DNA of 64,000 nt from Rhodococcus sp. H36-A4 (GTDB lineage Bacteria > Actinomycetota > Actinomycetes > Mycobacteriales > Mycobacteriaceae), in the NCBI RefSeq assembly GCF_027158005.1, contig NZ_JAPVLQ010000001.1:496001-560000 (forward strand), read 5' to 3'. Numbering within the stretch: the first letter of the stretch is position 1; each line of letters starts with the position of its first letter. Shown in pieces: positions 1 to 64,000 of the stretch. The translations under genes and the position numbers were made by a program. The notes under the pieces are model-generated. The model did no database searches. It was not told the origin of the DNA and saw only the letters and a list, made by a program, of their open reading frames with translations.

Positions 1-2
1 CA

Positions 3-653
3 CAGATCGCGGAGTCGTTGACAGGAGTCGGTCTTCCGGTCCTTGCCGACGACATCGTCACGGCCGCGAGCCTCACCGCAGACCACCTGCGCGAAACCTA
101 CCCGGGCGCTTCCGTCGTACTCGTCAACAACGGCGACATCGCTGGCGACATGCCGGGAATCGAGTTCGTGGACGAGTCGTCCACGCACGATCCCGACGTC
201 GTCGTCGTCGGCGGGGCAGGTCCCGAGTTCACCCACGAGCGCCTGAGCCGAGTCTACGACTGGCTGTGCCGCGGCATCCCCGTCGTCGCAATGCATCGAA
301 GTCTCATGTGGACCAGCGGATCCGGACTCCGCATCGACACCGGAATGTATCTCGTCGGCATGGAGAAGGCATCCGGACACACTGCGCAAGCCATCGGAAA
401 GCCTGCGCCACTTGGCTTTCAGACCGCCGCCGAAAGAATGGGCGCCGACCCGGTCGACGTCGTCATGGTCGGTGACGACATCGACAACGACGTACTCGCA
501 GCCCAGGTCGTCGGCATGACCGGTGTCCTGGTTCGCACCGGAAAGTTCCGCCAGGACGCCCTCGACCGCCGAGCCAAGAACGAATTCGGTCTGCAGCCGA
601 ATCACGTCATCGGTTCGGTGGCCGATCTGCCGGAGCTACTAGAGAATCGGTGA
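3..653 (+). CDS. HAD-superfamily (subfamily IIA-like) phosphatase, N-terminus outside the window
   Basis: This is the C-terminal portion of a HAD-type sugar or nucleotide phosphatase. The reading frame is open back to the window edge and reads Q-I-A-E-S before the first possible TTG start, so the real start and the nucleophile motif (DxDGT) lie upstream. What remains shows the cap region, the lysine motif 'IGKPAP' and the acidic motif IV 'VMVGDDIDNDV' typical of HAD IIA proteins such as NagD or LHPP-like phosphatases. Its last 15 nt overlap the 3' end of the convergent purB gene. The substrate cannot be read from the sequence. Confidence 0.75.
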   Translation, partial: QIAESLTGVGLPVLADDIVTAASLTADHLRETYPGASVVLVNNGDIAGDMPGIEFVDESSTHDPDVVVVGGAGPEFTHERLSRVYDWLCRGIPVVAMHRSLMWTSGSGLRIDTGMYLVGMEKASGHTAQAIGKPAPLGFQTAAERMGADPVDVVMVGDDIDNDVLAAQVVGMTGVLVRTGKFRQDALDRRAKNEFGLQPNHVIGSVADLPELLENR

Positions 654-2057
654 CGGAGAGTACTTCGCAGCTTCTGGGAACTGCGCGATCAGCGTCTCGA
701 CGTCGGAGACGACGGCCGCGACCTGCGATTCCGACGAGCCGATGAACGCCGACTTGTCGGCAAGAGCGGCATCGAGACCTGCGCGATCGAGCGGGATGCG
801 GTCATCGGCGGCGAGGCGATCCAGCAAATCCGGATCCTGCCCCTGCTCCCGCATCGCGAGTGCGACAGCGACAGCGTGTTCCTTGATGGCCTCATGTGCC
901 GTTTCACGACCGACCCCGGCGCGAACGGAAGCCATGAGCACCTTCGTCGTCGCGAGGAACGGCAGGTAGCGCGTGAGTTCCTTGGCGATGACGGCCGGGT
1001 ACGCACCGAACTCGTCGAGCACCGTCAGGAAAGTCTCGATCATGCCGTCGATTGCGAAGAACGCATCCGGTAGCGCGACGCGGCGGACGACCGAGCAGAA
1101 GACGTCGCCCTCGTTCCACTGCGCGCCTGCCAGTTCGGCCGCCATCGATCCGTAACCGCGCAACACCACCTGCAGACCGTTGACGCGCTCACACGAACGC
1201 GTGTTCATCTTGTGTGGCATCGCCGAAGAGCCGACCTGACCGGGCTGGAAGCCCTCGGTCACCAGCTCGTGGCCTGCCATCAACCGAACCGTATGAGCGA
1301 ACGAGGAAGGTGCGGCCCCGATCTGAACGAGGGCGGATACGACGTCGTGGTCGAGCGAGCGAGGGTAGACCTGACCGACGCTGGTGAGCACGTGCCGGAA
1401 CCCGAGGTGGTCGGCGACGATGCGCTCCAGAGCGGTCAACTTCGAGGCGTCTCCCCCGAACAGGTCGAGCATGTCCTGCGAGGTACCCATCGGGCCCTTG
1501 ATACCGCGAAGGGGGTAACGCGCGATCAGCTCCTGCATCCGAGCGAGGCCGATCAACAGCTCGTCCGCCGCCGATGCAAAGCGCTTGCCGAGGGTCGTTG
1601 CCTGCGCGGCGACATTGTGACTGCGCCCTGCCATCACGAGGGAGGAGTATTCCGCGGCGCGTTCGGCGAGCCGCGCAGCAACGGCCACACCGTGACTGTG
1701 GACGTGTTCCATCGAGCGAAGAATCTGCAGCTGCTCGACGTTCTCGGTCAGGTCACGAGAAGTCAAACCCTTGTGGATGTGCTCGTGGCCCGCGAGTGCG
1801 TTGAACTCCTCGATACGGGCCTTGACGTCGTGGCGGGTGACACGCTCACGCGCAGCGATCGATGCGAGGTCGACGGTGCCGATCACGTTCTCGTAGTCGT
1901 TGATCGCGGCAGTGGGCACATCGACACCGAGGGTGGCCTGCGCTTTGAGAACGGCCAGCCACAGCTGGCGTTCGAGGACGATCTTGTGCTCCGGAGACCA
2001 CAGGTTCACCAGTTCTTTGCTCGCATAACGGGTGGCCAGGACATTCGGAATAGTCAC
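639..2057 (-). CDS. purB: Adenylosuccinate lyase (PurB)
   Basis: PurB is a cytoplasmic homotetramer of the fumarase/aspartase superfamily. It eliminates fumarate from SAICAR and from adenylosuccinate, so it acts twice in purine synthesis. The family signature 'SSAMPHKMN' is present, as is the conserved opening 'TIPNVLATRYAS'. I chose the GTG at 2057 because homologues begin at that motif; a TTG three codons upstream is an alternative. The length of 472 aa is normal. The gene is convergent with the HAD phosphatase. The 16 nt in front of the start run straight into a seven-copy repeat array, so its promoter either lies in that array or beyond it. Confidence 0.95.
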   Translation of the reverse strand: MTIPNVLATRYASKELVNLWSPEHKIVLERQLWLAVLKAQATLGVDVPTAAINDYENVIGTVDLASIAARERVTRHDVKARIEEFNALAGHEHIHKGLTSRDLTENVEQLQILRSMEHVHSHGVAVAARLAERAAEYSSLVMAGRSHNVAAQATTLGKRFASAADELLIGLARMQELIARYPLRGIKGPMGTSQDMLDLFGGDASKLTALERIVADHLGFRHVLTSVGQVYPRSLDHDVVSALVQIGAAPSSFAHTVRLMAGHELVTEGFQPGQVGSSAMPHKMNTRSCERVNGLQVVLRGYGSMAAELAGAQWNEGDVFCSVVRRVALPDAFFAIDGMIETFLTVLDEFGAYPAVIAKELTRYLPFLATTKVLMASVRAGVGRETAHEAIKEHAVAVALAMREQGQDPDLLDRLAADDRIPLDRAGLDAALADKSAFIGSSESQVAAVVSDVETLIAQFPEAAKYSPSPIL

Positions 2058-2072
2058 GAGAGACAAGTTTAC

Positions 2073-2310
2073 GCAGGAGTGGAGCCTGCGGAACGACCAG
2101 GTGGTTCAGGCAGGAGTGGAGCCTGCGGAACGACCAGGTAGGCAGGAGTGGAGCCTGCGGAACGACCAGGTGGGGCAGGAGTGGAGCCTGCGGAACGACC
2201 AGGTGGTTCAGGCAGGAGTGGAGCCTGCGGAACGACCAGGTAGGCAGGAGTGGAGCCTGCGGAACGACCAGGTGGTTCAGGCAGGAGTGGAGCCTGCGGA
2301 ACGACCAGGT
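2073..2310. repeat. Seven-copy irregular tandem repeat upstream of purB
   Basis: A 30-bp core beginning GCAGGAGTGGAGCCTGCGG and ending GACCAGGT occurs seven times, starting at 2073, 2110, 2142, 2175, 2212, 2244 and 2281. The spacers take three forms (GGTTCAG, AG and GGG-type), giving periods of 37, 32, 33, 37, 32 and 37 bp. Each core contains a GCAGG/CCTGC inverted repeat around a 7-nt loop. The cores look identical, which points to recent amplification. An open frame runs through the array, but the changing period rules out a coherent repeat protein. It fills the gap between the tetR stop and the purB start. Confidence 0.95.
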
Positions 2311-2320
2311 GGTACTGCGT

Positions 2321-2956
2321 TCATTGTGCGGGGGCCACGACGTCGATGACTCTGATCAACATGCTCCGGGCCATCGCTCGGGGTTCGGGGTCGACCTCGC
2401 CGAGAGCACCGACCACGACGCCGTCGACGACGGCCACGAGCCGTCGTAGTTGCAGTTCGTCGACGATGCGTCCTGAGCGTCGCAGGACGTCGGTGAGCAG
2501 GTCGTCGATCTGCGCGCGCAACCGCAACTGCACTTCCCGCAACTCGGGGTGTCGCGCCGAGGCGATGAATCGTTCGTAGCGGGCGATGAGCCGTTCGCGT
2601 CCTTCGATCGAGTCGTCTTTCGGCCCGATGAGCAGGTCCACGATCAGTTCGACTGTCGACTCGACGTCTTGATCGAGATTTCCGAGTTCGTCGATCCGTC
2701 CCCTCATGACCTCGAGTTCCCGGTTTCCGAGTATCTCCACCGCGCACGCGATGAGGTCGGCGAGCGAGTGGAAGTAGTACGTCGTCGATGCGAGCGGAAG
2801 ATCGGCGCGGGTTGCGACCGAGCGGTGGCGAACCGCGTCGAATCCGCCCTCTACCAGGAGCTCGGCGGCGGCAGACGCCAATGCGTGTCGTCGACGCTCC
2901 CCTTTCGGGGTTGCGCCCGACACCTTGATCGTTGGCCCTGCAGGTGCTTCTGGCAT
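2321..2956 (-). CDS. TetR/AcrR family transcriptional regulator
   Basis: A one-domain DNA-binding repressor of the TetR type. The N-terminal helix-turn-helix region covers roughly residues 18–65 (ALASAAAELLVEGGFDAVR, then 'STTYYFHSLADLIACAV'), followed by an all-helical ligand-binding domain. I chose the ATG at 2956. An upstream TTG at 3022 would add 22 residues without family resemblance and leave only 11 bp to the divergent aldolase gene. The 77-bp divergent gap suggests it may control itself and the aldolase; no clear palindrome was seen there. The ligand is unknown. Confidence 0.85.
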   Translation of the reverse strand: MPEAPAGPTIKVSGATPKGERRRHALASAAAELLVEGGFDAVRHRSVATRADLPLASTTYYFHSLADLIACAVEILGNRELEVMRGRIDELGNLDQDVESTVELIVDLLIGPKDDSIEGRERLIARYERFIASARHPELREVQLRLRAQIDDLLTDVLRRSGRIVDELQLRRLVAVVDGVVVGALGEVDPEPRAMARSMLIRVIDVVAPAQ

Positions 2957-3033
2957 TTGAAAGCCATCGTGCCAGGCCCGCCCTTCTCCGCTGGGGCAAA
3001 CGGGCCATTCGATCGTGTGCAATCGTGAACTTC

Positions 3034-4053
3034 ATGCAATACAGAACTATCGACCTCCGCTCCGATACGGTGACTCGCCCGGATGCGGCCATGCGGGCTG
3101 CGATGGCCGATGCCGAGGTCGGTGACGATGTCCTCGACCACGACCCGACGATGGCGCGATTGGAAGAACGCGTCGCGTCGATGCTCGGATACGAGGCCGC
3201 ACTGTGGGTCCCGAGCGGTTCGATGGGCAACATCATCGCGCTGATGCTGCACTTGCGACGCGGTGATGCGTTTCTGGCGCCGGAGCATTCTCATGTTCTC
3301 GGGTCCGAGCTGGGGACGGCAGCGTGGTTGGCGCAAGGAATGCCGTCGGCGCTGCCACACGACGGTGGGCCCGGGCGTCCGACGCCTGCGACCGTGATGG
3401 CGTCGGCAGGCGGACCTGGACCGTATTTCACCATGAACACCACGCTGCTGTGTCTGGAGAACTCCCATAATTTCGCCGGCGGTGCAGTGTTCGGACCCGA
3501 GGAATGGAATGCACTGCTGGATGCGGCTCGTAGAGCGGGCTTGCTCGTGCACCTCGACGGGGCCCGTGTCTGGAATGCGGCCGTTGCGCAGGGTGTGCAC
3601 CCCCGCGAACTGACAGTCGGCGCCGACACCGTCCAGGTGTGCCTGAGCAAGGGCCTCGGCGCGCCTGTCGGGTCGATGCTCGTATCCGATTCGGCCCGCA
3701 TCACCGAGGCTCGACGCGTCCGCAAGATGCTCGGCGGCGGTGTTCGTCAAGGCGGAATACTTGCAGCGGCAGGGCTGGTGGCGCTGGACAACCTCGCCTC
3801 ACTCGCCGCCGACCACGACAACGCTCGACTGCTGGCAGAGGGGCTACGCGAACGGGGATGGGACGTGATGGAACCGGACACGAACATCGTGCTCGCGACG
3901 TCGGCCGACCCCGTCGGAACCGTCTCCGAGCTTGCCGAGAATGGCATCGGCGCCGTCACCGTTGCGGGCAAAGTCCGATTCGTGACGCATCGCGACGTGT
4001 CCGAGGCCGACATCCGCGATGTCCTCTCACGCCTGTCTGCTGTGCGCGCGTAG
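3034..4053 (+). CDS. Threonine aldolase family beta-eliminating lyase (PLP-dependent)
   Basis: A fold-type I PLP enzyme of the low-specificity L-threonine aldolase family, which splits threonine or allo-threonine into glycine and acetaldehyde. The typical opening 'IDLRSDTVTRPD' follows the ATG. 'HLDGARVWNAA' contains the aspartate that contacts the PLP ring, and 'VQVCLSKGLGAPVGS' contains the PLP lysine. At 339 aa it is full length. Its last 27 nt overlap the end of the convergent aminotransferase gene. It lies divergent from a TetR gene that may regulate it. Confidence 0.88.
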   Translation: MQYRTIDLRSDTVTRPDAAMRAAMADAEVGDDVLDHDPTMARLEERVASMLGYEAALWVPSGSMGNIIALMLHLRRGDAFLAPEHSHVLGSELGTAAWLAQGMPSALPHDGGPGRPTPATVMASAGGPGPYFTMNTTLLCLENSHNFAGGAVFGPEEWNALLDAARRAGLLVHLDGARVWNAAVAQGVHPRELTVGADTVQVCLSKGLGAPVGSMLVSDSARITEARRVRKMLGGGVRQGGILAAAGLVALDNLASLAADHDNARLLAEGLRERGWDVMEPDTNIVLATSADPVGTVSELAENGIGAVTVAGKVRFVTHRDVSEADIRDVLSRLSAVRA

Positions 4054-5199
4054 GGCCGGAGCCAAGCGCGCCAATGCCTCCCTCATGTGCTCGGTCGTAC
4101 CTGCGAACGAGAATCGAACGGTGTGGTGCCCTGCCTCGGTATCGAAGTCGACGCCGGGGGCAAGTGCCACACCCGTCGTCGCGAGCACGTTCTCGCACCA
4201 CGCCCGTGAGTCCTGGGTGAGGTGCCCGATGTCGGCGTACGCGTAGAACGCCCCGTCCGCGGGGGCAAGATCGGTGATCCCGCCGGCAGCCAAACCGTCG
4301 AGCAGGATTGTGCGGTTGACGGTGTAGCGGCGCACGTGAGCGTCGAGTTCGGTGCGTGATTCCTCGGTGAACGCGGCAATGGCCGCCACCTGTGCGATCG
4401 CGGGTGGGCAGACGGTCATGTTCGATGCCAGGCGCTCCACCGCCCGGTGCAAGGTCTGTGGCAACAGCATCCAACCCAGCCGCCAACCCGTCATCGAGAA
4501 GTACTTCGACACCGAACCGATCACTACCGATTCCCTCGAGGTCTCCCAGGCACTCGACGTCCGGGCGTCACCGTAGGAGATGCCGTGATAGATCTCGTCG
4601 GAGATCAGCAAAGTTCCGTGCTGCTCACACCAGCGTGCGATCGCGGCGAGTTCGTCGGCGTCGATGATCGTGCCGGTCGGGTTCGCGGGACTGGCGATGA
4701 TCAACCCTGCGGGCGGTTCCGGCAGAGCGTCGAGCATCGCGACCGTCGGCTGAAATCTGGACTCGATCCCGCAGTCCAATTCCACGACACGACATCCGAG
4801 CGCGGCGAGAGTATTCCGGTAGGCCGGGTACCCGGGCCGAGCCATGACAACGGTGTCGCCGACGTCGAACGCCGCCAGAAACAGCAACGTGAACGCCCCC
4901 GAAGAGCCGGTGGTCACCACGACGTCGTCGGCATGTACCGGGACCCCCGCCTCGTGCGCGTGATGTCGAGCGATGGCTTCGCGCAGCGGCAGGATGCCGA
5001 GTGTCTCGGTGTATCCGAGCACATGTGCGTCGAGGGCGTCCCTGGCCGCGCGAAGTACCGGAGCAGGCGCCGAGGTGGACGGTTGTCCGGCGGCCAGGGA
5101 GAGTACGTCGCCGTGCGTGCGCGCTCGCACGGCAGCGGCTTTGAATACGTCCATCACGTGGAACGGCTCGATCTTGGATCTGTTCGACTCTGTGCGCAC
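4027..5199 (-). CDS. Class I/II PLP-dependent aminotransferase
   Basis: A fold-type I aminotransferase of about the usual 390 aa. The substrate-anchoring motif 'ASPANPTG', the tyrosine/aspartate region 'LLISDEIYHGISY' and the PLP lysine in 'GSVSKYFSMTGWRLGW' are all present. The pattern resembles aspartate- or alanine-type aminotransferases, but the amino donor cannot be deduced. It is convergent with the aldolase gene and divergent from thiM across 35 bp, so the promoters of the two divergent genes must be compact. Confidence 0.88.
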   Translation of the reverse strand: MRTESNRSKIEPFHVMDVFKAAAVRARTHGDVLSLAAGQPSTSAPAPVLRAARDALDAHVLGYTETLGILPLREAIARHHAHEAGVPVHADDVVVTTGSSGAFTLLFLAAFDVGDTVVMARPGYPAYRNTLAALGCRVVELDCGIESRFQPTVAMLDALPEPPAGLIIASPANPTGTIIDADELAAIARWCEQHGTLLISDEIYHGISYGDARTSSAWETSRESVVIGSVSKYFSMTGWRLGWMLLPQTLHRAVERLASNMTVCPPAIAQVAAIAAFTEESRTELDAHVRRYTVNRTILLDGLAAGGITDLAPADGAFYAYADIGHLTQDSRAWCENVLATTGVALAPGVDFDTEAGHHTVRFSFAGTTEHMREALARLAPALRAHSRQA

Positions 5200-5234
5200 A
5201 CTTCGAGGCTAGCCCGCGGTGAAAGACTGTACGA

Positions 5235-6065
5235 ATGCCGGAATCGACGACCTGCCCCACCGTGACCGACGTAGCGAATGCCCTCGATGCACTCCGCTCG
5301 TCGACTCCGCTGGTGCAATCACTGACCAACGTGGTGTCCGCCAACTTCGTCACCAATGTTCTGCTCGCCGCCGGGGCCAGCAACGCGCACATCGACAATG
5401 TCCACGAGGCCGCGGGATTCGCCTCGATCGCTTCCGGAGTTCTCGTCAACCTGGGCACCCCCGACGATGGAACCGCTGCCGCCTTCACGCTGGCAGCGGA
5501 GGCTGCCCGTGCCGCAGGCACTCCGTGGGTTCTGGATCCGGTCGGCGTCGGCGGACTGCCGTGGCGGACCGAACTCGCCGCCGGGCTCTTGACGCTCGAA
5601 CCCACGGCAATTCGCGGGAACGCCTCGGAGATCATCGCGCTTGCGGGGCTCGGTAACTTCGCGCGCGGAGTCGACAGTGCCTCCGATTCCGAGGCCGCGG
5701 TTCCAGCAGCAGTGGCGCTGCTCGAGTTCGCGCACGTGGTGTCGGCGTCCGGTCCGGTCGATTACATCGTCGGACGAAACGACGCCGGGCCCGTGGGTGT
5801 GAAAGTCGGTGGAGGTAGCCCACTTCTGACCAAGGTCACCGCTACTGGATGTTCGCTCGCGGCGCTCGTAGCCGCGTACCTCAGCGTGTCACCGACACCG
5901 TTGATCGGAATGACGTCGGCACACGCACATGTGGCGGTCGCATCGGAACGTGCAGCCGAACAATCATGCGGCCCAGGAACTTTCGCCGTCGCCTATCTCG
6001 ATGCGCTGGCTTCGGTGACCCCAGACGACATGCGTTCGGCGCTCATCGAACCGTTGGCGCTCTAG
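5235..6065 (+). CDS. thiM: Hydroxyethylthiazole kinase (ThiM)
   Basis: ThiM phosphorylates 4-methyl-5-(2-hydroxyethyl)thiazole in thiamine salvage. The ribokinase-like fold shows the family segments 'PLVQSLTNVVSANF', 'WVLDPVGVGG', 'IRGNASEI' and the anion-hole/catalytic stretch 'KVTATGCSLAAL'. The length of 276 aa is as expected. The gene stands alone, without thiE or thiD beside it. The 35-bp gap to the divergent aminotransferase is too short for a TPP riboswitch, so thiamine control is not evident here. Confidence 0.95.
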   Translation: MPESTTCPTVTDVANALDALRSSTPLVQSLTNVVSANFVTNVLLAAGASNAHIDNVHEAAGFASIASGVLVNLGTPDDGTAAAFTLAAEAARAAGTPWVLDPVGVGGLPWRTELAAGLLTLEPTAIRGNASEIIALAGLGNFARGVDSASDSEAAVPAAVALLEFAHVVSASGPVDYIVGRNDAGPVGVKVGGGSPLLTKVTATGCSLAALVAAYLSVSPTPLIGMTSAHAHVAVASERAAEQSCGPGTFAVAYLDALASVTPDDMRSALIEPLAL

Positions 6066-6067
6066 CC

Positions 6068-6095
6068 CTATCCACAGGCACGGCACTTATCCACA
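6068..6095 (+). promoter_or_regulatory. Pair of DnaA-box-like sequences
   Basis: CTATCCACA (6068–6076) and TTATCCACA (6087–6095) lie 19 bp apart in the gap after thiM. The second is an exact match to the consensus DnaA box and the first differs at one base. They precede the DUF559-like nuclease gene. Whether DnaA binds here is not shown. This does not look like an origin, since it has no further boxes and no AT-rich unwinding region. Confidence 0.45.
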
Positions 6096-6147
6096 GATCT
6101 CGTTTCGAACCCCCGACAGTGTCGAAAACGGTGCACCGTTATTTGGC

Positions 6148-6984
6148 ATGGGGGTGTACACACGCATGCAGCTCGAAGAATCGGGTATCGGTCGATCCGG
6201 TATCACCCGCCGGATGCGCAGCGGCAGCATGATCCGACTGTTGCCTTGCGTCTATTCGGACCCGGAACCGTCGTATTACGACCTGTGTGTGGCGGCGACG
6301 CTATGGCGCGAAGATGCAGTGTTGAGCCACCTCAGCGCCGCGTGGTTGTGGGATCTACTCGACACCGAGCCCACAGTCGTTCATGTGACCCTGTCCAGGG
6401 ACTCGCGGATCAGTGGGCCGGGTTGGCTGAAGGTGCACCGGCGTTCGGTGTCGCCGGAAGAGCACCGGGGCATGCAGGTCGTATCGGCGGTGCAGTGCTT
6501 CGTGGATGTGGCCGCCGCTATGCAGGGTCTACCTTTGGAACGGTTTTTCGACCGGTGCATCTCCTCACGGGTGTCGTGGCGAGAGGTCGCCGAGCACTGT
6601 GAGTCCGCCAAAGGGATGGCGGGCATGCGAGAGGTTCGTCGGCAGCTCGAGAAATGTTGTCCAGGAACCTGGTCGGAGCCAGAGCGCCTGGTGGCGCGGG
6701 CTGTGTTGGCACGAGGTATTCGGATGGAGATCAACACGGCGTTGGGCCGATACATCGTCGACTTGGCCTGTCGGCCGGCGCGGGTGATCGTCGAAATCGA
6801 CGGGCGCCAGTTCCACATAGATCCGCGGGCATTCGACAACGACCGCGTACGGCAGAACACGCTGGTGCTGGACGGCTGGTTGGTGCTGAGATTCTCTGCG
6901 GCGACGGTGAACCGCGATCTGGATCGAGTTGCCGATCAGATAGCCGCGGTGGTGCGGCGCCGTAGAAAGAGTAGGGGTGCATGA
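6148..6984 (+). CDS. DUF559-like (PD-(D/E)XK fold) endonuclease-type protein with AbiEi-like N-terminus
   Basis: A 278-aa protein of a type common in actinobacteria. The N-terminal third ('SGITRRMRSGSMIRLLPCVY') resembles the winged-helix domain found in AbiEi-type antitoxins. The C-terminal third resembles DUF559/Vsr-like nucleases: 'YIVDLACRPARVIVEIDG' supplies the acidic residues of a PD-(D/E)XK core, followed by 'NTLVLDGWLVLRF'. No toxin partner gene is adjacent and the biological role is unknown. It follows the DnaA-box pair and ends two bases before a long inverted repeat. Confidence 0.7.
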   Translation: MGVYTRMQLEESGIGRSGITRRMRSGSMIRLLPCVYSDPEPSYYDLCVAATLWREDAVLSHLSAAWLWDLLDTEPTVVHVTLSRDSRISGPGWLKVHRRSVSPEEHRGMQVVSAVQCFVDVAAAMQGLPLERFFDRCISSRVSWREVAEHCESAKGMAGMREVRRQLEKCCPGTWSEPERLVARAVLARGIRMEINTALGRYIVDLACRPARVIVEIDGRQFHIDPRAFDNDRVRQNTLVLDGWLVLRFSAATVNRDLDRVADQIAAVVRRRRKSRGA

Positions 6985-6985
6985 A

Positions 6986-7041
6986 GCTCCACTATTGTGC
7001 GAAATCTACCGAACTCGGGAAGTTTCGCGCAATAGTGGAGC
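6986..7041. terminator. Long inverted repeat between convergent genes (terminator-like hairpin)
   Basis: Two 19-nt arms (6986–7004 and 7023–7041) are reverse complements except for one position that can form a U·G pair. They enclose an 18-nt loop. The element lies between the ends of the convergent nuclease and purD genes and could stop transcription from both sides. Neither side has a clear T-tract, so it could instead be the relic of a small repeat element. Confidence 0.6.
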
Positions 7042-7055
7042 AAAATTCACGGAAC

Positions 7056-8306
7056 TCACAAAGAGATGCGCCCCTCGAGGGCTGCGAGGCCGATATCGGT
7101 GCGAAAGTGGCTACCCGGCAACCGGATCGACTCGATCTTCGAATACGCATCAGCTCGGGCCGCGGCGAGATCAGCACCGGAACCCACAACGCTGAGTACC
7201 CGGCCACCTGCGGAGACGACCTTGCCCTCGTGCGAGGCGGTACCTGCGTGGAAAACGCCAAGACCCCCGGCACCGGTGATCGCATCTCCGGTGCGCGGAC
7301 GGCCGGGGTAGTTCTCCGCCGCCAGGACCACGGTTACCGCAGCGCCGTCTTTCCATTGCAAAGGCGCCAAGGAAGCCAGCGTCCCGTTAGCTGTCGCGTT
7401 CAACGCCTCACCGAGAGGAGAATCGAGCAATTCGAGAACTGCCTGCGTCTCGGGATCGCCGAAGCGACAGTTGAACTCGACCACTGCGGGGCCGTCGACG
7501 CCGATCGCGAGGCCCGCGTACAGCAAGCCGGAGAACGGGCAGCCACGCTTGACCATCTCGGCGGCGACGGGTTGGACGACCTCGGTGACGATCTGGTCCA
7601 CGACGGCCTGCGGAAGCCATGGAAGCGGGGTGTACGCCCCCATACCACCGGTGTTAGGTCCGGTGTCACCGTCGCCGACGCGCTTGTGGTCTTGCGCCGG
7701 CAACAAGGGGACCACCGTCTCGCCGTCGACGAGGCAGAACAGCGACACCTCGGGTCCGTCGAGGAAGGATTCGAGCAACACCGGATGTCCGGTTTCGAGA
7801 AGTTCGGCAGCATGATCGCGAGCGACGAGCCGATCGGTGGTGACCACGACGCCCTTGCCTGCCGCGAGCCCATCGTCTTTGACGACCCAGTTGGGTCCGA
7901 ATCGGCCGAGTGCCGCATCGAGCTTCGCGGGTGAATCGACGATCTCACTGTGCGCTGTTCGGACGCCGGCCGCAGCCATGACGTCTTTGGCGAACGCCTT
8001 CGAGCCCTCGATACGAGCAGCTGCTGCAGACGGTCCGAAGGTCGCGATCCCGGCCTCGCGCAATGCGTCGGCGACGCCGAGCACGAGCGGAACTTCCGGG
8101 CCGATGACGACCAGGTCCGCTTCGACCTTTCGAGCCAGTTCGGTTACCGCCGCACCCGAGGCGACATCGACGGGGTGTTGCTCGGCGAGCTTCGCCGTTC
8201 CCGCATTACCTGGAGCGACCAGCAGCTTGCTGACCTTGGGGTCCTTGCTCAGAGCAAGGAGGAGGGCGTGCTCACGAGCACCGGAACCTATGACGAGTAC
8301 GCGCAC
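7056..8306 (-). CDS. purD: Phosphoribosylamine–glycine ligase (GARS, PurD)
   Basis: PurD is an ATP-grasp enzyme that joins glycine to phosphoribosylamine in the second step of purine synthesis. The GTG at 8306 gives the classic start '[15 protein letters not shown]'; the frame is open further upstream but without family resemblance. '[11 protein letters not shown]' and the metal-binding stretch '[14 protein letters not shown]' are diagnostic. The length of 416 aa is normal. It lies 41 nt downstream of the glycosyltransferase operon on the same strand, so it may be read through from there or have a promoter inside that gene. Confidence 0.95.
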
Positions 8307-8347
8307 AGTAGACAAGAGTATCGGCTCGACCCGCTCCGAGCGAAAAC

Positions 8348-10366
8348 TCAGTTGCTCAGGTCGTACACCGTCACGCTGTCCACCGTGGTCGGGGTGTAGT
8401 TGGCGGCTACCCATTCCGCTATCTCGGACGCAGTGCCGGTGTTACTGCCACCCATGCCGCTACCACCTGCGATGAAGTAGTGGATTTCGCCGTCGGCAAC
8501 GTACTGCTGGAATTCAGCGAGTGTCGGCGACGGATCGCTGCCGTTGAATCCACCGATCGCCATGACCGGGTCTTCGGTGGCCAGTTGGTAGCCGGCGGCA
8601 GTGTTGGAGCCGACTGCTGCCGCGACCCAGGTGTAAGAGTCGGCATCTTCCCCGAGGAGCGAGGTTATGGCCTCTGTCGGCGAGCTGCCCTGGAGCAACC
8701 CTCCGGCGCCACCGCCGGTGCTGCCGCCGCCACGTCCATCCGTCGTGCCGCGTCCATCCGAGGCGCCGCCGGGAACTGCCGCCGCACCCGGTGTTGCTGC
8801 TGCTTCCGGCGCTTGTCCCGGGCCACCGCCATCGCGCATGCCACCCGTGCCGCGAGCTCCGCCGAAGCCTCCCATGCCACCTGTACTGGGCCCCGCGGAG
8901 ACGATGGAACCGGTGTGCGGGGTTGCAAGCGTGTCGGCGGTGTAGGAAGTAGGACCTGCCAGTCCTGCGAACATTACTGCGAGAATCGAGGCGACCGCGA
9001 GCTTTCCACGTGTCATTGCCGGAATCAGCACCAGCACTGCGCCCAGGATGCCGACGCCGAGGATCGTCCAGCGAAGCCACGGCTGGAATTCTGCGCTGCG
9101 GTTTAGCAGGACCCATGCCATCGCCACCGCGGCCAGTGTGGCCACCGCCATTGCGATCCGAACCCAATACCGCTCGCGATGACGCCATGCCAGTACGCTT
9201 CCTGCGCCGATCAGCGCAGCGATCGGCGGTGCAAGAGCCACCGTGTAATAAGAGTGGAAAATGCCGGCCATGAAACTGAATGTCAACCCGGTTACCAGCA
9301 GCCACAATCCCCATACCGCAAGCGCCGCACGCTTCGGATCGGTTCGATCAACTTTGCCGCGCAGCACAATTCCGACGACAAGAATGATAAGAGCCGACGG
9401 GATCAGCCACGCAATCTGGCCTCCCTGGGACGCGTCGAACATGCGGGTGATGCCGGTTTCACCCCACCTGCTGCCGCCTGCCCCGCCGATTCCGGGACCA
9501 GCGTTTGCGCCACCCGGAGTCACACTGCCGGTCTCGTTACCGCTCAGGCGACCGAGTCCGTTGTAACCCAAGGTGAGTTCGAGGATCGAATTGTTCTGCG
9601 AGCCACCGATCCACGGCCTCGACGACGCAGGCCACAGCTCGACGATCAGGAGCCACCAGCCTGCGGACACGATCGCGGCACCGAGGGCGGCGAACAACTG
9701 TAGGAACCGTCGACCGAGCTTCGGTGGGCCTGCAAACAGGTAGAGCAGCGCAATCGGCGGGATCACAAGCATCACTTGCAACTGTTTGGTCAAGAATCCG
9801 AAGCCGACGAATATGCCGGTGAGCACGAGCCATCGAGTGCGTCCGTCTTCGACTGCACGCATCGACGCCCACACCGCCGAGATCATCAGTAGTACGAGCA
9901 GTGCGTCGGGGTTGTTGAAACGAAACATCAGGGCTGCAACAGGAGTGACCGCCAGCGTCAGACCAGCGAGAAGTCCTGCTGCAGATCCGAATTGCCTTCG
10001 AATCGTCGCCCAGAGCAACGCCACGGAACCGACACCGAGCAACGCCTGCGGAATCAGCATCGCCCACGAACTCAGTCCGAACATTCGAACCGACAGCGAC
10101 ATCAGCCACAGTGACATCGGTGGTTTGTCGACGGTGATCGAGTTTGCCGCGTCGGAAGAGCCGAAGAAGAATGCCTTCCACGACACCGACCCTGCCTGTA
10201 TCGCAGCGGAGTAGAAAGAATTGGCCCAGCCGGACGCACCGAGCCCCCAGATGTAGGCGACGGCAGTACCGACGAGGAGCGCGCCGAGACCGATCCACTC
10301 CCAGCGGGGACCTGACTCGGGCATTGGCTCGGCTGATTCCGGTTGTCGTTCGATCAGTGTCGTCAT
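8348..10366 (-). CDS. ArnT/YkcB-like membrane glycosyltransferase (GT39/GT83 type)
   Basis: A 672-aa polytopic membrane protein related to dolichol/polyprenyl-phosphate-sugar mannosyltransferases such as B. subtilis YkcB. The first extracytoplasmic loop carries '[13 protein letters not shown]', the conserved acidic active-site region. About a dozen hydrophobic segments follow. Next comes a low-complexity Gly/Ala-rich linker (roughly residues 470–560) and a C-terminal extracytoplasmic domain with '[14 protein letters not shown]' and 'IHYFIAGG'. The ATG is fixed by a 4-nt ATGA overlap with the preceding GT2-GtrA gene, which probably supplies the lipid-linked sugar. Confidence 0.85.
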
Positions 10367-11607
10367 TGAACTGCACCTTCTCTGGTTCGGAAAACCCAAC
10401 GAAGGGCAACGAATCGACATACCGTTGCGACGAGATTCGCCACCACGAGGACGGCAAGTTCGAGGTGTCGGGATGCTCCTGGCGCCCATGCGTGCAGTAA
10501 CGCCAGTGCACCACTGGTCATGAGCAGGGCGAAGGCGAAGACGATCAATCCCTGAATCTGATGCTTGCCTGCGCTCTTCGAGCCCCGAATTCCGAACGTG
10601 AAGGCTCGATTCGCCGCGGTATTGAACACTGCGGTGATCAGTAGACCGCAGAAGTTCGCGGCCTGCGCTCCGATCGATGGGTGCAGGACCAAGTACAGCA
10701 GTGTGTACGCTGCGGTGCTCGACACCCCGATGATGGCGAACCGAACCAGCTGTCCGACCATGCCGCGCGGCACACCTGGCACCAAAGGCTCCCGTCCGAG
10801 GCTTGTGCGCAGCTCGGCGATCGGCAGGGCGCCGGAGGCTAGAGCTCTCCCGACCCGCCAGCACCCCTGGAGATCCTTGATCGCAGTATCGACGATGTCG
10901 ACGCTGCTGTCGGGGTCGTCGACCCAGTCCACCGGAACTTCATGGATACGAAGTCCGACCCTCTCGGCGATGACGAGCAGTTCGGTGTCGAAAAACCAAC
11001 CGGTGTCCTGAACGAGCGGCAATAGCTCCCGGGCGACGTCCGTCCGGATGGCTTTGAAGCCGCACTGCGCATCCGAGAAGCGTGCGCGCAGCGAGGTACG
11101 CAGAATCAGGTTGTAACTGCGTGAGATCATTTCGCGTTTCGCGCCACGCACCACCCGCGAAGATCGGTTGAGTCGAGATCCGATCGCGAGGTCGGAGTGT
11201 CCGGACACGAGCGGGGCGATGAGCGGCATCAGCGCATTGAGATCGGTGGAGAGGTCGACGTCCATGTAGGCCACGACGTCGGCTTCGGACGCCGACCACA
11301 CTGCCTTCAGCGCACGCCCGCGTCCACGGTCGTTCAGGTGGTGGACGCGGACTCCGTCGATGTCACCGGCCAGAAAATGTGCGACGGCGAGGGTGCCGTC
11401 CGTGCTGGCGTTGTCGGCGATCGTGATCTGGGCGCGAAAGGGAACGTTCGCATCGAGGTGCTCGTGTAACCGCCGAACGCACTGTTCGAGATCGTCTTCC
11501 TCGTTGTACACGGGAATGACCACCTCGAGGGTGGCGGTGGCCGTCGGTTCCGACTCTCGGCGGTGTTCTTCGTTCCGTCCGGCTCGAAGTAGTGGGTTCG
11601 CTGTCAT
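10363..11607 (-). CDS. GT2 glycosyltransferase fused to a GtrA-like membrane domain
   Basis: Residues about 25–260 form a dolichol-phosphate-mannose-synthase-like GT2 domain with 'VVIPVYNEEDDLEQCV', the DxD site in 'VAYMDVDLSTD' and 'DAQCGFKAIR'. Residues from about 290 to the end are a four-helix GtrA-like flippase-associated domain ('LVRFAIIGVSSTAAYTLLY'). The likely job is to load a sugar on polyprenyl phosphate and present it across the membrane to the coupled ArnT-like enzyme. I took the ATG at 11607 because the open frame upstream has no family resemblance. The YkcC/YkcB pair of B. subtilis is a comparable arrangement. Confidence 0.85.
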   Translation of the reverse strand: MTANPLLRAGRNEEHRRESEPTATATLEVVIPVYNEEDDLEQCVRRLHEHLDANVPFRAQITIADNASTDGTLAVAHFLAGDIDGVRVHHLNDRGRGRALKAVWSASEADVVAYMDVDLSTDLNALMPLIAPLVSGHSDLAIGSRLNRSSRVVRGAKREMISRSYNLILRTSLRARFSDAQCGFKAIRTDVARELLPLVQDTGWFFDTELLVIAERVGLRIHEVPVDWVDDPDSSVDIVDTAIKDLQGCWRVGRALASGALPIAELRTSLGREPLVPGVPRGMVGQLVRFAIIGVSSTAAYTLLYLVLHPSIGAQAANFCGLLITAVFNTAANRAFTFGIRGSKSAGKHQIQGLIVFAFALLMTSGALALLHAWAPGASRHLELAVLVVANLVATVCRFVALRWVFRTREGAVQ

Positions 11608-11687
11608 GACACCAGGTTCGGGCCTCGACCTGCGACGTCCCTGCCACCGAGCTGGCAATCAGCTGTGATCCGCCTATCCTTGCAACT

Positions 11688-12113
11688 ATGGCATCGGTCT
11701 TCAGCAAGATAATCAGTGGCGAGATTCCGGGACGATTCGTGTGGCAAGACGAGGACGTCGTGGCGTTTCTGACTATCGCCCCGGTTACTCCAGGTCATAC
11801 GCTCGTCGTTCCTCGAGAGGAAATCGACCAGTGGCAGGACGTCGACGGCGCCACCTTCGCCAAGATCACGGCAGTCGCCCAGATCATCGGCACAGCGGTG
11901 CGGTCGGCGTTCGATGCACCGAGGGCAGGACTGTTGATTGCCGGGCTAGAGGTTCCGCACTTACACCTGCACGTGTTTCCTGCCTACGACATGGGTAACT
12001 TCGACATCTCCGGGGCAGACCCGAACCCGTCACCGCAGTCCCAGGACGAGGCCGCCGAGAAGCTGCGTGCCGCGCTCCGCGAGTCCGGCCACGGCGCCAA
12101 CGTTCCTACCTGA
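11688..12113 (+). CDS. HIT family (histidine triad) protein
   Basis: A small nucleotide-binding hydrolase of the HIT/HINT family. The catalytic triad motif 'PHLHLHVFP' sits at about residues 90–98. The usual opening '[17 protein letters not shown]' and '[14 protein letters not shown]' are also present. At 141 aa it is full length. Family members hydrolyse phosphoramidates or nucleotide conjugates; the physiological substrate is not deducible. It starts divergently from the glycosyltransferase operon and is followed 17 nt later by an MFS gene on the same strand. Confidence 0.92.
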
Positions 12114-12130
12114 TCGGCCGAGCACAAGCC

Positions 12131-13504
12131 GTGACCCAGACCGACTCTACCGTCGACCAACGACGGTCCCTCGCGATCGCTGCCCTCGGCACCCTGCTCA
12201 CCCTTGTCGCGTTCACGTCACCGCTGGCGACGATCAACTCCACCGCTGCCACCCTCGGCAGCGACACCGCCGGTAAGACCTGGATTCTCAGTTCAATGAG
12301 CATCGGGCTCAGTGCGGCACTGCTCACCACCGGAACGTTGGCCGACGATTTCGGGAGGCGTCGCACGTTCGTTCTCGGCGCGCTCGTGCTGGCCGTCGCC
12401 TCGGTGGTCTGCGCTGTGTCGCCGACTACGTTGATCTTCGTTCTTGCGCGCGTGCTGCAAGGACTGGGCGGCGCCGCCTTGATCGCGTCGAGCCTCGGAA
12501 TCATTGCGCATACTCACCCGGCAGGCCCACGCCGTGCGCATGCCAGTGGCGTCTGGGGCGCCAGCCTCGGCGCAGGAATCGCCCTCGGCCCACTCCTGGT
12601 CGCGACGCTCGATCGGCTGGCAACGTGGCGTGATGCGTATTGGCTCGTCGCGGTCGCCGGCGCACTGCTCGCCGTCGCCGCGCATCGATTCGTGCGGGAG
12701 TCGACGTCGGATACCCCTCGTGGACTCGATCCCGCCGGCGCGCTTCTGCTGGCGTTCGGGTTGAGCGCTCTTCTCGCTGCCCTTGTCGAAGGGCGCCAAG
12801 GATGGGCGCGTCCACTGCCGTTGAGTCTTTTCGCGGTATCGGCGGTGCTGCTGATCGTGTTCGTCGTCGTCGAATACCGAAGTCGCGCGGCAATGCTCGA
12901 TCTGAACCTGTTCACCCAACCGGTGTTCGTCGCAGCTACTGTCGCGGCAGTCGTCACCGGTGCGGGGATCATCGCGCTGATGTCGTTCATGTCCGGATTT
13001 CTCGGTAACGCCTACAACATCGATGCCTTGGGCGCGGCACTGTTGCTCTTCGCCTGGTCTGCTACTTCCGTCGCGACAGCTCTTCTCGCACGCCATATCC
13101 CAGCCCGCGTCACCGGCAGTGTGCAACTGGCAGCAGGTTTGATCGGAGTTGCGATCGGACAACTCGCACTGCTCGGTCTCTCGGTCGACTCGACCTGGCT
13201 TCGGCTTCTCCCGGGCCTGCTGTTCGCAGGTGTCGCGAGCGGAGTACTGAACGCAGCACTCGGACGTGAAGCCGTCGCGAGCGTCCCGGCCGGACGTGCT
13301 GGGATGGGCAGCGGCGCGAACAACACTGCCCGCTATGTCGGATCTGCGGTAGGTGTGACCGTGGTTGCCGTGTTGGCGGTGCCGCGAGGAACGAGTTCTC
13401 CTGCCGCGCTGGTCGAAGGCTGGAACTCCGCAGTCCTGTTCACCTCCGCGGTATCGGTAGCCGGCGCACTGGTCGTGCTGCTCTGCAGGGGAAAGAAGAA
13501 GTAG
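12131..13504 (+). CDS. MFS transporter
   Basis: A 457-aa major-facilitator protein with a GTG start. Motif A-like 'GTLADDFGRRRTFVLG' follows the second helix, and 'LARVLQGLGGAALIASSLG' is the typical fourth-helix region of drug:H+ antiporters. It appears somewhat shorter than a standard 14-TM DHA2 protein. The C-terminal 'GMGSGANNTARYVGSAVGV' is typical of the DHA2 group. The substrate is unknown. It probably shares a transcript with the HIT gene and ends 7 nt before the convergent histidine kinase gene. Confidence 0.85.
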   Translation: MTQTDSTVDQRRSLAIAALGTLLTLVAFTSPLATINSTAATLGSDTAGKTWILSSMSIGLSAALLTTGTLADDFGRRRTFVLGALVLAVASVVCAVSPTTLIFVLARVLQGLGGAALIASSLGIIAHTHPAGPRRAHASGVWGASLGAGIALGPLLVATLDRLATWRDAYWLVAVAGALLAVAAHRFVRESTSDTPRGLDPAGALLLAFGLSALLAALVEGRQGWARPLPLSLFAVSAVLLIVFVVVEYRSRAAMLDLNLFTQPVFVAATVAAVVTGAGIIALMSFMSGFLGNAYNIDALGAALLLFAWSATSVATALLARHIPARVTGSVQLAAGLIGVAIGQLALLGLSVDSTWLRLLPGLLFAGVASGVLNAALGREAVASVPAGRAGMGSGANNTARYVGSAVGVTVVAVLAVPRGTSSPAALVEGWNSAVLFTSAVSVAGALVVLLCRGKKK

Positions 13505-13511
13505 CGCGGCC

Positions 13512-14909
13512 CTACCCGTCGATGCGCGGTAGTTCGACGCGGAAGGTCGCGCCCTGGCCCGGCGCGCTGTCGACGGTCACGGTCCCGCCGTGTGCCCTGA
13601 CCAATGCGGCAACGATCGACAACCCGAGTCCGCTGCCACCGCTTTCGCGAGTGCGCGAGGAATCGGCGCGGTAGAACCGCTCGAAGACGTGCGCGGATTC
13701 TTCAGCCGACAGGCCAGGGCCGGTGTCGCGTACTTCCAGTAGCGCTGTCGTGTCGGTGGTTCCGACACAGACCGTGATCTCGGCTTGCGTGGGGGTGTGC
13801 CGGATCGCATTGCCCATCAGGTTTCCCACCACTTGACGCAACCGTGCGTCGTCTCCGCTTACCTCTGGGATACCCGTGCCAGGAAGCATTTTCAGGGAAA
13901 TTGCGCGGTCGGGAGATACTGCTTTGGCATCGAGGACTGCGTCGGTCGCCACGGACAGCAGATCGACGGTGTTCATCTCGAGGGGCCGCTGAGCATCCAA
14001 CCGCGCCAACATCAGCAGATCCTCGACGAGCAGGCCCATCCTGGCCGCTTCACCTTCGATCCGTTTCATCAGCAGCGTGATATCGCTCATCGCGCCTTGG
14101 CGGTAGAGCTCGGCGAATCCTCTGATCGTCGTCAACGGCGTTCGCAACTCATGGCTCGCGTCGGCGACGAAGCGTCGCATCTTGTCCTCCGACGCGCGTG
14201 CCGCCTCCTCCGATGCTGCACTGGCCGCGAAAGCACGCTGGATTTGTGTCAGCATTCCGTTCAGGGCCGCCGACAGTTTGCCGATCTCGGTGCGCTCACT
14301 GCGTTCGGGAACACGCTGGTGCAGGTCACCGGCCGCGATCGCGGCGGCAGTCTCCTCGACCTCGACGAGCGGCCGCAGACTGCGGCGAACGACGAAGTAT
14401 GCGACGACGGCAAGTACTGCGAGAACGACTGCGCCGATGATCGTTTGGAGCACTATCAATCTGTCGACGGTCGTTTCGACCGCGATGAGCGGCTGCGCGA
14501 CCAGAGTCGAACCGTTCTGATTGCTGATCGTCAGCACACGCCATTCGGTGCCGCCGCCGCCTTTCGACCGCACGGTAACCGGCGTTCCGATCGGGACACC
14601 GTCGGTGTCGGGAACGCCGATGTCTGCATCCGGCGTCAACACGAATCGCGACTGCCCCGCAGAGTCGGTCACATCGACGTAGAAGTCGCTCGGCGGTCGA
14701 CCTTTCGACGACGACGGCGGCGGGCCGTCGAGCCCCCGTGGTTCGGCCCAGGTGCGGGACGCCTCGATGAGAGATTGATCGACACGTCGGACCAGCGAAG
14801 TCTCGAGTGTCGACGTCACCGCGATTCCCGACGCCAGAAGGCCTGCGGCGACGAGTAACAGCAGCGCCGCCACCAGGGTGAATCGCAGTGGAATGTTGCG
14901 AAGTCTCAC
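13512..14909 (-). CDS. Sensor histidine kinase (HAMP–HisKA–HATPase)
   Basis: A 465-aa membrane sensor kinase. An N-terminal membrane helix ('LVAALLLLVAAGLLASGIAV') and an extracytoplasmic region precede a second helix near residue 150. A HAMP linker ('VEVEETAAAIAAGDLHQRV') is followed by the HisKA phosphoacceptor 'FVADASHELRTPL', the N box 'NLMGNAIRHT' and the G boxes 'DTGPGLSAE' and 'GGSGLGLSIV'. The GTG start overlaps the response regulator stop by 4 nt, so the pair is translationally coupled. The layout resembles mycobacterial PhoR/TrcS-type kinases; the signal is unknown. Confidence 0.92.
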   Translation of the reverse strand: MRLRNIPLRFTLVAALLLLVAAGLLASGIAVTSTLETSLVRRVDQSLIEASRTWAEPRGLDGPPPSSSKGRPPSDFYVDVTDSAGQSRFVLTPDADIGVPDTDGVPIGTPVTVRSKGGGGTEWRVLTISNQNGSTLVAQPLIAVETTVDRLIVLQTIIGAVVLAVLAVVAYFVVRRSLRPLVEVEETAAAIAAGDLHQRVPERSERTEIGKLSAALNGMLTQIQRAFAASAASEEAARASEDKMRRFVADASHELRTPLTTIRGFAELYRQGAMSDITLLMKRIEGEAARMGLLVEDLLMLARLDAQRPLEMNTVDLLSVATDAVLDAKAVSPDRAISLKMLPGTGIPEVSGDDARLRQVVGNLMGNAIRHTPTQAEITVCVGTTDTTALLEVRDTGPGLSAEESAHVFERFYRADSSRTRESGGSGLGLSIVAALVRAHGGTVTVDSAPGQGATFRVELPRIDG

Positions 14910-15613
14910 CGAGGCTGCCGCATGACGTACCCGACGCCCCGGAGGGTGTGAATGAGGGGCTGGTCTCCGGTGTCGACTTTGCGACGTAAATAGGACACGT
15001 ACGATTCGACGACACCGACCTCGCCGCCGAAGTCGTAGTGCCACACGTGATCGAGGATCCGCGGCTTGCTGAGCACCGTGCCCGCATTGATCATGAAGTA
15101 ACGCAGGAGTGTGAACTCGGTGGGTGAGAGCGAAACCGGTTCGCCCGCCTTCCACACTTCGTGCGTGTCGTCGTCGAGTTCGATGTCCGCGAAAGAGATT
15201 CGCGACGGTGCTGTCTCTTCCGTCTTTCCCGACCGCCGAAGTATGACGCGTAGGCGAGCAACGACCTCTTCGAGGCTGAACGGCTTGGTGACGTAGTCGT
15301 CGGCACCGAGCGTCAGTCCAGTCACCTTGTCCTCGACGGAATCCCGGGCCGTGAGAAACAGCGCTGGCGCGTCGACGCCGTCTGCCCGTAGTCGGCGAAG
15401 GAGTCCGAAGCCGTCCATTCCCGGCATCATGACGTCCAGGATCACCGCTTCGGGGCGAAAGGTTTTCGCCTTGTCCAGACCTTCCGGACCCGAAGCGGCA
15501 GTCTGGACGTCGAAGCCCTGGAATCGAAGACTGACCGACAACAGTTCCCGAATCGTCGGTTCGTCGTCGACAACCAGTACGCGTGCTTGCGGTGGATGGC
15601 TCACATCCACCAT
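14906..15613 (-). CDS. OmpR/PhoB family response regulator
   Basis: The receiver domain spans roughly residues 10–125, with the acidic pair in 'VLVVDDE', the phosphoacceptor aspartate in 'AVILDVMMPGMDG' and the lysine in 'DYVTKPFS'. A winged-helix DNA-binding domain follows ('VSLSPTEFTLLRYF' to 'LIHTLRGVGYVMR'). I chose the ATG at 15613; an ATG directly before it and a longer open frame are alternatives. It is the first gene of the two-component operon. Its promoter must lie in the 154-bp gap shared with the riboswitch-controlled exporter. Confidence 0.92.
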   Translation of the reverse strand: MVDVSHPPQARVLVVDDEPTIRELLSVSLRFQGFDVQTAASGPEGLDKAKTFRPEAVILDVMMPGMDGFGLLRRLRADGVDAPALFLTARDSVEDKVTGLTLGADDYVTKPFSLEEVVARLRVILRRSGKTEETAPSRISFADIELDDDTHEVWKAGEPVSLSPTEFTLLRYFMINAGTVLSKPRILDHVWHYDFGGEVGVVESYVSYLRRKVDTGDQPLIHTLRGVGYVMRQPR

Positions 15614-15709
15614 CATGAACCGGAAGCCTGCGCGCGTGCTGGACGTTCGCTGTGATGTTCCTGTGAACACGCACGTTGCGGTACCGTCGTGCCAGTCTCT
15701 TCATGACTA

Positions 15710-15751
15710 GCGGACGAGCGCACCGTACCCGGCCTGCGACAAGACGGTGCA
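15710..15751 (+). ncRNA. Guanidine-III riboswitch (ykkC-III class)
   Basis: The segment carries in order GCGGACGAGCGC, then CCGTACCCGG, then GACAAGACGG, matching the strongly conserved blocks of the guanidine-III aptamer as I recall the Thermobifida fusca example. The helix GCACCGT/ACGGTGC pairs perfectly, with an A–U where T. fusca has G–C, a compensatory change. It sits directly upstream of an SMR-family exporter, the classic target. A GGGAG ribosome-binding site (15753–15757) starts right after the aptamer, which suggests control of translation initiation by ligand binding. Confidence 0.88.
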
Positions 15752-15767
15752 TGGGAGTGTTGTACGC

Positions 15768-16082
15768 ATGGCTTGGTTGATTTTGGTCGTTTCCGGCGCC
15801 TTCGAAGCGGTTTGGGCAACGGCCCTCGGCAAGTCCGACGGATTTTCCAAACCGATTCCGACGATCGTGTTCGCCGTCGCTCTCGTGATCAGCATGGGCG
15901 GTCTCGCACTCGCGATGCGCACGTTGCCGACGGGCACCGCCTACGCGGTCTGGGTCGCGATCGGCGCCGCGCTCACCGTGACCTATGCAATGATCACCGG
16001 CGACGAGGCCGCGTCGTGGATCAAGGTTGCACTGTTGATGGGCATCGTCGGCTGCGTGGTCGGCTTGAAGGTCCTTCCATGA
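15768..16082 (+). CDS. SMR family exporter, Gdx/SugE-like (guanidinium exporter)
   Basis: A 104-aa four-helix small multidrug resistance protein. 'VVSGAFEAVWATALGKSDGF' in helix 1 carries the essential glutamate in the G-x-F-E-x-x-W-A context of the Gdx/SugE subgroup. EmrE-type multidrug members differ there. Gdx proteins function as dual-topology dimers that exchange guanidinium for protons. The riboswitch directly upstream supports guanidinium as the natural substrate. The ATG at 15768 has GGGAG about 10 nt upstream. An in-frame ATG 21 nt earlier overlaps the riboswitch helix and is rejected. Confidence 0.9.
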   Translation: MAWLILVVSGAFEAVWATALGKSDGFSKPIPTIVFAVALVISMGGLALAMRTLPTGTAYAVWVAIGAALTVTYAMITGDEAASWIKVALLMGIVGCVVGLKVLP

Positions 16083-16107
16083 TGTCTCCAGCGGTTACAG
16101 TAAAACC

Positions 16108-16908
16108 ATGAACTGGGTGTCGGCGATCACATTCCCTGCGCGTGCCGGGATCGCGATGACGGAAACTGCGCTGCAAGTGACCAGCACGGTCCTCTCCACC
16201 ACGCGATTCGTCTTGGAATCCGGCGCCGTCAACCCGATGAACCTCGCGGCGGTAGCCAATCCTCGCGGCGGCACCATGCAGTTGCTCACACAACTCGGTC
16301 AGCTGACTTCGGACGACCGTGCCTTCGGTAACGCCCTCCGCGAAGGTGGGCCGCTGGACAGGCTCCTCGCGCCCGGTGGCGTAGTCGATCGGTTGACATC
16401 GGAGGAAGGCACGCTGGAACGGCTGTTGGCCGACGGCGGCCCGGTCGATCGAGTGACGGCAACCGGGGGGCCTCTCGATCGACTACTTGCCGAAGACGGT
16501 CCGCTCGAACGACTACTGGCCGAGGGGGGTCTGCTGGATCGGATCACCGCCGTCGAAGGTCCGCTCGAGCGGCTCACCGCGACCGATGGTCCCCTCGAAT
16601 TGCTGACGAGGGAGGGCGGAATCATCGAGCGGGCACTCGAGGAAGGCGGCCTGCTCGAACAACTACTCTCCGAGGGCGGTGCCATCGAACGACTGACCGC
16701 CAAGGGCGGTCCCCTCGATCAACTCGTCACCCTGTCCGAGACATTGTCTTCGCTGGCCCCGAACCTGGAACGGATGGGTGTCAGTGTCGACATCCTGCAG
16801 GATTCGGTCGAGATACTTTCCGCCGCAGTAAATCCGCTGGGTGAACTGGTCGGACGGCTCCCCAATCGCTGGCTCAAAGGCAAACAGCCTGTGTCCGAGC
16901 TTCAGTGA
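16108..16908 (+). CDS. Protein with thirteen decapeptide repeats, function unknown
   Basis: A 266-aa protein I do not recognise. Residues 80–209 are thirteen consecutive 10-residue repeats with consensus G-G-P-L-[DE]-R-L-[LT]-A-[ED], e.g. 'GGPLDRLLAEDGPLERLLAE'. A non-repetitive N-terminal part of about 79 residues and a C-terminal amphipathic tail ('SLAPNLERMGVSVDILQDSV') flank them. There is no signal peptide or membrane helix. The strict period and alternating hydrophobic/charged pattern suggest a regular solenoid or helical rod. It begins 25 nt after the exporter gene and could be cotranscribed with it. Confidence 0.8.
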   Translation: MNWVSAITFPARAGIAMTETALQVTSTVLSTTRFVLESGAVNPMNLAAVANPRGGTMQLLTQLGQLTSDDRAFGNALREGGPLDRLLAPGGVVDRLTSEEGTLERLLADGGPVDRVTATGGPLDRLLAEDGPLERLLAEGGLLDRITAVEGPLERLTATDGPLELLTREGGIIERALEEGGLLEQLLSEGGAIERLTAKGGPLDQLVTLSETLSSLAPNLERMGVSVDILQDSVEILSAAVNPLGELVGRLPNRWLKGKQPVSELQ

Positions 16909-17603
16909 AGGTGTCGATCGAAAAAGTCGAACACCCGAGCAAAGGCGTCTTCGGCCTGCTCATCTTTGAATCCTAGGCCGCTGATGCGGCGTAGAACCGC
17001 AGCCGTCGTGTTGCCGGGGAGTGCGTTCGCGAAACTGTGGCCTGCACCCGGGTACGTCTTGACGTCGTGCGGAATCCCTTTGTCGGACAGTGCTTTTTCG
17101 AGTTTCTTGCCGGCACCGATCAAGCTCGGATCGTTCTTTCCGTACGAAGCGACGATCGGGCATGCGCCGCCGAGCGCTTTCTCCATGTCTTTCGGCGAGA
17201 CGCCGTAGAACGGCGCGCTCGCCCCGAACCCTTTCGGCGACAACAGTAGAGCGAATCCACCGCCCATGCAGAACCCGACTATCCCGACGCTGTCGGTCGC
17301 ATCCTCACGCGCGAGCAGATACTCCCGAGCCCCCAGCAGATCGTCCACGGCGACGCCGCTCTGCCCGAGAAGCGCACGGAAAACCCCGACGACGCACTTG
17401 CGCATTCCGCCCCGGCTGTACAAGTCGGGAGCCATCGCAAGGTAGCCCTTATCGGCGAACCGGCGCGCGATTACCCTGGTGTCCTCGTTCAGTCCGAATG
17501 CGTCGTGCACGATCACGACACCGGGCCACGGCCCTTTCCCAGCGGGCATTTCCAGTACAGCGGCAATCGGGCCTGCGGGGGTGTCGACCTGGATGTCAGC
17601 CAT
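16902..17603 (-). CDS. Dienelactone hydrolase family protein
   Basis: A 233-aa alpha/beta hydrolase of the DLH family. The nucleophile is the cysteine in 'VGFCMGGGFALLL'. The acid is likely the aspartate in 'YGKNDPSL', and the histidine lies in 'YPGAGHSFANA'. DLH enzymes hydrolyse dienelactones in chlorocatechol degradation, but most relatives have unknown substrates and no catechol genes lie nearby. The start is the ATG at 17603, which follows a GTG codon directly. It is convergent with the repeat protein (7-nt overlap) and follows the acyl-CoA dehydrogenase on the same strand by 9 nt, suggesting an operon. Confidence 0.88.
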   Translation of the reverse strand: MADIQVDTPAGPIAAVLEMPAGKGPWPGVVIVHDAFGLNEDTRVIARRFADKGYLAMAPDLYSRGGMRKCVVGVFRALLGQSGVAVDDLLGAREYLLAREDATDSVGIVGFCMGGGFALLLSPKGFGASAPFYGVSPKDMEKALGGACPIVASYGKNDPSLIGAGKKLEKALSDKGIPHDVKTYPGAGHSFANALPGNTTAAVLRRISGLGFKDEQAEDAFARVFDFFDRHLH

Positions 17604-17612
17604 CACCGAAGA

Positions 17613-18758
17613 TTAACCCACCGACCGCAGGCCCCGCGCGATCACGAGACGCTGAATCTGGTTGGTGCCCTCGAATATCTGCGTGATCTTTGCATCCCGC
17701 ATGTACCGCTCGACCCGGAAGTCGCGGGTATATCCGTATCCACCGAACACCTGGACGGCGTCGGTGGTCACCTTCATCGCGGCATCGGTGGCGATGAGCT
17801 TGGCGACGGATGCGCTTCGCGAATAGTCGAGCCCGCTGTCGCGGCGTCGGGCGGCGTCGATATACGTAGCGCGGGCAGAGTCGACGGCGGCTGCCATGTC
17901 GGCCAGCAGGAATCCGAGCCCTTGATGGTCGACGATCTTCTTGCCGAACGTCGTGCGTTCGTTCGCGTAGGCCACCGCGTCGTCGAGGGCCGCTTGGGCG
18001 ATTCCGACGGCGACCGCGGCAATCCCGAGGCGGCCGGAATCGAGGGCACTGAAGGCGATCTGCAGGCCCTGCCCCTCGGTACCGATACGTCGCTCGCCTG
18101 GAATGTAGGCGCTGTCGTAGTGCGCCGAGGTCGTCGGTACCGAGTGCAGTCCCATCTTCTCCTCGGGTTTGCCGAAGGTGAGCCCGTCGAGGTTCTTGGG
18201 CACCAGAAAGCAGGAGATGCCCTTCGATCCCTCTCCGGTGCGCGCGAAGAGGTTGTAGAAGTCGGCGATGCCGCCGTGGGTGATCCACGCTTTCGCGCCC
18301 GTGACGGAGTATCCGTCACCTGATGGCACCGCCTTGCAGGTCAAGGCTGCGGCGTCGGAGCCGGCCTGCGGCTCGGACAGGGAGTAGGCGCCGATCTGCG
18401 AGCCGCCGAGCATCTCCGGCAACCAGCGTTGCTTCTGCTCTTCGGTTCCGAATGCCAGTAGCGGCGAGCAGGCGAGGCTGTGCACGCTGACGGCTACGGC
18501 GACCGCTGCCCATCGCGAAGCCAACTCTTCGAGGACCTGGAGGTAGACCTCGTACGGCTGCGCTCCGCCACCCCACTCCTCAGGGAACGGCAGGCTGAGC
18601 AAGCCTGCCTCACCGAGCTGAGCGAACACGCCGTCCGGATACGTCTCCGCTTTTTCGTGTGCGTCGACTATCGGGTCGAGCACTTTGTCCGCGACGTCAC
18701 GGGTGAGCTGGATGAGATCTTTGGCTTCCTCGGTGGGCAGCAGGCGATCGACGGGCAC
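17613..18758 (-). CDS. Acyl-CoA dehydrogenase
   Basis: A 381-aa flavoprotein that introduces the 2,3-double bond in acyl-CoAs. The FAD/substrate signatures 'AYSLSEPQAGSDAAAL' and 'QVFGGYGYTRDFRVERYMRD' are present. In the second, the residue at the usual catalytic-base position is in the 'IFEGTNQIQRLVIAR' segment, as in short/branched-chain members. The GTG at 18758 is preceded by a good GAGGAG site. The frame is open further upstream without family resemblance. It is divergent from a TetR gene across 94 bp with a palindromic operator candidate, so this TetR is its probable repressor. Confidence 0.9.
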   Translation of the reverse strand: MPVDRLLPTEEAKDLIQLTRDVADKVLDPIVDAHEKAETYPDGVFAQLGEAGLLSLPFPEEWGGGAQPYEVYLQVLEELASRWAAVAVAVSVHSLACSPLLAFGTEEQKQRWLPEMLGGSQIGAYSLSEPQAGSDAAALTCKAVPSGDGYSVTGAKAWITHGGIADFYNLFARTGEGSKGISCFLVPKNLDGLTFGKPEEKMGLHSVPTTSAHYDSAYIPGERRIGTEGQGLQIAFSALDSGRLGIAAVAVGIAQAALDDAVAYANERTTFGKKIVDHQGLGFLLADMAAAVDSARATYIDAARRRDSGLDYSRSASVAKLIATDAAMKVTTDAVQVFGGYGYTRDFRVERYMRDAKITQIFEGTNQIQRLVIARGLRSVG

Positions 18759-18802
18759 TGGGCACTCCTCACGAAACCACGGACAGTACTGCAATGAAGC
18801 TC

Positions 18803-18819
18803 ACGGTACTGCATACCGT
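18803..18819. promoter_or_regulatory. Candidate TetR operator between acyl-CoA dehydrogenase and tetR
   Basis: ACGGTA-CTGCA-TACCGT is a perfect inverted repeat with 6-bp arms and a 5-bp spacer, centred in the 94-bp divergent gap. Related half-sites (GTACTGCA, TGCAGTAC) flank it at about 18787 and 18833. The arrangement fits a TetR dimer site controlling both divergent genes. Confidence 0.55.
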
Positions 18820-18852
18820 ACTGTGACGTCGACTGCAGTACTATTTTGCGAT

Positions 18853-19422
18853 ATGACCGCAGCTCACGCGACTGCACGGCGCGCCCAGCTCTTCGACCAA
18901 CTGGTCGCGTTGTTCCTCGACGAAGGATTCGCGCACCTGACGCTCGAGGACATCGCGGCACGCCTGCGATGCAGTAAATCGACGTTGTACACGTTGGCTG
19001 GGAGCAAGGGTGAGCTCGTGCGGACCGCGACCGTTCACTTCTTCCGTGGCGCGACCGACCGTGTCGAGGCATCCATCGCTACCGTCGACGGGACCGGCGC
19101 GCGACTGACCGAGTATCTGTCGGCGGTCGGCATCGCACTGCAACCCGCGTCGGCGCAGTTCATGGACGATCTCGCAGCGTTCCCCCCTGCCCGCGAGGTC
19201 TACGAGCAGAACACCGCTATTGCCGCCGAACGCGTGCAGCAACTGATCGACGAAGGAACTTCGGCCGGGGACGTCCGCGGAGTCCACGCCGCGTTCGTCG
19301 CCGATGTGGCTGCGACGACGATGGCTCGAATCCAGAGCCGCGAGGTGGCCGGGCGTACCGGGCTCGAAGACTCGCAGGCCTACGCCGAACTGGCCGCGCT
19401 GCTCACGACGGGCATCACCTGA
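18853..19422 (+). CDS. TetR family transcriptional regulator
   Basis: A 189-aa regulator with an N-terminal helix-turn-helix ('FAHLTLEDIAARLRCSKSTLYTLAGSKGELV', in part) and a helical C-terminal ligand domain. The ATG at 18853 begins 'MTAAHATARRAQLF'; an upstream open frame overlaps the acyl-CoA dehydrogenase gene and the operator and is rejected. Its position opposite an acyl-CoA dehydrogenase and the shared palindrome suggest a fatty-acid-responsive repressor. The effector is inferred only from context. Confidence 0.88.
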   Translation: MTAAHATARRAQLFDQLVALFLDEGFAHLTLEDIAARLRCSKSTLYTLAGSKGELVRTATVHFFRGATDRVEASIATVDGTGARLTEYLSAVGIALQPASAQFMDDLAAFPPAREVYEQNTAIAAERVQQLIDEGTSAGDVRGVHAAFVADVAATTMARIQSREVAGRTGLEDSQAYAELAALLTTGIT

Positions 19423-21033
19423 TCAATCGCGCCGCGGCAGAAGCCGGAGCTGAATCTCCATCAGCATCCGCTCGTCCGGATCGGAAAGGTCGGCTCCGAG
19501 AATCTGCTCGACGCGAGCGATCCGGTACCGCAGCGTGTTCGGGTGCACACCCAGTTCCGCTGCAGCACTCCGAATCTCGCCGAAGTGGGAAAGATAGGCT
19601 GCCAAACTCGACACCATCGCCGAAGAGTGCTTCGCGTCGTACCTTCTGAGCGTCTCCATGCGCGAATCGAGCAGTTGCGGGTGATGGGAGACGAGTTCGA
19701 TGATTTCGCCGAGCAGAACGGACGTACGAGACTCGGCAAGTGAGGTCACTCGATGTTCGCCCATGGTGCGGTCGAGCACCCTATCGACTTCGAATCGACC
19801 TGCCGGTACGTCGGCGAGTGACGCGACGGGAACGGTCAGTGCCGCACGCAGCGCGACGCCGGTCCGCTCTTCGATCCGAACGATCACTTCCCGCGTCCAG
19901 GATTCCACGGCCTTCACCGAGGTGATCGCCGGGAACAGTACGTAGATACGGTCACCGATTTTCGTCGCCAAGGAGAGGCGATGAAAGGCACTGGCATGCA
20001 ACCGAACCGCGGGCGCAACCTCGCCGATCGGGCGGCTGTCGACCGCGGCGAATCCGATCGTCGCGGCCGGCCCCGACGTCGGAATCGACAGTGCCGCAGC
20101 AAGCGACGGGATGTCGACGCCTCCCCCTCGCGCGCCGAGCAATCGCTGAATCTGCACGGCCTCGTTGCTCGGCGCATCCAGAATGCGTGTGATCAACCGC
20201 GCCGCGACGGCAGCGGCACCGGTCAGGACGCCATCCGCGTCCTCGGATATGGGTCGATTGCCTTCTTGAATCCAGATCGAGCCCAGGTTGGCGATGGTGC
20301 CGGACGCGTCGGGAATCGATCTGATCCCCACGACGAGTCGACGCCGAATGCCGAGGTCGGGGGCGGCGGGCACTTCGAGAACGTCGTCGCTGGTTCTGAT
20401 GCGTTCGAATACGCCCCAGTCGGTGAGGGTGCGCAGGTAGTCGGCCGGGCCTTCGCGACCGAGAATGGACAGTGTTCGGAGTTCGTCGGCCGCGCTCTCC
20501 GACGCCGAGTACGCCAGCACGTGCGATCGCTCGTCCTCGATACTCACCATTCCCTTGGTCAGGGATGCGACAGTGCGCGCGAGACCGTAAAGGTCGGTGT
20601 CGGCACCGAAACGTCCTTCGTCGACATCATCGGTGTCGAGGCGCCGAAGCGAATGATCGAGCACTCCACGAACGATCGACAGCAACCGTTCCCAGTTCGT
20701 CTGCGGGTGGACGGCGATCAGCGCGATCCCGCACTGCCGCGCCGCGTGTTGGATCGGCACCGAATCGCCGACGCCCTTGGCCATCACTGCCCGTGGCCGC
20801 GTGTGCGGCCGCGCCAACTCCAGATCGTCGAACCATGCCAGAAGTCCGGATTCGGAGGCACCGACCACCAGGGCCAGGTCGGCGACCGCGTTGTCGGACA
20901 GGTCGCTGCCGTCGAGCAACGCTACCGAGCGGATGTCGGTGTGTCCCCCGGCCGGGTTCACGACGAGTTCGACGAACGAACCGGGCAAGGCGCAGAGCAG
21001 CGTTGCCAGCTCGATTCTGGAATCTTCGTCCAT
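19423..21033 (-). CDS. pruC: PucR family regulator, PruC-like activator of proline catabolism
   Basis: A 536-aa regulator with a long N-terminal sensor region and a C-terminal PucR helix-turn-helix at about residues 470–530 ('AYLSHFGEIRSAAAELGVHPNTLRYRIARVEQI', in part). It is divergent from pruA–pruB across 75 bp. That is the arrangement of mycobacterial pruC (Rv1186c), which activates pruA and pruB in response to proline. The ATG at 21033 is the last plausible start before the divergent gene and gives about the mycobacterial length. It ends exactly where the convergent TetR gene ends. Confidence 0.85.
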   Translation of the reverse strand: MDEDSRIELATLLCALPGSFVELVVNPAGGHTDIRSVALLDGSDLSDNAVADLALVVGASESGLLAWFDDLELARPHTRPRAVMAKGVGDSVPIQHAARQCGIALIAVHPQTNWERLLSIVRGVLDHSLRRLDTDDVDEGRFGADTDLYGLARTVASLTKGMVSIEDERSHVLAYSASESAADELRTLSILGREGPADYLRTLTDWGVFERIRTSDDVLEVPAAPDLGIRRRLVVGIRSIPDASGTIANLGSIWIQEGNRPISEDADGVLTGAAAVAARLITRILDAPSNEAVQIQRLLGARGGGVDIPSLAAALSIPTSGPAATIGFAAVDSRPIGEVAPAVRLHASAFHRLSLATKIGDRIYVLFPAITSVKAVESWTREVIVRIEERTGVALRAALTVPVASLADVPAGRFEVDRVLDRTMGEHRVTSLAESRTSVLLGEIIELVSHHPQLLDSRMETLRRYDAKHSSAMVSSLAAYLSHFGEIRSAAAELGVHPNTLRYRIARVEQILGADLSDPDERMLMEIQLRLLPRRD

Positions 21034-21108
21034 CTGGACAAGTAGAGCACACAGCTCTCGTCCGATCAGCCGAATACATTCGGCTGTCTTCGGGCTTGGA
21101 TTGGTCCC

Positions 21109-22758
21109 ATGGACGCCGTCACTTCGGTACCCGTTCCGATCAACGAACCGGTCAATACCTATGCCCCCGGCAACCCTGAGCGCGCTCGCCTGCGCGCTCG
21201 ATTGGACGAACTTTCCTCGAATCCGACCCACCTTCACCAGGTCATCGGAGGCGTACATCGCTCCGGCACCGGACCCGAACAGCACGTCGTGCAACCCCAC
21301 CGGCACTCGTCCGTCATCGGCAGGTTCACCAGCGCCACACACCAGGACGTCCGCGACGCCATCGACGCAGCCCTCGCGGCCGCACCGGCATGGCGTGATC
21401 GCTCGTTCGACGATCGGGCTGCAGTGTTCCTGCGGGCCGCGGACCTCCTTGCCGGCCCCTGGCGTGAAACGGTCGCGGCCGCAACGATGTTGGGCCAGTC
21501 GAAGTCCGTCTACCAGGCCGAGATCGACGCGCCGTGCGAGCTGATCGACTTCTGGAGATTCAACGTCTCCCTCGCGCGGCACGTTCTGGCGGACCAGCCG
21601 GTGAGTTCCCCGGGAGTGTGGAATCGGGTGGACTATCGCCCGCTCGAAGGGTTCGTGTACGCCATCACCCCGTTCAACTTCACGGCGATCGCCGGCAATC
21701 TGCCCACGGCGCCCGCACTGATGGGCAACACCGTGCTGTGGAAGCCGTCGCCGACTCAGTCCGTCGCCGCATATCTGACTCTGCAACTACTCGAAGCGGC
21801 AGGACTTCCGCCCGGAGTGATCAACCTGGTGCTCGGGGACGGTCCACTCGTATCCGAGCACGCATTGAGCGACCCCCGGCTGGCAGGGATCCACTTCACC
21901 GGTTCGACGGCGACGTTTCAGCATCTCTGGCGTGAGGTGGGAAACAACATCACCCGGTACAACTCTTATCCGAGGCTGGTCGGTGAAACGGGGGGCAAGG
22001 ACTTCGTTCTCGCACACAGTTCAGCCGATCCCGACGTCCTCACCACTGCGCTGATCCGTGGAGCGTTCGACTACCAGGGACAAAAGTGCTCCGCCGCATC
22101 ACGGGCTTTCGTACCGAGGTCCCTCTGGAACCGGATGGGAGATCCGTTCGTCGAACAGGTGTCGCAATTGAAATTCGGCGATGTGAGCGACCTGTCCAAT
22201 TTCGGTGGCGCAGTCATCGACCAGCAGGCCTTCGACCGCAACGCCGCCGCGCTCGATCGCGCCAAGTCCACGCCGGGCCTCACCATCGCGACAGGTGGAA
22301 CGTGTGACGACTCCGAAGGTTACTTCGTCTCTCCCACAGTTCTTCTCGGCGAAGACCCAACGGACGAGGCGTTCGCCACCGAGTACTTCGGTCCGATCCT
22401 GACAGTGCACGTGTACGAGGATTCTGCGCCGAATTCGTACCAGGACATCCTGAGCCAGGTCGACTCCGGATCGAAGTACGCACTCACTGGTGCAGTCGTT
22501 GCGAATGATCGGACGGCCATCGAGCAGGCACACTCGGCGTTGAGATTCGCAGCAGGCAATTTCTATGTGAACGACAAGCCGTCCGGCGCCGTCGTCGGTC
22601 AGCAGCCGTTCGGTGGAGCGCGAGCGTCCGGGACGAACGACAAGGCCGGGTCTGCGCAGAACCTGCTGCGCTGGGCCTCCGCGCGCACGGTCAAGGAGAC
22701 ATTTGTTCCGCCGACCGATCACCACTATCCCCACCAGGCCGGGGAGGGTCTCGCGTGA
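21109..22758 (+). CDS. pruA: 1-pyrroline-5-carboxylate dehydrogenase
   Basis: An aldehyde dehydrogenase-fold enzyme (549 aa) that oxidises glutamate semialdehyde/P5C to glutamate with NAD+, the second step of proline breakdown. 'AITPFNFTAIAGNLPTAPAL' and 'GNTVLWKPSPTQ' bind the cofactor. 'LVGETGGKDFVLAH' carries the general base glutamate, and 'FDYQGQKCSAASRAFVP' the catalytic cysteine. It overlaps pruB by 4 nt (GTGA), so the two enzymes are made together. This is the separate monofunctional arrangement rather than the fused PutA of proteobacteria. Confidence 0.95.
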   Translation: MDAVTSVPVPINEPVNTYAPGNPERARLRARLDELSSNPTHLHQVIGGVHRSGTGPEQHVVQPHRHSSVIGRFTSATHQDVRDAIDAALAAAPAWRDRSFDDRAAVFLRAADLLAGPWRETVAAATMLGQSKSVYQAEIDAPCELIDFWRFNVSLARHVLADQPVSSPGVWNRVDYRPLEGFVYAITPFNFTAIAGNLPTAPALMGNTVLWKPSPTQSVAAYLTLQLLEAAGLPPGVINLVLGDGPLVSEHALSDPRLAGIHFTGSTATFQHLWREVGNNITRYNSYPRLVGETGGKDFVLAHSSADPDVLTTALIRGAFDYQGQKCSAASRAFVPRSLWNRMGDPFVEQVSQLKFGDVSDLSNFGGAVIDQQAFDRNAAALDRAKSTPGLTIATGGTCDDSEGYFVSPTVLLGEDPTDEAFATEYFGPILTVHVYEDSAPNSYQDILSQVDSGSKYALTGAVVANDRTAIEQAHSALRFAAGNFYVNDKPSGAVVGQQPFGGARASGTNDKAGSAQNLLRWASARTVKETFVPPTDHHYPHQAGEGLA

Positions 22759-23702
22759 GTGCGGTAGTGGCCAATCCCCTCCGACCTGCTCTTCTTGCCG
22801 CGGCACGATCCGCGAGGCTCGAGGCGACGGTGAACCGGTTTCCGTTGACCAGAAAACTGGTGGACCGCTTCGTAGCAGGGGAATCGGAGTCCGACGCGAT
22901 GGCGGCAGTGCGTTCGTTGTTGAATTCCGGCCGGAAGGTCAGTGTCGATCACCTCGGGGAGGACACCACCGACGCAGCAACGGCGAAGGCAACAGTCGAT
23001 GCTTATCTTTCTTTGCTGCAGTCTTGTTCGACCCTACGACCCGAACAACACCACGCCATCGAAGTATCGGTGAAACTGTCGGCGTTAGGGCAAGGTATCG
23101 ATCGTTCGCTCGCACTCGAAGGCGCACGCACCATCTGTTCCGCCGCCGCTCGGTCAGGGGCCTGGGTGACAGTGGATGCGGAGAACCACACGACGACGGA
23201 TGCGACGCTGTCCATCGTCAGGGAACTGCGTCAGGAGTTTCCCGACGTCGGCACCGTACTGCAGGCCTATCTCATGCGCACCGAGAACGATTGCCGCGAG
23301 TTCGCCGGCCCTCACTCTCGGATTCGATTGTGCAAGGGCGCATACGACGAACCCTCGACGGTCGCCTACCGCCGCCCCGGCGACGTCGCCGAGTCGTATG
23401 TGCGATGTCTCCGAATCCTCATGAATGGCGACGGCTACCCGATGGTGGCGTCCCACGACCCCGAGATGATCGACGCTGCAGCACGATTCGCCCAGTCTTC
23501 CGGCCGAACAAAGGAAAACTACGAGTACCAGATGCTGTTCGGAATCCGCGAGGCAGAACAGCTCCGCCTGACAGGCGAAGGGAAGAACCTTCGGGTCTAT
23601 GTTCCCTACGGCAATCAGTGGTACGGCTACTTCATGCGCCGCTTGGCCGAGCGGCCTGCGAACGTCATGTTCTTCTTTCGCTCACTGCTCGCGCGCAAGT
23701 AG
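22755..23702 (+). CDS. pruB: Proline dehydrogenase (monofunctional)
   Basis: A 315-aa FAD-dependent TIM-barrel enzyme that oxidises proline to P5C. 'LGQGIDRSLALEGARTI', 'VTVDAENHTTTD', 'QAYLMRTENDC', 'RIRLCKGAYDEP' and the C-terminal 'VYVPYGNQWYGYFMRRLAERP' match the PRODH/PutA barrel, the last containing the substrate-binding arginines. The GTG start overlaps the pruA stop. Its last 21 nt overlap the 3' end of the convergent release-factor-like gene. Confidence 0.95.
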   Translation: MSAVVANPLRPALLAAARSARLEATVNRFPLTRKLVDRFVAGESESDAMAAVRSLLNSGRKVSVDHLGEDTTDAATAKATVDAYLSLLQSCSTLRPEQHHAIEVSVKLSALGQGIDRSLALEGARTICSAAARSGAWVTVDAENHTTTDATLSIVRELRQEFPDVGTVLQAYLMRTENDCREFAGPHSRIRLCKGAYDEPSTVAYRRPGDVAESYVRCLRILMNGDGYPMVASHDPEMIDAAARFAQSSGRTKENYEYQMLFGIREAEQLRLTGEGKNLRVYVPYGNQWYGYFMRRLAERPANVMFFFRSLLARK

Positions 23703-24227
23703 GGCCGCTCGTTCGCGTATTTCCTGCACGGCGGACCGGATGAGATCGGAATCGGAACCGTCCGCCCTCGAACCGATTTCGAGCTCGATGACGTCGCGCA
23801 ACACTCGTGCGGGCAAGCTCTGCACGAGCTGCGGACGCACGGGGAGTACGCCCACCACGAAAATCTGCTCGACGGTCTTCGTGTCGTACATCTCGGCGAC
23901 GATCTCGGCGACGGTCTTCTCACCTGCGCGGTGTCGTGGCGGAGTTCCGGACTCGACCGTAACCGAACTCGTCGCGACGCCCCGGGCATCGAAGGTGTCG
24001 ATATCGGCGCCGCGTCGGTCCACCGATACGACGACATAAGGTCCGGCGTCCTCGAGCGGATCGGATTCGGTGTCCACTCTCGGCACACCGACGAACCGGG
24101 CCTCGGTCGGCTCGGCCCCCGGCTCCAAGTCGGACGCGTCCCGCGCGGCCTCGACAGGCGCCCCTGAGGACACCGCATCGTCCACCGAATATGACTGCAT
24201 ATGCTCGCGCTCACTGCTCGTCGACAT
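23682..24227 (-). CDS. Short baeRF (eRF1/Vms1-like) domain protein, probably truncated
   Basis: A 181-aa protein that resembles only the central part of actinobacterial 'bacterial archaeo-eukaryotic release factor' proteins (about 370 aa). 'GPYVVVSVDRRGADIDTFD' looks like the strand-rich segment before the central domain. 'EQIFVVGVLPVRPQLVQSLP' to 'VIELEIGSRADGSDSDLI' looks like the central alpha/beta domain. The usual N-terminal and C-terminal domains are missing. Codon use looks normal, so it may be a real short paralogue or an in-frame remnant. The start is uncertain (ATG at 24227, 24200 or 24263). The family call is tentative. Confidence 0.5.
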   Translation of the reverse strand: MSTSSEREHMQSYSVDDAVSSGAPVEAARDASDLEPGAEPTEARFVGVPRVDTESDPLEDAGPYVVVSVDRRGADIDTFDARGVATSSVTVESGTPPRHRAGEKTVAEIVAEMYDTKTVEQIFVVGVLPVRPQLVQSLPARVLRDVIELEIGSRADGSDSDLIRSAVQEIRERAALLAREQ

Positions 24228-24304
24228 CTGGATGGGGTGCCCAGGTCTCCGAGCACCAAACATCACGACCGTTGTATCTTTCGCCGAGACGTACCGTAGG
24301 ACTC

Positions 24305-25906
24305 ATGACACCTCGCTCCGCGGACGCCGTGGTGATCGGCGCCGGACACAACGGACTCGTAGCGGCTGCTGCGCTGGCAGACGCAGGCTGGGACGTAGTA
24401 ATTCTGGAGGCAGGCCCCGAAGCCGGTGGCGCTGTCCGCAGTGCCGAGCTGATACCAGGATTCAGCAGTGATCTCTTCAGTGCGTTCTATCCGTTGGGGG
24501 CTGCGTCGCCCGTGATGACCTCACTCGACCTCGAGCATCACGGCCTGCGGTGGTCGCGTTCGCCTACCGTCTACGGCCACGCACGCTCCTCGATGGACGA
24601 GTCCGCACCCGTCGTCCACAACGATGTCGCCGATACCGCTGCGGCTCTGGCCGAATACGACCGTCGCGACGGTGATGCCTGGTTCGACCTGTTCGATCAG
24701 TGGACGAAGATCCGGAAGCCGATGCTCGACGCTTTCTTCGGACCGTTCCCGCCGGTGCGCGCCGCTGCGTCGTTGGCGAGAACCTTGGGTGCCGCGGACA
24801 CACTGCGGTTCGGACGGTTCATGGCTCTGCCGGCACGCGTCATGGCGCACGAGCTCTTCCGGAGCGAGGCTGCCAGGTGCCTTGTGCTGGGTAATGCCAT
24901 GCACGGTGACGCCCCCTCCGACGCACCCGTCAGTGGTGCGATGGGCTATCTGCTGACGATGTTGGCGCAGGACGTCGGATATCCAGTGCCGACGGGTGGC
25001 GCGAGCAAGCTCGCCGACGCGCTCGTCAGCCGTGCAGGCAAGGCGGAACTGCGCTGCGATAGCCCGGTCGATCGCATCGACGTCACCGATGGACGTGCGT
25101 CAGCGGTTCATACCAAAGGTGGGGACACGGTGTTCGTCCGTCGGGCCGTGATCGCCGACGTCTCCGCACCGATGCTCTACGGATCCTTGCTTCCGGCCGA
25201 CGCGGTACCCCGACGGGTGCACGAGGATCTCCGCAACTTCGAATGGGATACCCCGGTGGTGAAGGTCAACTACGCCCTCGACCGCCCCATCCCGTGGCGC
25301 TCGACAAGCCTCTCGGGTGCGGGGACCGTACATCTGGGCGCCGACGACGACGGCCTGGTCCGGTGGTTGGCCGACCTGACCACCGGGGTGCTCCCGGAAC
25401 GTCCGTTCATGCTGTTCGGGCAGATGACCACGGCAGACGCCTCCAGATCACCGGTGGGTACCGAGAGCGCGTGGGCGTACACGCATTTGCCGCGCGGAGT
25501 GACCGACGACGCGTCAGCCGATACGGTCGCCGACCGGGTACGCGATGTGCTCGAGGAACACGCACCAGGGTTCAGCGGGTCGATCATCGCCGAGGTGGTT
25601 CAGCGGCCGTCCGATCTGATGGCGGAGAACGGCAATCTCTACGGCGGCGCAGTCAACGGCGGAACCGCACAGTTGCAGCAGCAGTTGATCTTTCGCCCGA
25701 CACCCGGACTCGGACGTTCGGAAACCGTCGTCGAGGGGTTGTTCCTCGGTAGCTCTTCGGCGCACCCCGGGGGCGGAGTTCACGGAGCATCCGGGATGAA
25801 CGCTGCGCGAGCGGCATTGGGCCAGCAGGGCCCGCTCGGCCGGATACGAAAAAAGGTGACCAGCTCCTTGCTGGAGCTGGTCACCCGAGATCGAGAAGAA
25901 CGTTAA
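24305..25906 (+). CDS. Phytoene-dehydrogenase-like NAD(P)/FAD-dependent oxidoreductase
   Basis: A 533-aa flavoprotein of the CrtI/amine-oxidase superfamily. The Rossmann dinucleotide motif 'AVVIGAGHNGLVAAAALADA' follows the start, then 'ILEAGPEAGGAVRS'. 'YPVPTGGASKLADALVSRAG' is the mid-protein family signature and 'GSSSAHPGGGVHGASGMNAA' the C-terminal FAD motif. No other carotenoid genes are adjacent, so the substrate is unknown. The ATG at 24305 has a GTAGGA site. The last codons double as the terminator of the convergent STAS gene. Confidence 0.85.
   Translation: MTPRSADAVVIGAGHNGLVAAAALADAGWDVVILEAGPEAGGAVRSAELIPGFSSDLFSAFYPLGAASPVMTSLDLEHHGLRWSRSPTVYGHARSSMDESAPVVHNDVADTAAALAEYDRRDGDAWFDLFDQWTKIRKPMLDAFFGPFPPVRAAASLARTLGAADTLRFGRFMALPARVMAHELFRSEAARCLVLGNAMHGDAPSDAPVSGAMGYLLTMLAQDVGYPVPTGGASKLADALVSRAGKAELRCDSPVDRIDVTDGRASAVHTKGGDTVFVRRAVIADVSAPMLYGSLLPADAVPRRVHEDLRNFEWDTPVVKVNYALDRPIPWRSTSLSGAGTVHLGADDDGLVRWLADLTTGVLPERPFMLFGQMTTADASRSPVGTESAWAYTHLPRGVTDDASADTVADRVRDVLEEHAPGFSGSIIAEVVQRPSDLMAENGNLYGGAVNGGTAQLQQQLIFRPTPGLGRSETVVEGLFLGSSSAHPGGGVHGASGMNAARAALGQQGPLGRIRKKVTSSLLELVTRDREER
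25849..25885 (-). terminator. Rho-independent terminator for the STAS gene, inside the convergent coding region
   Basis: A perfect 13-bp stem (25855–25867 with 25873–25885, loop TTGCT) is followed on the minus strand by six T residues. It lies 18 nt downstream of the STAS stop. The whole element is also the coding sequence for the last residues (VTSSLLELVT) of the oppositely oriented oxidoreductase. Confidence 0.8.
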
Positions 25907-26355
25907 GGCTTCGTTGCCGCTTCGACCGCGTCGGCAACTCGATCGAAGACCTGCACGGCAGGTTGGAGAGACGCAGCCTCCAACAACCGATGTACTGGGT
26001 GTCCTTCTACGAGCGACCAGCTCGACCCTGCTTCTTGGGTCCCACTGTCGAGGGCGCTGAACACGGTCAGACCGGCAATGCCGAAGAAGCCGACATCGGA
26101 CAAGTCGAGTACGAGATGCCGGTTCGCATCGATGTGGGTGGATGCGAACTCGGCCAGCATCGGTGCACTTCGGATATCGATGTCACCGTGCACGCTGACA
26201 ACGAGCGCGGCCGAGCCGAACGGTACGGCTCGAAATATAGCGCCGGTAGCAGCGACGGACACCGAGGTATCTGCTGTGGCGTGTGTGTTCACTGCAGCGT
26301 GGTTGTGTGCGGTTGCGTCGTCTTCGACACCGCGTGGAGTAACAGTCATAGCCAT
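25903..26355 (-). CDS. STAS-domain protein (anti-sigma factor antagonist-like)
   Basis: A 150-aa protein with a STAS domain at about residues 35–140: 'ALVVSVHGDIDIRSAPML', then 'HLVLDLSDVGFFGIAGLTVF'. In SpoIIAA-type antagonists the second motif contains a serine or threonine that the anti-sigma kinase phosphorylates. Here that place reads G-I-A-G, so this regulation appears to be lost or different. No anti-sigma factor kinase or sigma factor gene is adjacent. I chose the ATG at 26355; a longer frame from 26514 is possible. The gene is monocistronic with its own terminator. Confidence 0.8.
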   Translation of the reverse strand: MAMTVTPRGVEDDATAHNHAAVNTHATADTSVSVAATGAIFRAVPFGSAALVVSVHGDIDIRSAPMLAEFASTHIDANRHLVLDLSDVGFFGIAGLTVFSALDSGTQEAGSSWSLVEGHPVHRLLEAASLQPAVQVFDRVADAVEAATKP

Positions 26356-26541
26356 CCCATCGTCTTTTCGATCGGGAGGGAAACGGTACGAGCGCGGTGA
26401 CAGTCGAATGTGAACATGAGTTCCGCTAACGGCTGCAACAGCCAGGGCGTCTCCCCCGACAACGGCTGTTAGCTCAACCTCGGTCAACCCTACGTTACTC
26501 GGGCCGTCCCGCATAGTGAAGACGAATCGAACACCGAGATC

Positions 26542-27018
26542 TCAGGTGATGCCTGGACGCAGTTCCTCGTGATGCGCACGCATCGAGTCGATCAAAGCGA
26601 CGAAAACTCGATGAGCCGCAGCAAGATCCGAGTCGGGCACTTGGGCAAGCGCAGAATTGGTCCGCATACCGAGTGGACCGAAGAATTCACGTGCGACGGC
26701 CATGCCGTGGTCGGCATAACGAAGAATCACTTTTCGACGGTCACGTTCGTCTTTTTCCCGTCGAATGTGACCCGACTCGATCATCCGCTCGACCAAGTAC
26801 GTCATAGCTGCCGACGACAATCCGAGCCGAGCGCCGAGTTCGCCCGTCGTCAGCGGCGTGCCTTCGACGTCGGCGACCATGATCAGGAGCAGTGCACGAA
26901 AATCGTTGTGTCGCAGTTCGTGTTGCGCGCTGAATGCGCGCCCGATCTCCTCGGAGACGGCAGACAGCGCACGTACGTCGGACGAGATTTTCGATTCCAG
27001 CTCGCGTCGATCGGCCAC
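26542..27018 (-). CDS. MarR family transcriptional regulator
   Basis: A 158-aa winged-helix regulator. The recognition region 'LTTGELGARLGLSSAAMTYLVERMIESGHI' (in part) is followed by the wing 'REKDERDRRKVILRY'. It is divergent from the MMPL gene across 99 bp containing a TCTCA-n5-TGAGA palindrome next to the MMPL start. It is therefore probably the repressor of the MMPL–lipocalin operon. The ligand is unknown. Confidence 0.9.
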   Translation of the reverse strand: MADRRELESKISSDVRALSAVSEEIGRAFSAQHELRHNDFRALLLIMVADVEGTPLTTGELGARLGLSSAAMTYLVERMIESGHIRREKDERDRRKVILRYADHGMAVAREFFGPLGMRTNSALAQVPDSDLAAAHRVFVALIDSMRAHHEELRPGIT

Positions 27019-27092
27019 TGCGGTCCTCTCTCTTCGAAGATGCGCTCAGACTATCCGCACGCCGAGTGGGTGATCTTGCCGGTTGATTAATG

Positions 27093-27107
27093 TCTCAGTT
27101 AGTGAGA
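27093..27107. promoter_or_regulatory. Candidate MarR operator upstream of the MMPL gene
   Basis: TCTCA-GTTAG-TGAGA is a perfect 5-bp inverted repeat with flanking AT-rich bases, ending 10 bp before the GTG start of the transporter gene. A dimer bound here would block initiation of the MMPL operon, and it could also act on the divergent marR. Confidence 0.5.
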
Positions 27108-27117
27108 TTGTTTTCCG

Positions 27118-29223
27118 GTGGACAGCTCACGCCGCGACGACGGCTTCTGGATTGGATTCGCCCGGATTGTCACCTCACGCCGGTCGTGGGCAGTCGCGCT
27201 CGCCGTCCTGGTGCTCTCACTAGGGTTCATGGCCCTCGTCGGTGAGAACGACTCGGCCGGAAGCGCACCATCCTCGGTACCACCGGAAGCAGAGTCCGCC
27301 CAGGTCACCGAGCTGCTGACCCAATTCCCCGGCGCGGACACCGCACCCGCGATACTCGTCGTCAGTCGATCCGATGGCGAGGTGCTGTCGGAGGCCGACC
27401 TGGCCGCCGCGCAACAAGCCCTCGATCGGACCGCGGTCGCCGCGGGCACCGACGCCGGTTCGCCTCCGCTCGTGCCGGCACCCGACGGCAAAGCAACGCT
27501 CGGCCTGGTTCCGATAGACAGTTCGCTGTCCGGGTTCACACTCGACGACCTCGTCACCTCACTGCGCACCGCTGCCGTCGACGGCCTTCCCGACGGCCTC
27601 GACGCGCAGGTGACCGGCGGACCGGCATTCGGTGCCGACATCGCGAACTCCTTCTCCGGCGCCAACTTCACCCTTCTCGCGGTCACCGCACTCGTGGTCG
27701 CGATCCTTCTCATCGTGACGTACAGATCGCCTGTTCTGTGGCTGGTTCCGCTCCTCGTCATCGGCTTCGGCGATCGCGTCGCCACCTCTGTCGGAACGGC
27801 ACTCGCCGAGGTGACAGGCCTGTCGTTCGACGGCTCCACCTCCGGCATAACCAGCGTTCTGGTGTTCGGAGCGGGTACGAACTACGCGTTGCTGTTGATT
27901 TCGAGATATCGGGAAGAGTTGCGTACCGAGTCCGATCATCGACGTGCACTTGCCCGAGCCGTCCGCCACGCCGGGCCTGCAATTCTCGCCAGCAACGCCA
28001 CCGTCGTGCTGGCACTGCTGACGCTGCTCCTGGCAATCCTGCCCAGCACCCGCAGCTTGGGTGCACTCGCGGCGGCAGGCCTCGTCGTCGCGGCCGTGTT
28101 CGTCCTCCTCGTCCTCCCTCCACTGCTGGCGCTGTTCGGCCGCAAATTGTTCTGGCCCTTCATCCCGGGCCCTGACGATCGCGACACCGCCACCTCGGGG
28201 GCCTGGTTCTCGATCGCGGCCGCAGTGTCACGACATCCGGCCCGCACCGCATCGATCACGATCGTCGCCCTTCTCGCCTGTGCCGGTGCGCTTTTCGGAA
28301 CTGGAATCGGCTTGTCGCAGACCGAACAGTTCCGCGTGACCGCCGAATCCGTCGAAGGCTTCGAAACACTCTCCGAGCACTTCCCCGCAGGTCTGGCCGA
28401 TCCGACGACAGTGGTCGGAAAGACCGATTCGGCTGCCGAGATCGAGTCCGTCCTGGCAGCCGACGACGCCATCACCTCGTTCACCCGTGGCACCGACTCC
28501 GGCACCGGCCTGACTCGATGGTCCGTCGTATCCGACTCGCCGCCCGCATCCGAGGAAGCGTTCGCCGTCATCGAGGACCTACGAGGTGCACTGAAGGACA
28601 TTCCCGATGCCGAGGCGCTCGTCGGCGGCAGTGACGCCCAAGCCCTCGACACCAGTGACGCCGCCGCCAGGGACCGTCTCGTCGTAGTGCCCGCCATCCT
28701 GATCGTCGTTCTCGCCGTGCTGCTCGTGTTGCTACGCGCAGTCGTCGCCCCGCTGGTACTCGTCGGCACGACGGTTCTCAGCGCACTCGCGGCCTTGGGC
28801 ATCGGGAGCTGGGTGAGCCTGCACATCTTCGGATTCCCGGCTCTCGACGACAACGTTCCGCTGTTCGCCTTCCTGTTCCTGGTCGCCCTCGGCGTCGACT
28901 ACACGATCTTTCTCGTCACGCGTACCAGGGAAGAGACGCCCGGCCACGGCACGCGTTCGGCCATCGTGCGCGCGGTGGGCGCCACCGGTGGTGTCATCAC
29001 GAGTGCGGGCATCGTGCTGGCCGCAGTGTTCTGCGTGCTCGGCGTCCTTCCGCTCATCACGCTGACTCAGTTGGGCATCATCGTCGGCCTCGGCATTCTG
29101 CTGGACACCTTCGTGGTGCGCACGTTGGTCATTCCAGCCCTGTTCACCCTTATCGGCCCGGGGATATGGTGGCCGAACACATTCGATTCCAGCAGTACCG
29201 AACTGGTGGGACAAAAGGAGTGA
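27118..29223 (+). CDS. MMPL family RND transporter
   Basis: A 701-aa RND-type membrane protein with two repeats of one helix, an extracytoplasmic domain and a helical bundle. The first half contains 'FGAGTNYALLLISRYREEL' and the second 'LGVDYTIFLVTRTREE', the conserved proton-relay helices (GT/GVDY). Mycobacterial relatives export lipids or siderophores, while smaller actinobacterial MMPLs are poorly known. The GTG start directly follows the MarR operator candidate. The downstream lipocalin gene starts 5 nt after its stop, which suggests handling of a hydrophobic molecule. Confidence 0.88.
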   Translation: MDSSRRDDGFWIGFARIVTSRRSWAVALAVLVLSLGFMALVGENDSAGSAPSSVPPEAESAQVTELLTQFPGADTAPAILVVSRSDGEVLSEADLAAAQQALDRTAVAAGTDAGSPPLVPAPDGKATLGLVPIDSSLSGFTLDDLVTSLRTAAVDGLPDGLDAQVTGGPAFGADIANSFSGANFTLLAVTALVVAILLIVTYRSPVLWLVPLLVIGFGDRVATSVGTALAEVTGLSFDGSTSGITSVLVFGAGTNYALLLISRYREELRTESDHRRALARAVRHAGPAILASNATVVLALLTLLLAILPSTRSLGALAAAGLVVAAVFVLLVLPPLLALFGRKLFWPFIPGPDDRDTATSGAWFSIAAAVSRHPARTASITIVALLACAGALFGTGIGLSQTEQFRVTAESVEGFETLSEHFPAGLADPTTVVGKTDSAAEIESVLAADDAITSFTRGTDSGTGLTRWSVVSDSPPASEEAFAVIEDLRGALKDIPDAEALVGGSDAQALDTSDAAARDRLVVVPAILIVVLAVLLVLLRAVVAPLVLVGTTVLSALAALGIGSWVSLHIFGFPALDDNVPLFAFLFLVALGVDYTIFLVTRTREETPGHGTRSAIVRAVGATGGVITSAGIVLAAVFCVLGVLPLITLTQLGIIVGLGILLDTFVVRTLVIPALFTLIGPGIWWPNTFDSSSTELVGQKE

Positions 29224-29228
29224 AATCC

Positions 29229-29855
29229 ATGAAGGTACATTCGATGCTCACACGCGCGCTCGTTGCCGGCGCGTGCGCCACGGGGATGCTGCTCGCCGGC
29301 GGAATCGCTCAGGCAGCACCTGCCCCGTCGGGTTCGGCCGGATTCGAACCCCTCGCCCCCATTCCGTCCCTCGATGTCGATCGATACCAGGGAACCTGGA
29401 ATCAAATTGCCGCGGTACCGCAGCCGTTCAACCTCGAATGCGCGCGCGACACGCAAGCCAAGTACACCCTGCTCGATCCGGCCAACGTGCGCGTGGAGAA
29501 CACGTGCACCACTTGGAACGGGGACCAGAACTACATTCTCGGAAACGCCCGCGTCAATGACACGGTGACGAATGCCCAGCTGCACGTGAGCTTTCCGGGT
29601 GTTCCCACCCAGGAGAACCCCGAAGGGCCGACCAACTACATCGTCGCCTACATCGCGGACGACTACTCCTGGGCGTTCGTCGGAGATCCGTTCCGGACTT
29701 CGGGTTTCGTCCTGTCCCGCTCATCAGAAGCGAGCCCGGAGAAGTTCCGTGAAATCCGTGCCGTCGCAGAATCGCTCGGCTACAACTCGTGCCTGATCCT
29801 CACCTCGCCGACACCGGGCGGAGCGGCGGGCATACAGCCTCTCTGCACCGTCTAG
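29229..29855 (+). CDS. Secreted lipocalin family protein
   Basis: A 208-aa protein with a Sec signal peptide (MLTRALVAGACATGMLLAGG..., cleavage likely after 'AQAAPA'). A Blc-like lipocalin domain follows: 'LDVDRYQGTWNQIAAVPQPF' is the G-x-W first strand and 'YIVAYIADDYSWAFVGDP' the late strand motif. No lipobox cysteine is present, so it is probably secreted rather than lipid-anchored. AAAGGAG lies 8 nt upstream of the ATG. Cotranscription with the MMPL transporter suggests it carries or scavenges the exported hydrophobic ligand outside the membrane. Confidence 0.88.
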   Translation: MKVHSMLTRALVAGACATGMLLAGGIAQAAPAPSGSAGFEPLAPIPSLDVDRYQGTWNQIAAVPQPFNLECARDTQAKYTLLDPANVRVENTCTTWNGDQNYILGNARVNDTVTNAQLHVSFPGVPTQENPEGPTNYIVAYIADDYSWAFVGDPFRTSGFVLSRSSEASPEKFREIRAVAESLGYNSCLILTSPTPGGAAGIQPLCTV

Positions 29856-29861
29856 GGCTTC

Positions 29862-29908
29862 GCATGTGGGTGGAATCAGCTCTCGGCGAGGGCGTTCCAC
29901 TCACATGC
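29862..29908. terminator. Terminator-like hairpin after the lipocalin gene
   Basis: Arms GCATGTGGGTGGAA (29862–29875) and TTCCACTCACATGC (29895–29908) pair over 14 positions with one mismatch. The hairpin begins 6 nt after the lipocalin stop. No T-tract follows on the plus strand, so it may act as an intrinsic stop of the T-less actinobacterial kind or as an mRNA 3' stabiliser. Confidence 0.6.
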
Positions 29909-29917
29909 GATCAGTCG

Positions 29918-29969
29918 CATCACTCGACCGCATTACTCGACCGCATTATTCGACCGCATTATTCGACGT
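29918..29969. repeat. Four-copy 13-bp tandem repeat
   Basis: The units CATCACTCGACCG, CATTACTCGACCG, CATTATTCGACCG and CATTATTCGACGT follow each other without gaps. The last unit supplies the stop codon and final residues of the minus-strand marR gene, so the array looks like duplications of that gene's 3' end. Confidence 0.85.
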
Positions 29970-30459
29970 TGAGCGCGACCTTCCGCAGCAGGTGCGCCAA
30001 CGTCTCTGTTTCCTCCCGGTTCAACCCGTCGAGCAGTTCACGATCACGCGCGAGTCGTAACGGAAAGACGGTGTCGACCAATTCGATACCGGCAGCAGTG
30101 AGTTGCAACAGCACAACTCGCGCATCGCGGTCCAGGCCGAGTCGCTCGACCAAACCTTCCCTCACCAGACGTTCCGAGATCTTGGTGGTGGATGCCCCAC
30201 TGAGCATCGTCACCGAGGTCACTTCGCTCGCTCGTAGTGGTCGTCGGGCTCGGCGCAGCGCGCTCAAGACGTCGAACTCGGCCCTCGACACTCCACTCGG
30301 CGCGAGTGTGGAATCGAGTAGGTGGTTGGCCTGGGCGGCAATCCTTCCGATTCGCGCGAGTACCTCGATCGGCGAGGTGTCGGTGTCCGGAAAAAGGGCG
30401 ACCCACTCGCGCCGAACCTGGTCCACGAAGTCTCCGCCAGATTGCTGCACCGAGGTCAT
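29959..30459 (-). CDS. MarR family transcriptional regulator
   Basis: A 166-aa winged-helix regulator: 'GVSRAEFDVLSALRRA', recognition segment 'LRASEVTSVTMLSGASTTKI' and wing 'RLGLDRDARVVLLQLT'. The ATG at 30459 is preceded by AAGGTGG. The frame is open far upstream but shadows the FUSC gene there. It is divergent from the FUSC gene, with two palindromes in the 73-bp gap, so it probably represses that exporter-like protein. A tandem 13-bp repeat array overlaps its stop codon. Confidence 0.88.
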   Translation of the reverse strand: MTSVQQSGGDFVDQVRREWVALFPDTDTSPIEVLARIGRIAAQANHLLDSTLAPSGVSRAEFDVLSALRRARRPLRASEVTSVTMLSGASTTKISERLVREGLVERLGLDRDARVVLLQLTAAGIELVDTVFPLRLARDRELLDGLNREETETLAHLLRKVALNVE

Positions 30460-30496
30460 GTCATCCACCTTACGGCCCAGGTCACAGACGGCAGCA

Positions 30497-30528
30497 TTTA
30501 CTTCACTAGTAAAATACTTATAAAGTAT
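30497..30528. promoter_or_regulatory. Two adjacent palindromes (MarR operator candidates) and overlapping -10 region
   Basis: TTTACT-TCACT-AGTAAA (30497–30513) is followed immediately by ATACTT-ATA-AAGTAT (30514–30528). Both have perfect 6-bp arms. The second ends 5 bp before the GTG of the FUSC gene and overlaps the AT-rich sequence most likely to serve as its -10 element, so the mRNA may be leaderless. Confidence 0.6.
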
Positions 30529-30532
30529 CCGG

Positions 30533-31912
30533 GTGCCTGTTTCCGATACCCGACTCGCCCACACCCGTTCTGCGCTCGCCCACGCCACTTCCCGAGCGGC
30601 CTGGCGCCAGGCGATGACGCTCGGGCAGGCTGATGCGACTATCGCGCCAGCCCTGCGCGTCGGCGCCGCCGTCGCCGTCGTCCTCGTCGGCGGAGGCATT
30701 CTCGGCAGGCCCGAACTCGCCGGGTTCGCTGCGCTGGGCGCCCTGAGCAGTGCCTTCGCGCGACACGAGCCGTACCCACGGCGCGCAGGAAAGTTGGCGC
30801 TCGTCGGCGGCTCGATAGTTCTCTGGGCGACACTGGGCGCCGCGCTGGGCACGATGACGGACTCCTCCACCCTCGAGATAGTCGCAATCTCCCTGACAGC
30901 CGGAGTCGCGGCACTCGTCCTGTCGGCCTTCTCGATAACCGGACCCGGCCCTGTCATCCTCGTGTTCGCTTCGACCGCTGCTGTCGGGTTCGCGAGCGCC
31001 ACCGGGGACGTGGCCGAAGTGTTCGTTTCGGTGTCCATCGGTGCTGCCATCGGATGGGTGGCAGCAATGCTCCCGGCATTGCTGCATCCGGTCGGGCCCG
31101 GTCAACTCGCGGTCGCCCGCGCTCTCGCGGCCACCGACTCCAGACAAGACGGCATCGCCCGAGCATCGATCGAACGCGCTCGCGTAATCGTCGCACTCAA
31201 TGCCCGGCCGACCTCGCGCGCACACAGCCTCGGACTGACTGCTCTCCTCGACGACGCCGAGCACCTGCTCGACGCCTGGGCACGCGACGAAGATCCCACT
31301 CATGCAGCAGAAATCCTCGCTCACGAGCGCGCACTGCGAAAGATGCGCAGGTACGACGCGTTACCGATGCGGGCTGCCGAGCTCGCCGCCAAGCCTGAAA
31401 ACTTCTTTGCCGTCGGCGTGCGCTCGTTGACATCACGTTCCCTGGTGGACAACGCGGCACGCATCGTTCTCGCCTCGTTGCTGGCCGCATGGTGCGCAAC
31501 TGCTTTCGGCTTCGAGCACCCGTTGTGGGCGACCATGGGCGCGATGGCGGCCATGCAGGGCATCACTTTTCACACGACGGTCGAACGCGGCATTCAGCGG
31601 CTACTCGGCAATGTCGGCGGCGCGGTGATCGCCGCCGCACTGATTGCAGTTGCGCTCGGATACTGGCAGACGACGGTCGCCATCATCGCTCTGCAGATCG
31701 TTGCCGAACTCCTCGTCATGAAGAACTACGCCCTCACCACGATCGCCGTCACCCCGATGGCGTTGCTTCTGACCGGGATAGCCGGCCAGCTCTCCCCCAC
31801 CGTCGCGCTCAGTAGGGTCGGCGACACCCTCATCGGTGTCCTGATCGGGATCGTCGTCGCTGCCCTCACCATCGGAATCGGAGATCGCCAGCACGAGAAC
31901 GCACTGGCCTAG
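30533..31912 (+). CDS. FUSC family membrane protein (aromatic acid exporter-like)
   Basis: A 459-aa protein with two clusters of membrane helices separated by a soluble helical region (about residues 185–300). 'FAALGALSSAFARHEPYPRRAGKL' and 'HPLWATMGAMAAMQGITFHTTVERGIQR' (in part) are the FUSC/YccS-type repeated signatures. Related proteins such as AaeB export aromatic carboxylic acids. The substrate here is unknown. The GTG start lies right after the double operator. It has no membrane-fusion partner, as expected for a Gram-positive-type envelope. Confidence 0.85.
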   Translation: MPVSDTRLAHTRSALAHATSRAAWRQAMTLGQADATIAPALRVGAAVAVVLVGGGILGRPELAGFAALGALSSAFARHEPYPRRAGKLALVGGSIVLWATLGAALGTMTDSSTLEIVAISLTAGVAALVLSAFSITGPGPVILVFASTAAVGFASATGDVAEVFVSVSIGAAIGWVAAMLPALLHPVGPGQLAVARALAATDSRQDGIARASIERARVIVALNARPTSRAHSLGLTALLDDAEHLLDAWARDEDPTHAAEILAHERALRKMRRYDALPMRAAELAAKPENFFAVGVRSLTSRSLVDNAARIVLASLLAAWCATAFGFEHPLWATMGAMAAMQGITFHTTVERGIQRLLGNVGGAVIAAALIAVALGYWQTTVAIIALQIVAELLVMKNYALTTIAVTPMALLLTGIAGQLSPTVALSRVGDTLIGVLIGIVVAALTIGIGDRQHENALA

Positions 31913-31965
31913 AGCGTCCCTACGTCCGGTGAGACGGTGTTACCGTGCAGTTCGAATCGACGAGC

Positions 31966-34029
31966 ATGGGGGCAATCGTAGTGAATTCAGGACTCGGTAG
32001 ACGATCATTTCTCGCCGCCACCGGGGTCGCGGCCCTCGGGGCTGCGACCCTTGGGAGTGCGACCCTCGGGAGCGCGGGGCGAGCGTGGGCGGCACCGGGA
32101 GGTCTCGAAGTCGGCCGAGGCATCGGTGACATGACAGGTGAACCGCTCGGTGCCGGAATGAACGGGTACGCAGTGCTGGAGCAGTCATCGGCAGGCCTGC
32201 ACCTGCGGCAGCGTGCGCGGGCGTTCGTGTTCGTCGACGCCGCCTCGGCGCAGCGACTCGTGCATGTGACGTGCGAGGTCGGCCTCATGTTCGAAAGCAT
32301 TCTCGAAGAAGTGCTTCGGCGTCTTTCCGCTCGCTTCGGCGACCTCTACCACCGAGGGAACGTCCTGCTCTCGGCTACGCACACCCATGCCGCCCCCGGC
32401 GGAACCGACGGCCACCTCTTGGTGGACATCACCACGCTCGGCTTCCGGCCGATCACCTTCGAGTCCAACGTTGCGGGCATCGTGGACGCGATCGTGCGGG
32501 CTCACGACGACGTGCAACCCGGTCAGGTCTCGATCACCACCGGATCCTTGACCGATGCTGGAGTAAATCGCTCTCCCAAGGCGTTCGATCGAGATCCGAT
32601 CTCGGACACCTCTCGATTCCCGGGCAAGATCGATCCGCGATCGGTCAACCTACAGGTGATGCGGGACGGCGAACTGGCGGGCATCATCAACTGGTTCGCC
32701 ACCCACGGCACGTCGATGAAGGCCACGAACACCTTGGTCAGCACCGACAACAAGGGATATGCAGCATGGCACTGGGAGCGTGAGGTCGAGAAAGTCGACT
32801 ACCGCAACCCCAGCTTCGTCGCCGCATTCTGCCAAAGCACCCCCGGCGACATCACACCCAACCTTGACAGGCAGCCCGGGACCGGTCCGACGACCGATGA
32901 ATTCGAGAACACCCGCATCATCGGCATGCGGCAATTCGATACTGCGCGTGCGCAAACCGAGTCCGCTGCGAGCGCCGTCGGCACCGGCATCGATGTCCGG
33001 TGGGCATATGCAGACTTCTCCGGCTTCACTGTCCGACCGGAGTTCACCGGCGATGGCCGCACCCACACCACCAGCCCCGCAGCTCTCGGTGCCGCCTTCG
33101 CGGCGTCGAGCCAGGAGGACGGCGGTGGACTGCCGGAGCTCGGCCTTCAAGAGGGCGAACGCGGCGGCAATCCCGCACTGGCAGCTCTCAGCGCGGTGGT
33201 GATGCCGCAGTGGCTACGAGATGCTCATGCCCCGAAGGACATCCTTCTCCCCGTCGGATTGATACCAGGAATCGTGCAGCAGCAGCTTCCTTTTCACCTC
33301 GCGCGGCTGGGCGGTTTCTTCCTGTTCTCCTGCCCGTTCGAGCCGACCATTGTCGCGGGCTCACGCTTGCGGACAGCACTGGCCGACACACTCGGCGTCG
33401 ACGCCGATCAGATCGTCGTGCAGGGATACACCAACGGCTACGGCCATTATCTGACCACCCCCGAGGAATACGACCAGCAGGACTACGAAGGCGGCGCGAC
33501 ACCGTTCGGCCGTTGGCAACTGCCGGCAACCGTCCAAATCGCCGTCGACCTCGCAGCCGCCATGCGAGATGGCAGGGCCGTCGACAACGGCACTTCGCAG
33601 CCCGACCTGACCGGCGCGATACCGAACTCTCCCAGCGGAATCGCGTTCGTCGACCTTCCGGCTCCTGGCAGGGCATTCGGCGACGTCCTGAGTCAGCCGG
33701 CCCCGCAGTACGACGTCGGCGCACATGTCGCCGTACGGTTTTCCGGTGCGAACCCCAACTCGAATCTGCGACGCGACGACACCTACTTGGCCGTGGAGCG
33801 AGCCGACGGTGCGAATTGGGTTCGAGAGTACGACGACAGTGACTGGTACACCACCATCGTCTTCGACAACTCTGGGCCGATCACCGACACCACGATCGCG
33901 TGGGATGTCCCCGCTTCGCAGCAGTCCGGGCGCTACCGCATCGTGTATTTCGGTGATGCCCGGTCGATCGATGGCCGGCTCACACCGTTCACGGGAACCT
34001 CTGCCGAATTCGAGATCCTGTCGTCGTGA
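31966..34029 (+). CDS. Neutral/alkaline ceramidase, Tat-exported
   Basis: A 687-aa enzyme of the neutral ceramidase family, which cleaves the N-acyl bond of ceramide. A twin-arginine signal 'GRRSFLAATGVAALG' precedes 'AWAAPGGLEVGRGIGDMTG', the normal mature start. Zinc and active-site motifs are visible: 'LLSATHTHAAPGG', 'INWFATHGTSM', 'QSTPGDITPNLDR' (catalytic serine region; here threonine follows GDI) and 'GYTNGYGHYLTTPEEYD'. A C-terminal immunoglobulin-like domain completes the usual architecture. I chose the ATG at 31966; GTG codons at 31945 and 31981 are alternatives. Mycobacterium tuberculosis Rv0669c is a homologue. Confidence 0.9.
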   Translation: MGAIVVNSGLGRRSFLAATGVAALGAATLGSATLGSAGRAWAAPGGLEVGRGIGDMTGEPLGAGMNGYAVLEQSSAGLHLRQRARAFVFVDAASAQRLVHVTCEVGLMFESILEEVLRRLSARFGDLYHRGNVLLSATHTHAAPGGTDGHLLVDITTLGFRPITFESNVAGIVDAIVRAHDDVQPGQVSITTGSLTDAGVNRSPKAFDRDPISDTSRFPGKIDPRSVNLQVMRDGELAGIINWFATHGTSMKATNTLVSTDNKGYAAWHWEREVEKVDYRNPSFVAAFCQSTPGDITPNLDRQPGTGPTTDEFENTRIIGMRQFDTARAQTESAASAVGTGIDVRWAYADFSGFTVRPEFTGDGRTHTTSPAALGAAFAASSQEDGGGLPELGLQEGERGGNPALAALSAVVMPQWLRDAHAPKDILLPVGLIPGIVQQQLPFHLARLGGFFLFSCPFEPTIVAGSRLRTALADTLGVDADQIVVQGYTNGYGHYLTTPEEYDQQDYEGGATPFGRWQLPATVQIAVDLAAAMRDGRAVDNGTSQPDLTGAIPNSPSGIAFVDLPAPGRAFGDVLSQPAPQYDVGAHVAVRFSGANPNSNLRRDDTYLAVERADGANWVREYDDSDWYTTIVFDNSGPITDTTIAWDVPASQQSGRYRIVYFGDARSIDGRLTPFTGTSAEFEILSS

Positions 34030-34082
34030 CCTTGTTGTGATTATTCTGTGACCGATACGTAATGGTCGCTTGGGTTGGCTGT

Positions 34083-34138
34083 GTCCCCGAGAGGGGAACG
34101 TAGAGGACGGTGCTGCGGCGGAACCAGTTCCACGCAGC
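34083..34138 (+). promoter_or_regulatory. Two hairpins in the leader of the secreted protein gene
   Basis: CCCC-GAGA-GGGG (34085–34096) and a longer bulged hairpin (34112–34138, arms GCTGCG..GGAAC and GTTCC..CGCAGC) lie 35–90 nt upstream of the start codon. They could be the ceramidase terminator followed by leader structure, or part of one structured 5' UTR. No known riboswitch class was recognised. Confidence 0.4.
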
Positions 34139-34172
34139 CCACCTTTACCAACGACCTATCGGGAGGCTCGAC

Positions 34173-34667
34173 ATGTCCACAGCCAGGATGACAGCAGTGA
34201 AGAGAAGTCTGGGCGGCGTAGCGGCCATCGGCACAGCACTGGCGTTCGCCGCACTCGTTCCTGCGACGGCGTCCGCCGCCCCGGTCGGATGTACGACCGC
34301 ACCGGGCGGCAACGCTGAAGCGTCGCTGGTCGGAAGCTCACAGTGCGACAGTCAGGCCGACGCCACCAGCGCGGCAGCCGGATACGGGTTCGAAGGCTGG
34401 GGATCTGCCAACGCCATGGCGAACGCAGCAGCACTCGCTCTCGGATTCAACGGCGGCACCGCCGTAGCGGACGGCACGGCAGGCGGAGGACCGGCGGCGA
34501 TCGCTTTCGGACCGGGCAGCTTCGCGGACAACTCGGCCGTAGGGCCAGGGCTGTCCATCGCGATTGCCGGCCCAGGTGCCACCATCACGCTGACCCCCAC
34601 CGGGGCCGTATGCCAGGGACCCGGCATCGCGGGGAGCTTCACCACCCTGCAGGGCTGCATCGGCTGA
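34173..34667 (+). CDS. Small secreted protein, DUF6764-like
   Basis: A 164-aa protein with a Sec signal peptide ('GGVAAIGTALAFAALVPATA', cleavage near ASA|AP). The mature part is small, Gly/Ala-rich and contains four cysteines (VGCTT, SQCDS, AVCQG, QGCIG), which may form two disulfides. The pattern 'AAGYGFEGWGSANAMANAAA' with later 'GPGLSIAIAGPGA' resembles a Rhodococcus secreted family I believe is DUF6764; function is unknown. GGGAGG lies 7 nt before the ATG. It is followed by a strong hairpin and appears monocistronic. Confidence 0.7.
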   Translation: MSTARMTAVKRSLGGVAAIGTALAFAALVPATASAAPVGCTTAPGGNAEASLVGSSQCDSQADATSAAAGYGFEGWGSANAMANAAALALGFNGGTAVADGTAGGGPAAIAFGPGSFADNSAVGPGLSIAIAGPGATITLTPTGAVCQGPGIAGSFTTLQGCIG

Positions 34668-34696
34668 CCTGATCTCAGCACAGGTTCTACGAAGAA

Positions 34697-34739
34697 AACT
34701 ACGTTCTCGCGCTCCGCACCCGAGCGCGAGAACGTAGTT
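34697..34739. terminator. Perfect 17-bp hairpin after the secreted protein gene
   Basis: Arms 34697–34713 and 34723–34739 pair perfectly over 17 bp around a 9-nt loop, starting 30 nt after the stop codon. It lacks a T-tract. The stem strength and position make it the likely transcription end of the preceding gene. Confidence 0.75.
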
Positions 34740-34808
34740 GCATTCACGCAGGTCCAGCGGCGCTTAAGCTACCGACATGCGTACCGATGGCGTGCAGCAG
34801 GCGGATAG

Positions 34809-35279
34809 ATGACTACCTCGGAGTTCAGCGAGGCGATGCTCGCTTTGACGAGAAGGCTGCGCAAGCAGCGGCCGGTGCACTACCTGACACCGAGTCAGAT
34901 GCAGATTCTGGGCGACGTCGAGCGAAGCGGCGGATCGAGCGCCCCCGTCGACCTCGCTGCGATGCAGGGCGTACGGATTCAGTCGCTGACAAGTAATCTC
35001 AACGCCCTCGAAGCCGAGGGTTTGGTGACCCGTACCCCGGACACCGCCGATCGGCGAAGATTGTTGATCGTGATGACCGCAGAAGGAACGACCCTCGTCG
35101 CAGCTGACCGTGCACAGCGCGACAAGTGGCTCGCCGACGCGATGGACGGGGAGCTCACTCAGCTCGAACGTGATGTCCTTCATCTATCGGCTCCCATCCT
35201 TTGGAAACTCGCTCGACGGGCGGATTCCGCCGGGGTGATTGACCTTCCGGCGAGGCTCGTGAACCATGTAGAGCGTTAA
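34809..35279 (+). CDS. MarR family transcriptional regulator
   Basis: A 156-aa winged-helix protein. 'HYLTPSQMQILGDVERSG' and 'DLAAMQGVRIQSLTSNLNALEAEGLV' (in part) form the helix-turn-helix, followed by the wing 'RTPDTADRRRLLIVMT'. The DNA-recognition helix is not obviously that of the two other MarR proteins in this window. No divergent target gene adjoins it, so its regulon cannot be guessed. Transcription probably ends at the strong terminator at 35442–35484. Confidence 0.88.
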   Translation: MTTSEFSEAMLALTRRLRKQRPVHYLTPSQMQILGDVERSGGSSAPVDLAAMQGVRIQSLTSNLNALEAEGLVTRTPDTADRRRLLIVMTAEGTTLVAADRAQRDKWLADAMDGELTQLERDVLHLSAPILWKLARRADSAGVIDLPARLVNHVER

Positions 35280-35326
35280 CCCATGAAGTGGCGCCTGTGC
35301 CGCGAACAACGAGGAGCTCGAGCGAG

Positions 35327-35422
35327 ATGATGTCCTACCTTCTGTATGACCTGTTACTCCCCCAGGTCGGCCACGACGTTGCAACGTATTGGGCAACGCT
35401 GCTGGTCATCAATCCAATCTGA
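35327..35422 (+). CDS. Candidate 31-aa small protein
   Basis: ATG ATG begins an uninterrupted 31-codon frame encoding a hydrophobic peptide (MMSYLLYDLLLPQV...TLLVINPI). It lies between marR and a perfect rho-independent terminator. A GAGGAG sequence sits about 10 nt upstream of the first ATG. It resembles no family I know. The evidence is only position, a plausible ribosome-binding site and the terminator; it could equally be untranslated marR trailer or a small RNA. Confidence 0.25.
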   Translation: MMSYLLYDLLLPQVGHDVATYWATLLVINPI

Positions 35423-35441
35423 CACGCTCGAGAAAAAGCCA

Positions 35442-35484
35442 CTCGGCCCCGCAGGAGATAGTCCAGCGAGGGCCGAGTTTTTTT
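35442..35484 (+). terminator. Rho-independent terminator, probably bidirectional
   Basis: CTCGGCCC (35442–35449) pairs with GGGCCGAG (35470–35477), followed by seven T residues on the plus strand. On the minus strand the same stem is followed by TGGCTTTTT, so it can also end the CNNM/CBS operon coming from the right. Confidence 0.9.
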
Positions 35485-35511
35485 GTGTTCTCACGCCTTC
35501 GGGAGTCGTCT

Positions 35512-36519
35512 TCAGACGGGCGAAGTAGCCGTCGGCAACAGCCGTGAGAGGACATCGGACAGCGTCACCACGCCGAGTGTCTGCCCTCCTTCGACGACGA
35601 GCGCAAGATGATTGCTCGTTTCGCGCATCGAGGCCAGTGCTACGTACACCGGAGTGTCGACCTGCAAGGTGAGTACCGGGCGAGTGATCTCGGAGAGGGT
35701 GACATCACCGTTGAGAGTGTCGCGAACATGGACCACACCGCTGACGATTTCACTGTCTCGCACGAGAATTCGGAGGTGTCCCGACTCGATCGACGCTGCT
35801 CGGACGTCCGCGATCGTCGCCGCCGAGGACACTGACACAGGCAGACCCGGCGACATCAGAAGGTCACGAACCACCAGCTTCTGCAGGTCCAGCGCGCCGG
35901 AAATCTGCGCCGAGTAACTGCTGTCCAGCGCTCCGACGTTGACGGAGTGTTCCACCAGCTGGCGCAGGTCCTCAGCGTTCTGTCCCGAGGCGAGCTGTCC
36001 GGATGGTTCGACGCCGACCTTGCGTAGGCACCAGTTCGCCATACCGTTGAGAGCGAGAAGCATCGGGCGAGTGAGCCACATGAAACCGCGCATCGGAATG
36101 GCCAGCAACGTCGCGGACCGTTCCGGATGGGCGATGGCCCACGACTTCGGAGCCATTTCCCCGACCACGAGATGAAGGAAGGTGACGATGATGAGCGCAA
36201 GCACGAAACCGGCCACGTCCGACACCCAATACGCGATACCCCAGGACTCGAAAGCGGTTGTGAGCCAATGGTGTACGGCAGGTTTGGTGGTGGCGCCGAG
36301 GGCCAACGTGCACAGGGTGATGCCGAGTTGTGAACCTGCCAGCAGCACCGTCAGTTCACTCGAACTACGCAGGGCAGCACGTGCCGACCTGCTGGTGCTC
36401 GCTGCATCCTCGAGCCGGTGGCGTTTTGCCGCGAGCAGCGCGAACTCGACGGCGACGAAGAAGGCACTTGCAGCGATCAGACCGATAGTGACCGCCAGCA
36501 CGATCCAGGGATCACTCAT
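35512..36519 (-). CDS. CNNM/CBS-domain membrane protein (hemolysin-C/CorC family), short form
   Basis: A 335-aa protein: a CNNM (DUF21) transmembrane domain over about residues 1–190 ('AFFVAVEFALLAAKRHRLED', 'LVVGEMAPKSWAIAHPE'), then a CBS pair ('LRILVRDSEIVSGVVHVRD', 'VVEGGQTLGVVTLSDVL'). Relatives are linked to magnesium or cation transport. It stops after the CBS pair and lacks the C-terminal CorC_HlyC domain present in its upstream partner. Its start overlaps the stop of that partner by 4 nt, so the two paralogues are made together and may form a heterodimer. Confidence 0.88.
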   Translation of the reverse strand: MSDPWIVLAVTIGLIAASAFFVAVEFALLAAKRHRLEDAASTSRSARAALRSSSELTVLLAGSQLGITLCTLALGATTKPAVHHWLTTAFESWGIAYWVSDVAGFVLALIIVTFLHLVVGEMAPKSWAIAHPERSATLLAIPMRGFMWLTRPMLLALNGMANWCLRKVGVEPSGQLASGQNAEDLRQLVEHSVNVGALDSSYSAQISGALDLQKLVVRDLLMSPGLPVSVSSAATIADVRAASIESGHLRILVRDSEIVSGVVHVRDTLNGDVTLSEITRPVLTLQVDTPVYVALASMRETSNHLALVVEGGQTLGVVTLSDVLSRLLPTATSPV

Positions 36520-37928
36520 CGGTGGGAATCCTTTTCTCTGTCATCGGAGCGGTCGGTATCGCCGCTTCGCGAATCACGTTGTCTCAGCTGGAGGCTGACC
36601 AGCGACGGTACGTAGTTGTCGATCTTGCGCACCTCGAGCACCACGTATCGCTCGGGTACTTCGTCGTCGTCGTTCACCAGGTCGGCCGAATCGGCGGGCA
36701 ATTCGACTTCCACTATGGTTCCGACGCTGGGCAAAGCTCCATGATGGGAGATGATCAAACCGGCGATCGTCTCGTAGTCACCACCGGGCAGATCGTGATC
36801 GATGGAGCGTTCGACCTCGTCGATATGAACCTCACCGCTCATCGTCCAAGTACCGTCCTCGGCTGCAATCGGAGTGGGATCGACCTCATCGCTGTCGTGT
36901 TCGTCGGTGATCTCACCGACGAGCTCCTCGGCCAAGTCCTCGATGGTGAGGACACCGGTCAAACCGCCGTATTCATCGATCACACAGGCGAGCTGATTGT
37001 TCGAAGACTGTAATTCGAGAACAGCGTCGGGAAGTGATTGTGTCTCCGGCAGAATCAAGGCCGGGCGAACGAACTCGCGGACTTCGGCGTCGGGCCGATC
37101 GACGGCGATCAGAATGTCCTGCAGATGCACCACACCCACGATGCCGTCGTCCTCGTCCAGCACTGGATAGCGAGAATGCTCGTGACCCATCGATGCCGTG
37201 ACAGATGCCAGCGAATCGTGGGCACGCACGGTCGCTGCACGAGATCGCGGAATCATCGCATGCTCGACGGTTCGCGTCGGGAAGTCGAGGATGCGATCGA
37301 GGAGATCGGACAATTCGTCGGGCAGATCGCCGGAACCTCGCGACTCGGCAACGATATGTTCGAGGTCACGGAGCGTCGCGGAGTGTTCGACGTCGTGCAC
37401 CGGCTCGATCTTCAGCACTTTCAGCAGCAGATTCGATGCCTGGTCGAAGATGGTGATCAACCATCCGAACAGCTTGAGATACATCGTTGTCGACAAGGAC
37501 AGCCAGCGTGCGACCGGCTCGGGCCGGGCGATCGCGAAGTTCTTGGGAAACAGCTCGCCGAACAACATTTGGACGAACGTCGAGAACAGCAGCGCTACTA
37601 CGGCACCGATACCTATTCCGACCGCGGTCGGAATACCGACCCCGCCGAGCATTGTGCCCAGGGATTGTCCGATGAGCGGCTCCGCGACGTAACCGACGAG
37701 AAGCCCGGTCACCGTGATCCCGAGTTGCGCGCCGGACAGCATGAACGAGGTGCGCTTGGTGACCTCGAGAGTGCGCCGCGCGCCCGGGTCGCCGGCCTCG
37801 GCGCGAGCTTTGAGTCGAGATCGGTCCACAGTCATGTAAGCGAATTCCTGCGCCACGAAATAGCCGGTGACGACCGTGATCAGGAAGACGACGAGGACGC
37901 CGAGCAGGAGGGTGAGCACTTCGCTCAT
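36516..37928 (-). CDS. CNNM/CBS/CorC_HlyC-domain membrane protein (hemolysin family), full-length form
   Basis: A 470-aa protein with the CNNM domain ('TGYFVAQEFAYMTVDRSRL', 'FGELFPKNFAIARPEPVARW'). A CBS pair follows ('MIPRSRAATVRAHDSLASV', 'YPVLDEDDGIVGVVHLQDIL', 'GGLTGVLTIEDLAEELVGEI'), then a C-terminal CorC_HlyC domain ('MSGEVHIDEVERSID', 'DYETIAGLIISHHGALP'). Bacterial members are implicated in magnesium export. I chose the ATG at 37928, seven codons inside the open frame, which gives the usual hydrophobic N-terminus. It is the first gene of a two-gene operon. Confidence 0.9.
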   Translation of the reverse strand: MSEVLTLLLGVLVVFLITVVTGYFVAQEFAYMTVDRSRLKARAEAGDPGARRTLEVTKRTSFMLSGAQLGITVTGLLVGYVAEPLIGQSLGTMLGGVGIPTAVGIGIGAVVALLFSTFVQMLFGELFPKNFAIARPEPVARWLSLSTTMYLKLFGWLITIFDQASNLLLKVLKIEPVHDVEHSATLRDLEHIVAESRGSGDLPDELSDLLDRILDFPTRTVEHAMIPRSRAATVRAHDSLASVTASMGHEHSRYPVLDEDDGIVGVVHLQDILIAVDRPDAEVREFVRPALILPETQSLPDAVLELQSSNNQLACVIDEYGGLTGVLTIEDLAEELVGEITDEHDSDEVDPTPIAAEDGTWTMSGEVHIDEVERSIDHDLPGGDYETIAGLIISHHGALPSVGTIVEVELPADSADLVNDDDEVPERYVVLEVRKIDNYVPSLVSLQLRQRDSRSGDTDRSDDREKDSHR

Positions 37929-38076
37929 TCGCCGGACACCGCCTCGCACATTGTCGACATCGTGCGTGGAGCCGCGTCCGGCCCGGGTCTATCGCTGTCC
38001 ATGAATCCTCTGCTTGTGGGCGGGGTGGTGATTTGTCCGATTGTACCTCGCCCATTCGAATGCCAGATCGGTCGCA

Positions 38077-38274
38077 GGCGGCGCTGCAGACGGCTTCGAC
38101 ATCATGCCGCCCGTCCTGCCGTCGGGCTTGGATCTCTTCGTCGACCACGTCGTGCCGATCCTGCAGGCTCGGGGTTTGTTCCGTACCGAATACACCGCGG
38201 ACACGCTGCGGGGGCATTACGGACTCGCCAGGCCGGAAAACTCCAACGCTGTTGCGGGGCTGAAACTGGGCTGA
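38077..38274 (+). pseudogene. Remnant of an NtaA/DszA-type flavin-dependent monooxygenase
   Basis: This frame encodes only the last ~65 residues of a nitrilotriacetate/alkanesulfonate-type LLM-class monooxygenase. 'GAADGFDIMPPVLPSGLDLF' and 'LQARGLFRTEYTADTLRGHY' followed by 'LARPEN' are the characteristic C-terminal end. The approximately 370 upstream residues are absent. The 5' side changes abruptly to unrelated sequence within the 353-bp gap between the CNNM operon and the SRPBCC gene. I see nothing else supportable in that gap. Confidence 0.75.
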
Positions 38275-38281
38275 GAGGAAT

Positions 38282-38815
38282 ATGCTCGATCGCTTCGGGC
38301 ACATATGTGCGCGAGAGGTAACGCCACAAGACTGGAAGCGAGCTCCCTTGACCGAACAACTGACGGTCCGACGCGTGATCGACGCCCCCGCAGCATCGAT
38401 CTTCGCGGCCCTGGCAAATCCGGAACTACAGGCCGAGCTGGACGGATCGGACATGCTGCAGGGCGCAATCGACCCGATGCCGCTGACAACTGTGGGCGAA
38501 ATGTTCGCAATGGAGATGTATCAGCCTGCGATCGGTGAGTACGTCATGGAGAACACCGTGTTCGTTTTCGAGCAGGATCGCCGGATCGGGTGGATCCCCA
38601 ACAGGAAGGGCATGGAGCCGCGTGGAACCCGCTGGTCGTGGGAGCTCGACGCTGTTACCGACGACCGGACCGCGCTCACCCAGGTCTACGACTGGTCACG
38701 CGTCACCGATATGGAGTTCCGCAGGGCTGCGAGGTTTCCGCGAGTGAAGGAAGAGCAGATCGTCGACACGATGCGCAAGCTCGCCCGGCATCTCGGAGTG
38801 CCGATCGAGGACTGA
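38282..38815 (+). CDS. SRPBCC (START-like) family protein
   Basis: A protein of up to 177 aa with the helix-grip ligand-binding fold: 'LTVRRVIDAPAASIFAALAN' at the start and 'ELDAVTDDRTALTQVYDWS' in the later strands. Such proteins bind hydrophobic ligands or act as cyclase-like enzymes; no function can be assigned. The ATG at 38282 has an AGAGG site only 4 nt away. A TTG at 38348 would begin right at the fold and is a good alternative. It lies between the monooxygenase remnant and the alkane hydroxylase operon. Confidence 0.8.
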   Translation: MLDRFGHICAREVTPQDWKRAPLTEQLTVRRVIDAPAASIFAALANPELQAELDGSDMLQGAIDPMPLTTVGEMFAMEMYQPAIGEYVMENTVFVFEQDRRIGWIPNRKGMEPRGTRWSWELDAVTDDRTALTQVYDWSRVTDMEFRRAARFPRVKEEQIVDTMRKLARHLGVPIED

Positions 38816-38835
38816 GACGAGAACTTCGCTGCGTC

Positions 38836-38855
38836 GACAAATCTCCTCATTTGTC
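38836..38855. promoter_or_regulatory. Palindromic operator candidate of the alk operon
   Basis: GACAAAT-CTCCTC-ATTTGTC has perfect 7-bp arms. It lies 84 bp before alkB and just upstream of a possible -35 (TTTACA at 38863–38868). The TetR encoded at the end of the operon is the obvious candidate to bind it. Confidence 0.6.
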
Positions 38856-38939
38856 CACCAGGTTTACATATATAAGGTATTGTCATCTACTACGTGACAT
38901 GCACCACTTGTAATCCGCGTCAGATGAGGAGTTTGCGTC

Positions 38940-40172
38940 GTGGCAACCCAGATGAGTCCCCAGTCGAGCGCCCCTGTTGAGGAGTGGAACGACAAGAAGC
39001 GTTACCTATGGCTGATGGGGCTCGTCCCGCCCACCGCCGTCTTCTTCGCGACCGCAATGATCTGGGTCTTCAATCAACTCGGCTGGTCTGCGGTCTCCCC
39101 CGTGCTGTGGTGGATCGGGCCGATCCTCGTCTACGGGCTGTTGCCCGCACTCGATCTGTTCTTCGGTCCGGACGGTCAGAATCCGCCCGACGAGGTCATG
39201 GAGCGTCTGGAGAACGACAAGTACTACCGCTACTGCACGTACATCTACATCCCCTTCCAGCTCGCGAGCCTCGTCTTCGCCTGCTACCTGTGGACAGCAG
39301 AGAACCTCAGCTGGCTCGGGATCGACGGCGGCCTCGGGCTAGCCTCGAAGATCGGACTCGCCATCAGCATCGGCGTCGTAGGCGGCGTGGGAATCAACAC
39401 GGCGCACGAAATGGGACACAAGAAGCCGAGCCTCGAACGCTGGCTGTCGAAAGTCACACTGGCGCAGACGTTCTACGGACACTTCTTCATCGAGCACAAC
39501 CGCGGCCATCATGTTCGCGTTGCAACACCGGAAGACCCCGCGAGCTCGAAGTTCGGAGAGAGCTTCTGGCGCTTCCTCCCCCGCAGTGTGTGGGGAAGCC
39601 TGCGCTCGTCGTGGGAGCTGGAGAAGTCCCGTATGGATCGACTCGGCAAGTCCACGTGGAACATCCACAACGATGTCCTCAACGCCTGGCTGATGTCGAT
39701 CGTGTTGTTCGGTGGTCTCATCGCCGTATTCGGCATCGGAATCGCACCGTACCTGATTCTGCAGGCCGTCTACGGATTCGCGCTCCTCGAAACCGTCAAC
39801 TACCTGGAGCATTACGGGCTGCTTCGCGGTAAGACGGCCTCCGGCAGATACGAGCGCTGCGCGCCGGAGCACAGCTGGAACTCCGATCACATCGTCACCA
39901 ACATCTTTCTCTATCACCTTCAGCGGCACAGCGATCACCACGCCAACCCGACGCGCAGGTACCAGACCCTGCGCAGCATGGAAGGTGCACCGAACCTCCC
40001 GAGCGGCTACGCAAGCATGATTGCCCTCGCCTACTTCCCACCGATCTGGCGAAAGGTGATGGACCACAGGGTGTTGGAGCACTACCTCGGTGACATCACA
40101 AACGTCAACATCGAGCCCAGCAAGCGCGCGAAGATCCTTGCTCGCTACGGTGCGACTCCCGAGGCACAGTGA
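38940..40172 (+). CDS. alkB: Alkane 1-monooxygenase (AlkB)
   Basis: A 410-aa integral membrane di-iron enzyme that hydroxylates n-alkanes at the terminal carbon using electrons from rubredoxin. The histidine boxes are HEMGH (156–160), EHNRGHH (185–191) and QRHSDHH (to 334), and the AlkB signature 'NYLEHYGLLRG' is present. Around six hydrophobic helices occur as expected. The start is GTG, with GATGAGGAG about 10 nt upstream. The stop overlaps the first rubredoxin start. The four-gene order alkB–rubA–rubB–tetR matches alk operons known in Rhodococcus and Mycobacterium. Confidence 0.96.
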   Translation: MATQMSPQSSAPVEEWNDKKRYLWLMGLVPPTAVFFATAMIWVFNQLGWSAVSPVLWWIGPILVYGLLPALDLFFGPDGQNPPDEVMERLENDKYYRYCTYIYIPFQLASLVFACYLWTAENLSWLGIDGGLGLASKIGLAISIGVVGGVGINTAHEMGHKKPSLERWLSKVTLAQTFYGHFFIEHNRGHHVRVATPEDPASSKFGESFWRFLPRSVWGSLRSSWELEKSRMDRLGKSTWNIHNDVLNAWLMSIVLFGGLIAVFGIGIAPYLILQAVYGFALLETVNYLEHYGLLRGKTASGRYERCAPEHSWNSDHIVTNIFLYHLQRHSDHHANPTRRYQTLRSMEGAPNLPSGYASMIALAYFPPIWRKVMDHRVLEHYLGDITNVNIEPSKRAKILARYGATPEAQ

Positions 40173-40339
40173 TGGCCGGCTACCGATGCCCCGTGTGCAA
40201 CTTCGTCTACGACGAGACCGTCGGCGCACCGCGTGAAGGATTTCCAGCCGGCACCCCGTGGGCCGACATCGCCGACGACTGGCCGTGCCCGGACTGCGGC
40301 GTCCGAGAAAAGATCGACTTCGAACAGAAAGCAGACTGA
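40172..40339 (+). CDS. rubA: Rubredoxin, first (AlkG1-type)
   Basis: A 55-aa iron protein with two C-x2-C knuckles: '[12 protein letters not shown]' and '[14 protein letters not shown]'. It starts with an ATG that overlaps the alkB stop by one base. Of the two rubredoxins in such operons, those of the first kind (AlkG1) often cannot replace the electron donor to AlkB in complementation tests, and their role is unclear. The acidic insertion typical of AlkG2 is absent here ('[16 protein letters not shown]'). Confidence 0.93.
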
Positions 40340-40340
40340 C

Positions 40341-40526
40341 ATGTCCACCGATTTCAAGCTCTACCAATGCATCCAATGCGGATTCGAGTACGACGAGGAA
40401 ATCGGTTGGCCCGATGACGGCATCGAGCCAGGGACCAAATGGGAGAACATCCCGGAGGACTGGAGCTGCCCCGATTGTGGTGCCGCCAAGGCCGACTTCT
40501 TCATGGTCGAGATCAGCAGGCCGTGA
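40341..40526 (+). CDS. rubB: Rubredoxin, second (AlkG2-type)
   Basis: A 61-aa rubredoxin with '[20 protein letters not shown]' and '[18 protein letters not shown]', two C-x2-C iron ligands. The composition is that of AlkG2 proteins, which pass electrons from rubredoxin reductase to AlkB. It begins one base after the first rubredoxin stop. Its own stop overlaps the GTG of the regulator gene. A rubredoxin reductase gene is not present in this window. Confidence 0.95.
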
Positions 40527-41164
40527 CGGCGGGCGGTAATGTCGACGAAGTGACTGTGCGACCGGAGACGACCAGCCCTTACAAAAGCGCTGTGACCAGC
40601 CTGATGCGCACCACCATTCTCGACGCGCTCCACTCTCTGCTCCTCGAACACACCTGGTCGAACGTCAACATGACGGACGTCGCCAAGACGGCGGGGGTCA
40701 GTCGCCAAACCCTCTACAAGGAGTTCGGCACCAGAAAGGGTTTGGCGCAGGGCTACGCGTTGCGGCTCACCGACACCTTCGTCTCGGCCGTCGACAGCGC
40801 AATCTACGCCAACGAGAACGACAGCCTTCGCGCGTTGTATCTGGCCTTCACCCAGTTCTTCGGGCGGAGCGCCTCCGACCCACTCGTGTTGTCGATACTG
40901 ACCGACGACCCACCTCCGGATCTACTTCGTCTCGTCACCACCGAAAGTGGAATTCTGCTCGAACATGCGGCATCTCGACTTGCCGAGACCTTCGAGCACA
41001 GCTGGATTCGGGCCTCACCGCACAACGCCGACGTCCTCGGCCGCGCCGTCGTGCGGCTGGCATTGAGCTATATATCGATGCCCCCGTCGAATTCCGCCGA
41101 CGTCGCCGCCGACATGGCATCACTGCTCGCGCCCTTCGTCGACACCGTGAAGGATTCGGCCTGA
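40523..41164 (+). CDS. TetR family regulator of the alk operon (AlkU-like)
   Basis: A 213-aa TetR protein: '[30 protein letters not shown]' (in part) is the DNA-binding helix-turn-helix. The GTG start is embedded in the rubB stop (GTGA), so it is translationally coupled. It corresponds to alkU of Rhodococcus and Rv3249c of M. tuberculosis, also found at the end of the alkB–rubredoxin operon. It probably represses the operon through the palindrome upstream of alkB, giving autoregulation. Its last 45 nt overlap the convergent E1 gene. Confidence 0.92.
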
Positions 41165-43300
41165 CGCATCGATGATGTCGTCCTCGGACAGCAGAACCTC
41201 GAGCGCCGCGTCGCCCAGCGGGATGAAGCTGTCCGCGCTCGCCACCCTGCGGACGATGCCGTCGAAGCCTGCGTCGGCCAGCGCCGCGATCACTCCTTCA
41301 CCGACTCCGCCCGTTCTACGAGTCTCGTCGACCACCAGGACTCGACCGGTCGCACGAGCATGGTGTTCGATGTCGGCGATGGGCAGCGGAGCGATCCAGC
41401 GTATGTCCACCACGCGTACACCGATGTCGACTTTTTCGAGCGCGCGAGCAGAGCGCAGGCTCATCCGGACACCGTTACCGAATGTGACGATCGTCAGATC
41501 GTTTCCCTCGCCGTACACCCGCGCGCGGCCGACCTCCACGGTCTCGGTCGGATAGCTGTTCATCCACTCCCCGTCACCGTCCTCGTACAGGTCTTTGTTG
41601 TGGTACAACGCAATCGGCTCTAGGAAGATGCACACCGCACCGTGGCGAACCGCTACGTCCGCGCAGGTCGACAACATCGAGGCAGCGTCGTCAGGGCGCG
41701 ACGGCGAGGCAATGACGATCCCGGGGATATCCCTCAGCGCTGCAACAGCATTGTCGTTGTGAAAGTGTCCACCGAAGCCCTTCTGATAGCCGTACGCGGC
41801 GATACGGACCACCATCGGGTTTCGGTACTGCCGATTCGAAAAGAACTGTAGTGTCGCCGCTTCCCCCCGAATCTGATCGGCCGCGTTGTGCAGGTAGGCC
41901 AGATACTGAATCTCCGCAATCGGCAGCAATCCCGAAATACCCGCTCCCGCAGCGAGTCCTAGTATCGCCTGCTCGTCGAGAACGGTGTCGAACACACGCG
42001 TAGGCCCCACACTGTCCAGCAACCCACGCGTGACGCCGTAGACACCGCCCTTCCTGGCGACATCCTCCCCGAACAGGACTGCCTGTCGATAGCGTTCGAG
42101 AACCTCGAGCAACGCCCGGTTCACCGCCTGCGCTAACGTCAACGGAGCCCCTGGCCCCGCCACAATCGCTGCCGCAGACGATGTGGGGCCTGCCTGCGGC
42201 TTCGAGGCGACGTCGCGCATCATCTCCGAAAGCGGCTTCATCACCTCGGCCGCAGAACGGAGGTGCGGTAGTTCCGCGATCTCGCGTGCAGCCCCGATCA
42301 CCAGAGCACGCTTGGCTTCGTAGCGTTCCAGTACATCCTCGGCGGAGAGGGCTCCGTTCTCGATCAGCCACCGTGCCGTGCAGAGAACAGGATCTCGCGC
42401 ATGATCAGCGGAAATTTCCGAAGCTCCACGGTACGCAGATTCGACGTCGGATCCGGCGTGGCCCATCAATCGGACTGTGCGCAAATGCAGAAAAGCCGGC
42501 TTGCGGTGCGTACGCACCCAGGTCGATGCCGCCGTCGCCGTCTCGAGAACTTCGTGCAGGTCACTGCCGTCGGCGTAGAAGTATTCGAGCCCATGTCGTT
42601 CAGCGAAGTTGGACGCGATCCAACCCGCCGGTGTCCGCACGCTGATTCCGATGCCGTTGTCCTCACAGACGAACAGCAGCGGCAACGGCACGCCCTGATA
42701 AGCCGAGTGAACAGCGGTGTTGATGGCCCCCAGGGCCGTCGAATGGTTGGCCGACGCGTCGCCGAAACTGCAGATCACGACGGCATCCGCAGGCCACGGT
42801 GAGGGCACACCGAGCTTTTTCGCTCGTGGAATCGAGAATGCGACGCCGACTGCGCGGGGAAGATGCGAGGCAATGGTCGAAGTCTGTGGAATGACGGCAA
42901 GGTCGGCCCGGCCGAACACTTTGTGACGTCCACCGGACATCGGCTCGCTCACCGCCGCGACGAGGCCTTCGAGGACGTCGCGTATCGGATCACTGCCGCC
43001 TCCCTGGCGTGCACGTTCGAGATAGAAGGCTCCCGAACGGTAGTGCAACAACGCCGGGTCCGTCGGTCGTAGTGCACCGGCAACCGCTGCGTTGCTTTCG
43101 TGTCCGGCGCTACCGATCGTGTAGAAACCTCGGCCGATCGAGCGGAGCCAGCGCGCCGCGAGATCGAGATGCCTGCTGCCGAGCTGGGCATCGAACAGCT
43201 CGAGGATGCGGTCGGTCGAGGCTGACCGGCTCACCGAGCTGCTGCCTGAGCACAGGGAACCGACTCGATCCAGAAAGTATTCGTCGATCGGTTCGGCCAT
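41120..43300 (-). CDS. Fused alpha/beta E1 component of a 2-oxoacid dehydrogenase (thiamine-diphosphate dependent)
   Basis: A 726-aa single-chain E1. The alpha part (about residues 1–370) carries the ThDP motif 'FGDASANHSTALGAINTAVH' to 'FVCEDNG'. The beta part (about 390–726) carries 'AVLFGEDVARKGGVYGVTRG', 'EIQYLAYLHNAADQIRGEAA' and 'RVLVVDETRRTGGVGE'. It resembles fused branched-chain-type E1 proteins. No E2 or E3 gene is present. It lies 8 nt after the dioxygenase stop and is the last gene of the mycosporine operon, so it may serve that pathway or supply precursors. This link is inference from position only. Confidence 0.88.
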   Translation of the reverse strand: MAEPIDEYFLDRVGSLCSGSSSVSRSASTDRILELFDAQLGSRHLDLAARWLRSIGRGFYTIGSAGHESNAAVAGALRPTDPALLHYRSGAFYLERARQGGGSDPIRDVLEGLVAAVSEPMSGGRHKVFGRADLAVIPQTSTIASHLPRAVGVAFSIPRAKKLGVPSPWPADAVVICSFGDASANHSTALGAINTAVHSAYQGVPLPLLFVCEDNGIGISVRTPAGWIASNFAERHGLEYFYADGSDLHEVLETATAASTWVRTHRKPAFLHLRTVRLMGHAGSDVESAYRGASEISADHARDPVLCTARWLIENGALSAEDVLERYEAKRALVIGAAREIAELPHLRSAAEVMKPLSEMMRDVASKPQAGPTSSAAAIVAGPGAPLTLAQAVNRALLEVLERYRQAVLFGEDVARKGGVYGVTRGLLDSVGPTRVFDTVLDEQAILGLAAGAGISGLLPIAEIQYLAYLHNAADQIRGEAATLQFFSNRQYRNPMVVRIAAYGYQKGFGGHFHNDNAVAALRDIPGIVIASPSRPDDAASMLSTCADVAVRHGAVCIFLEPIALYHNKDLYEDGDGEWMNSYPTETVEVGRARVYGEGNDLTIVTFGNGVRMSLRSARALEKVDIGVRVVDIRWIAPLPIADIEHHARATGRVLVVDETRRTGGVGEGVIAALADAGFDGIVRRVASADSFIPLGDAALEVLLSEDDIIDASGRILHGVDEGREQ

Positions 43301-43308
43301 GGCTGATT

Positions 43309-44100
43309 CTAGCTATCGATGCGATGGTCCACGCTTGTCGCGAACTCGGCCACCATTCCGCGGTGCATGACGCGGTCGCCGACGACCCCGCTGTGGTCCG
43401 CGCGGTGCATGACGCAGCGGTTGTCCCAGATGACCACGTCACCGGGTGACCACGAGTGTTCGAACACGTTCTCCGGTCGTGTCGAGTGCTCCACCAGGTA
43501 CCGGATCAACGTTGCTGCCTCGGCGTCCGTTGTGCCACTCACCGCCACACAGCGGGCGGGCGCGGAAAGATACAGAGCCTTCCGTCCGGAAATCGGATGC
43601 ACTCGGACCAGCGGATGCCGAGCCGACACATCCTCGAATCCATCCAAGCCGGTCACCACGTGCGTGACAGTTCGCCCGTCGATGTCGGCGCGGATCTCGG
43701 CAGGCAAGGTGTCATAGGCGTCGTACTGGTTACTGAACAGCGTCTGGCCGCCCGTGGTCGGGACTTGGACGGCTCGTAGCGAGGTGTAGGCAGGCGGGTG
43801 TTCGATGTAGGTGGTGTCGACGTGAAACGTCGACTTCGGTGGGGTCGATCTTCCGACATTGCTGATCACGTTGAGATCGGGATAACCAGCGACAGGGCTC
43901 TCCCCTTCGGTGAACATCAGGTCGCCGAAGGAACGAAGAAACGCCAGGAACTGGTCGTCGTCGATTTCGCGATCGGGCATGACTGCGACGCCGTGCCGAG
44001 CGAGAAGGGTCACGAACTCATCGAGGTCCTCGGCACTCAAACGAGCGGGGTCGACCTCGGTGATGCGAACTCCGATGGGGCGCAGAATCTCGTGTTTCAT
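43309..44100 (-). CDS. TauD/TfdA family Fe(II)/2-oxoglutarate-dependent dioxygenase
   Basis: A 263-aa non-heme iron oxygenase. The facial triad is readable as H93 and D95 in 'STFHVDTTYIEHP' and H232 in 'DNRCVMHRADH', with the 2-oxoglutarate arginine R247 in 'VMHRGMV'. The ATG overlaps the mysD stop by 4 nt. Cyanobacterial clusters can carry MysH, a 2-oxoglutarate oxygenase of the PhyH type that converts disubstituted mycosporine-like amino acids to palythines. This gene is of the different TauD branch and could be an analogous tailoring enzyme. The substrate is inferred from context alone. Confidence 0.88.
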   Translation of the reverse strand: MKHEILRPIGVRITEVDPARLSAEDLDEFVTLLARHGVAVMPDREIDDDQFLAFLRSFGDLMFTEGESPVAGYPDLNVISNVGRSTPPKSTFHVDTTYIEHPPAYTSLRAVQVPTTGGQTLFSNQYDAYDTLPAEIRADIDGRTVTHVVTGLDGFEDVSARHPLVRVHPISGRKALYLSAPARCVAVSGTTDAEAATLIRYLVEHSTRPENVFEHSWSPGDVVIWDNRCVMHRADHSGVVGDRVMHRGMVAEFATSVDHRIDS

Positions 44101-45134
44101 CAGTCCCCCTCGCCTATTGCCAACGCGAACAGTTCGTCGAGAGGAATGCCTGCCGCAGCCGCCATGACGGTGATGACGCTGCTCGGGGAGTACGAGCAGT
44201 AGAGACCTGCTTCGAGGAACCACGGGTTTCCGTGTCGATCGATTCGGAAATCGAACAGGCTGTACTGACGGCACCCCAGCGCGACATGGCATTTTCTCGC
44301 GGCATCGAAGACTTTCTCGGTGATGGGATCGTCGCTCTCGACTATCCAGGCGCGGGTGGCCTCCTTGGCGACCAGGTACAGCTCACCGTCGTCGGTCCGG
44401 TCGAGTTTGTCGGTGCGGCCACGGATCGGATTCGATACCTCGTCGACGGCGTATTCCTCCAACGGTAGGCATACGAGGTCACCGTCGCGGACGATGATCC
44501 CGCAGCGCACCTCGCGGCCCAATTCGATATACGACTCGATGAGTGCCGATTGCGAGTATTGCAACGCTTCGTTCACGGCGGCGCCGAGTTCGGCCGGATC
44601 GCGAACCAATGTCACACCCATCGAATTATCGGAATCGACGGGCTTGACCACGACCGGCACCATCGCTGTGGACAATTCTGTTTTCGTCATCTCGCCGCGG
44701 GAGACGAGAACCCCGTCCGGAACGGCGACGCCGGCTGCCGCGACGACAGCCCGGGCAATGTTCTTTTCCGCCGTCATCGCCATCACTTCCGGCCGGTTCC
44801 CCACGTACGGAATGCCGAGCAGTTCGAACAGCGAGCGGTACGTTGTCATCCCGGGCCGGCAGAACATCTGAGGAACGACAACGTCGATTTGCCAGGTGGA
44901 TATCTCCGAGATTGCGCGGCTCAGTGAGTTAGGTTGCGCTGCCGCAATACTCGACGACTCGAGGTTTTTCGGAAAGCGCCAGCACCCGTCCGGTGTGACG
45001 AATGCGATCCGAAGACTGTAGGACGGGTTCTCGGCGAACGCATCGAGGAATCCCCCGGCGTAGACGCGCGAGAGATCGGCGTTGAAGTCGTCGACTGCCG
45101 AACCTGCCAGGACCAGTACCGATGTCGGTGACAT
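44100..45134 (-). CDS. mysD: MysD-like D-Ala–D-Ala ligase homologue (mycosporine-like amino acid biosynthesis)
   Basis: A 344-aa ATP-grasp enzyme related to D-alanine–D-alanine ligase. 'VVVPQMFCRPGMTTYRSLFE', 'PVVVKPVDSDNSMGVTLV', 'IESYIELGREVRCGIIVRDG' and the metal-binding end 'FLEAGLYCSYSPSSVI' are visible. In mys clusters this enzyme attaches a second amino acid (serine, threonine or others) to mycosporine-glycine as an imine, giving shinorine-type products. It overlaps mysC by 4 nt. The pathway assignment rests mainly on the intact mysA-B-C neighbourhood. The amino acid used cannot be read off. Confidence 0.87.
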   Translation of the reverse strand: MSPTSVLVLAGSAVDDFNADLSRVYAGGFLDAFAENPSYSLRIAFVTPDGCWRFPKNLESSSIAAAQPNSLSRAISEISTWQIDVVVPQMFCRPGMTTYRSLFELLGIPYVGNRPEVMAMTAEKNIARAVVAAAGVAVPDGVLVSRGEMTKTELSTAMVPVVVKPVDSDNSMGVTLVRDPAELGAAVNEALQYSQSALIESYIELGREVRCGIIVRDGDLVCLPLEEYAVDEVSNPIRGRTDKLDRTDDGELYLVAKEATRAWIVESDDPITEKVFDAARKCHVALGCRQYSLFDFRIDRHGNPWFLEAGLYCSYSPSSVITVMAAAAGIPLDELFALAIGEGD

Positions 45135-46450
45135 CAGTCCCCTCCATTCTCGACGAGTTTGCCGATGTTGAAATCTATTCGCGTCCAGCCTCGCCCGGAC
45201 TTCAGGTTCTTCAGCAACAGTGAAGGAATCTGCAGGTGATGAACCAACAGGTAGGGCAACGGGTCCCAACGTTCGTACACCGCGTCGGTTCCGCCGAGAA
45301 TCACTCGGAGTCGATGCCGGCGCCGCGGCTCGGTGAGCAACCGCCATAGTTCGTGGTAGATCCAGTACGTCGGACGCGAGGACTGGGTGGGTTCGACGAC
45401 CGAATGTCCGTCCTCCAGGTACGCAGCAGCGAGATCCGGGTGGTCGTAGAACATGGTGATGGCCGAGTGCGTGCGCGGATTGCATTCGATCGCGTAGACA
45501 TGCCCGTCCGAAGCCTCGATGAAATCGAAGGACAACTGGCCGGTGACACCGAGTGTCTTGACGAATGTCTCTACCCAAGATCGAATCTCGGGTTTGTCGA
45601 TCATCTCGTAGTTGACCTGAAATGCCGAGGACTCACAGCATGCATAGACCTGCAACGCGCCGTCGCGCGCGGTTCCGTGCGTGCAGTACTCCTGGCCGGA
45701 GATGAACTCCTGCAGTATCCACGGGTCGTCCTCGTTCATGGCGAGGCTGCGGGCGAACTCGGCATTCTGCTTCGGGGTGCTGCCGGACAAGCGCGTCAGA
45801 TCCATCCGCCCGACAGGGTTGTAGGCGATGCGTTTGAGGATGTACTCACGTCCGGGAGGAAAATCGAACGTTTCGATCTGCTGCGGGTCGGTGATCCGCT
45901 TCCAGTGCGGAACCCGGAGTCCCATCGACTCCGCCATCTCCGAGAATCGTGATTTGTCGTCGAGCATGCGCACGGTCTCGGAGTCTGCGTGCACGACCTC
46001 GCAGTATCCGTCGAGTACCTTCCGCGCATCGGCATCGTGAATACTCGCCGCTGGACTCGCCACCGGAACGAAGACGTCGACACCTTCTCGGATCACCACG
46101 TCGCGCAAGGCTTTCGCGTATCCATCGTCGGTGGGCTCCGGCACACAGTAGAAGCGATCGACTGCCCGAGAGAACCGATGTCCGGTGAACCGGTATTTGG
46201 GTGATTCGACGAGGACGACCCGGTGACCGGCGAGGTGGAACGACCGTGCCAGTTGAAGCGCTTTGGTCATCTTTCCGCCACTGATCAGAACCGTCCGGCT
46301 CGGCGAATCCACCGGATAGGCGCGCGAATCGAAGGGCGGATCGAATCGCCGGGCAAGGGAATAGCCCACCACGGCAAGGTCGAGTGGCAGCGTGGCGAGC
46401 AAACCTGACAGGGCCCCGACCGTGCGCACCGCCGACGACGCCGTGACCAC
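45134..46450 (-). CDS. mysC: MysC-like ATP-grasp ligase (mycosporine-glycine synthesis)
   Basis: A 438-aa ATP-grasp protein that in characterised pathways activates 4-deoxygadusol with ATP and joins glycine, yielding mycosporine-glycine. 'VLISGGKMTKALQLARSFHL' opens the N-terminal domain after a hydrophobic leader of about 40 residues, which is also seen in cyanobacterial MysC. 'REYILKRIAYNPVGRMDLTR' and 'GQLSFDFIEASDGHVYAIEC' followed by 'NPRTHSAI' supply the nucleotide and metal sites. The GTG start shares its G with the mysB TAG stop. The gene lies in the canonical A-B-C-D order. Confidence 0.92.
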   Translation of the reverse strand: MVTASSAVRTVGALSGLLATLPLDLAVVGYSLARRFDPPFDSRAYPVDSPSRTVLISGGKMTKALQLARSFHLAGHRVVLVESPKYRFTGHRFSRAVDRFYCVPEPTDDGYAKALRDVVIREGVDVFVPVASPAASIHDADARKVLDGYCEVVHADSETVRMLDDKSRFSEMAESMGLRVPHWKRITDPQQIETFDFPPGREYILKRIAYNPVGRMDLTRLSGSTPKQNAEFARSLAMNEDDPWILQEFISGQEYCTHGTARDGALQVYACCESSAFQVNYEMIDKPEIRSWVETFVKTLGVTGQLSFDFIEASDGHVYAIECNPRTHSAITMFYDHPDLAAAYLEDGHSVVEPTQSSRPTYWIYHELWRLLTEPRRRHRLRVILGGTDAVYERWDPLPYLLVHHLQIPSLLLKNLKSGRGWTRIDFNIGKLVENGGD

Positions 46451-47265
46451 TACGCCGATATCCGTCGAACGAGAGTCACACCGTCTCGCAACGGCAGAAG
46501 GACCTGCTCGACGCGGGGGTCGCCGGCAACATAGCGGTTGAAGTCCGCGATCGCGTCTCCGTTGCCGGTCCGACGGTCCGCAGGCGCGTACGGATGACCC
46601 TGCATCAACGTGTTGTCCACGACGATGACTGTGTCCGCGGTCAGCAGATCGGAGTCGAGCAGCATTCGGTAGTAGTCGAGATATCCGGTTTTGTCTGCGT
46701 CGACGAATACGAGGTCGAAGGGATGCGAGGTTCCGTTGAGCCGACGCAGAGTCTCCGAGGCCGGCCCGACCTCTACGACGATCCGAGCGCCCGCTGCCGA
46801 TTCTGCAAAACTTTTTCGCGCGAAGTCGGCCACGTACTCGTCGACCTCACACGCCACTACTTCCCCGTTCGGTGGGAGGGCTTCTGCCATGGCCAGCGCG
46901 GAGTAGCCGGTGAACATGCCGATCTCGAGCACTCTTCTCGCTCGGGTCATGTGCACCAGAAACTTCAGCAACTGGCCCTCGACCTGCCCGGACAACATTT
47001 CCTGCTCTACCGGTCGCGAAGCCCAGTCGGCAGTACGAGTCCGATGCGACAACGCTGCCAGCGCCGGGGACTCTTCCGTGGTGCAGAGCTCCAGGTACGG
47101 ATCGAGCCCCGCGGCCAGATCTCGCAGGCGGGTGATCCGGCTCATCAGCTCGTCCGGAATCGAAGCAACTTCTGCCAGCAGCTCGGTCACCTCTCGCAAT
47201 TCTGCGGCAAGGATGCTCGACGGTGTGACCGGGCGCGGTTCTGTTCGAGAGTCGATGTCACTCAC
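46450..47265 (-). CDS. mysB: MysB-like O-methyltransferase (4-deoxygadusol synthesis)
   Basis: A 271-aa class I SAM-dependent O-methyltransferase. '[20 protein letters not shown]' is SAM motif I, 'VACEVDEYV' the ribose-binding acidic strand, and '[20 protein letters not shown]' with 'VVDNTLMQG' the metal-binding region of catechol-OMT-like enzymes. In the pathway it methylates demethyl-4-deoxygadusol to 4-deoxygadusol. The GTG at 47265 overlaps the mysA stop (GTGA). A longer open frame upstream is only shadow of mysA. Confidence 0.93.
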
Positions 47266-48476
47266 CGACTCCGGTCGGAGGTGAACATGTCTATTCCGTC
47301 TCCGCGGCGGTCGAAGTCCAAGCAGATCTTCTTGTGCAGCGTCAACACGTCGGCGAGCTCTCCCGTAGTCACGTCGTTCAGGAATCGACATGCTCCGATC
47401 GGGTCGGGAACCGCCGCACGCAGAATTCCATCCCTAGTTTTCAGGATCGAACCGGTTGCCTCGGAGAGCAATTCCGGCGTCAGATAGTCACTGTCGAGCG
47501 CGAGCCCGAGACGGGACATGGTCCCGAGTACTCGATCGCGCTCTTCGGAGGTTATGTGCCCGCGCTGCTCGGCAAGGGTGGTCGACAACGCCATGTCGAT
47601 GTTGATCGCATGTCCGTGAAAGAACGGCGCCGGTGGCGTCAATTCCAGCGTCGGACTCCAGGTATGCCCGAAAGCGATGACCCGATCCAGTTCGATCTCG
47701 TGTAGGTTCGGCGCCTCCAGTTCGAGCATGGTGTCGATGGCCTGGTACGTCAGACTGTCTGCAACAGCGCGTAATTCGGCTGTCCCATCGAGGTGCCCAA
47801 ATCTGGTGCGGAGCAATTCCGGGCCGTGTTCGTCGAGCATGTCGAAAATTGCACTGTTACCCACTACGGAGATCTTGATCAACTCCGCCATGCCGTTCCG
47901 GACTTGATCTTCCGGTAGCGAACGAAGGAACGAAAAGTCCAGCAGGACCTTCTGCGAAGCGTGGTAGGCGCCCAGACGATTCTTGTGCTTTCCGAAATTC
48001 ACCGCGACCTTGATGGACACACTTGCATCGATCAGCCCGATCAGCGTCGTCGGGATTCTGATGTATGGGGTGTTGCGTCGGTAGCTTGCGCACGCGTACC
48101 CGGCGACGTCGGTAGTGAGCCCGCCACCGACGACCAGGACCGGTTCGGTCCGGACGAGCCCGAACCTGTCGAATTCGCCCACGATCTGCTCGAACGTCTC
48201 GAGCGACTTGGCGGTCTCGGCGATCTTCACCGGAAGTACGGTCAGCGCAATGTCGTGGTGCTCGAAATACGTACGGATCTGCTCACCGTAGATTGCGTAG
48301 ACGACCTCGTCGACGACCATGAGCGTCCGCCCGTACTGCCGGTAGCTTTCCGCCAGTTCCGTATTGCTCACCGAGAAGACACCGTCCACGTAGAGAAGGT
48401 CGTACTCGATCTTCTCGTATCCCTCGACGTGGAAGGCGCGCTCGGTGGCAGTGACCTGCGCTTGCATAGAGCTCAT
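47262..48476 (-). CDS. mysA: MysA-like demethyl-4-deoxygadusol synthase (sugar phosphate cyclase)
   Basis: A 404-aa enzyme of the dehydroquinate-synthase-like sugar phosphate cyclases. It uses NAD+ and a metal to cyclise sedoheptulose 7-phosphate. '[20 protein letters not shown]', '[20 protein letters not shown]', '[13 protein letters not shown]' and '[16 protein letters not shown]' with '[11 protein letters not shown]' match the EEVS/DDGS branch, not true AroB. The neighbouring methyltransferase and two ATP-grasp genes make DDGS (mycosporine) much more likely than EEVS. The ATG overlaps the preceding HAD gene stop by 4 nt. Confidence 0.92.
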
Positions 48477-49141
48477 CGGTTGCCTTCGGTCAGCGCGCGG
48501 AGCCGATCCGCGTCGAGATGATCGACGGTATCCACCGCCGCGGAGAAGTCGCCTCCTACTGTGTTCGCGTTGGGAAACGCGATACAGCGAACGTGTGCGG
48601 CAACAGCAGCAGCGACGCCACCGACGTTGTCCTCGATAGCAACGCAGTTCTTCGCGTTCTCGCCCAGGCGGCCAAGGGCGAACATGTACGCCGCGCGATC
48701 CGGCTTGCCTTGCGACACGCTCGCGGAATCGACCACGACGTCGAACAAGTCGACGTCGACAGCGGTCAGAGCGCCGAGCAACGCGTTGACGTTTTCTGGG
48801 GAAGTGGTGGTCACGAGACCGACCTTGATGTCGTGCTTCTTCGCATCGGCGATCGTCTCGACGACGCCGGGGCGCGGGTCGACGTCGGAGTTGGCAAGCA
48901 GCTTCTGAAAGATCTCCGACTTCGTGGAATGCACTGCTGCGGAGTCGACTTCTTCACCGCGTGAGTGTGCATATTCGGCGATGCGAGCCGCGCCGCCGTT
49001 GCTCGCCAGCATCTCGATGTAGTCCTGACGCTCCCAGGTCCAGCCGAGATCGTGGGCGGCGAAGGCGTCGTTGAATGCTTGTCGTTGAATTTCGGACGTG
49101 TCGGCAAGTGTGCTGATCGATCCGAACAGGATGGCAGCCAT
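48473..49141 (-). CDS. HAD-fold protein lacking the catalytic aspartates, first gene of the mys operon
   Basis: A 222-aa beta-phosphoglucomutase/CbbY-like HAD protein. Motifs II–IV are recognisable: '[12 protein letters not shown]', '[14 protein letters not shown]' and '[16 protein letters not shown]'. Motif I, normally F-D-x-D-G-T, reads F-G-S-I-S-T (residues 6–11), so both the phosphate-attacking and acid/base aspartates are missing. It is therefore unlikely to be an ordinary phosphatase. It could bind a sugar phosphate such as sedoheptulose 7-phosphate in a regulatory or carrier role. AAGGAA precedes the ATG, and the coupling to mysA (ATGA) ties it firmly to the pathway. Confidence 0.82.
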
Positions 49142-49563
49142 CGGGTTCCTTCCGCGAAATGTGGTGACGTGCTTGGGGACTTGTTGCCAGTGTGGTGACG
49201 GCGAGTGTCATCCAGTCCGGCGCGCGCATCACGAATGAATAACGGAAAGTAACAGAACGATAACGCTGCTCGGTGATACTTCGTAGATCAGCGCCCTGCT
49301 CGATCTCGACGAAAGTCTCACCCATGAGATGACCGGTCGGCGCGGCAATGCGGTGATGGCTGGGTTCGCGGACCCGAATCGGCCGCTCGTCGGATCGATC
49401 GAATCGCTCGAACGCTCCATCACCGACTCACCTCGGAGCGTAAGCCGACGTCGATCCGCAGAAGGCGGCGACAAGGACCCATCCTGGGCCGGGATGTAGC
49501 CCGGCTGAAGCACAGGTACGTTCCATCAGCCGACCGGGCTGCTCGCACACCTAGCCCTGTGCG
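49142..49563 (-). promoter_or_regulatory. 422-bp gap holding the mys operon promoter region
   Basis: No convincing gene is present. On the minus strand, about 90–120 nt before the HAD start, lies an AT-richer stretch (49240–49262) with two CGTTAT repeats and GTTACTTTCC, the likeliest promoter or activator site for the mys operon. At the far end a GCCGGG-ATGTAG-CCCGGC hairpin (49488–49505) follows the MFS gene and may terminate it. A 94-codon open frame here lacks any family resemblance. Confidence 0.4.
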
Positions 49564-51150
49564 TTACCAAAGAGTCGAGGATGCGGTTCGCTCCTTGGAT
49601 CGCCATGCCAGCAGCACACCGTCGCCCTCGGGCCGCGACCAAGGCAAGAAGAAGCCGACGGCAAGTGCACACGCCAACGAGGCACCTACTGTGATGTACG
49701 AGGCGAGCTGAAAGCCTTCCAGCGAAGCAGCTTTCATGGCGTAGATCAGCTCCGCTTTCTGACTCGCGAAGATCGAGTTGGTCGGAGCCTTCGCAATCTC
49801 GATGACACTGATGACGGTCTCCCGAGCAAAACTCTTCTGATAAGGGTTCATGACTGCGTCGGGAAGTGCGTCGATCCGCGGCCCGACCTTGGTCGTGTAG
49901 ATGGATGCGACGATCGAACCCAGCACAGCAACCCCCAACGTGCCACCCACTTCCCTGGTGGTGTCGTTGACGGCCGATCCAGCACCAGCCTCGTCCAGCG
50001 ATACCGAGGACATGATCGATTCGGTGGCCGGCCCCTGAACTATCGCCAGCCCAAGTCCCATGAGGACCATCGAAATCAATACCGGACCGACATAGGGTGT
50101 TTCGACTTTCACTTGCCCGGCAACGAACATCCCGATACTCATCACGACCAAACCGAACACGATCACCGAGGTGGTTCCCACCCGCTGCGCGATGACGGTA
50201 GAGAGTGGCGCGCCGACGGCAATTGCGACGGCGAAGGGAAGCGAGTGGATACCGAACTGTAGTGGGCTGAGTTCCATCACTCCCTGGAAATACTGGGTGA
50301 TCATGAAGAGGAACCCGAACATACTGAAGTAAGCGATGGCTATGGACAACGCGGGCAACGAGAATCGCCGAATTCGGAACAACTGCATGTCGAGAACCGG
50401 CGAGGGGTGGCGTAGTTCCCAGAAGACGAACAGAACGAGGCTCGCAATCGCGACCCCATAGGCCGCCAAACTGATCGGAGACAGCCAACCCTGATGCGGG
50501 GCTTCGATTATCGCCCAGACCATCACGGTAATGGCCGCAAGAGAGAGCGCAATTCCCAGCGGATCATACTTCCCGACATGTGAGGCTTTGGATTCCGGCA
50601 CAAGCATCAGCGCCGCCACCAGAACGATCAGTGCCACCGGTACATTGATCCAGAAAACCGAGTGCCAGGAGAAGTGTTCGAGCAGAAATCCACCCGCAGT
50701 CGGCCCGATCGCAATAGCGAACCCCGCCATAGCTGTCCACGCCGCGATGGCAAGCGCACGTTCCTTGGCGTCGTCGAAGATATTGATGATCAATGCGAGT
50801 GTCGCTGGGAACACAGCCGCGGCGCATACTCCCATCGCCGCGCGCGCAGCGATCACCTGACCGAGGTCGGCCGCGAGAGCACCGCCGATCGACATCACAG
50901 CAATACCGGCCAGGCCGACCGCCATCACTGTGCGGCGTCCGTACCGATCACCCAGGTGCCCGAAGGCCAGCAGCAGACCCGCGAAGGTGAGAGTGTAGGC
51001 GTCGACCACCCATTGCAGGCCGCTGATGTTCGCATGCAACTGCACGCCCAGCGACGGCAACGCCACATTGACGACGGTGTTGTCGAGTACAACCAGCAGC
51101 TCTGCCGCGCAAATCACCGAGAGCGCCAACCAGCGTTTTCTGCTGGACAT
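49564..51150 (-). CDS. DHA2-type MFS transporter (14-TM drug:H+ antiporter family)
   Basis: A protein of about 528 aa with roughly 14 hydrophobic helices. 'VVLDNTVVNVALPSLGVQLH' is the helix-1 motif D1 of the DHA2 group, 'GHLGDRYGRRTVMAVGLAG' motif A, and 'GSAVNDTTREVGGTLGVAVL' motif C-like. I chose the ATG at 51150 ('MSSRKRWLALSV', typical N-terminus). An ATG at 51222 also works but lies inside a palindromic operator candidate. It is cotranscribable with the upstream TetR and transcribed towards the mys operon. It may export its own inducer, or possibly mycosporine-like amino acids. Confidence 0.88.
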   Translation of the reverse strand: MSSRKRWLALSVICAAELLVVLDNTVVNVALPSLGVQLHANISGLQWVVDAYTLTFAGLLLAFGHLGDRYGRRTVMAVGLAGIAVMSIGGALAADLGQVIAARAAMGVCAAAVFPATLALIINIFDDAKERALAIAAWTAMAGFAIAIGPTAGGFLLEHFSWHSVFWINVPVALIVLVAALMLVPESKASHVGKYDPLGIALSLAAITVMVWAIIEAPHQGWLSPISLAAYGVAIASLVLFVFWELRHPSPVLDMQLFRIRRFSLPALSIAIAYFSMFGFLFMITQYFQGVMELSPLQFGIHSLPFAVAIAVGAPLSTVIAQRVGTTSVIVFGLVVMSIGMFVAGQVKVETPYVGPVLISMVLMGLGLAIVQGPATESIMSSVSLDEAGAGSAVNDTTREVGGTLGVAVLGSIVASIYTTKVGPRIDALPDAVMNPYQKSFARETVISVIEIAKAPTNSIFASQKAELIYAMKAASLEGFQLASYITVGASLACALAVGFFLPWSRPEGDGVLLAWRSKERTASSTLW

Positions 51151-51207
51151 CTGCACTCGTTTCACAGCGATGCTGTTCGAAGAATGAATCACAACGACCC
51201 CTTCTGC

Positions 51208-51223
51208 TATGTCGTGCGACATA
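51208..51223. promoter_or_regulatory. Palindromic TetR operator candidate upstream of the MFS gene
   Basis: TATGTCG-TG-CGACATA has perfect 7-bp arms. The half-site CGACATAA recurs at 52015–52022 with an imperfect partner, upstream of the tetR gene itself. Two related sites flanking tetR fit autorepression plus control of the pump. Confidence 0.6.
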
Positions 51224-51300
51224 ACAATGAAGGTGAAAGTATCCGTTACTGCGCGTTATAGCAAGATTCAGCTCGGCAGGTAGCGTCTCACTACCGGCTT

Positions 51301-51912
51301 TTACGGGCGGCTGTGAGGCCCCCGTCGCGCGGCCACTGCCTGGTCGAGGACGGTCTCCACCCAGGGCACGAGTTCAGCCTCGACCCGATCGAGCGCGCGA
51401 ATGCTGCGTTGGCCCTTTGCAACTATCAGCGCCCCCTCGATGGCCGAGATCGCGGTGGTCGCGAGGGAAGACGATCGCTGCTGGGACAATCCCCGCTGCC
51501 AGAGCGAAGCCGCAATCGTGTCCTCCCAGGAGGTGAACGACTCCCCCGCGGCCGCAAGTGCAGCCGGTGAGTTCACACCTTCCAAAGCTGCTGGAGCCAC
51601 CGGACAGCCCGCCGTGTAATCGGTCGCGACAAGTTGCTCTCGAAATCCGCCGATGATTGCAGCGATGGTTCGCGCAGGGCCGTCTGCCGCGAGTCCCGAT
51701 GAGATTGCAGCCCCCATCATCGCGCCCGCTGCGCGCGTTGCTTCCTCGACGATCTGCGGCTTACCCTGCGGAAAGTGGTGATAGATCGAACCGCGGGGGG
51801 CGCCCGCATGCTCGATGACATCAGCGAGCGAGGTGGCCTCGACTCCTCGCTCACGGAACAACAGTGCCGCACTCCGCAGCATGTCGTCCCGAGCCGTGCT
51901 CTTATCTACCAT
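51301..51912 (-). CDS. TetR family regulator (LmrA/YxaF-like)
   Basis: A 203-aa repressor. 'VEATSLADVIEHAGAPRGSIYHHFPQGK' (in part) is the helix-turn-helix, with the G-S-I-Y-H-H-F-P-Q-G-K form typical of the LmrA/YxaF group. 'TAGCPVAPAALEG' lies in the ligand domain. I chose the ATG at 51912 because GGGAG stands 6 nt before it; ATGs at 51924 and further upstream are possible. It is immediately upstream of the MFS pump on the same strand and probably represses it. Confidence 0.88.
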   Translation of the reverse strand: MVDKSTARDDMLRSAALLFRERGVEATSLADVIEHAGAPRGSIYHHFPQGKPQIVEEATRAAGAMMGAAISSGLAADGPARTIAAIIGGFREQLVATDYTAGCPVAPAALEGVNSPAALAAAGESFTSWEDTIAASLWQRGLSQQRSSSLATTAISAIEGALIVAKGQRSIRALDRVEAELVPWVETVLDQAVAARRGPHSRP

Positions 51913-52317
51913 CGGTGCTCCCATCGCTATGCGGGCGATCATAGGCCCGTTTTCCACGTACCAGCTTGCTGTTACGGACAGTTACGCCTAGAATCTCGTC
52001 GCAGTTATGGTCTACGACATAATTGACCTGTCCTTCTCGCGGATGGTCGCTCGTCTGCGAAAAATGCTCGAGACTCTCGCACCGACGCAAGCACTCGCTG
52101 AGCGTGGCCGCGGACCACTCCCAAATCGGCCCGTTTCACGTTCGCCGAAGTATGGACTCGACGGAGATTCAGTCGCTCGGCACCGCCACATCTGACACAG
52201 GTTCTCGTCGCTGAGTATCGCAACACACCTTGCCGCGGAACTCTATTGTCGAGACCGACACGACATGGTCCACTGGCGTGCGGGGAACCGTGTAGGCGAA
52301 CAAGGGGAAGAGGTTCG
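51913..52317. other. 405-bp divergent intergenic region
   Basis: This gap between tetR and the flavoprotein gene holds the imperfect TTATGGTC-TA-CGACATAA site (52005–52022), a candidate autoregulatory operator. The remainder shows no gene, known RNA or repeat that I can support. The open frames across it are short shadows without family resemblance. Confidence 0.5.
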
Positions 52318-53985
52318 ATGATGGATGCGGACGTAATCGTGGTCGGCGCTGGTCTAGCAGGCCTGGTGGCCACCGCCGAACTGGCCGACGCGGGCAAGCG
52401 GGTACTTCTGCTCGATCAGGAACCGGAACAGAATCTCGGTGGCCAGGCTTTCTGGTCGCTCGGTGGCCTGTTCATGATCGATACCCCCGAGCAGCGCAGG
52501 ATGGGTATCAAGGATTCCCCCGAGCTGGCGTTGCAGGACTGGCTCGGCACCGCGACGTTCGACCGCGGCATCGACGACCCCAAGGGTGAGGACTACTGGG
52601 GTCACCAGTGGGCACAGGCTTACCTGGAGTTTGCGGCAGGCGAGAAGCGCTCGTGGCTGCACGCGCAGGGAATGCGATGGGTTCCCATCGTCGGTTGGGC
52701 CGAACGCGGCGGCTACCTCGCCGAGGGCCACGGCAACTCGGTGCCACGCTTCCACCTCACCTGGGGAACGGGCCCCGGCGTTCTTGCCCCGTTCGAACGG
52801 CGTGTTCGCGAGGCAGTAGCAAAAGGCGTGGTGCGCTTCGGATTCCGTCATCGCGTGGACGAGCTCACCATGACCGACGGCGTCGTCGACGGCGTCCGAG
52901 GGTCGGTTCTCGAGCCCAGCGCCTCGGTCCGGGGTTCGGGAAGCACGCGGGTCGAGGTAGAGGAGTTCGAACTTCATGCCGGCGCCGTATTGGTCACCGC
53001 CGGTGGAATCGGCGCCAATCACGATCTGGTGCGGGAAAATTGGCCCGCTCGATTGGGCACACCCCCGACGTCGATGATCTCCGGGGTACCCGAGCACGTC
53101 GACGGACGCATGCTCGGCATCACCGAGCGCGCGGGTGGTCGGTTGGTCAACAAGGACCGGATGTGGCACTACACCGAGGGGATCAAGAACTGGGATCCTA
53201 TTTGGAAGAACCATGGGATTCGCATCATCCCCGGCCCGTCATCGATGTGGTTCGACGCACGCGGACAACGCTTCCCGGCCCCTAACTTCCCCGGCTTCGA
53301 CACTCTCGGCACGCTGAAAACAATTCAGGACAGCGGATACGACTACTCGTGGTTCGTTCTCACGCAGAAAATCATCGAGAAGGAATTCGCACTCTCGGGA
53401 TCCGAGCAGAATCCCGACATCACCGACAAGAACCTCAAACTCGTTCTCGGGCGGGTACTACCCGGAGCCAGCGGACCGGTCGAGGCATTCAAAGAGCACG
53501 GCGAGGACTTCGTCGTCGCAAAAACGTTGTCCGAGTTGGTCGCAGGCATGAACAAGATCACCGGTGACAATCTCATCGATGCTCGCGATCTCGAGCGGCA
53601 GATCACCGCGCGAGACCGTGAAACGGACAACCCGTTCACCAAGGACCTGCAAGTGTCCGCAATTCACAATTCGCGACGCTCCCGTGGCGAGCGGATAGCT
53701 CGTACTGCGTCGGTGCACAAGATCCTCGATCCCAAATCCGGTCCGTTGATCGCAGTGCGACTGAACATCATCACCCGTAAGACCCTCGGCGGCATCCAGA
53801 CCGATCTCGACGGACGCGTGCAGAATTCGGACGGGGCCACGGTGCCTGGTCTATGGGCAGCCGGTGAGATCGCCGGGTTCGGCGGCGGCGGTGTACACGG
53901 GTATCGATCGTTGGAGGGCACCTTCCTCGGCGGCTGCATATTCAGTGGTCGGCAAGCCGGACGTGCATTGGCACAGGGAGTGTGA
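52318..53985 (+). CDS. FAD-binding dehydrogenase (KstD/fumarate-reductase flavoprotein family)
   Basis: A 555-aa flavoprotein. 'DVIVVGAGLAGLVATAELAD' is the N-terminal FAD motif, 'GGQAFWSLGGLFMID' the second family segment, and 'AAGEIAGFGGGGVHGYRSLE' with 'LGGCIFSGRQAGRALA' the C-terminal FAD site. It resembles M. tuberculosis Rv0785 and 3-ketosteroid dehydrogenase relatives, but steroid genes are not nearby and the substrate is unknown. ATG ATG begins the gene, after GAAGAGG. It stands alone between the TetR/MFS unit and the ATP-grasp pair. Confidence 0.85.
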   Translation: MMDADVIVVGAGLAGLVATAELADAGKRVLLLDQEPEQNLGGQAFWSLGGLFMIDTPEQRRMGIKDSPELALQDWLGTATFDRGIDDPKGEDYWGHQWAQAYLEFAAGEKRSWLHAQGMRWVPIVGWAERGGYLAEGHGNSVPRFHLTWGTGPGVLAPFERRVREAVAKGVVRFGFRHRVDELTMTDGVVDGVRGSVLEPSASVRGSGSTRVEVEEFELHAGAVLVTAGGIGANHDLVRENWPARLGTPPTSMISGVPEHVDGRMLGITERAGGRLVNKDRMWHYTEGIKNWDPIWKNHGIRIIPGPSSMWFDARGQRFPAPNFPGFDTLGTLKTIQDSGYDYSWFVLTQKIIEKEFALSGSEQNPDITDKNLKLVLGRVLPGASGPVEAFKEHGEDFVVAKTLSELVAGMNKITGDNLIDARDLERQITARDRETDNPFTKDLQVSAIHNSRRSRGERIARTASVHKILDPKSGPLIAVRLNIITRKTLGGIQTDLDGRVQNSDGATVPGLWAAGEIAGFGGGGVHGYRSLEGTFLGGCIFSGRQAGRALAQGV

Positions 53986-54096
53986 GCGCCGCCGTCGGAC
54001 AGTGCGTCGAGAGGTAGCCCGTCGGTCGCGAAGTGCACACTCTGTACCGTGGAGCGGAGGACTTCGACCACGGAACACCGATTGGGAAGGATCTTT

Positions 54097-55338
54097 ATGT
54101 CTCAGCCTGCACGGCTCGAGAAGAATCCGGACAAGGGCTACGTAGCACTACTCGGCTGGAGCTTGCCGGCTGTGGAAGCCCTCGACAAGTTCGACCGCAG
54201 GTATGTCGTCGTGGCACCGGATTGGGCCGAGCAATACTGCACTGAGCACGATATTCCCTATCTCCCGTGGAACTTCGAACGTCTCAACGACCGTTCGCTC
54301 GAGATCGCCGAGACACTGCGCGATATGGGTGTCGACGTCGCGATCCCGCTGTACGAGGAAACTGTCGAGTGGGCCGGAGCCATCAACTCGGTACTGCTGG
54401 GCAACCCACGCCTGTTCGGGCAGGCGATGTTGTTGCGAGACAAGTCCCTGATGAAGCGTCGTGCACAGCTCGGTGGGATTCGCGTCGGCATCTTCGAGGA
54501 GGCCCACGACCGTGAAGATGTGATCCGCTTCCTCAAGCGCGTCAACCAAACTCTCCTCAAGCTCGACGGCGACCCGAACGACCCGATTCACGTCAAAGCG
54601 TTCGACAAAGCAGGGTGCCTCGGCCACCGGGTGATCCGGACACCGGATGAAGTCGATTCCATCCCCGACGAGGAATTCCCGGCACTGATGGAATCCCATC
54701 TCGACGGCTGGGAGTTTGCCGTCGAGGCGTGGATCCACAACGGAAAGATCAAGTTCCTCAACATCTCCGAGTACGTAACCCTCGGATACTCGGTATTCGT
54801 ACCCGCGACTCCCGAGCTCGAGAAGTACCGTGATCAGATCACCGTGCAGATCGAGAAGCTGATCAAGACCTTCGACATCGAATTCGGGTTCATTCACCCC
54901 GAGTACTTCGTCACCAGCGACGGCGAGATGTACTTCGGTGAAGTTGCTTACCGGCCACCAGGTTTCAAGGTTTTCGAGCTGCTCGAGCGCGCCTACGGAT
55001 TCAATGCGTACCAGGGCCTGGTACTTTCGTTCGACCCGAAGACCACCGAGGAAGAGATCGACGCCTTCTTCCCCAAGGAGGTCGTCGACGCCACCGGTGT
55101 CGCCGGCTGCTTCGGTGTGTACCCGCGTCGACGCGTGGTCAGCAATCTCGTCATTCCCGACGTCACGTTGGACGACGACTACTACGAGACGAACGACCTT
55201 TCGGCACCCGTCGAGGAGACCGTCACCAAGCGTACGGCTTTCGGTACGCACTGGGGCTTGCTGTACTTCTTCGGCGAAGATCCGTATCGGATGCGCGATC
55301 TGCTCAAACAACAGGAAGAACTGGACTTCTACGTGTGA
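54097..55338 (+). CDS. ATP-grasp family enzyme of unknown substrate, coupled to a Cys-His-Asn protein
   Basis: A 413-aa cytoplasmic protein with ATP-grasp features. The pre-ATP-grasp domain runs over about residues 15–110 ('YVALLGWSLPAVEALDKFDR'). 'LRDKSLMKRRAQLGGIRVG' precedes the central domain, 'ALMESHLDGWEFAVEAWIHN' is the middle strand, and 'FGFIHPEYFVTSDGEMYFGE' followed by 'VAYRPPG' gives the metal-binding acids. ATP-grasp enzymes form amide-like bonds via acyl phosphates. I do not recognise the subfamily. GGAAGG lies 7 nt before the ATG. The next gene's GTG overlaps its stop, so the two proteins are made together. Confidence 0.8.
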   Translation: MSQPARLEKNPDKGYVALLGWSLPAVEALDKFDRRYVVVAPDWAEQYCTEHDIPYLPWNFERLNDRSLEIAETLRDMGVDVAIPLYEETVEWAGAINSVLLGNPRLFGQAMLLRDKSLMKRRAQLGGIRVGIFEEAHDREDVIRFLKRVNQTLLKLDGDPNDPIHVKAFDKAGCLGHRVIRTPDEVDSIPDEEFPALMESHLDGWEFAVEAWIHNGKIKFLNISEYVTLGYSVFVPATPELEKYRDQITVQIEKLIKTFDIEFGFIHPEYFVTSDGEMYFGEVAYRPPGFKVFELLERAYGFNAYQGLVLSFDPKTTEEEIDAFFPKEVVDATGVAGCFGVYPRRRVVSNLVIPDVTLDDDYYETNDLSAPVEETVTKRTAFGTHWGLLYFFGEDPYRMRDLLKQQEELDFYV

Positions 55339-57401
55339 GGCAGGAACTCGGGGACGACCACACGCCACCGGCAGAGTCGACGGAAGAACAGGCGGTTACC
55401 AGCGCGACCACAACGGCCGATCGAGCATTGGCTTCGCGTCTCGCACAACTCGATCACGCAGCCGAGGCGTTCGCCACCGCGCCGGAATTCACCAAGAGCT
55501 CCAAGCTCCGACGCGTCCTCGACTCACTGCATCGTGTGTTGTCGCAACCTGGCGGTTGTGCAGCGATTCGGAAGCGTGCCGAGCTCCTCGAGAACGCGGG
55601 ACTGTTCGCGGGATCGGACTGGGCGCACCCGGACATCCTCGTTCCGGCGTTCGTCGGCCCGAGCCTGCGTAGCGGAAACAACGACACCGTTGTGCTCGAA
55701 GCGACGAGCGAACTTCGCATGGTGGCAATAGTCGCCGGCGAGTACGAACACCCGGCCGTTACGCCGGAAGATGCTCGCCGGTTCCTGTCCCAGGTGCTCG
55801 CTTTGAACCTCGAAGTGTTGTTCACAGCGCCGTCGGAGGCAGAGCGAGTTCGGCTCGGACGCACCGCTCATCTCATTCGCGATCTGTTCGGTTACGTCGC
55901 CGAACAGATCGGCTACGACAGCGTTCTCGACGAACTCCTCGAAGAGATCTGGCGGGTGTTGCGTCAACGCCCGATTCAGGTGGACAGCGTCAAGACGATG
56001 GTCACCCGCATCGCGATCTACCGCGACGACCCCACCGTGGATCTCGGTACGTCCGGGCAGGGTCTCGACCGGTTGACCACGGCTTTGTTCGGCACTACCG
56101 AAGCATGCCGGGAAGACCCCGGAGTCGATGTCTACCGGTCACGGCTTGCGGTGATGGATTCGGAAGCTCTGCAGTTCGAGGCACGCGGTTTCGCCCGCGC
56201 AATGCACGACACAGGGCTGGTCTCGCCCTATCACGCGACCCTTGTGCGTTATCTCGTGGAGAACAACAGTTACGTACTCGCCGAGGCGCTCGGACTGTCC
56301 GACACCGGCCGGACGTGTCTGCAGCGATATCCGGAATTGGTTCAGCGCCTCGTTACCGAGACCGTGTACCCGGAGACAGCGCAATGCCTGTACGGCCTGG
56401 CGCTGCTTCTCGACCGGGGGACGCTCTACGAGCCACCGGTAGTCCCGTCACTGTGGCGGCAGATTTCGTTGAAGCTGTCACCGAAGGTGCGCGAGAAAAT
56501 GCTTGTCGCGTTCGGTCCAGGTCCCGATCCGGAGTCGCGGTTGCTCGGTGGCCTGTTGTCGATGCTCGGCCAACCACTCGGCGTCGGCCAAGGAGACAAT
56601 CCCACGTGCCAGTCTGCGCGAGCACTGTCGATGTGGGCGTACAACGACCCGGACTACCTACTGCAGATGGTCGTCTGGGCTGCACGTGACGACGAGATCG
56701 TCATGCACTTCGAAGGGCAACCGATCTCCTCGACCGACAGCATCGGCGGGGTCGCGACCACCGATCCGATCGACCTCGACCCGGTTTCGTTGCTGTTGGT
56801 ACCGCACCTCGACCGAATTTACGCAGAGATGGTCCGACGATGCGTCGACCGTGAAGGCGACCCGCATCGCTGGGTCAATCCGGAGTTTCACGGCTGGTGG
56901 TCTGCTCGGGAATTCCACATCAACGTCGACGTCGCCACCGGAAATCTGATCGATCTCGACGGCTTCATTCGGCAGTTTCACGCCTCCTATCACCCGACGT
57001 ACAACGGTGGTCAGCCGCTGATTCACCCGCAGCCGGCCGGCGTCGCCGTCACCGACAGTGCGGCCCGCTACATCGGCTGGCATGCGATCGCCATCCTGCG
57101 TGTCACCGCAGATCCCGACGGCATCATGCGGGTCTATTTCTTCAACCCGAACAACGACAGCGGTCAGGATTGGGGCGACGGAGTCGTCGTCGGTACCGCA
57201 GGAAACGGTGAACGAGCCGGTGAAGGGTCACTGCCGTTCGACCAGTTCGCCTCTCGTCTCTACATCTTCCACGCCGACCCGCTCGAGGAAGGTGAGCCGG
57301 ACAAGATTCCGGCGACAGATGTCGAGAACATCATCGGATTCATCGAACGCAGTTGGGGCGCAGACAGGCTGCCTCGGGGCGTGAGCGAGGAAGATCGGTA
57401 G
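55335..57401 (+). CDS. Large protein with papain-like Cys-His-Asn arrangement, function unknown
   Basis: A 688-aa soluble protein with no signal peptide or membrane helix. I recognise no named family. The N-terminal 400 residues are mostly helical. The C-terminal part carries C425 in 'GDNPTCQSARALSMWAYNDP', H583 in 'YIGWHAIAILRV' and N604 in 'RVYFFNPNNDSGQDWG'. That is the order and His–Asn spacing expected of papain-fold peptidases or acyltransferases. It is translationally coupled to the ATP-grasp gene (GTGA), hinting that one activates and the other transfers or cleaves the same substrate. The catalytic assignment is inference. Confidence 0.7.
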   Translation: MRQELGDDHTPPAESTEEQAVTSATTTADRALASRLAQLDHAAEAFATAPEFTKSSKLRRVLDSLHRVLSQPGGCAAIRKRAELLENAGLFAGSDWAHPDILVPAFVGPSLRSGNNDTVVLEATSELRMVAIVAGEYEHPAVTPEDARRFLSQVLALNLEVLFTAPSEAERVRLGRTAHLIRDLFGYVAEQIGYDSVLDELLEEIWRVLRQRPIQVDSVKTMVTRIAIYRDDPTVDLGTSGQGLDRLTTALFGTTEACREDPGVDVYRSRLAVMDSEALQFEARGFARAMHDTGLVSPYHATLVRYLVENNSYVLAEALGLSDTGRTCLQRYPELVQRLVTETVYPETAQCLYGLALLLDRGTLYEPPVVPSLWRQISLKLSPKVREKMLVAFGPGPDPESRLLGGLLSMLGQPLGVGQGDNPTCQSARALSMWAYNDPDYLLQMVVWAARDDEIVMHFEGQPISSTDSIGGVATTDPIDLDPVSLLLVPHLDRIYAEMVRRCVDREGDPHRWVNPEFHGWWSAREFHINVDVATGNLIDLDGFIRQFHASYHPTYNGGQPLIHPQPAGVAVTDSAARYIGWHAIAILRVTADPDGIMRVYFFNPNNDSGQDWGDGVVVGTAGNGERAGEGSLPFDQFASRLYIFHADPLEEGEPDKIPATDVENIIGFIERSWGADRLPRGVSEEDR

Positions 57402-57472
57402 TCTCGGAGGCGTTTCCGGGCCGTTTTCTGGACTCCCCGTGGCCGGGCGCCTGCCCTGCTATCGTCACCCTC

Positions 57473-58477
57473 GTGCCGATCCCACGCCCCGCCGGCCTGG
57501 TGCTTCGCGCCGGTGTGCTGGCCATGATGTTCTTCGCCATAGTGGCTTCGCCGGTATCCGCCGAGCCTGCTCCCGCATCGACGACAACCTGGCTGTGTCA
57601 GCCCGGCCAGCAAGGCGACCCATGCGGCGGTAGGTCAGGCGCTCCGATCGACTGCTTCTACGTCTACCCCACTGCATCACTGCAGCAGAGCACCAACGCG
57701 AACTTCGACACCTCACCCGAATTACGCGCGGTGGCGGCCTTGCAGGCCGCGCCCTTCGGGGAGAACTGCAACGTATGGGCGCCGGTGTACCGGCAGACCA
57801 CCCTGCGCGCATTGTTCGCTGGGACGGCGGAAGAGCGCACCGCCGCCGGGAATCTCGCATACGCCGATATCGAGAATGCTTGGGACGACTACCTTGCGCA
57901 CCACAACAACGGCCGTGGCGTGGTTCTCATCGGACACTCCCAGGGCACTTTCGTCCTGCGGAAACTGATCGCCGATCACATCGACGGTCAGCCGATCCAA
58001 TCGAAACTGGTCTCGGCGCTTCTGATCGGCGGGAACGTACTCGTCCGCAAGGGCGAGGGTGTGGGGGGCGACTTCGATTCCGTGCCCGCTTGCACCGAGT
58101 CCACGCAGACAGGCTGTGTCGTCGCCTATTCGGCATTCTCGAATCCCGCTCCTGACGACGCGAGGTTCGGTCTGCCGCCGACCACGGCCGGTCCCGACGT
58201 CGAGGTGTTATGCACCAATCCGGGGTCGTTGCGCGACAATGCCGACGCTCCCATCCGCGGAATTTTTGCGGGTCTGGAAGTCGACGGCTTCCATGCTCGG
58301 TGCACAACCGGCGAGGGCCCGCGCGTTCTCATGGTCGACGGACCCGGGGCCTCGCTCATCCCGGCTGTGCCTGCCCCGAACTGGGGAATTCACCAGGTCG
58401 ATATGAATGTTGCCCAGCGAGACCTGGTGGACCTCGTCGAAGCTCAGGGAGCGGCGTACGCCGCCGCCGGTCGGTAA
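57473..58477 (+). CDS. Secreted DUF3089 family alpha/beta hydrolase
   Basis: A 334-aa protein with a Sec signal peptide ('LVLRAGVLAMMFFAIVASPV', cleavage near SAEPAPA). The mature part begins with the DUF3089 segment 'WLCQPGQQGDPCGG' and 'DCFYVYPTAS', then the nucleophile elbow 'VVLIGHSQGTFVLRKL'. The catalytic histidine may be that of 'NWGIHQVDMN' near the end. The family has a lipase/esterase-like fold, with substrates unknown. The GTG at 57473 starts the signal peptide; the open frame before it overlaps the preceding gene without family resemblance. Confidence 0.85.
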   Translation: MPIPRPAGLVLRAGVLAMMFFAIVASPVSAEPAPASTTTWLCQPGQQGDPCGGRSGAPIDCFYVYPTASLQQSTNANFDTSPELRAVAALQAAPFGENCNVWAPVYRQTTLRALFAGTAEERTAAGNLAYADIENAWDDYLAHHNNGRGVVLIGHSQGTFVLRKLIADHIDGQPIQSKLVSALLIGGNVLVRKGEGVGGDFDSVPACTESTQTGCVVAYSAFSNPAPDDARFGLPPTTAGPDVEVLCTNPGSLRDNADAPIRGIFAGLEVDGFHARCTTGEGPRVLMVDGPGASLIPAVPAPNWGIHQVDMNVAQRDLVDLVEAQGAAYAAAGR

Positions 58478-58482
58478 CCGAG

Positions 58483-58701
58483 TCAGGACTTCGGGTCCAG
58501 GGCGGAAGGTTTGTGCACCGCGTCCTTGCCTGACTTGTCACTCACTACGCGATATTGAGGTTGGTCTTTCGATGCCTTGACGGTCCTGCCTGCAGCTTCG
58601 GTGTCGGAGGTGATCTTCTCTTCCACCGTGCCCTCGGCAGTACTGCCATGGCTGTTCCATTCGACCTTGTCGCCCTTGTGAAACTCGTCTCCGGCCTTCA
58701 T
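58483..58701 (-). CDS. DUF2945 (HVA1/TUDOR-like) small protein
   Basis: A 72-aa protein: 'FHKGDKVEWNSHGSTAEGTV' followed by 'YRVVSDKSGKDAVHKPSAL' is the pattern of DUF2945 or hypervirulence-associated TUDOR-fold proteins. Their role is unknown although they are frequent in actinobacteria. The ATG at 58701 has an ideal AGGAGG site 4 nt upstream. It is convergent with the DUF3089 gene, with only 5 nt between stop codons. Confidence 0.85.
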   Translation of the reverse strand: MKAGDEFHKGDKVEWNSHGSTAEGTVEEKITSDTEAAGRTVKASKDQPQYRVVSDKSGKDAVHKPSALDPKS

Positions 58702-58791
58702 CGGTCCTCCTGTGTAAGAAACGTAAGACGCTGTGGACGGCGCATACCCACCGGAGCACCCACCAATCCATCCCCGCATCGCCGGGTGGCG

Positions 58792-60438
58792 CTATTCGAC
58801 GACCTCATAGATCCGCCAGTTCGGTTGATCTGCACCCGTAGTGGGAACCTCGAAGGCGAATGTGGAAATGGTGGCACCGTTGTCGTAGATCGTCGGATAC
58901 CTGCGGTTGACTGCGTCGGATTCGCCACGTCCGGTGTTGGGAACCGTCAGCAGGTACTTCACTCCCGCTGCACCCGGATTGTTGAGAGTCGTGGTGAAAT
59001 CCTGGTCGGAGGGCACGACGAACTGCGTAGGATTCGACGACGCCGCGACCACCGCGAACCCGTAGACGGTGTCCAGAAGAACTGATCCTTCGGGCAGATT
59101 CTGTGAATCCAGATATGCGGCGAGTTCGCGTTCGGTGGCGAACGAGTCGATGATCGAGCGAGCTTCGACTGCCTCGGCATCTTCGGCGGAGGGGGTCGGG
59201 TCGAGGATATATCCCAGCGCATACTCCTGGGGAGCCAGCTTCGGCTGCATCATCGCCCAACCGGTGATCGGCACAGCCAGCACCGACAACACCACCAGCC
59301 CGACGCCGACCCTGGCAGGCACCATCGCACGTACCGGCCGGGGACGGTGGAATGCACCTTCTCGCCGCGTGTGCGGATTGCCTCGCGGCGGAACCAATTG
59401 CACCAATGCGACCACGGCAAGCGGTATCGCGCAGATGTAGAACCGCAGAAAGCCGAACGTGGAGCCTCCGATGAAGCTCACGGCCTGGAATGCGAGTACC
59501 GCGCCGAACACGACCGGCCCGACCAAGAATTCGAGATCGCGTCGCCGTCGTGCGAGGACCGCCGAAACCGGCAGGGCCACCAGCAGCGCAGGCCCCAGCA
59601 CGACAATGGCTGTTACCGCGAACACTGTGTTACCCAGCGCTGTTCCGGTCGAACCTCCGGACTGTGCCAGAATCGCGGCATTACCGTAGCCAGAGGACAA
59701 TTGGGCCAACGCTTCCCCGGTGATCAACCAACTCGTCCCGGTCCACACCACGAACGCGGCAAAACCCGGTCCTGCCACGAGCACCCCGTCGAGTACAGCG
59801 CGGCGAATCATCGTCCGCCACTGCGCTCGACCCCGTCGCATCACCGTGATCACCGCGACCAGCACAGCGGCACCGGCAATAGCGACGACGCCGTCGTAGC
59901 GGGTGAGGTAGGCCAGTGCCAGCGCGATACCCGCGACGACCAGATCGTGGACGTCGTCGGTGTGTACCCAGCGGATCAAGCGCCGCACCGCCCAGCAGAC
60001 GAAGAACAGAAACACGGCTTCGCTCATGCCGTTCGCACCGTAGAAGACGATCATCGGGTTGATCGCGAACACCACCGTGAGGAACGTGCAATACCGGGTC
60101 GAGAGGCCCCGATCTCGACAGATTCCGTACACCATCACCACTGCGCCCGCCATGAACGCTGCCGAGACCAGGATCCCGGAGATGTTCCACCGGGTGATCG
60201 CCGGCCACCACGAAGACAAAGCAACGATCGGCAACTGCGCCAACGCAGTCAACGGGGTGAAGATGAATCCGATGGCGGACACATGTGGGTCGCGGCTCAG
60301 GAGAACCGACTGCGCAGCCGAGGTCCGCGACAATGCGTCGCCAAGCAGGTAGCCGAACTTCAGGCTCAGTGTCAACCCGATCGCAACGTAGCCCGCCAGT
60401 GATGACGTGAAGACGATCCACGGTGCGCGAGAACTCAC
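58792..60438 (-). CDS. Polytopic membrane protein, GT-C glycosyltransferase-like
   Basis: A 548-aa protein with about ten or more hydrophobic helices and a C-terminal soluble domain from about residue 390 ('LAPQEYALGYILDPTPSAED', later 'GSVLLDTVYGFAVVA'). 'AQSVLLSRDPHVSAIGFIFT' in the first loop is in the place of the catalytic acid of GT-C enzymes. 'RYDGVVAIAGAAVLVAVITV' and similar segments are membrane spans. It probably transfers a sugar from a lipid carrier outside the membrane. The GTG start overlaps the GT2 stop by 4 nt, placing it last in an exopolysaccharide-type operon. Confidence 0.75.
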   Translation of the reverse strand: MSSRAPWIVFTSSLAGYVAIGLTLSLKFGYLLGDALSRTSAAQSVLLSRDPHVSAIGFIFTPLTALAQLPIVALSSWWPAITRWNISGILVSAAFMAGAVVMVYGICRDRGLSTRYCTFLTVVFAINPMIVFYGANGMSEAVFLFFVCWAVRRLIRWVHTDDVHDLVVAGIALALAYLTRYDGVVAIAGAAVLVAVITVMRRGRAQWRTMIRRAVLDGVLVAGPGFAAFVVWTGTSWLITGEALAQLSSGYGNAAILAQSGGSTGTALGNTVFAVTAIVVLGPALLVALPVSAVLARRRRDLEFLVGPVVFGAVLAFQAVSFIGGSTFGFLRFYICAIPLAVVALVQLVPPRGNPHTRREGAFHRPRPVRAMVPARVGVGLVVLSVLAVPITGWAMMQPKLAPQEYALGYILDPTPSAEDAEAVEARSIIDSFATERELAAYLDSQNLPEGSVLLDTVYGFAVVAASSNPTQFVVPSDQDFTTTLNNPGAAGVKYLLTVPNTGRGESDAVNRRYPTIYDNGATISTFAFEVPTTGADQPNWRIYEVVE

Positions 60439-61931
60439 GTGAGAGTCTCTTCGGTCTCGACGGCTGCCGCGGTCGGCGTGTTCAGTCCGTGAAATGTCTT
60501 CTCCCAGTAAGACGGGTTCCGAATGAGCTGCCAGCATCCCTTGATCGCGGCAACGCTCATCATCACCCAGTACAGCGGCATCGTCAGGCTCGGGACGAGA
60601 AGGTAGGCGTTGTCGCTTTCTCTACTGGCGATCAGGTACATGTAGATGGTGGCGACGTTGCCGATGATCAGTGACACCAACGAGAAGTAGTAGATGTACG
60701 GCGGAAACAGTGCGGCAATGAGTGCTGGTTGCCCGAGAATCCAAGCGGCCGTGGTGAACCAGAAGATCATATTGATGCAGGCGCTGATCGGAGTGCCCGC
60801 CAACAACAACGTCAGCCGGTAGGTGCCGACCGGACCCAGTGCACGCACGGTAGCGACGGGTCGGCGCATATGCACCAGCCACGTCTGAAGGTAGCCCTTG
60901 TACCAACGTGAACGCTGTCTGACCCAGTTGATCGGGTCACTGTTCGCTTCCTCGAGTGTGATCGAATCCAGTACCGCGGTGGAATAACCGGACGCGGCGA
61001 TACGAACTCCGAGATCGGCATCCTCGGTGACGTTGAAGCCGTCCCACGCGCCGACCTGCTCGATGACGTCGCGTCGTAGATGATTGGATGTGCCGCCCAA
61101 CGGGATCGGTGAGGTGCTGCGCATCAAACCGGGAAGCAGGTAGCCGAACCACAACGCGTAGTCCGCAGTGAACCATCCGGTCAACAGATTCTGAGAACCG
61201 TTGTGGAATGCCAACTTTGCTTGTACGCAGGCCACGGTATCGGGCAGGCGGTCGAAGGCGGCGATGACCCTGCGCAGCTGCAGAGGTTCGGGGAGATCCT
61301 CGGCGTCGAAGATCGTGACAATGGTTCCGGTCGCGAAATGCAGTCCGTAGTTGCATGCCTTCGGCTTGGTACGCGGGTCTCCGGCCGGGACGAGTATTAC
61401 CTCCACGATCTGGCTGACACCGCTGCGCGCCGCTGCGTCGATGGTGACGTCGTCGTCTTCTTCCAACAGCAGAAGAACTTGTAATTTGTCCGGCGGATAG
61501 TTCAGGTTGGTCATGGCCGCGATGAGGTCGCCGACCACCTCGGGCTCGTTGTATGCCGGAACCAGGATCGTGTACGCGGGAAGAAGTTCATCAGGAATCG
61601 CGAGTGCCTGTTCGTCGGTGACCGTCACGATCGCCGTCGCATCCAACCCTCGGGAGAAGATCAGCAGGCGGTCGAACATCATCGCCAGATAGCCCAGCGT
61701 GCACACCACCGTCAACACCAGCAGCGTCGGAACAGGATTCATTAGGGCGCTCACCAAGGTGAGGACGGCGATGGAGATGGCGGTGTACTTCTGCCACGGC
61801 ACGAAGGCGATCGCGGCCGACGCCAGTGGGTTTCGGCGGGCGAGTCCGTTGATGGCGTCGTCGAGCGCCTCTGCGCGAAACTCCGCTGTCTCCTCCCCGA
61901 CGCGCGGCGGCGTCCGCGGCGTGCTGCTCAC
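60435..61931 (-). CDS. Cellulose-synthase-like GT2 membrane glycosyltransferase
   Basis: A 498-aa processive-type GT2. Two N-terminal helices precede the catalytic domain: 'YTILVPAYNEPEVVGDLIAA', 'PKACNYGLHFATGTIVTIFD' with the D-x-E/D metal site in 'FDAEDLP', 'NVTEDADLGVRIA' (base) and 'WVRQRSRWYKGYLQTW' (Q/RxxRW). Three or four C-terminal helices then form the pore. This set is shared by cellulose and hyaluronan synthases, so a beta-linked polymer is plausible. It is coupled on both sides by GTGA overlaps in a minus-strand operon. Confidence 0.9.
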   Translation of the reverse strand: MSSTPRTPPRVGEETAEFRAEALDDAINGLARRNPLASAAIAFVPWQKYTAISIAVLTLVSALMNPVPTLLVLTVVCTLGYLAMMFDRLLIFSRGLDATAIVTVTDEQALAIPDELLPAYTILVPAYNEPEVVGDLIAAMTNLNYPPDKLQVLLLLEEDDDVTIDAAARSGVSQIVEVILVPAGDPRTKPKACNYGLHFATGTIVTIFDAEDLPEPLQLRRVIAAFDRLPDTVACVQAKLAFHNGSQNLLTGWFTADYALWFGYLLPGLMRSTSPIPLGGTSNHLRRDVIEQVGAWDGFNVTEDADLGVRIAASGYSTAVLDSITLEEANSDPINWVRQRSRWYKGYLQTWLVHMRRPVATVRALGPVGTYRLTLLLAGTPISACINMIFWFTTAAWILGQPALIAALFPPYIYYFSLVSLIIGNVATIYMYLIASRESDNAYLLVPSLTMPLYWVMMSVAAIKGCWQLIRNPSYWEKTFHGLNTPTAAAVETEETLT

Positions 61932-63490
61932 TGTCCACCTCTGGTATCGATATTCCATTGCGCCCGAACGAGACCGGTACCGAACGCGGTCAGCAGCGTG
62001 CGGTCTTTGTACTCCGGGTCGGTGTCGGCGATGATGGAATTGCCGCGTAGGAAGGTCGCGAGACTGGTACCGATGTTCGACGCCATCGACGGTATCGGCC
62101 TGGGGAACGTAGCGCCGTCCTCGTGGTTGTCCACACTGATGATCGTTACGCGCTGGGTGACGTCGCCGCGCACCCAGGTGAAGACCAATTTCGTCCAGGT
62201 CAACAACAGAGCGTCGCTGACCGAGGTGTACAGGGTTCCGGTGACTCCGTGCCCGAGTGGCACCTGCAGTGCAGCGCTGGTGCGGGTGTTGCTCAGCCGA
62301 TACAGGGTGCTTTCCGGATAGATCGCCAAACTGGCTCGGTTCGTGGTGGAAAGCACGTCCACCACCACAGTCCGTGGTCGTGATTCGATGTCCCACTCAG
62401 GATTTCCGTCTTCTGCCTTCATCGTCTGCCGGGTCAGCGTCGCTGCTTGCCCGAAGTACGAGCGCACCCAGTCGTACGATTGGATCGCTGTCCGGTTCCA
62501 CCCGGTCGGCGGAGCCAACGGTACGGACGTCGATCCCGGAGGGCCGGCGGTATCCGGGATCACCGCTGTCTCGGGCAGCGGGAGGAAGAGCAGGATCACC
62601 GCAGCAACGATCACCAGAATCGCCGAACTCGGCGACCGTTTCGCCGAAGACGAGGACATGCCCTTCGGCAACGGTTTCTTGCTCTCACCGCGCCTGGAGA
62701 GCAGGTAGAACCCCAGCCCGATCATCATCGACGAACCGACCGTCGGGATGAGCTGCAACAGAACGATGTCGATTCGAGGCCAGAGGGCCAAGATGAACGC
62801 CAGCACTGCGAACCCCGTTGCCACCGTGCATGCGAATCCGAGCCACGCTCTACGACGAGTACGCCCGACGGCTATCGCGCCCGCGACGCCGCCCAACACC
62901 ACCAGTACTGCTCCGTAGGCGAATCGACTTCCACCGGCATTGACGGCGACCAGCCGATACATCAATGGGCTCAAAGCCAGCAGCAACAACCACACCGACC
63001 AGAACCGGCCGACCGGGCGAAGACCGAACAGCAGGATCGCGCCGCCGAAGAAGAAGACCAGCGCCGACAGAACGTCGAGGTGCGCGAGTGCGTACTGCTC
63101 GGCGTAACGCGGCAACCACAGGGCTTTGACGGCGATGGCTGCCAGCAACGCGAGACCGCCGACGATGACGTCGGTCTGTCGATCATGAATCGGCAACTCC
63201 CCGGCGCGACGGCGAGCCACTCCCTGCGCCGCTACGGCCGCCAGAAACGGAAGCACGAAAATGTACGCGGTGATGGCACCGTTCGACGCTTCCTCCAACA
63301 CCCGCTTCCAGGTAGGAAAGTATGCGACAACGACGCACGCCAAAAGCAGGAGCCACCGAAGAACGATCACCGTGGCCGGGTGCGCAGTCCATCCCGTCTT
63401 CTCCGGTACTGAATCGACCACTGCGACATCGTCGCTGCTCGAGTCCCCTTTCCCGGTGTGGTCGGGGCCGGCCTCGGCATCGGCGGTCAT
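61928..63490 (-). CDS. Exosortase/EpsI-like polytopic membrane protein
   Basis: A 520-aa protein. After an acidic N-terminus, about eight helices follow, including 'YFPTWKRVLEEASNGAITAY', similar to the first loop of exosortases. A C-terminal extracytoplasmic domain with 'SYDWVRSYFGQAATLTRQTM' and 'VTQRVTIISVDNHEDGATFP' looks like the EpsI-type domain often fused to exosortases of polysaccharide loci. I could not identify a clear exosortase Cys-Arg-His triad, so protease activity is doubtful. It is coupled by 4-nt overlaps to the genes on both sides. Confidence 0.6.
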   Translation of the reverse strand: MTADAEAGPDHTGKGDSSSDDVAVVDSVPEKTGWTAHPATVIVLRWLLLLACVVVAYFPTWKRVLEEASNGAITAYIFVLPFLAAVAAQGVARRRAGELPIHDRQTDVIVGGLALLAAIAVKALWLPRYAEQYALAHLDVLSALVFFFGGAILLFGLRPVGRFWSVWLLLLALSPLMYRLVAVNAGGSRFAYGAVLVVLGGVAGAIAVGRTRRRAWLGFACTVATGFAVLAFILALWPRIDIVLLQLIPTVGSSMMIGLGFYLLSRRGESKKPLPKGMSSSSAKRSPSSAILVIVAAVILLFLPLPETAVIPDTAGPPGSTSVPLAPPTGWNRTAIQSYDWVRSYFGQAATLTRQTMKAEDGNPEWDIESRPRTVVVDVLSTTNRASLAIYPESTLYRLSNTRTSAALQVPLGHGVTGTLYTSVSDALLLTWTKLVFTWVRGDVTQRVTIISVDNHEDGATFPRPIPSMASNIGTSLATFLRGNSIIADTDPEYKDRTLLTAFGTGLVRAQWNIDTRGGQ

Positions 63491-64000
63491 GACACCGGTG
63501 AATCGCCGCGGCGGTGGCGACGGTGCGTGGAGCGACGGGAGCGCACAACCAGTACGACCGCACCTACGAGGGCGACGAGGAATACCGCGCCGGCAATTCC
63601 GAGAAGCGTCACACTCATGCGATCGACGCCCGACCGGCTGGCCTCCGTCGACTCCGACACCTCCGATGAGTCCCCTGCCAGGTCTCCGCTCGACAACGAC
63701 ACCGGCTCGATTCCCGGTACAGCGAAGAGAATGTCGCCGCTGCGGCCGAACCAACGCGACGGATCGGCGTCGAGCCAACCCAGAAGTGCGTCGAGCCGGC
63801 CCCCTTTGCCTGTCGACGATGCCACCAACAATGCCGCGTTGTTCGCGGTCGTAGTCACCTGCAGGCTGGCGTAAGGCACCCCCGGATCGACGGTGAGCGA
63901 GGCGTCGGTGTCGGTGGATTCCGGCGTTGCGATCGAGAACGTCGTAGCTCCGGACGAGGACAGCGGCAATGAAAGCGAGTCCGGTAGAGCACCGTCTGCG
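63487..64000 (-). CDS. C-terminal part of a membrane-anchored extracytoplasmic protein (BcsB-like?), truncated by the window edge
   Basis: The frame is open to the window end (…D-G-A-L-P-D-S-L-S), so only about 170 C-terminal residues are visible. They comprise a beta-rich domain ('DPGVPYASLQVTTTANNAAL', 'RLDALLGWLDADPSRWFGRS'), a Ser/Thr-rich linker, one transmembrane helix ('LLGIAGAVFLVALVGAVVLV') and a basic cytoplasmic tail. The topology and position next to a cellulose-synthase-like GT2 suggest a BcsB-like accessory subunit. This is a tentative reading without a diagnostic motif. Confidence 0.5.
   Translation of the reverse strand, partial: ADGALPDSLSLPLSSSGATTFSIATPESTDTDASLTVDPGVPYASLQVTTTANNAALLVASSTGKGGRLDALLGWLDADPSRWFGRSGDILFAVPGIEPVSLSSGDLAGDSSEVSESTEASRSGVDRMSVTLLGIAGAVFLVALVGAVVLVVRSRRSTHRRHRRGDSPVS

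Follow-up and report, generated by a model that had tools for sequence, protein, structure and literature searches.

The mycosporine-like amino acid (MAA) clusters of cyanobacteria and of Actinosynnema mirum have a core of mysA–D homologues. The locus described here has that core in common with them and additionally encodes a HAD-fold protein and a TauD-type dioxygenase. Both were reported in MAA clusters in the main text of the 2025 GATOR-GC preprint (PMC11888242), which places them in Actinomycetota, Pseudomonadota and Bacillota and not in Cyanobacteriota, and which cites an abstract by Osborn and Mahmud (2018) on MAA clusters with HAD and TauD; the six kinds of gene are identical to those found here. 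The same text cites unpublished work in which expression of the Rhodococcus fascians D188 operon yielded shinorine, palythine and palythine-serine. In Nostoc sp. UHCC 0926, the dioxygenase MysI, whose gene accompanies those of MysE and MysF, was proposed to hydroxylate a glycine arm to yield a palythine (PMC10510106).

The window (the whole 64,000-nt stretch of Rhodococcus sp. H36-A4 DNA that was analysed) lies on a 1.08-Mb contig of a 4.65-Mb genome. All seven genes of the original prediction were recovered on the minus strand at their predicted positions, running from 49141 to 41120 in the order HAD, mysA, mysB, mysC, mysD, TauD and fused E1. The first gene (48473..49141, 222 aa; PF00702/PF13419) encodes a CbbY-like HAD-fold protein, very probably a pseudophosphatase, whose closest solved relative is CbbY and which has FGSIST in place of the DxD motif. 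It is followed by mysA (47262..48476, 404 aa; PF01761/PF24621), a sugar-phosphate cyclase gene of the DHQ-synthase type, and by mysB (46450..47265, 271 aa; PF01596), an O-methyltransferase gene for which a GTG start was picked from the 4-nt overlap and from relatives. The mysC product (45134..46450, 438 aa) is an ATP-grasp ligase that by homology would add glycine; it scored above the cut-off for NF005315, a family labelled only 'hypothetical protein'. The mysD product (44100..45134; PF07478) is a Ddl-like ATP-grasp ligase, by homology for the second amino acid; a 492-aa ORF was judged to be an over-extension and a length of 344 aa was taken. The last two genes encode a TauD/TfdA-type Fe(II)/2-oxoglutarate dioxygenase (43309..44100, 263 aa; PF02668) and a fused E1 alpha/beta thiamine-diphosphate enzyme (41120..43300, 726 aa; PF00676/PF02779/PF02780, that is E1_dh, Transket_pyr and Transketolase_C). 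The mysA–D homologues had been described as coupled by 1–4 nt overlaps within one unbroken seven-gene unit; overlaps join the first six genes (4 nt at HAD/mysA and mysA/mysB, 1 nt each at mysB/mysC, mysC/mysD and mysD/TauD) and not E1, which starts 8 nt behind TauD. Upstream of the HAD gene, also on the minus strand, are a DHA2-type MFS transporter gene (49564..51222; PF07690, TIGR00711) and an adjoining TetR-family regulator gene (51301..51957; PF00440/PF21993). We consider it likely that an actinobacterial MAA operon of six genes entered an older TetR–MFS–E1 locus between its MFS and E1 genes, with a HAD protein that is a non-phosphatase aiding or regulating MysA and an E1 that is no pathway enzyme.

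MysA matched best to 5tpr (541 bits), which we take to be a cyanobacterial desmethyl-4-deoxygadusol synthase (DDGS) despite the search tool's label of '3-dehydroquinate synthase'. Next came 4p53 (273 bits; labelled 'Cyclase'), presumably an EEVS-type cyclase, then DHQS (at most 125 bits) and DOIS (68 bits). Judged by these scores only, MysA would be a DDGS-type cyclase rather than an EEVS, DOIS or DHQS. MysD was far from the solved Ddl enzymes (best 64.5 bits) and had a single other match within its own genome (49 bits). With the O-methyltransferase, the MysC ATP-grasp ligase and the Ddl-like MysD present in order, the locus looks like an MAA cluster from its genes; the original assignment of the mysA–D homologues to this pathway was supported by the MysA scores and by the distinctness of MysD.

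The conservation of the additional genes was assessed in a family sample of 251 genomes. Full-strength mysC (E < 1e-150; next match 9e-41) was present in 38, and HAD (E cut-off 1e-30; weakest match 9e-67) in the identical 38 when the two sets were compared by eye. A TblastN search of these loci, made up of the window and 37 fetched regions, located HAD, mysA, mysB, mysC, mysD and TauD in all of them, with one TauD broken. Gene order was identical in 36, and in the other two (L100, L101) TauD was located elsewhere. In a class-level sample of 316 genomes, mysC (E cut-off 1e-60) was found in seven, four of them already among the 38 and three new; the same seven had HAD at 318 bits or more, the next HAD scoring 135 bits. 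The correlation of HAD and mysC distances was 0.54, the lowest of five genes compared, and none of 500 permutations was as high; such correlations with mysC show co-inheritance only. The neighbourhood check thus upheld HAD and TauD as operon members. They had been described as non-canonical members; neither is peculiar to this cluster, and their presence in MAA clusters is not new, having already been reported in PMC11888242.

What is possibly new is the state of the HAD active site. Motif I read FGSIST in 38 of 38 sequences, compared with FDxDGT in active relatives, the two catalytic Asp residues being replaced by Gly and Ile. The residues S8, S10 and T11 of GSIST were invariant in all 38, and so were T111, K146 and E170/D171 of motifs II–IV. 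The Asp substitution was also present in three fetched mys loci, and the 120 best-listed of 1474 database homologues gave GSIST (118), GSISS (1) and GSISI (1). Thirteen generic HADs were fetched from 36 weaker places of the class-level search. Three were unreadable at motif I; of the other ten, nine had DxD and one DxN, so that the nucleophilic Asp was present in all ten. The AlphaFold2 model (pLDDT 94.2) gave as its top structural match the CbbY variant D10N with bound xylulose 1,5-bisphosphate. Compared with CbbY, a xylulose 1,5-bisphosphate phosphatase, the fold is shared (TM 0.85–0.88) and motifs II–IV are kept, whereas the Asp pair of motif I is Gly and Ile. Selection on the gene was strong, with omega values of 0.05–0.08 against four sister genomes, about the level of mysA and below the other five genes. 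Known HAD phosphatases require the Asp pair. With both catalytic Asp residues lost and the remaining motifs kept, the protein is very probably not a phosphatase, and the MAA-linked HAD can be described as a CbbY-like pseudophosphatase with both catalytic Asp residues replaced in every copy checked. Within the literature searched on mycosporines no report of this catalytic loss was found, and the main text of PMC11888242 contains none of the terms catalytic, aspartate, active site and pseudoenzyme.

A scan of genome contigs with the HAD alignment was used to widen the comparison, the best 80 of 126 loci being kept; several of these strains duplicate the 38. Since the scan began from HAD, it cannot reveal mys clusters without this gene, and since FGSIST was one of its two patterns, the scan itself accounts for part of the motif conservation seen in it. 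The FGSIST pattern did not match six of the 80 loci (L133, L159, L160, L170, L178 and L181), which were found via the other one; the Asp pair was missing there too. Among these best 80 of 126 loci, HAD was followed by mysA with no other of the seven genes between (gap of 780 nt or less) in 77, some loci without TauD among them, TauD lay within the fetched stretch in 73 and E1 in three, and the closest HADs among named strains were those of Rhodococcus sp. 1163, BP22 and 1168. The seven loci without TauD comprised four on short or cut contigs (L115, L130, L159, L170) and three full ones (L128, L174, L177). The latter, together with G275 of the class sample, gave four genomes with HAD and mysA–D and no close TauD, the best matches elsewhere in these genomes having 29–36% identity or being absent; among the four is a possibly incomplete MAG of 1.9 Mb.

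Three contigs with the motif-less HAD were cyanobacterial, from Chamaesiphon polymorphus (L166) and two MAGs (L170, L178). Their G+C content was 43–46%, whereas the two actinobacterial loci used for comparison had 62 and 72%. The L178 contig encodes ChlP, and mysABCD is on another contig of that genome; the L166 contig stops after mysB, and mysC was not found in the L166 genome. TauD was immediately after HAD in L166 and L178. These copies differ from the account in the main text of PMC11888242, where none is reported for Cyanobacteriota, and add one more phylum to its three for HAD. A class-III aminotransferase gene (L178:7519-8838) was also seen ahead of the HAD–TauD pair of that MAG.

If the HAD protein is no phosphatase, it should act by binding or as a regulator. 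Its position, its retained motifs and its CbbY fold suggest that it most likely binds a ketose phosphate without turnover and assists or regulates MysA. CbbY D10N was crystallised with bound substrate, so the MAA HAD would, if this is true, be a sugar phosphatase that nature has turned into a substrate-binding form. In a more general form, which we put forward tentatively, MAA clusters could have a dedicated CbbY-like pseudophosphatase without the Asp pair, found both in Actinomycetota and in some of the cyanobacteria. It would hold a ketose phosphate, with sedoheptulose 7-phosphate as one candidate, and would control MysA or supply it. Counting against a role of this kind, mysA–D without HAD have been reported to be sufficient in cyanobacteria, and HAD is paired with TauD and not with mysA in two of the cyanobacterial loci. 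The arrangement in those two (L166 and L178), together with a HAD–TauD co-localisation noted in the main text of PMC11888242, could mean that HAD is the partner of TauD in the palythine step instead. This seems unlikely, given that among the best 80 of 126 loci HAD stands ahead of mysA in 77 while the position of TauD varies; an obligate pair is also weakened by the four genomes, one of them the 1.9-Mb MAG, that have HAD and mysA–D and no close TauD. Retained catalysis, with the invariant Ser or Thr of GSIST replacing the Asp nucleophile, could explain why S8, S10, T11, K146 and E170/D171 never vary, but is quite improbable when known HAD phosphatases need an Asp pair whose two positions are here occupied by Gly and Ile. 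The binding role beside MysA is retained as the most likely one, and the question of what the conserved HAD does, left open in the main text of PMC11888242, is now sharpened.

The TauD sequences kept the HxD motif (HVD) and the distal His/Arg region in 37 of 38 rows of the alignment, read by eye, so that the HxD...H facial triad and the 2-oxoglutarate-binding Arg of TauD/TfdA dioxygenases are present. The domain search returned PF02668 only, with no MysH-type PhyH domain. MysI is of the same TauD/TfdA type, the likeness being one of family and proposed reaction. By homology, MysA would cyclise sedoheptulose 7-phosphate, MysB would methylate the product to 4-deoxygadusol, MysC would attach glycine and MysD a second amino acid, giving a shinorine-type compound. 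TauD would then hydroxylate a glycine arm, which would fall off to leave palythine-type products. Oxidative removal of the glycine arm by TauD to give palythines is probable from homology and from the unpublished expression result cited in PMC11888242. In one sister strain, TauD is broken (L047, 6121-6603), leaving a 160-aa frame without the HxD and distal His region while HAD, mysA–D and E1 are intact; a shinorine-type rather than a palythine-type product is predicted there. A product with additional oxidation or decarboxylation had been suggested for the cluster; the oxidation fits TauD, while decarboxylation by E1 was not supported, E1 adjoining mys in only five of the 38 genomes.

The original prediction treated E1 as the seventh pathway gene, and this was rejected because of its distribution and synteny. 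E1 adjoined the mys genes in five of 38 genomes, all of one clade, and was missing from the other 33 fetched mys loci. Full-length E1 (at least 790 bits) was present in 62 of the 251 family genomes. By hand count, 48 of the 62 had no full-strength mysC, and among the 38 genomes that do have it, 24 were without such an E1. Partial matches to the close E1, most in two pieces, were found in 15 further genomes, none with full-strength mysC. Four relatives (G151, G249, G036 and G056) have a TetR–MFS–E1 locus without mys, in which 49, 41, 14 and 1198 nt, respectively, separate the MFS stop from the E1 start; the 1198-nt gap contains a 420-aa frame that is transporter-like by eye. In the window, TetR and MFS are just upstream of HAD, with 70–80% and 81–86% identity to their counterparts upstream of E1 in the relatives, and E1 is just downstream of TauD. 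Two genes further downstream are common to the window and all four relatives, with others in some. In a 25-row E1 tree, the E1s of the five mys-bearing loci formed the sister group of those from the four relatives (100/100). The operon E1 is an ortholog of the resident locus. The mys genes were not found in 16 other E1 loci checked (L069–L084).

The E1 protein has the alpha and beta domains and keeps the TPP motif GDx...N of a 2-oxo acid dehydrogenase E1. With the motif kept and the sequence constrained (omega about 0.15, purifying selection), it is probably functional. That all seven genes form one pathway, with E1 decarboxylating or otherwise tailoring the MAA, would account for E1 lying on the same strand 8 nt behind TauD and for its persistence beside mys, under purifying selection, in all five clade members. 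This is nevertheless very improbable, since the same E1 occurs in the TetR–MFS locus, is missing from 33 of 38 mys loci and from 77 of the 80 named loci (best 80 of 126), shows the discordance with mysC noted above and is intact beside a broken TauD. The main text of PMC11888242 does not mention transketolase or pyruvate dehydrogenase. E1 is most likely an older neighbour outside the MAA pathway. Its transcription may by now start from the mys promoter, together with the operon, and its 8-nt distance from TauD and its purifying selection make co-option possible. A misleading gene is thereby removed from the predicted pathway, and the predicted end product should be no more than a palythine-type MAA.

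As TetR–MFS flanks the mys genes on one side and E1 on the other, compared with TetR–MFS–E1 in the relatives, the mys genes probably landed between MFS and E1; arrival as a six-gene unit is the simplest reading. The absence of mys genes from the 16 outgroup E1 loci indicates that mys was gained here and not lost by the relatives. Against an insertion, TetR–MFS is beside mys only in this genome, and the four sister genomes do not have it there. A 231-aa fragment with 97% identity to the window MFS was found far from the mys locus in the sister genome G201 (C1:3970998-3971690), which suggests that the TetR–MFS half was rearranged in this clade.

A plasmid origin was also considered and set aside. 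A mysC match was present in 14 PLSDB records, the best being Nostoc sp. HK-01 (56.5%), and TauD matches in 443 PLSDB records were all below 60%.

NCBI records give the name 'MFS transporter' to several orthologs of the fused E1, probably in error. These names and long open frames raised the idea of an MFS–E1 fusion, which was not supported, as no match to the window MFS was found in frame with E1. In L074 and L078, a gene of about 510 aa belonging to one blast cluster adjoins E1. The L074 gene directly upstream of E1 was identified above the cut-off as an L-piperidine-6-carboxylate dehydrogenase, which hints at a possible role of this E1 family in lysine catabolism.
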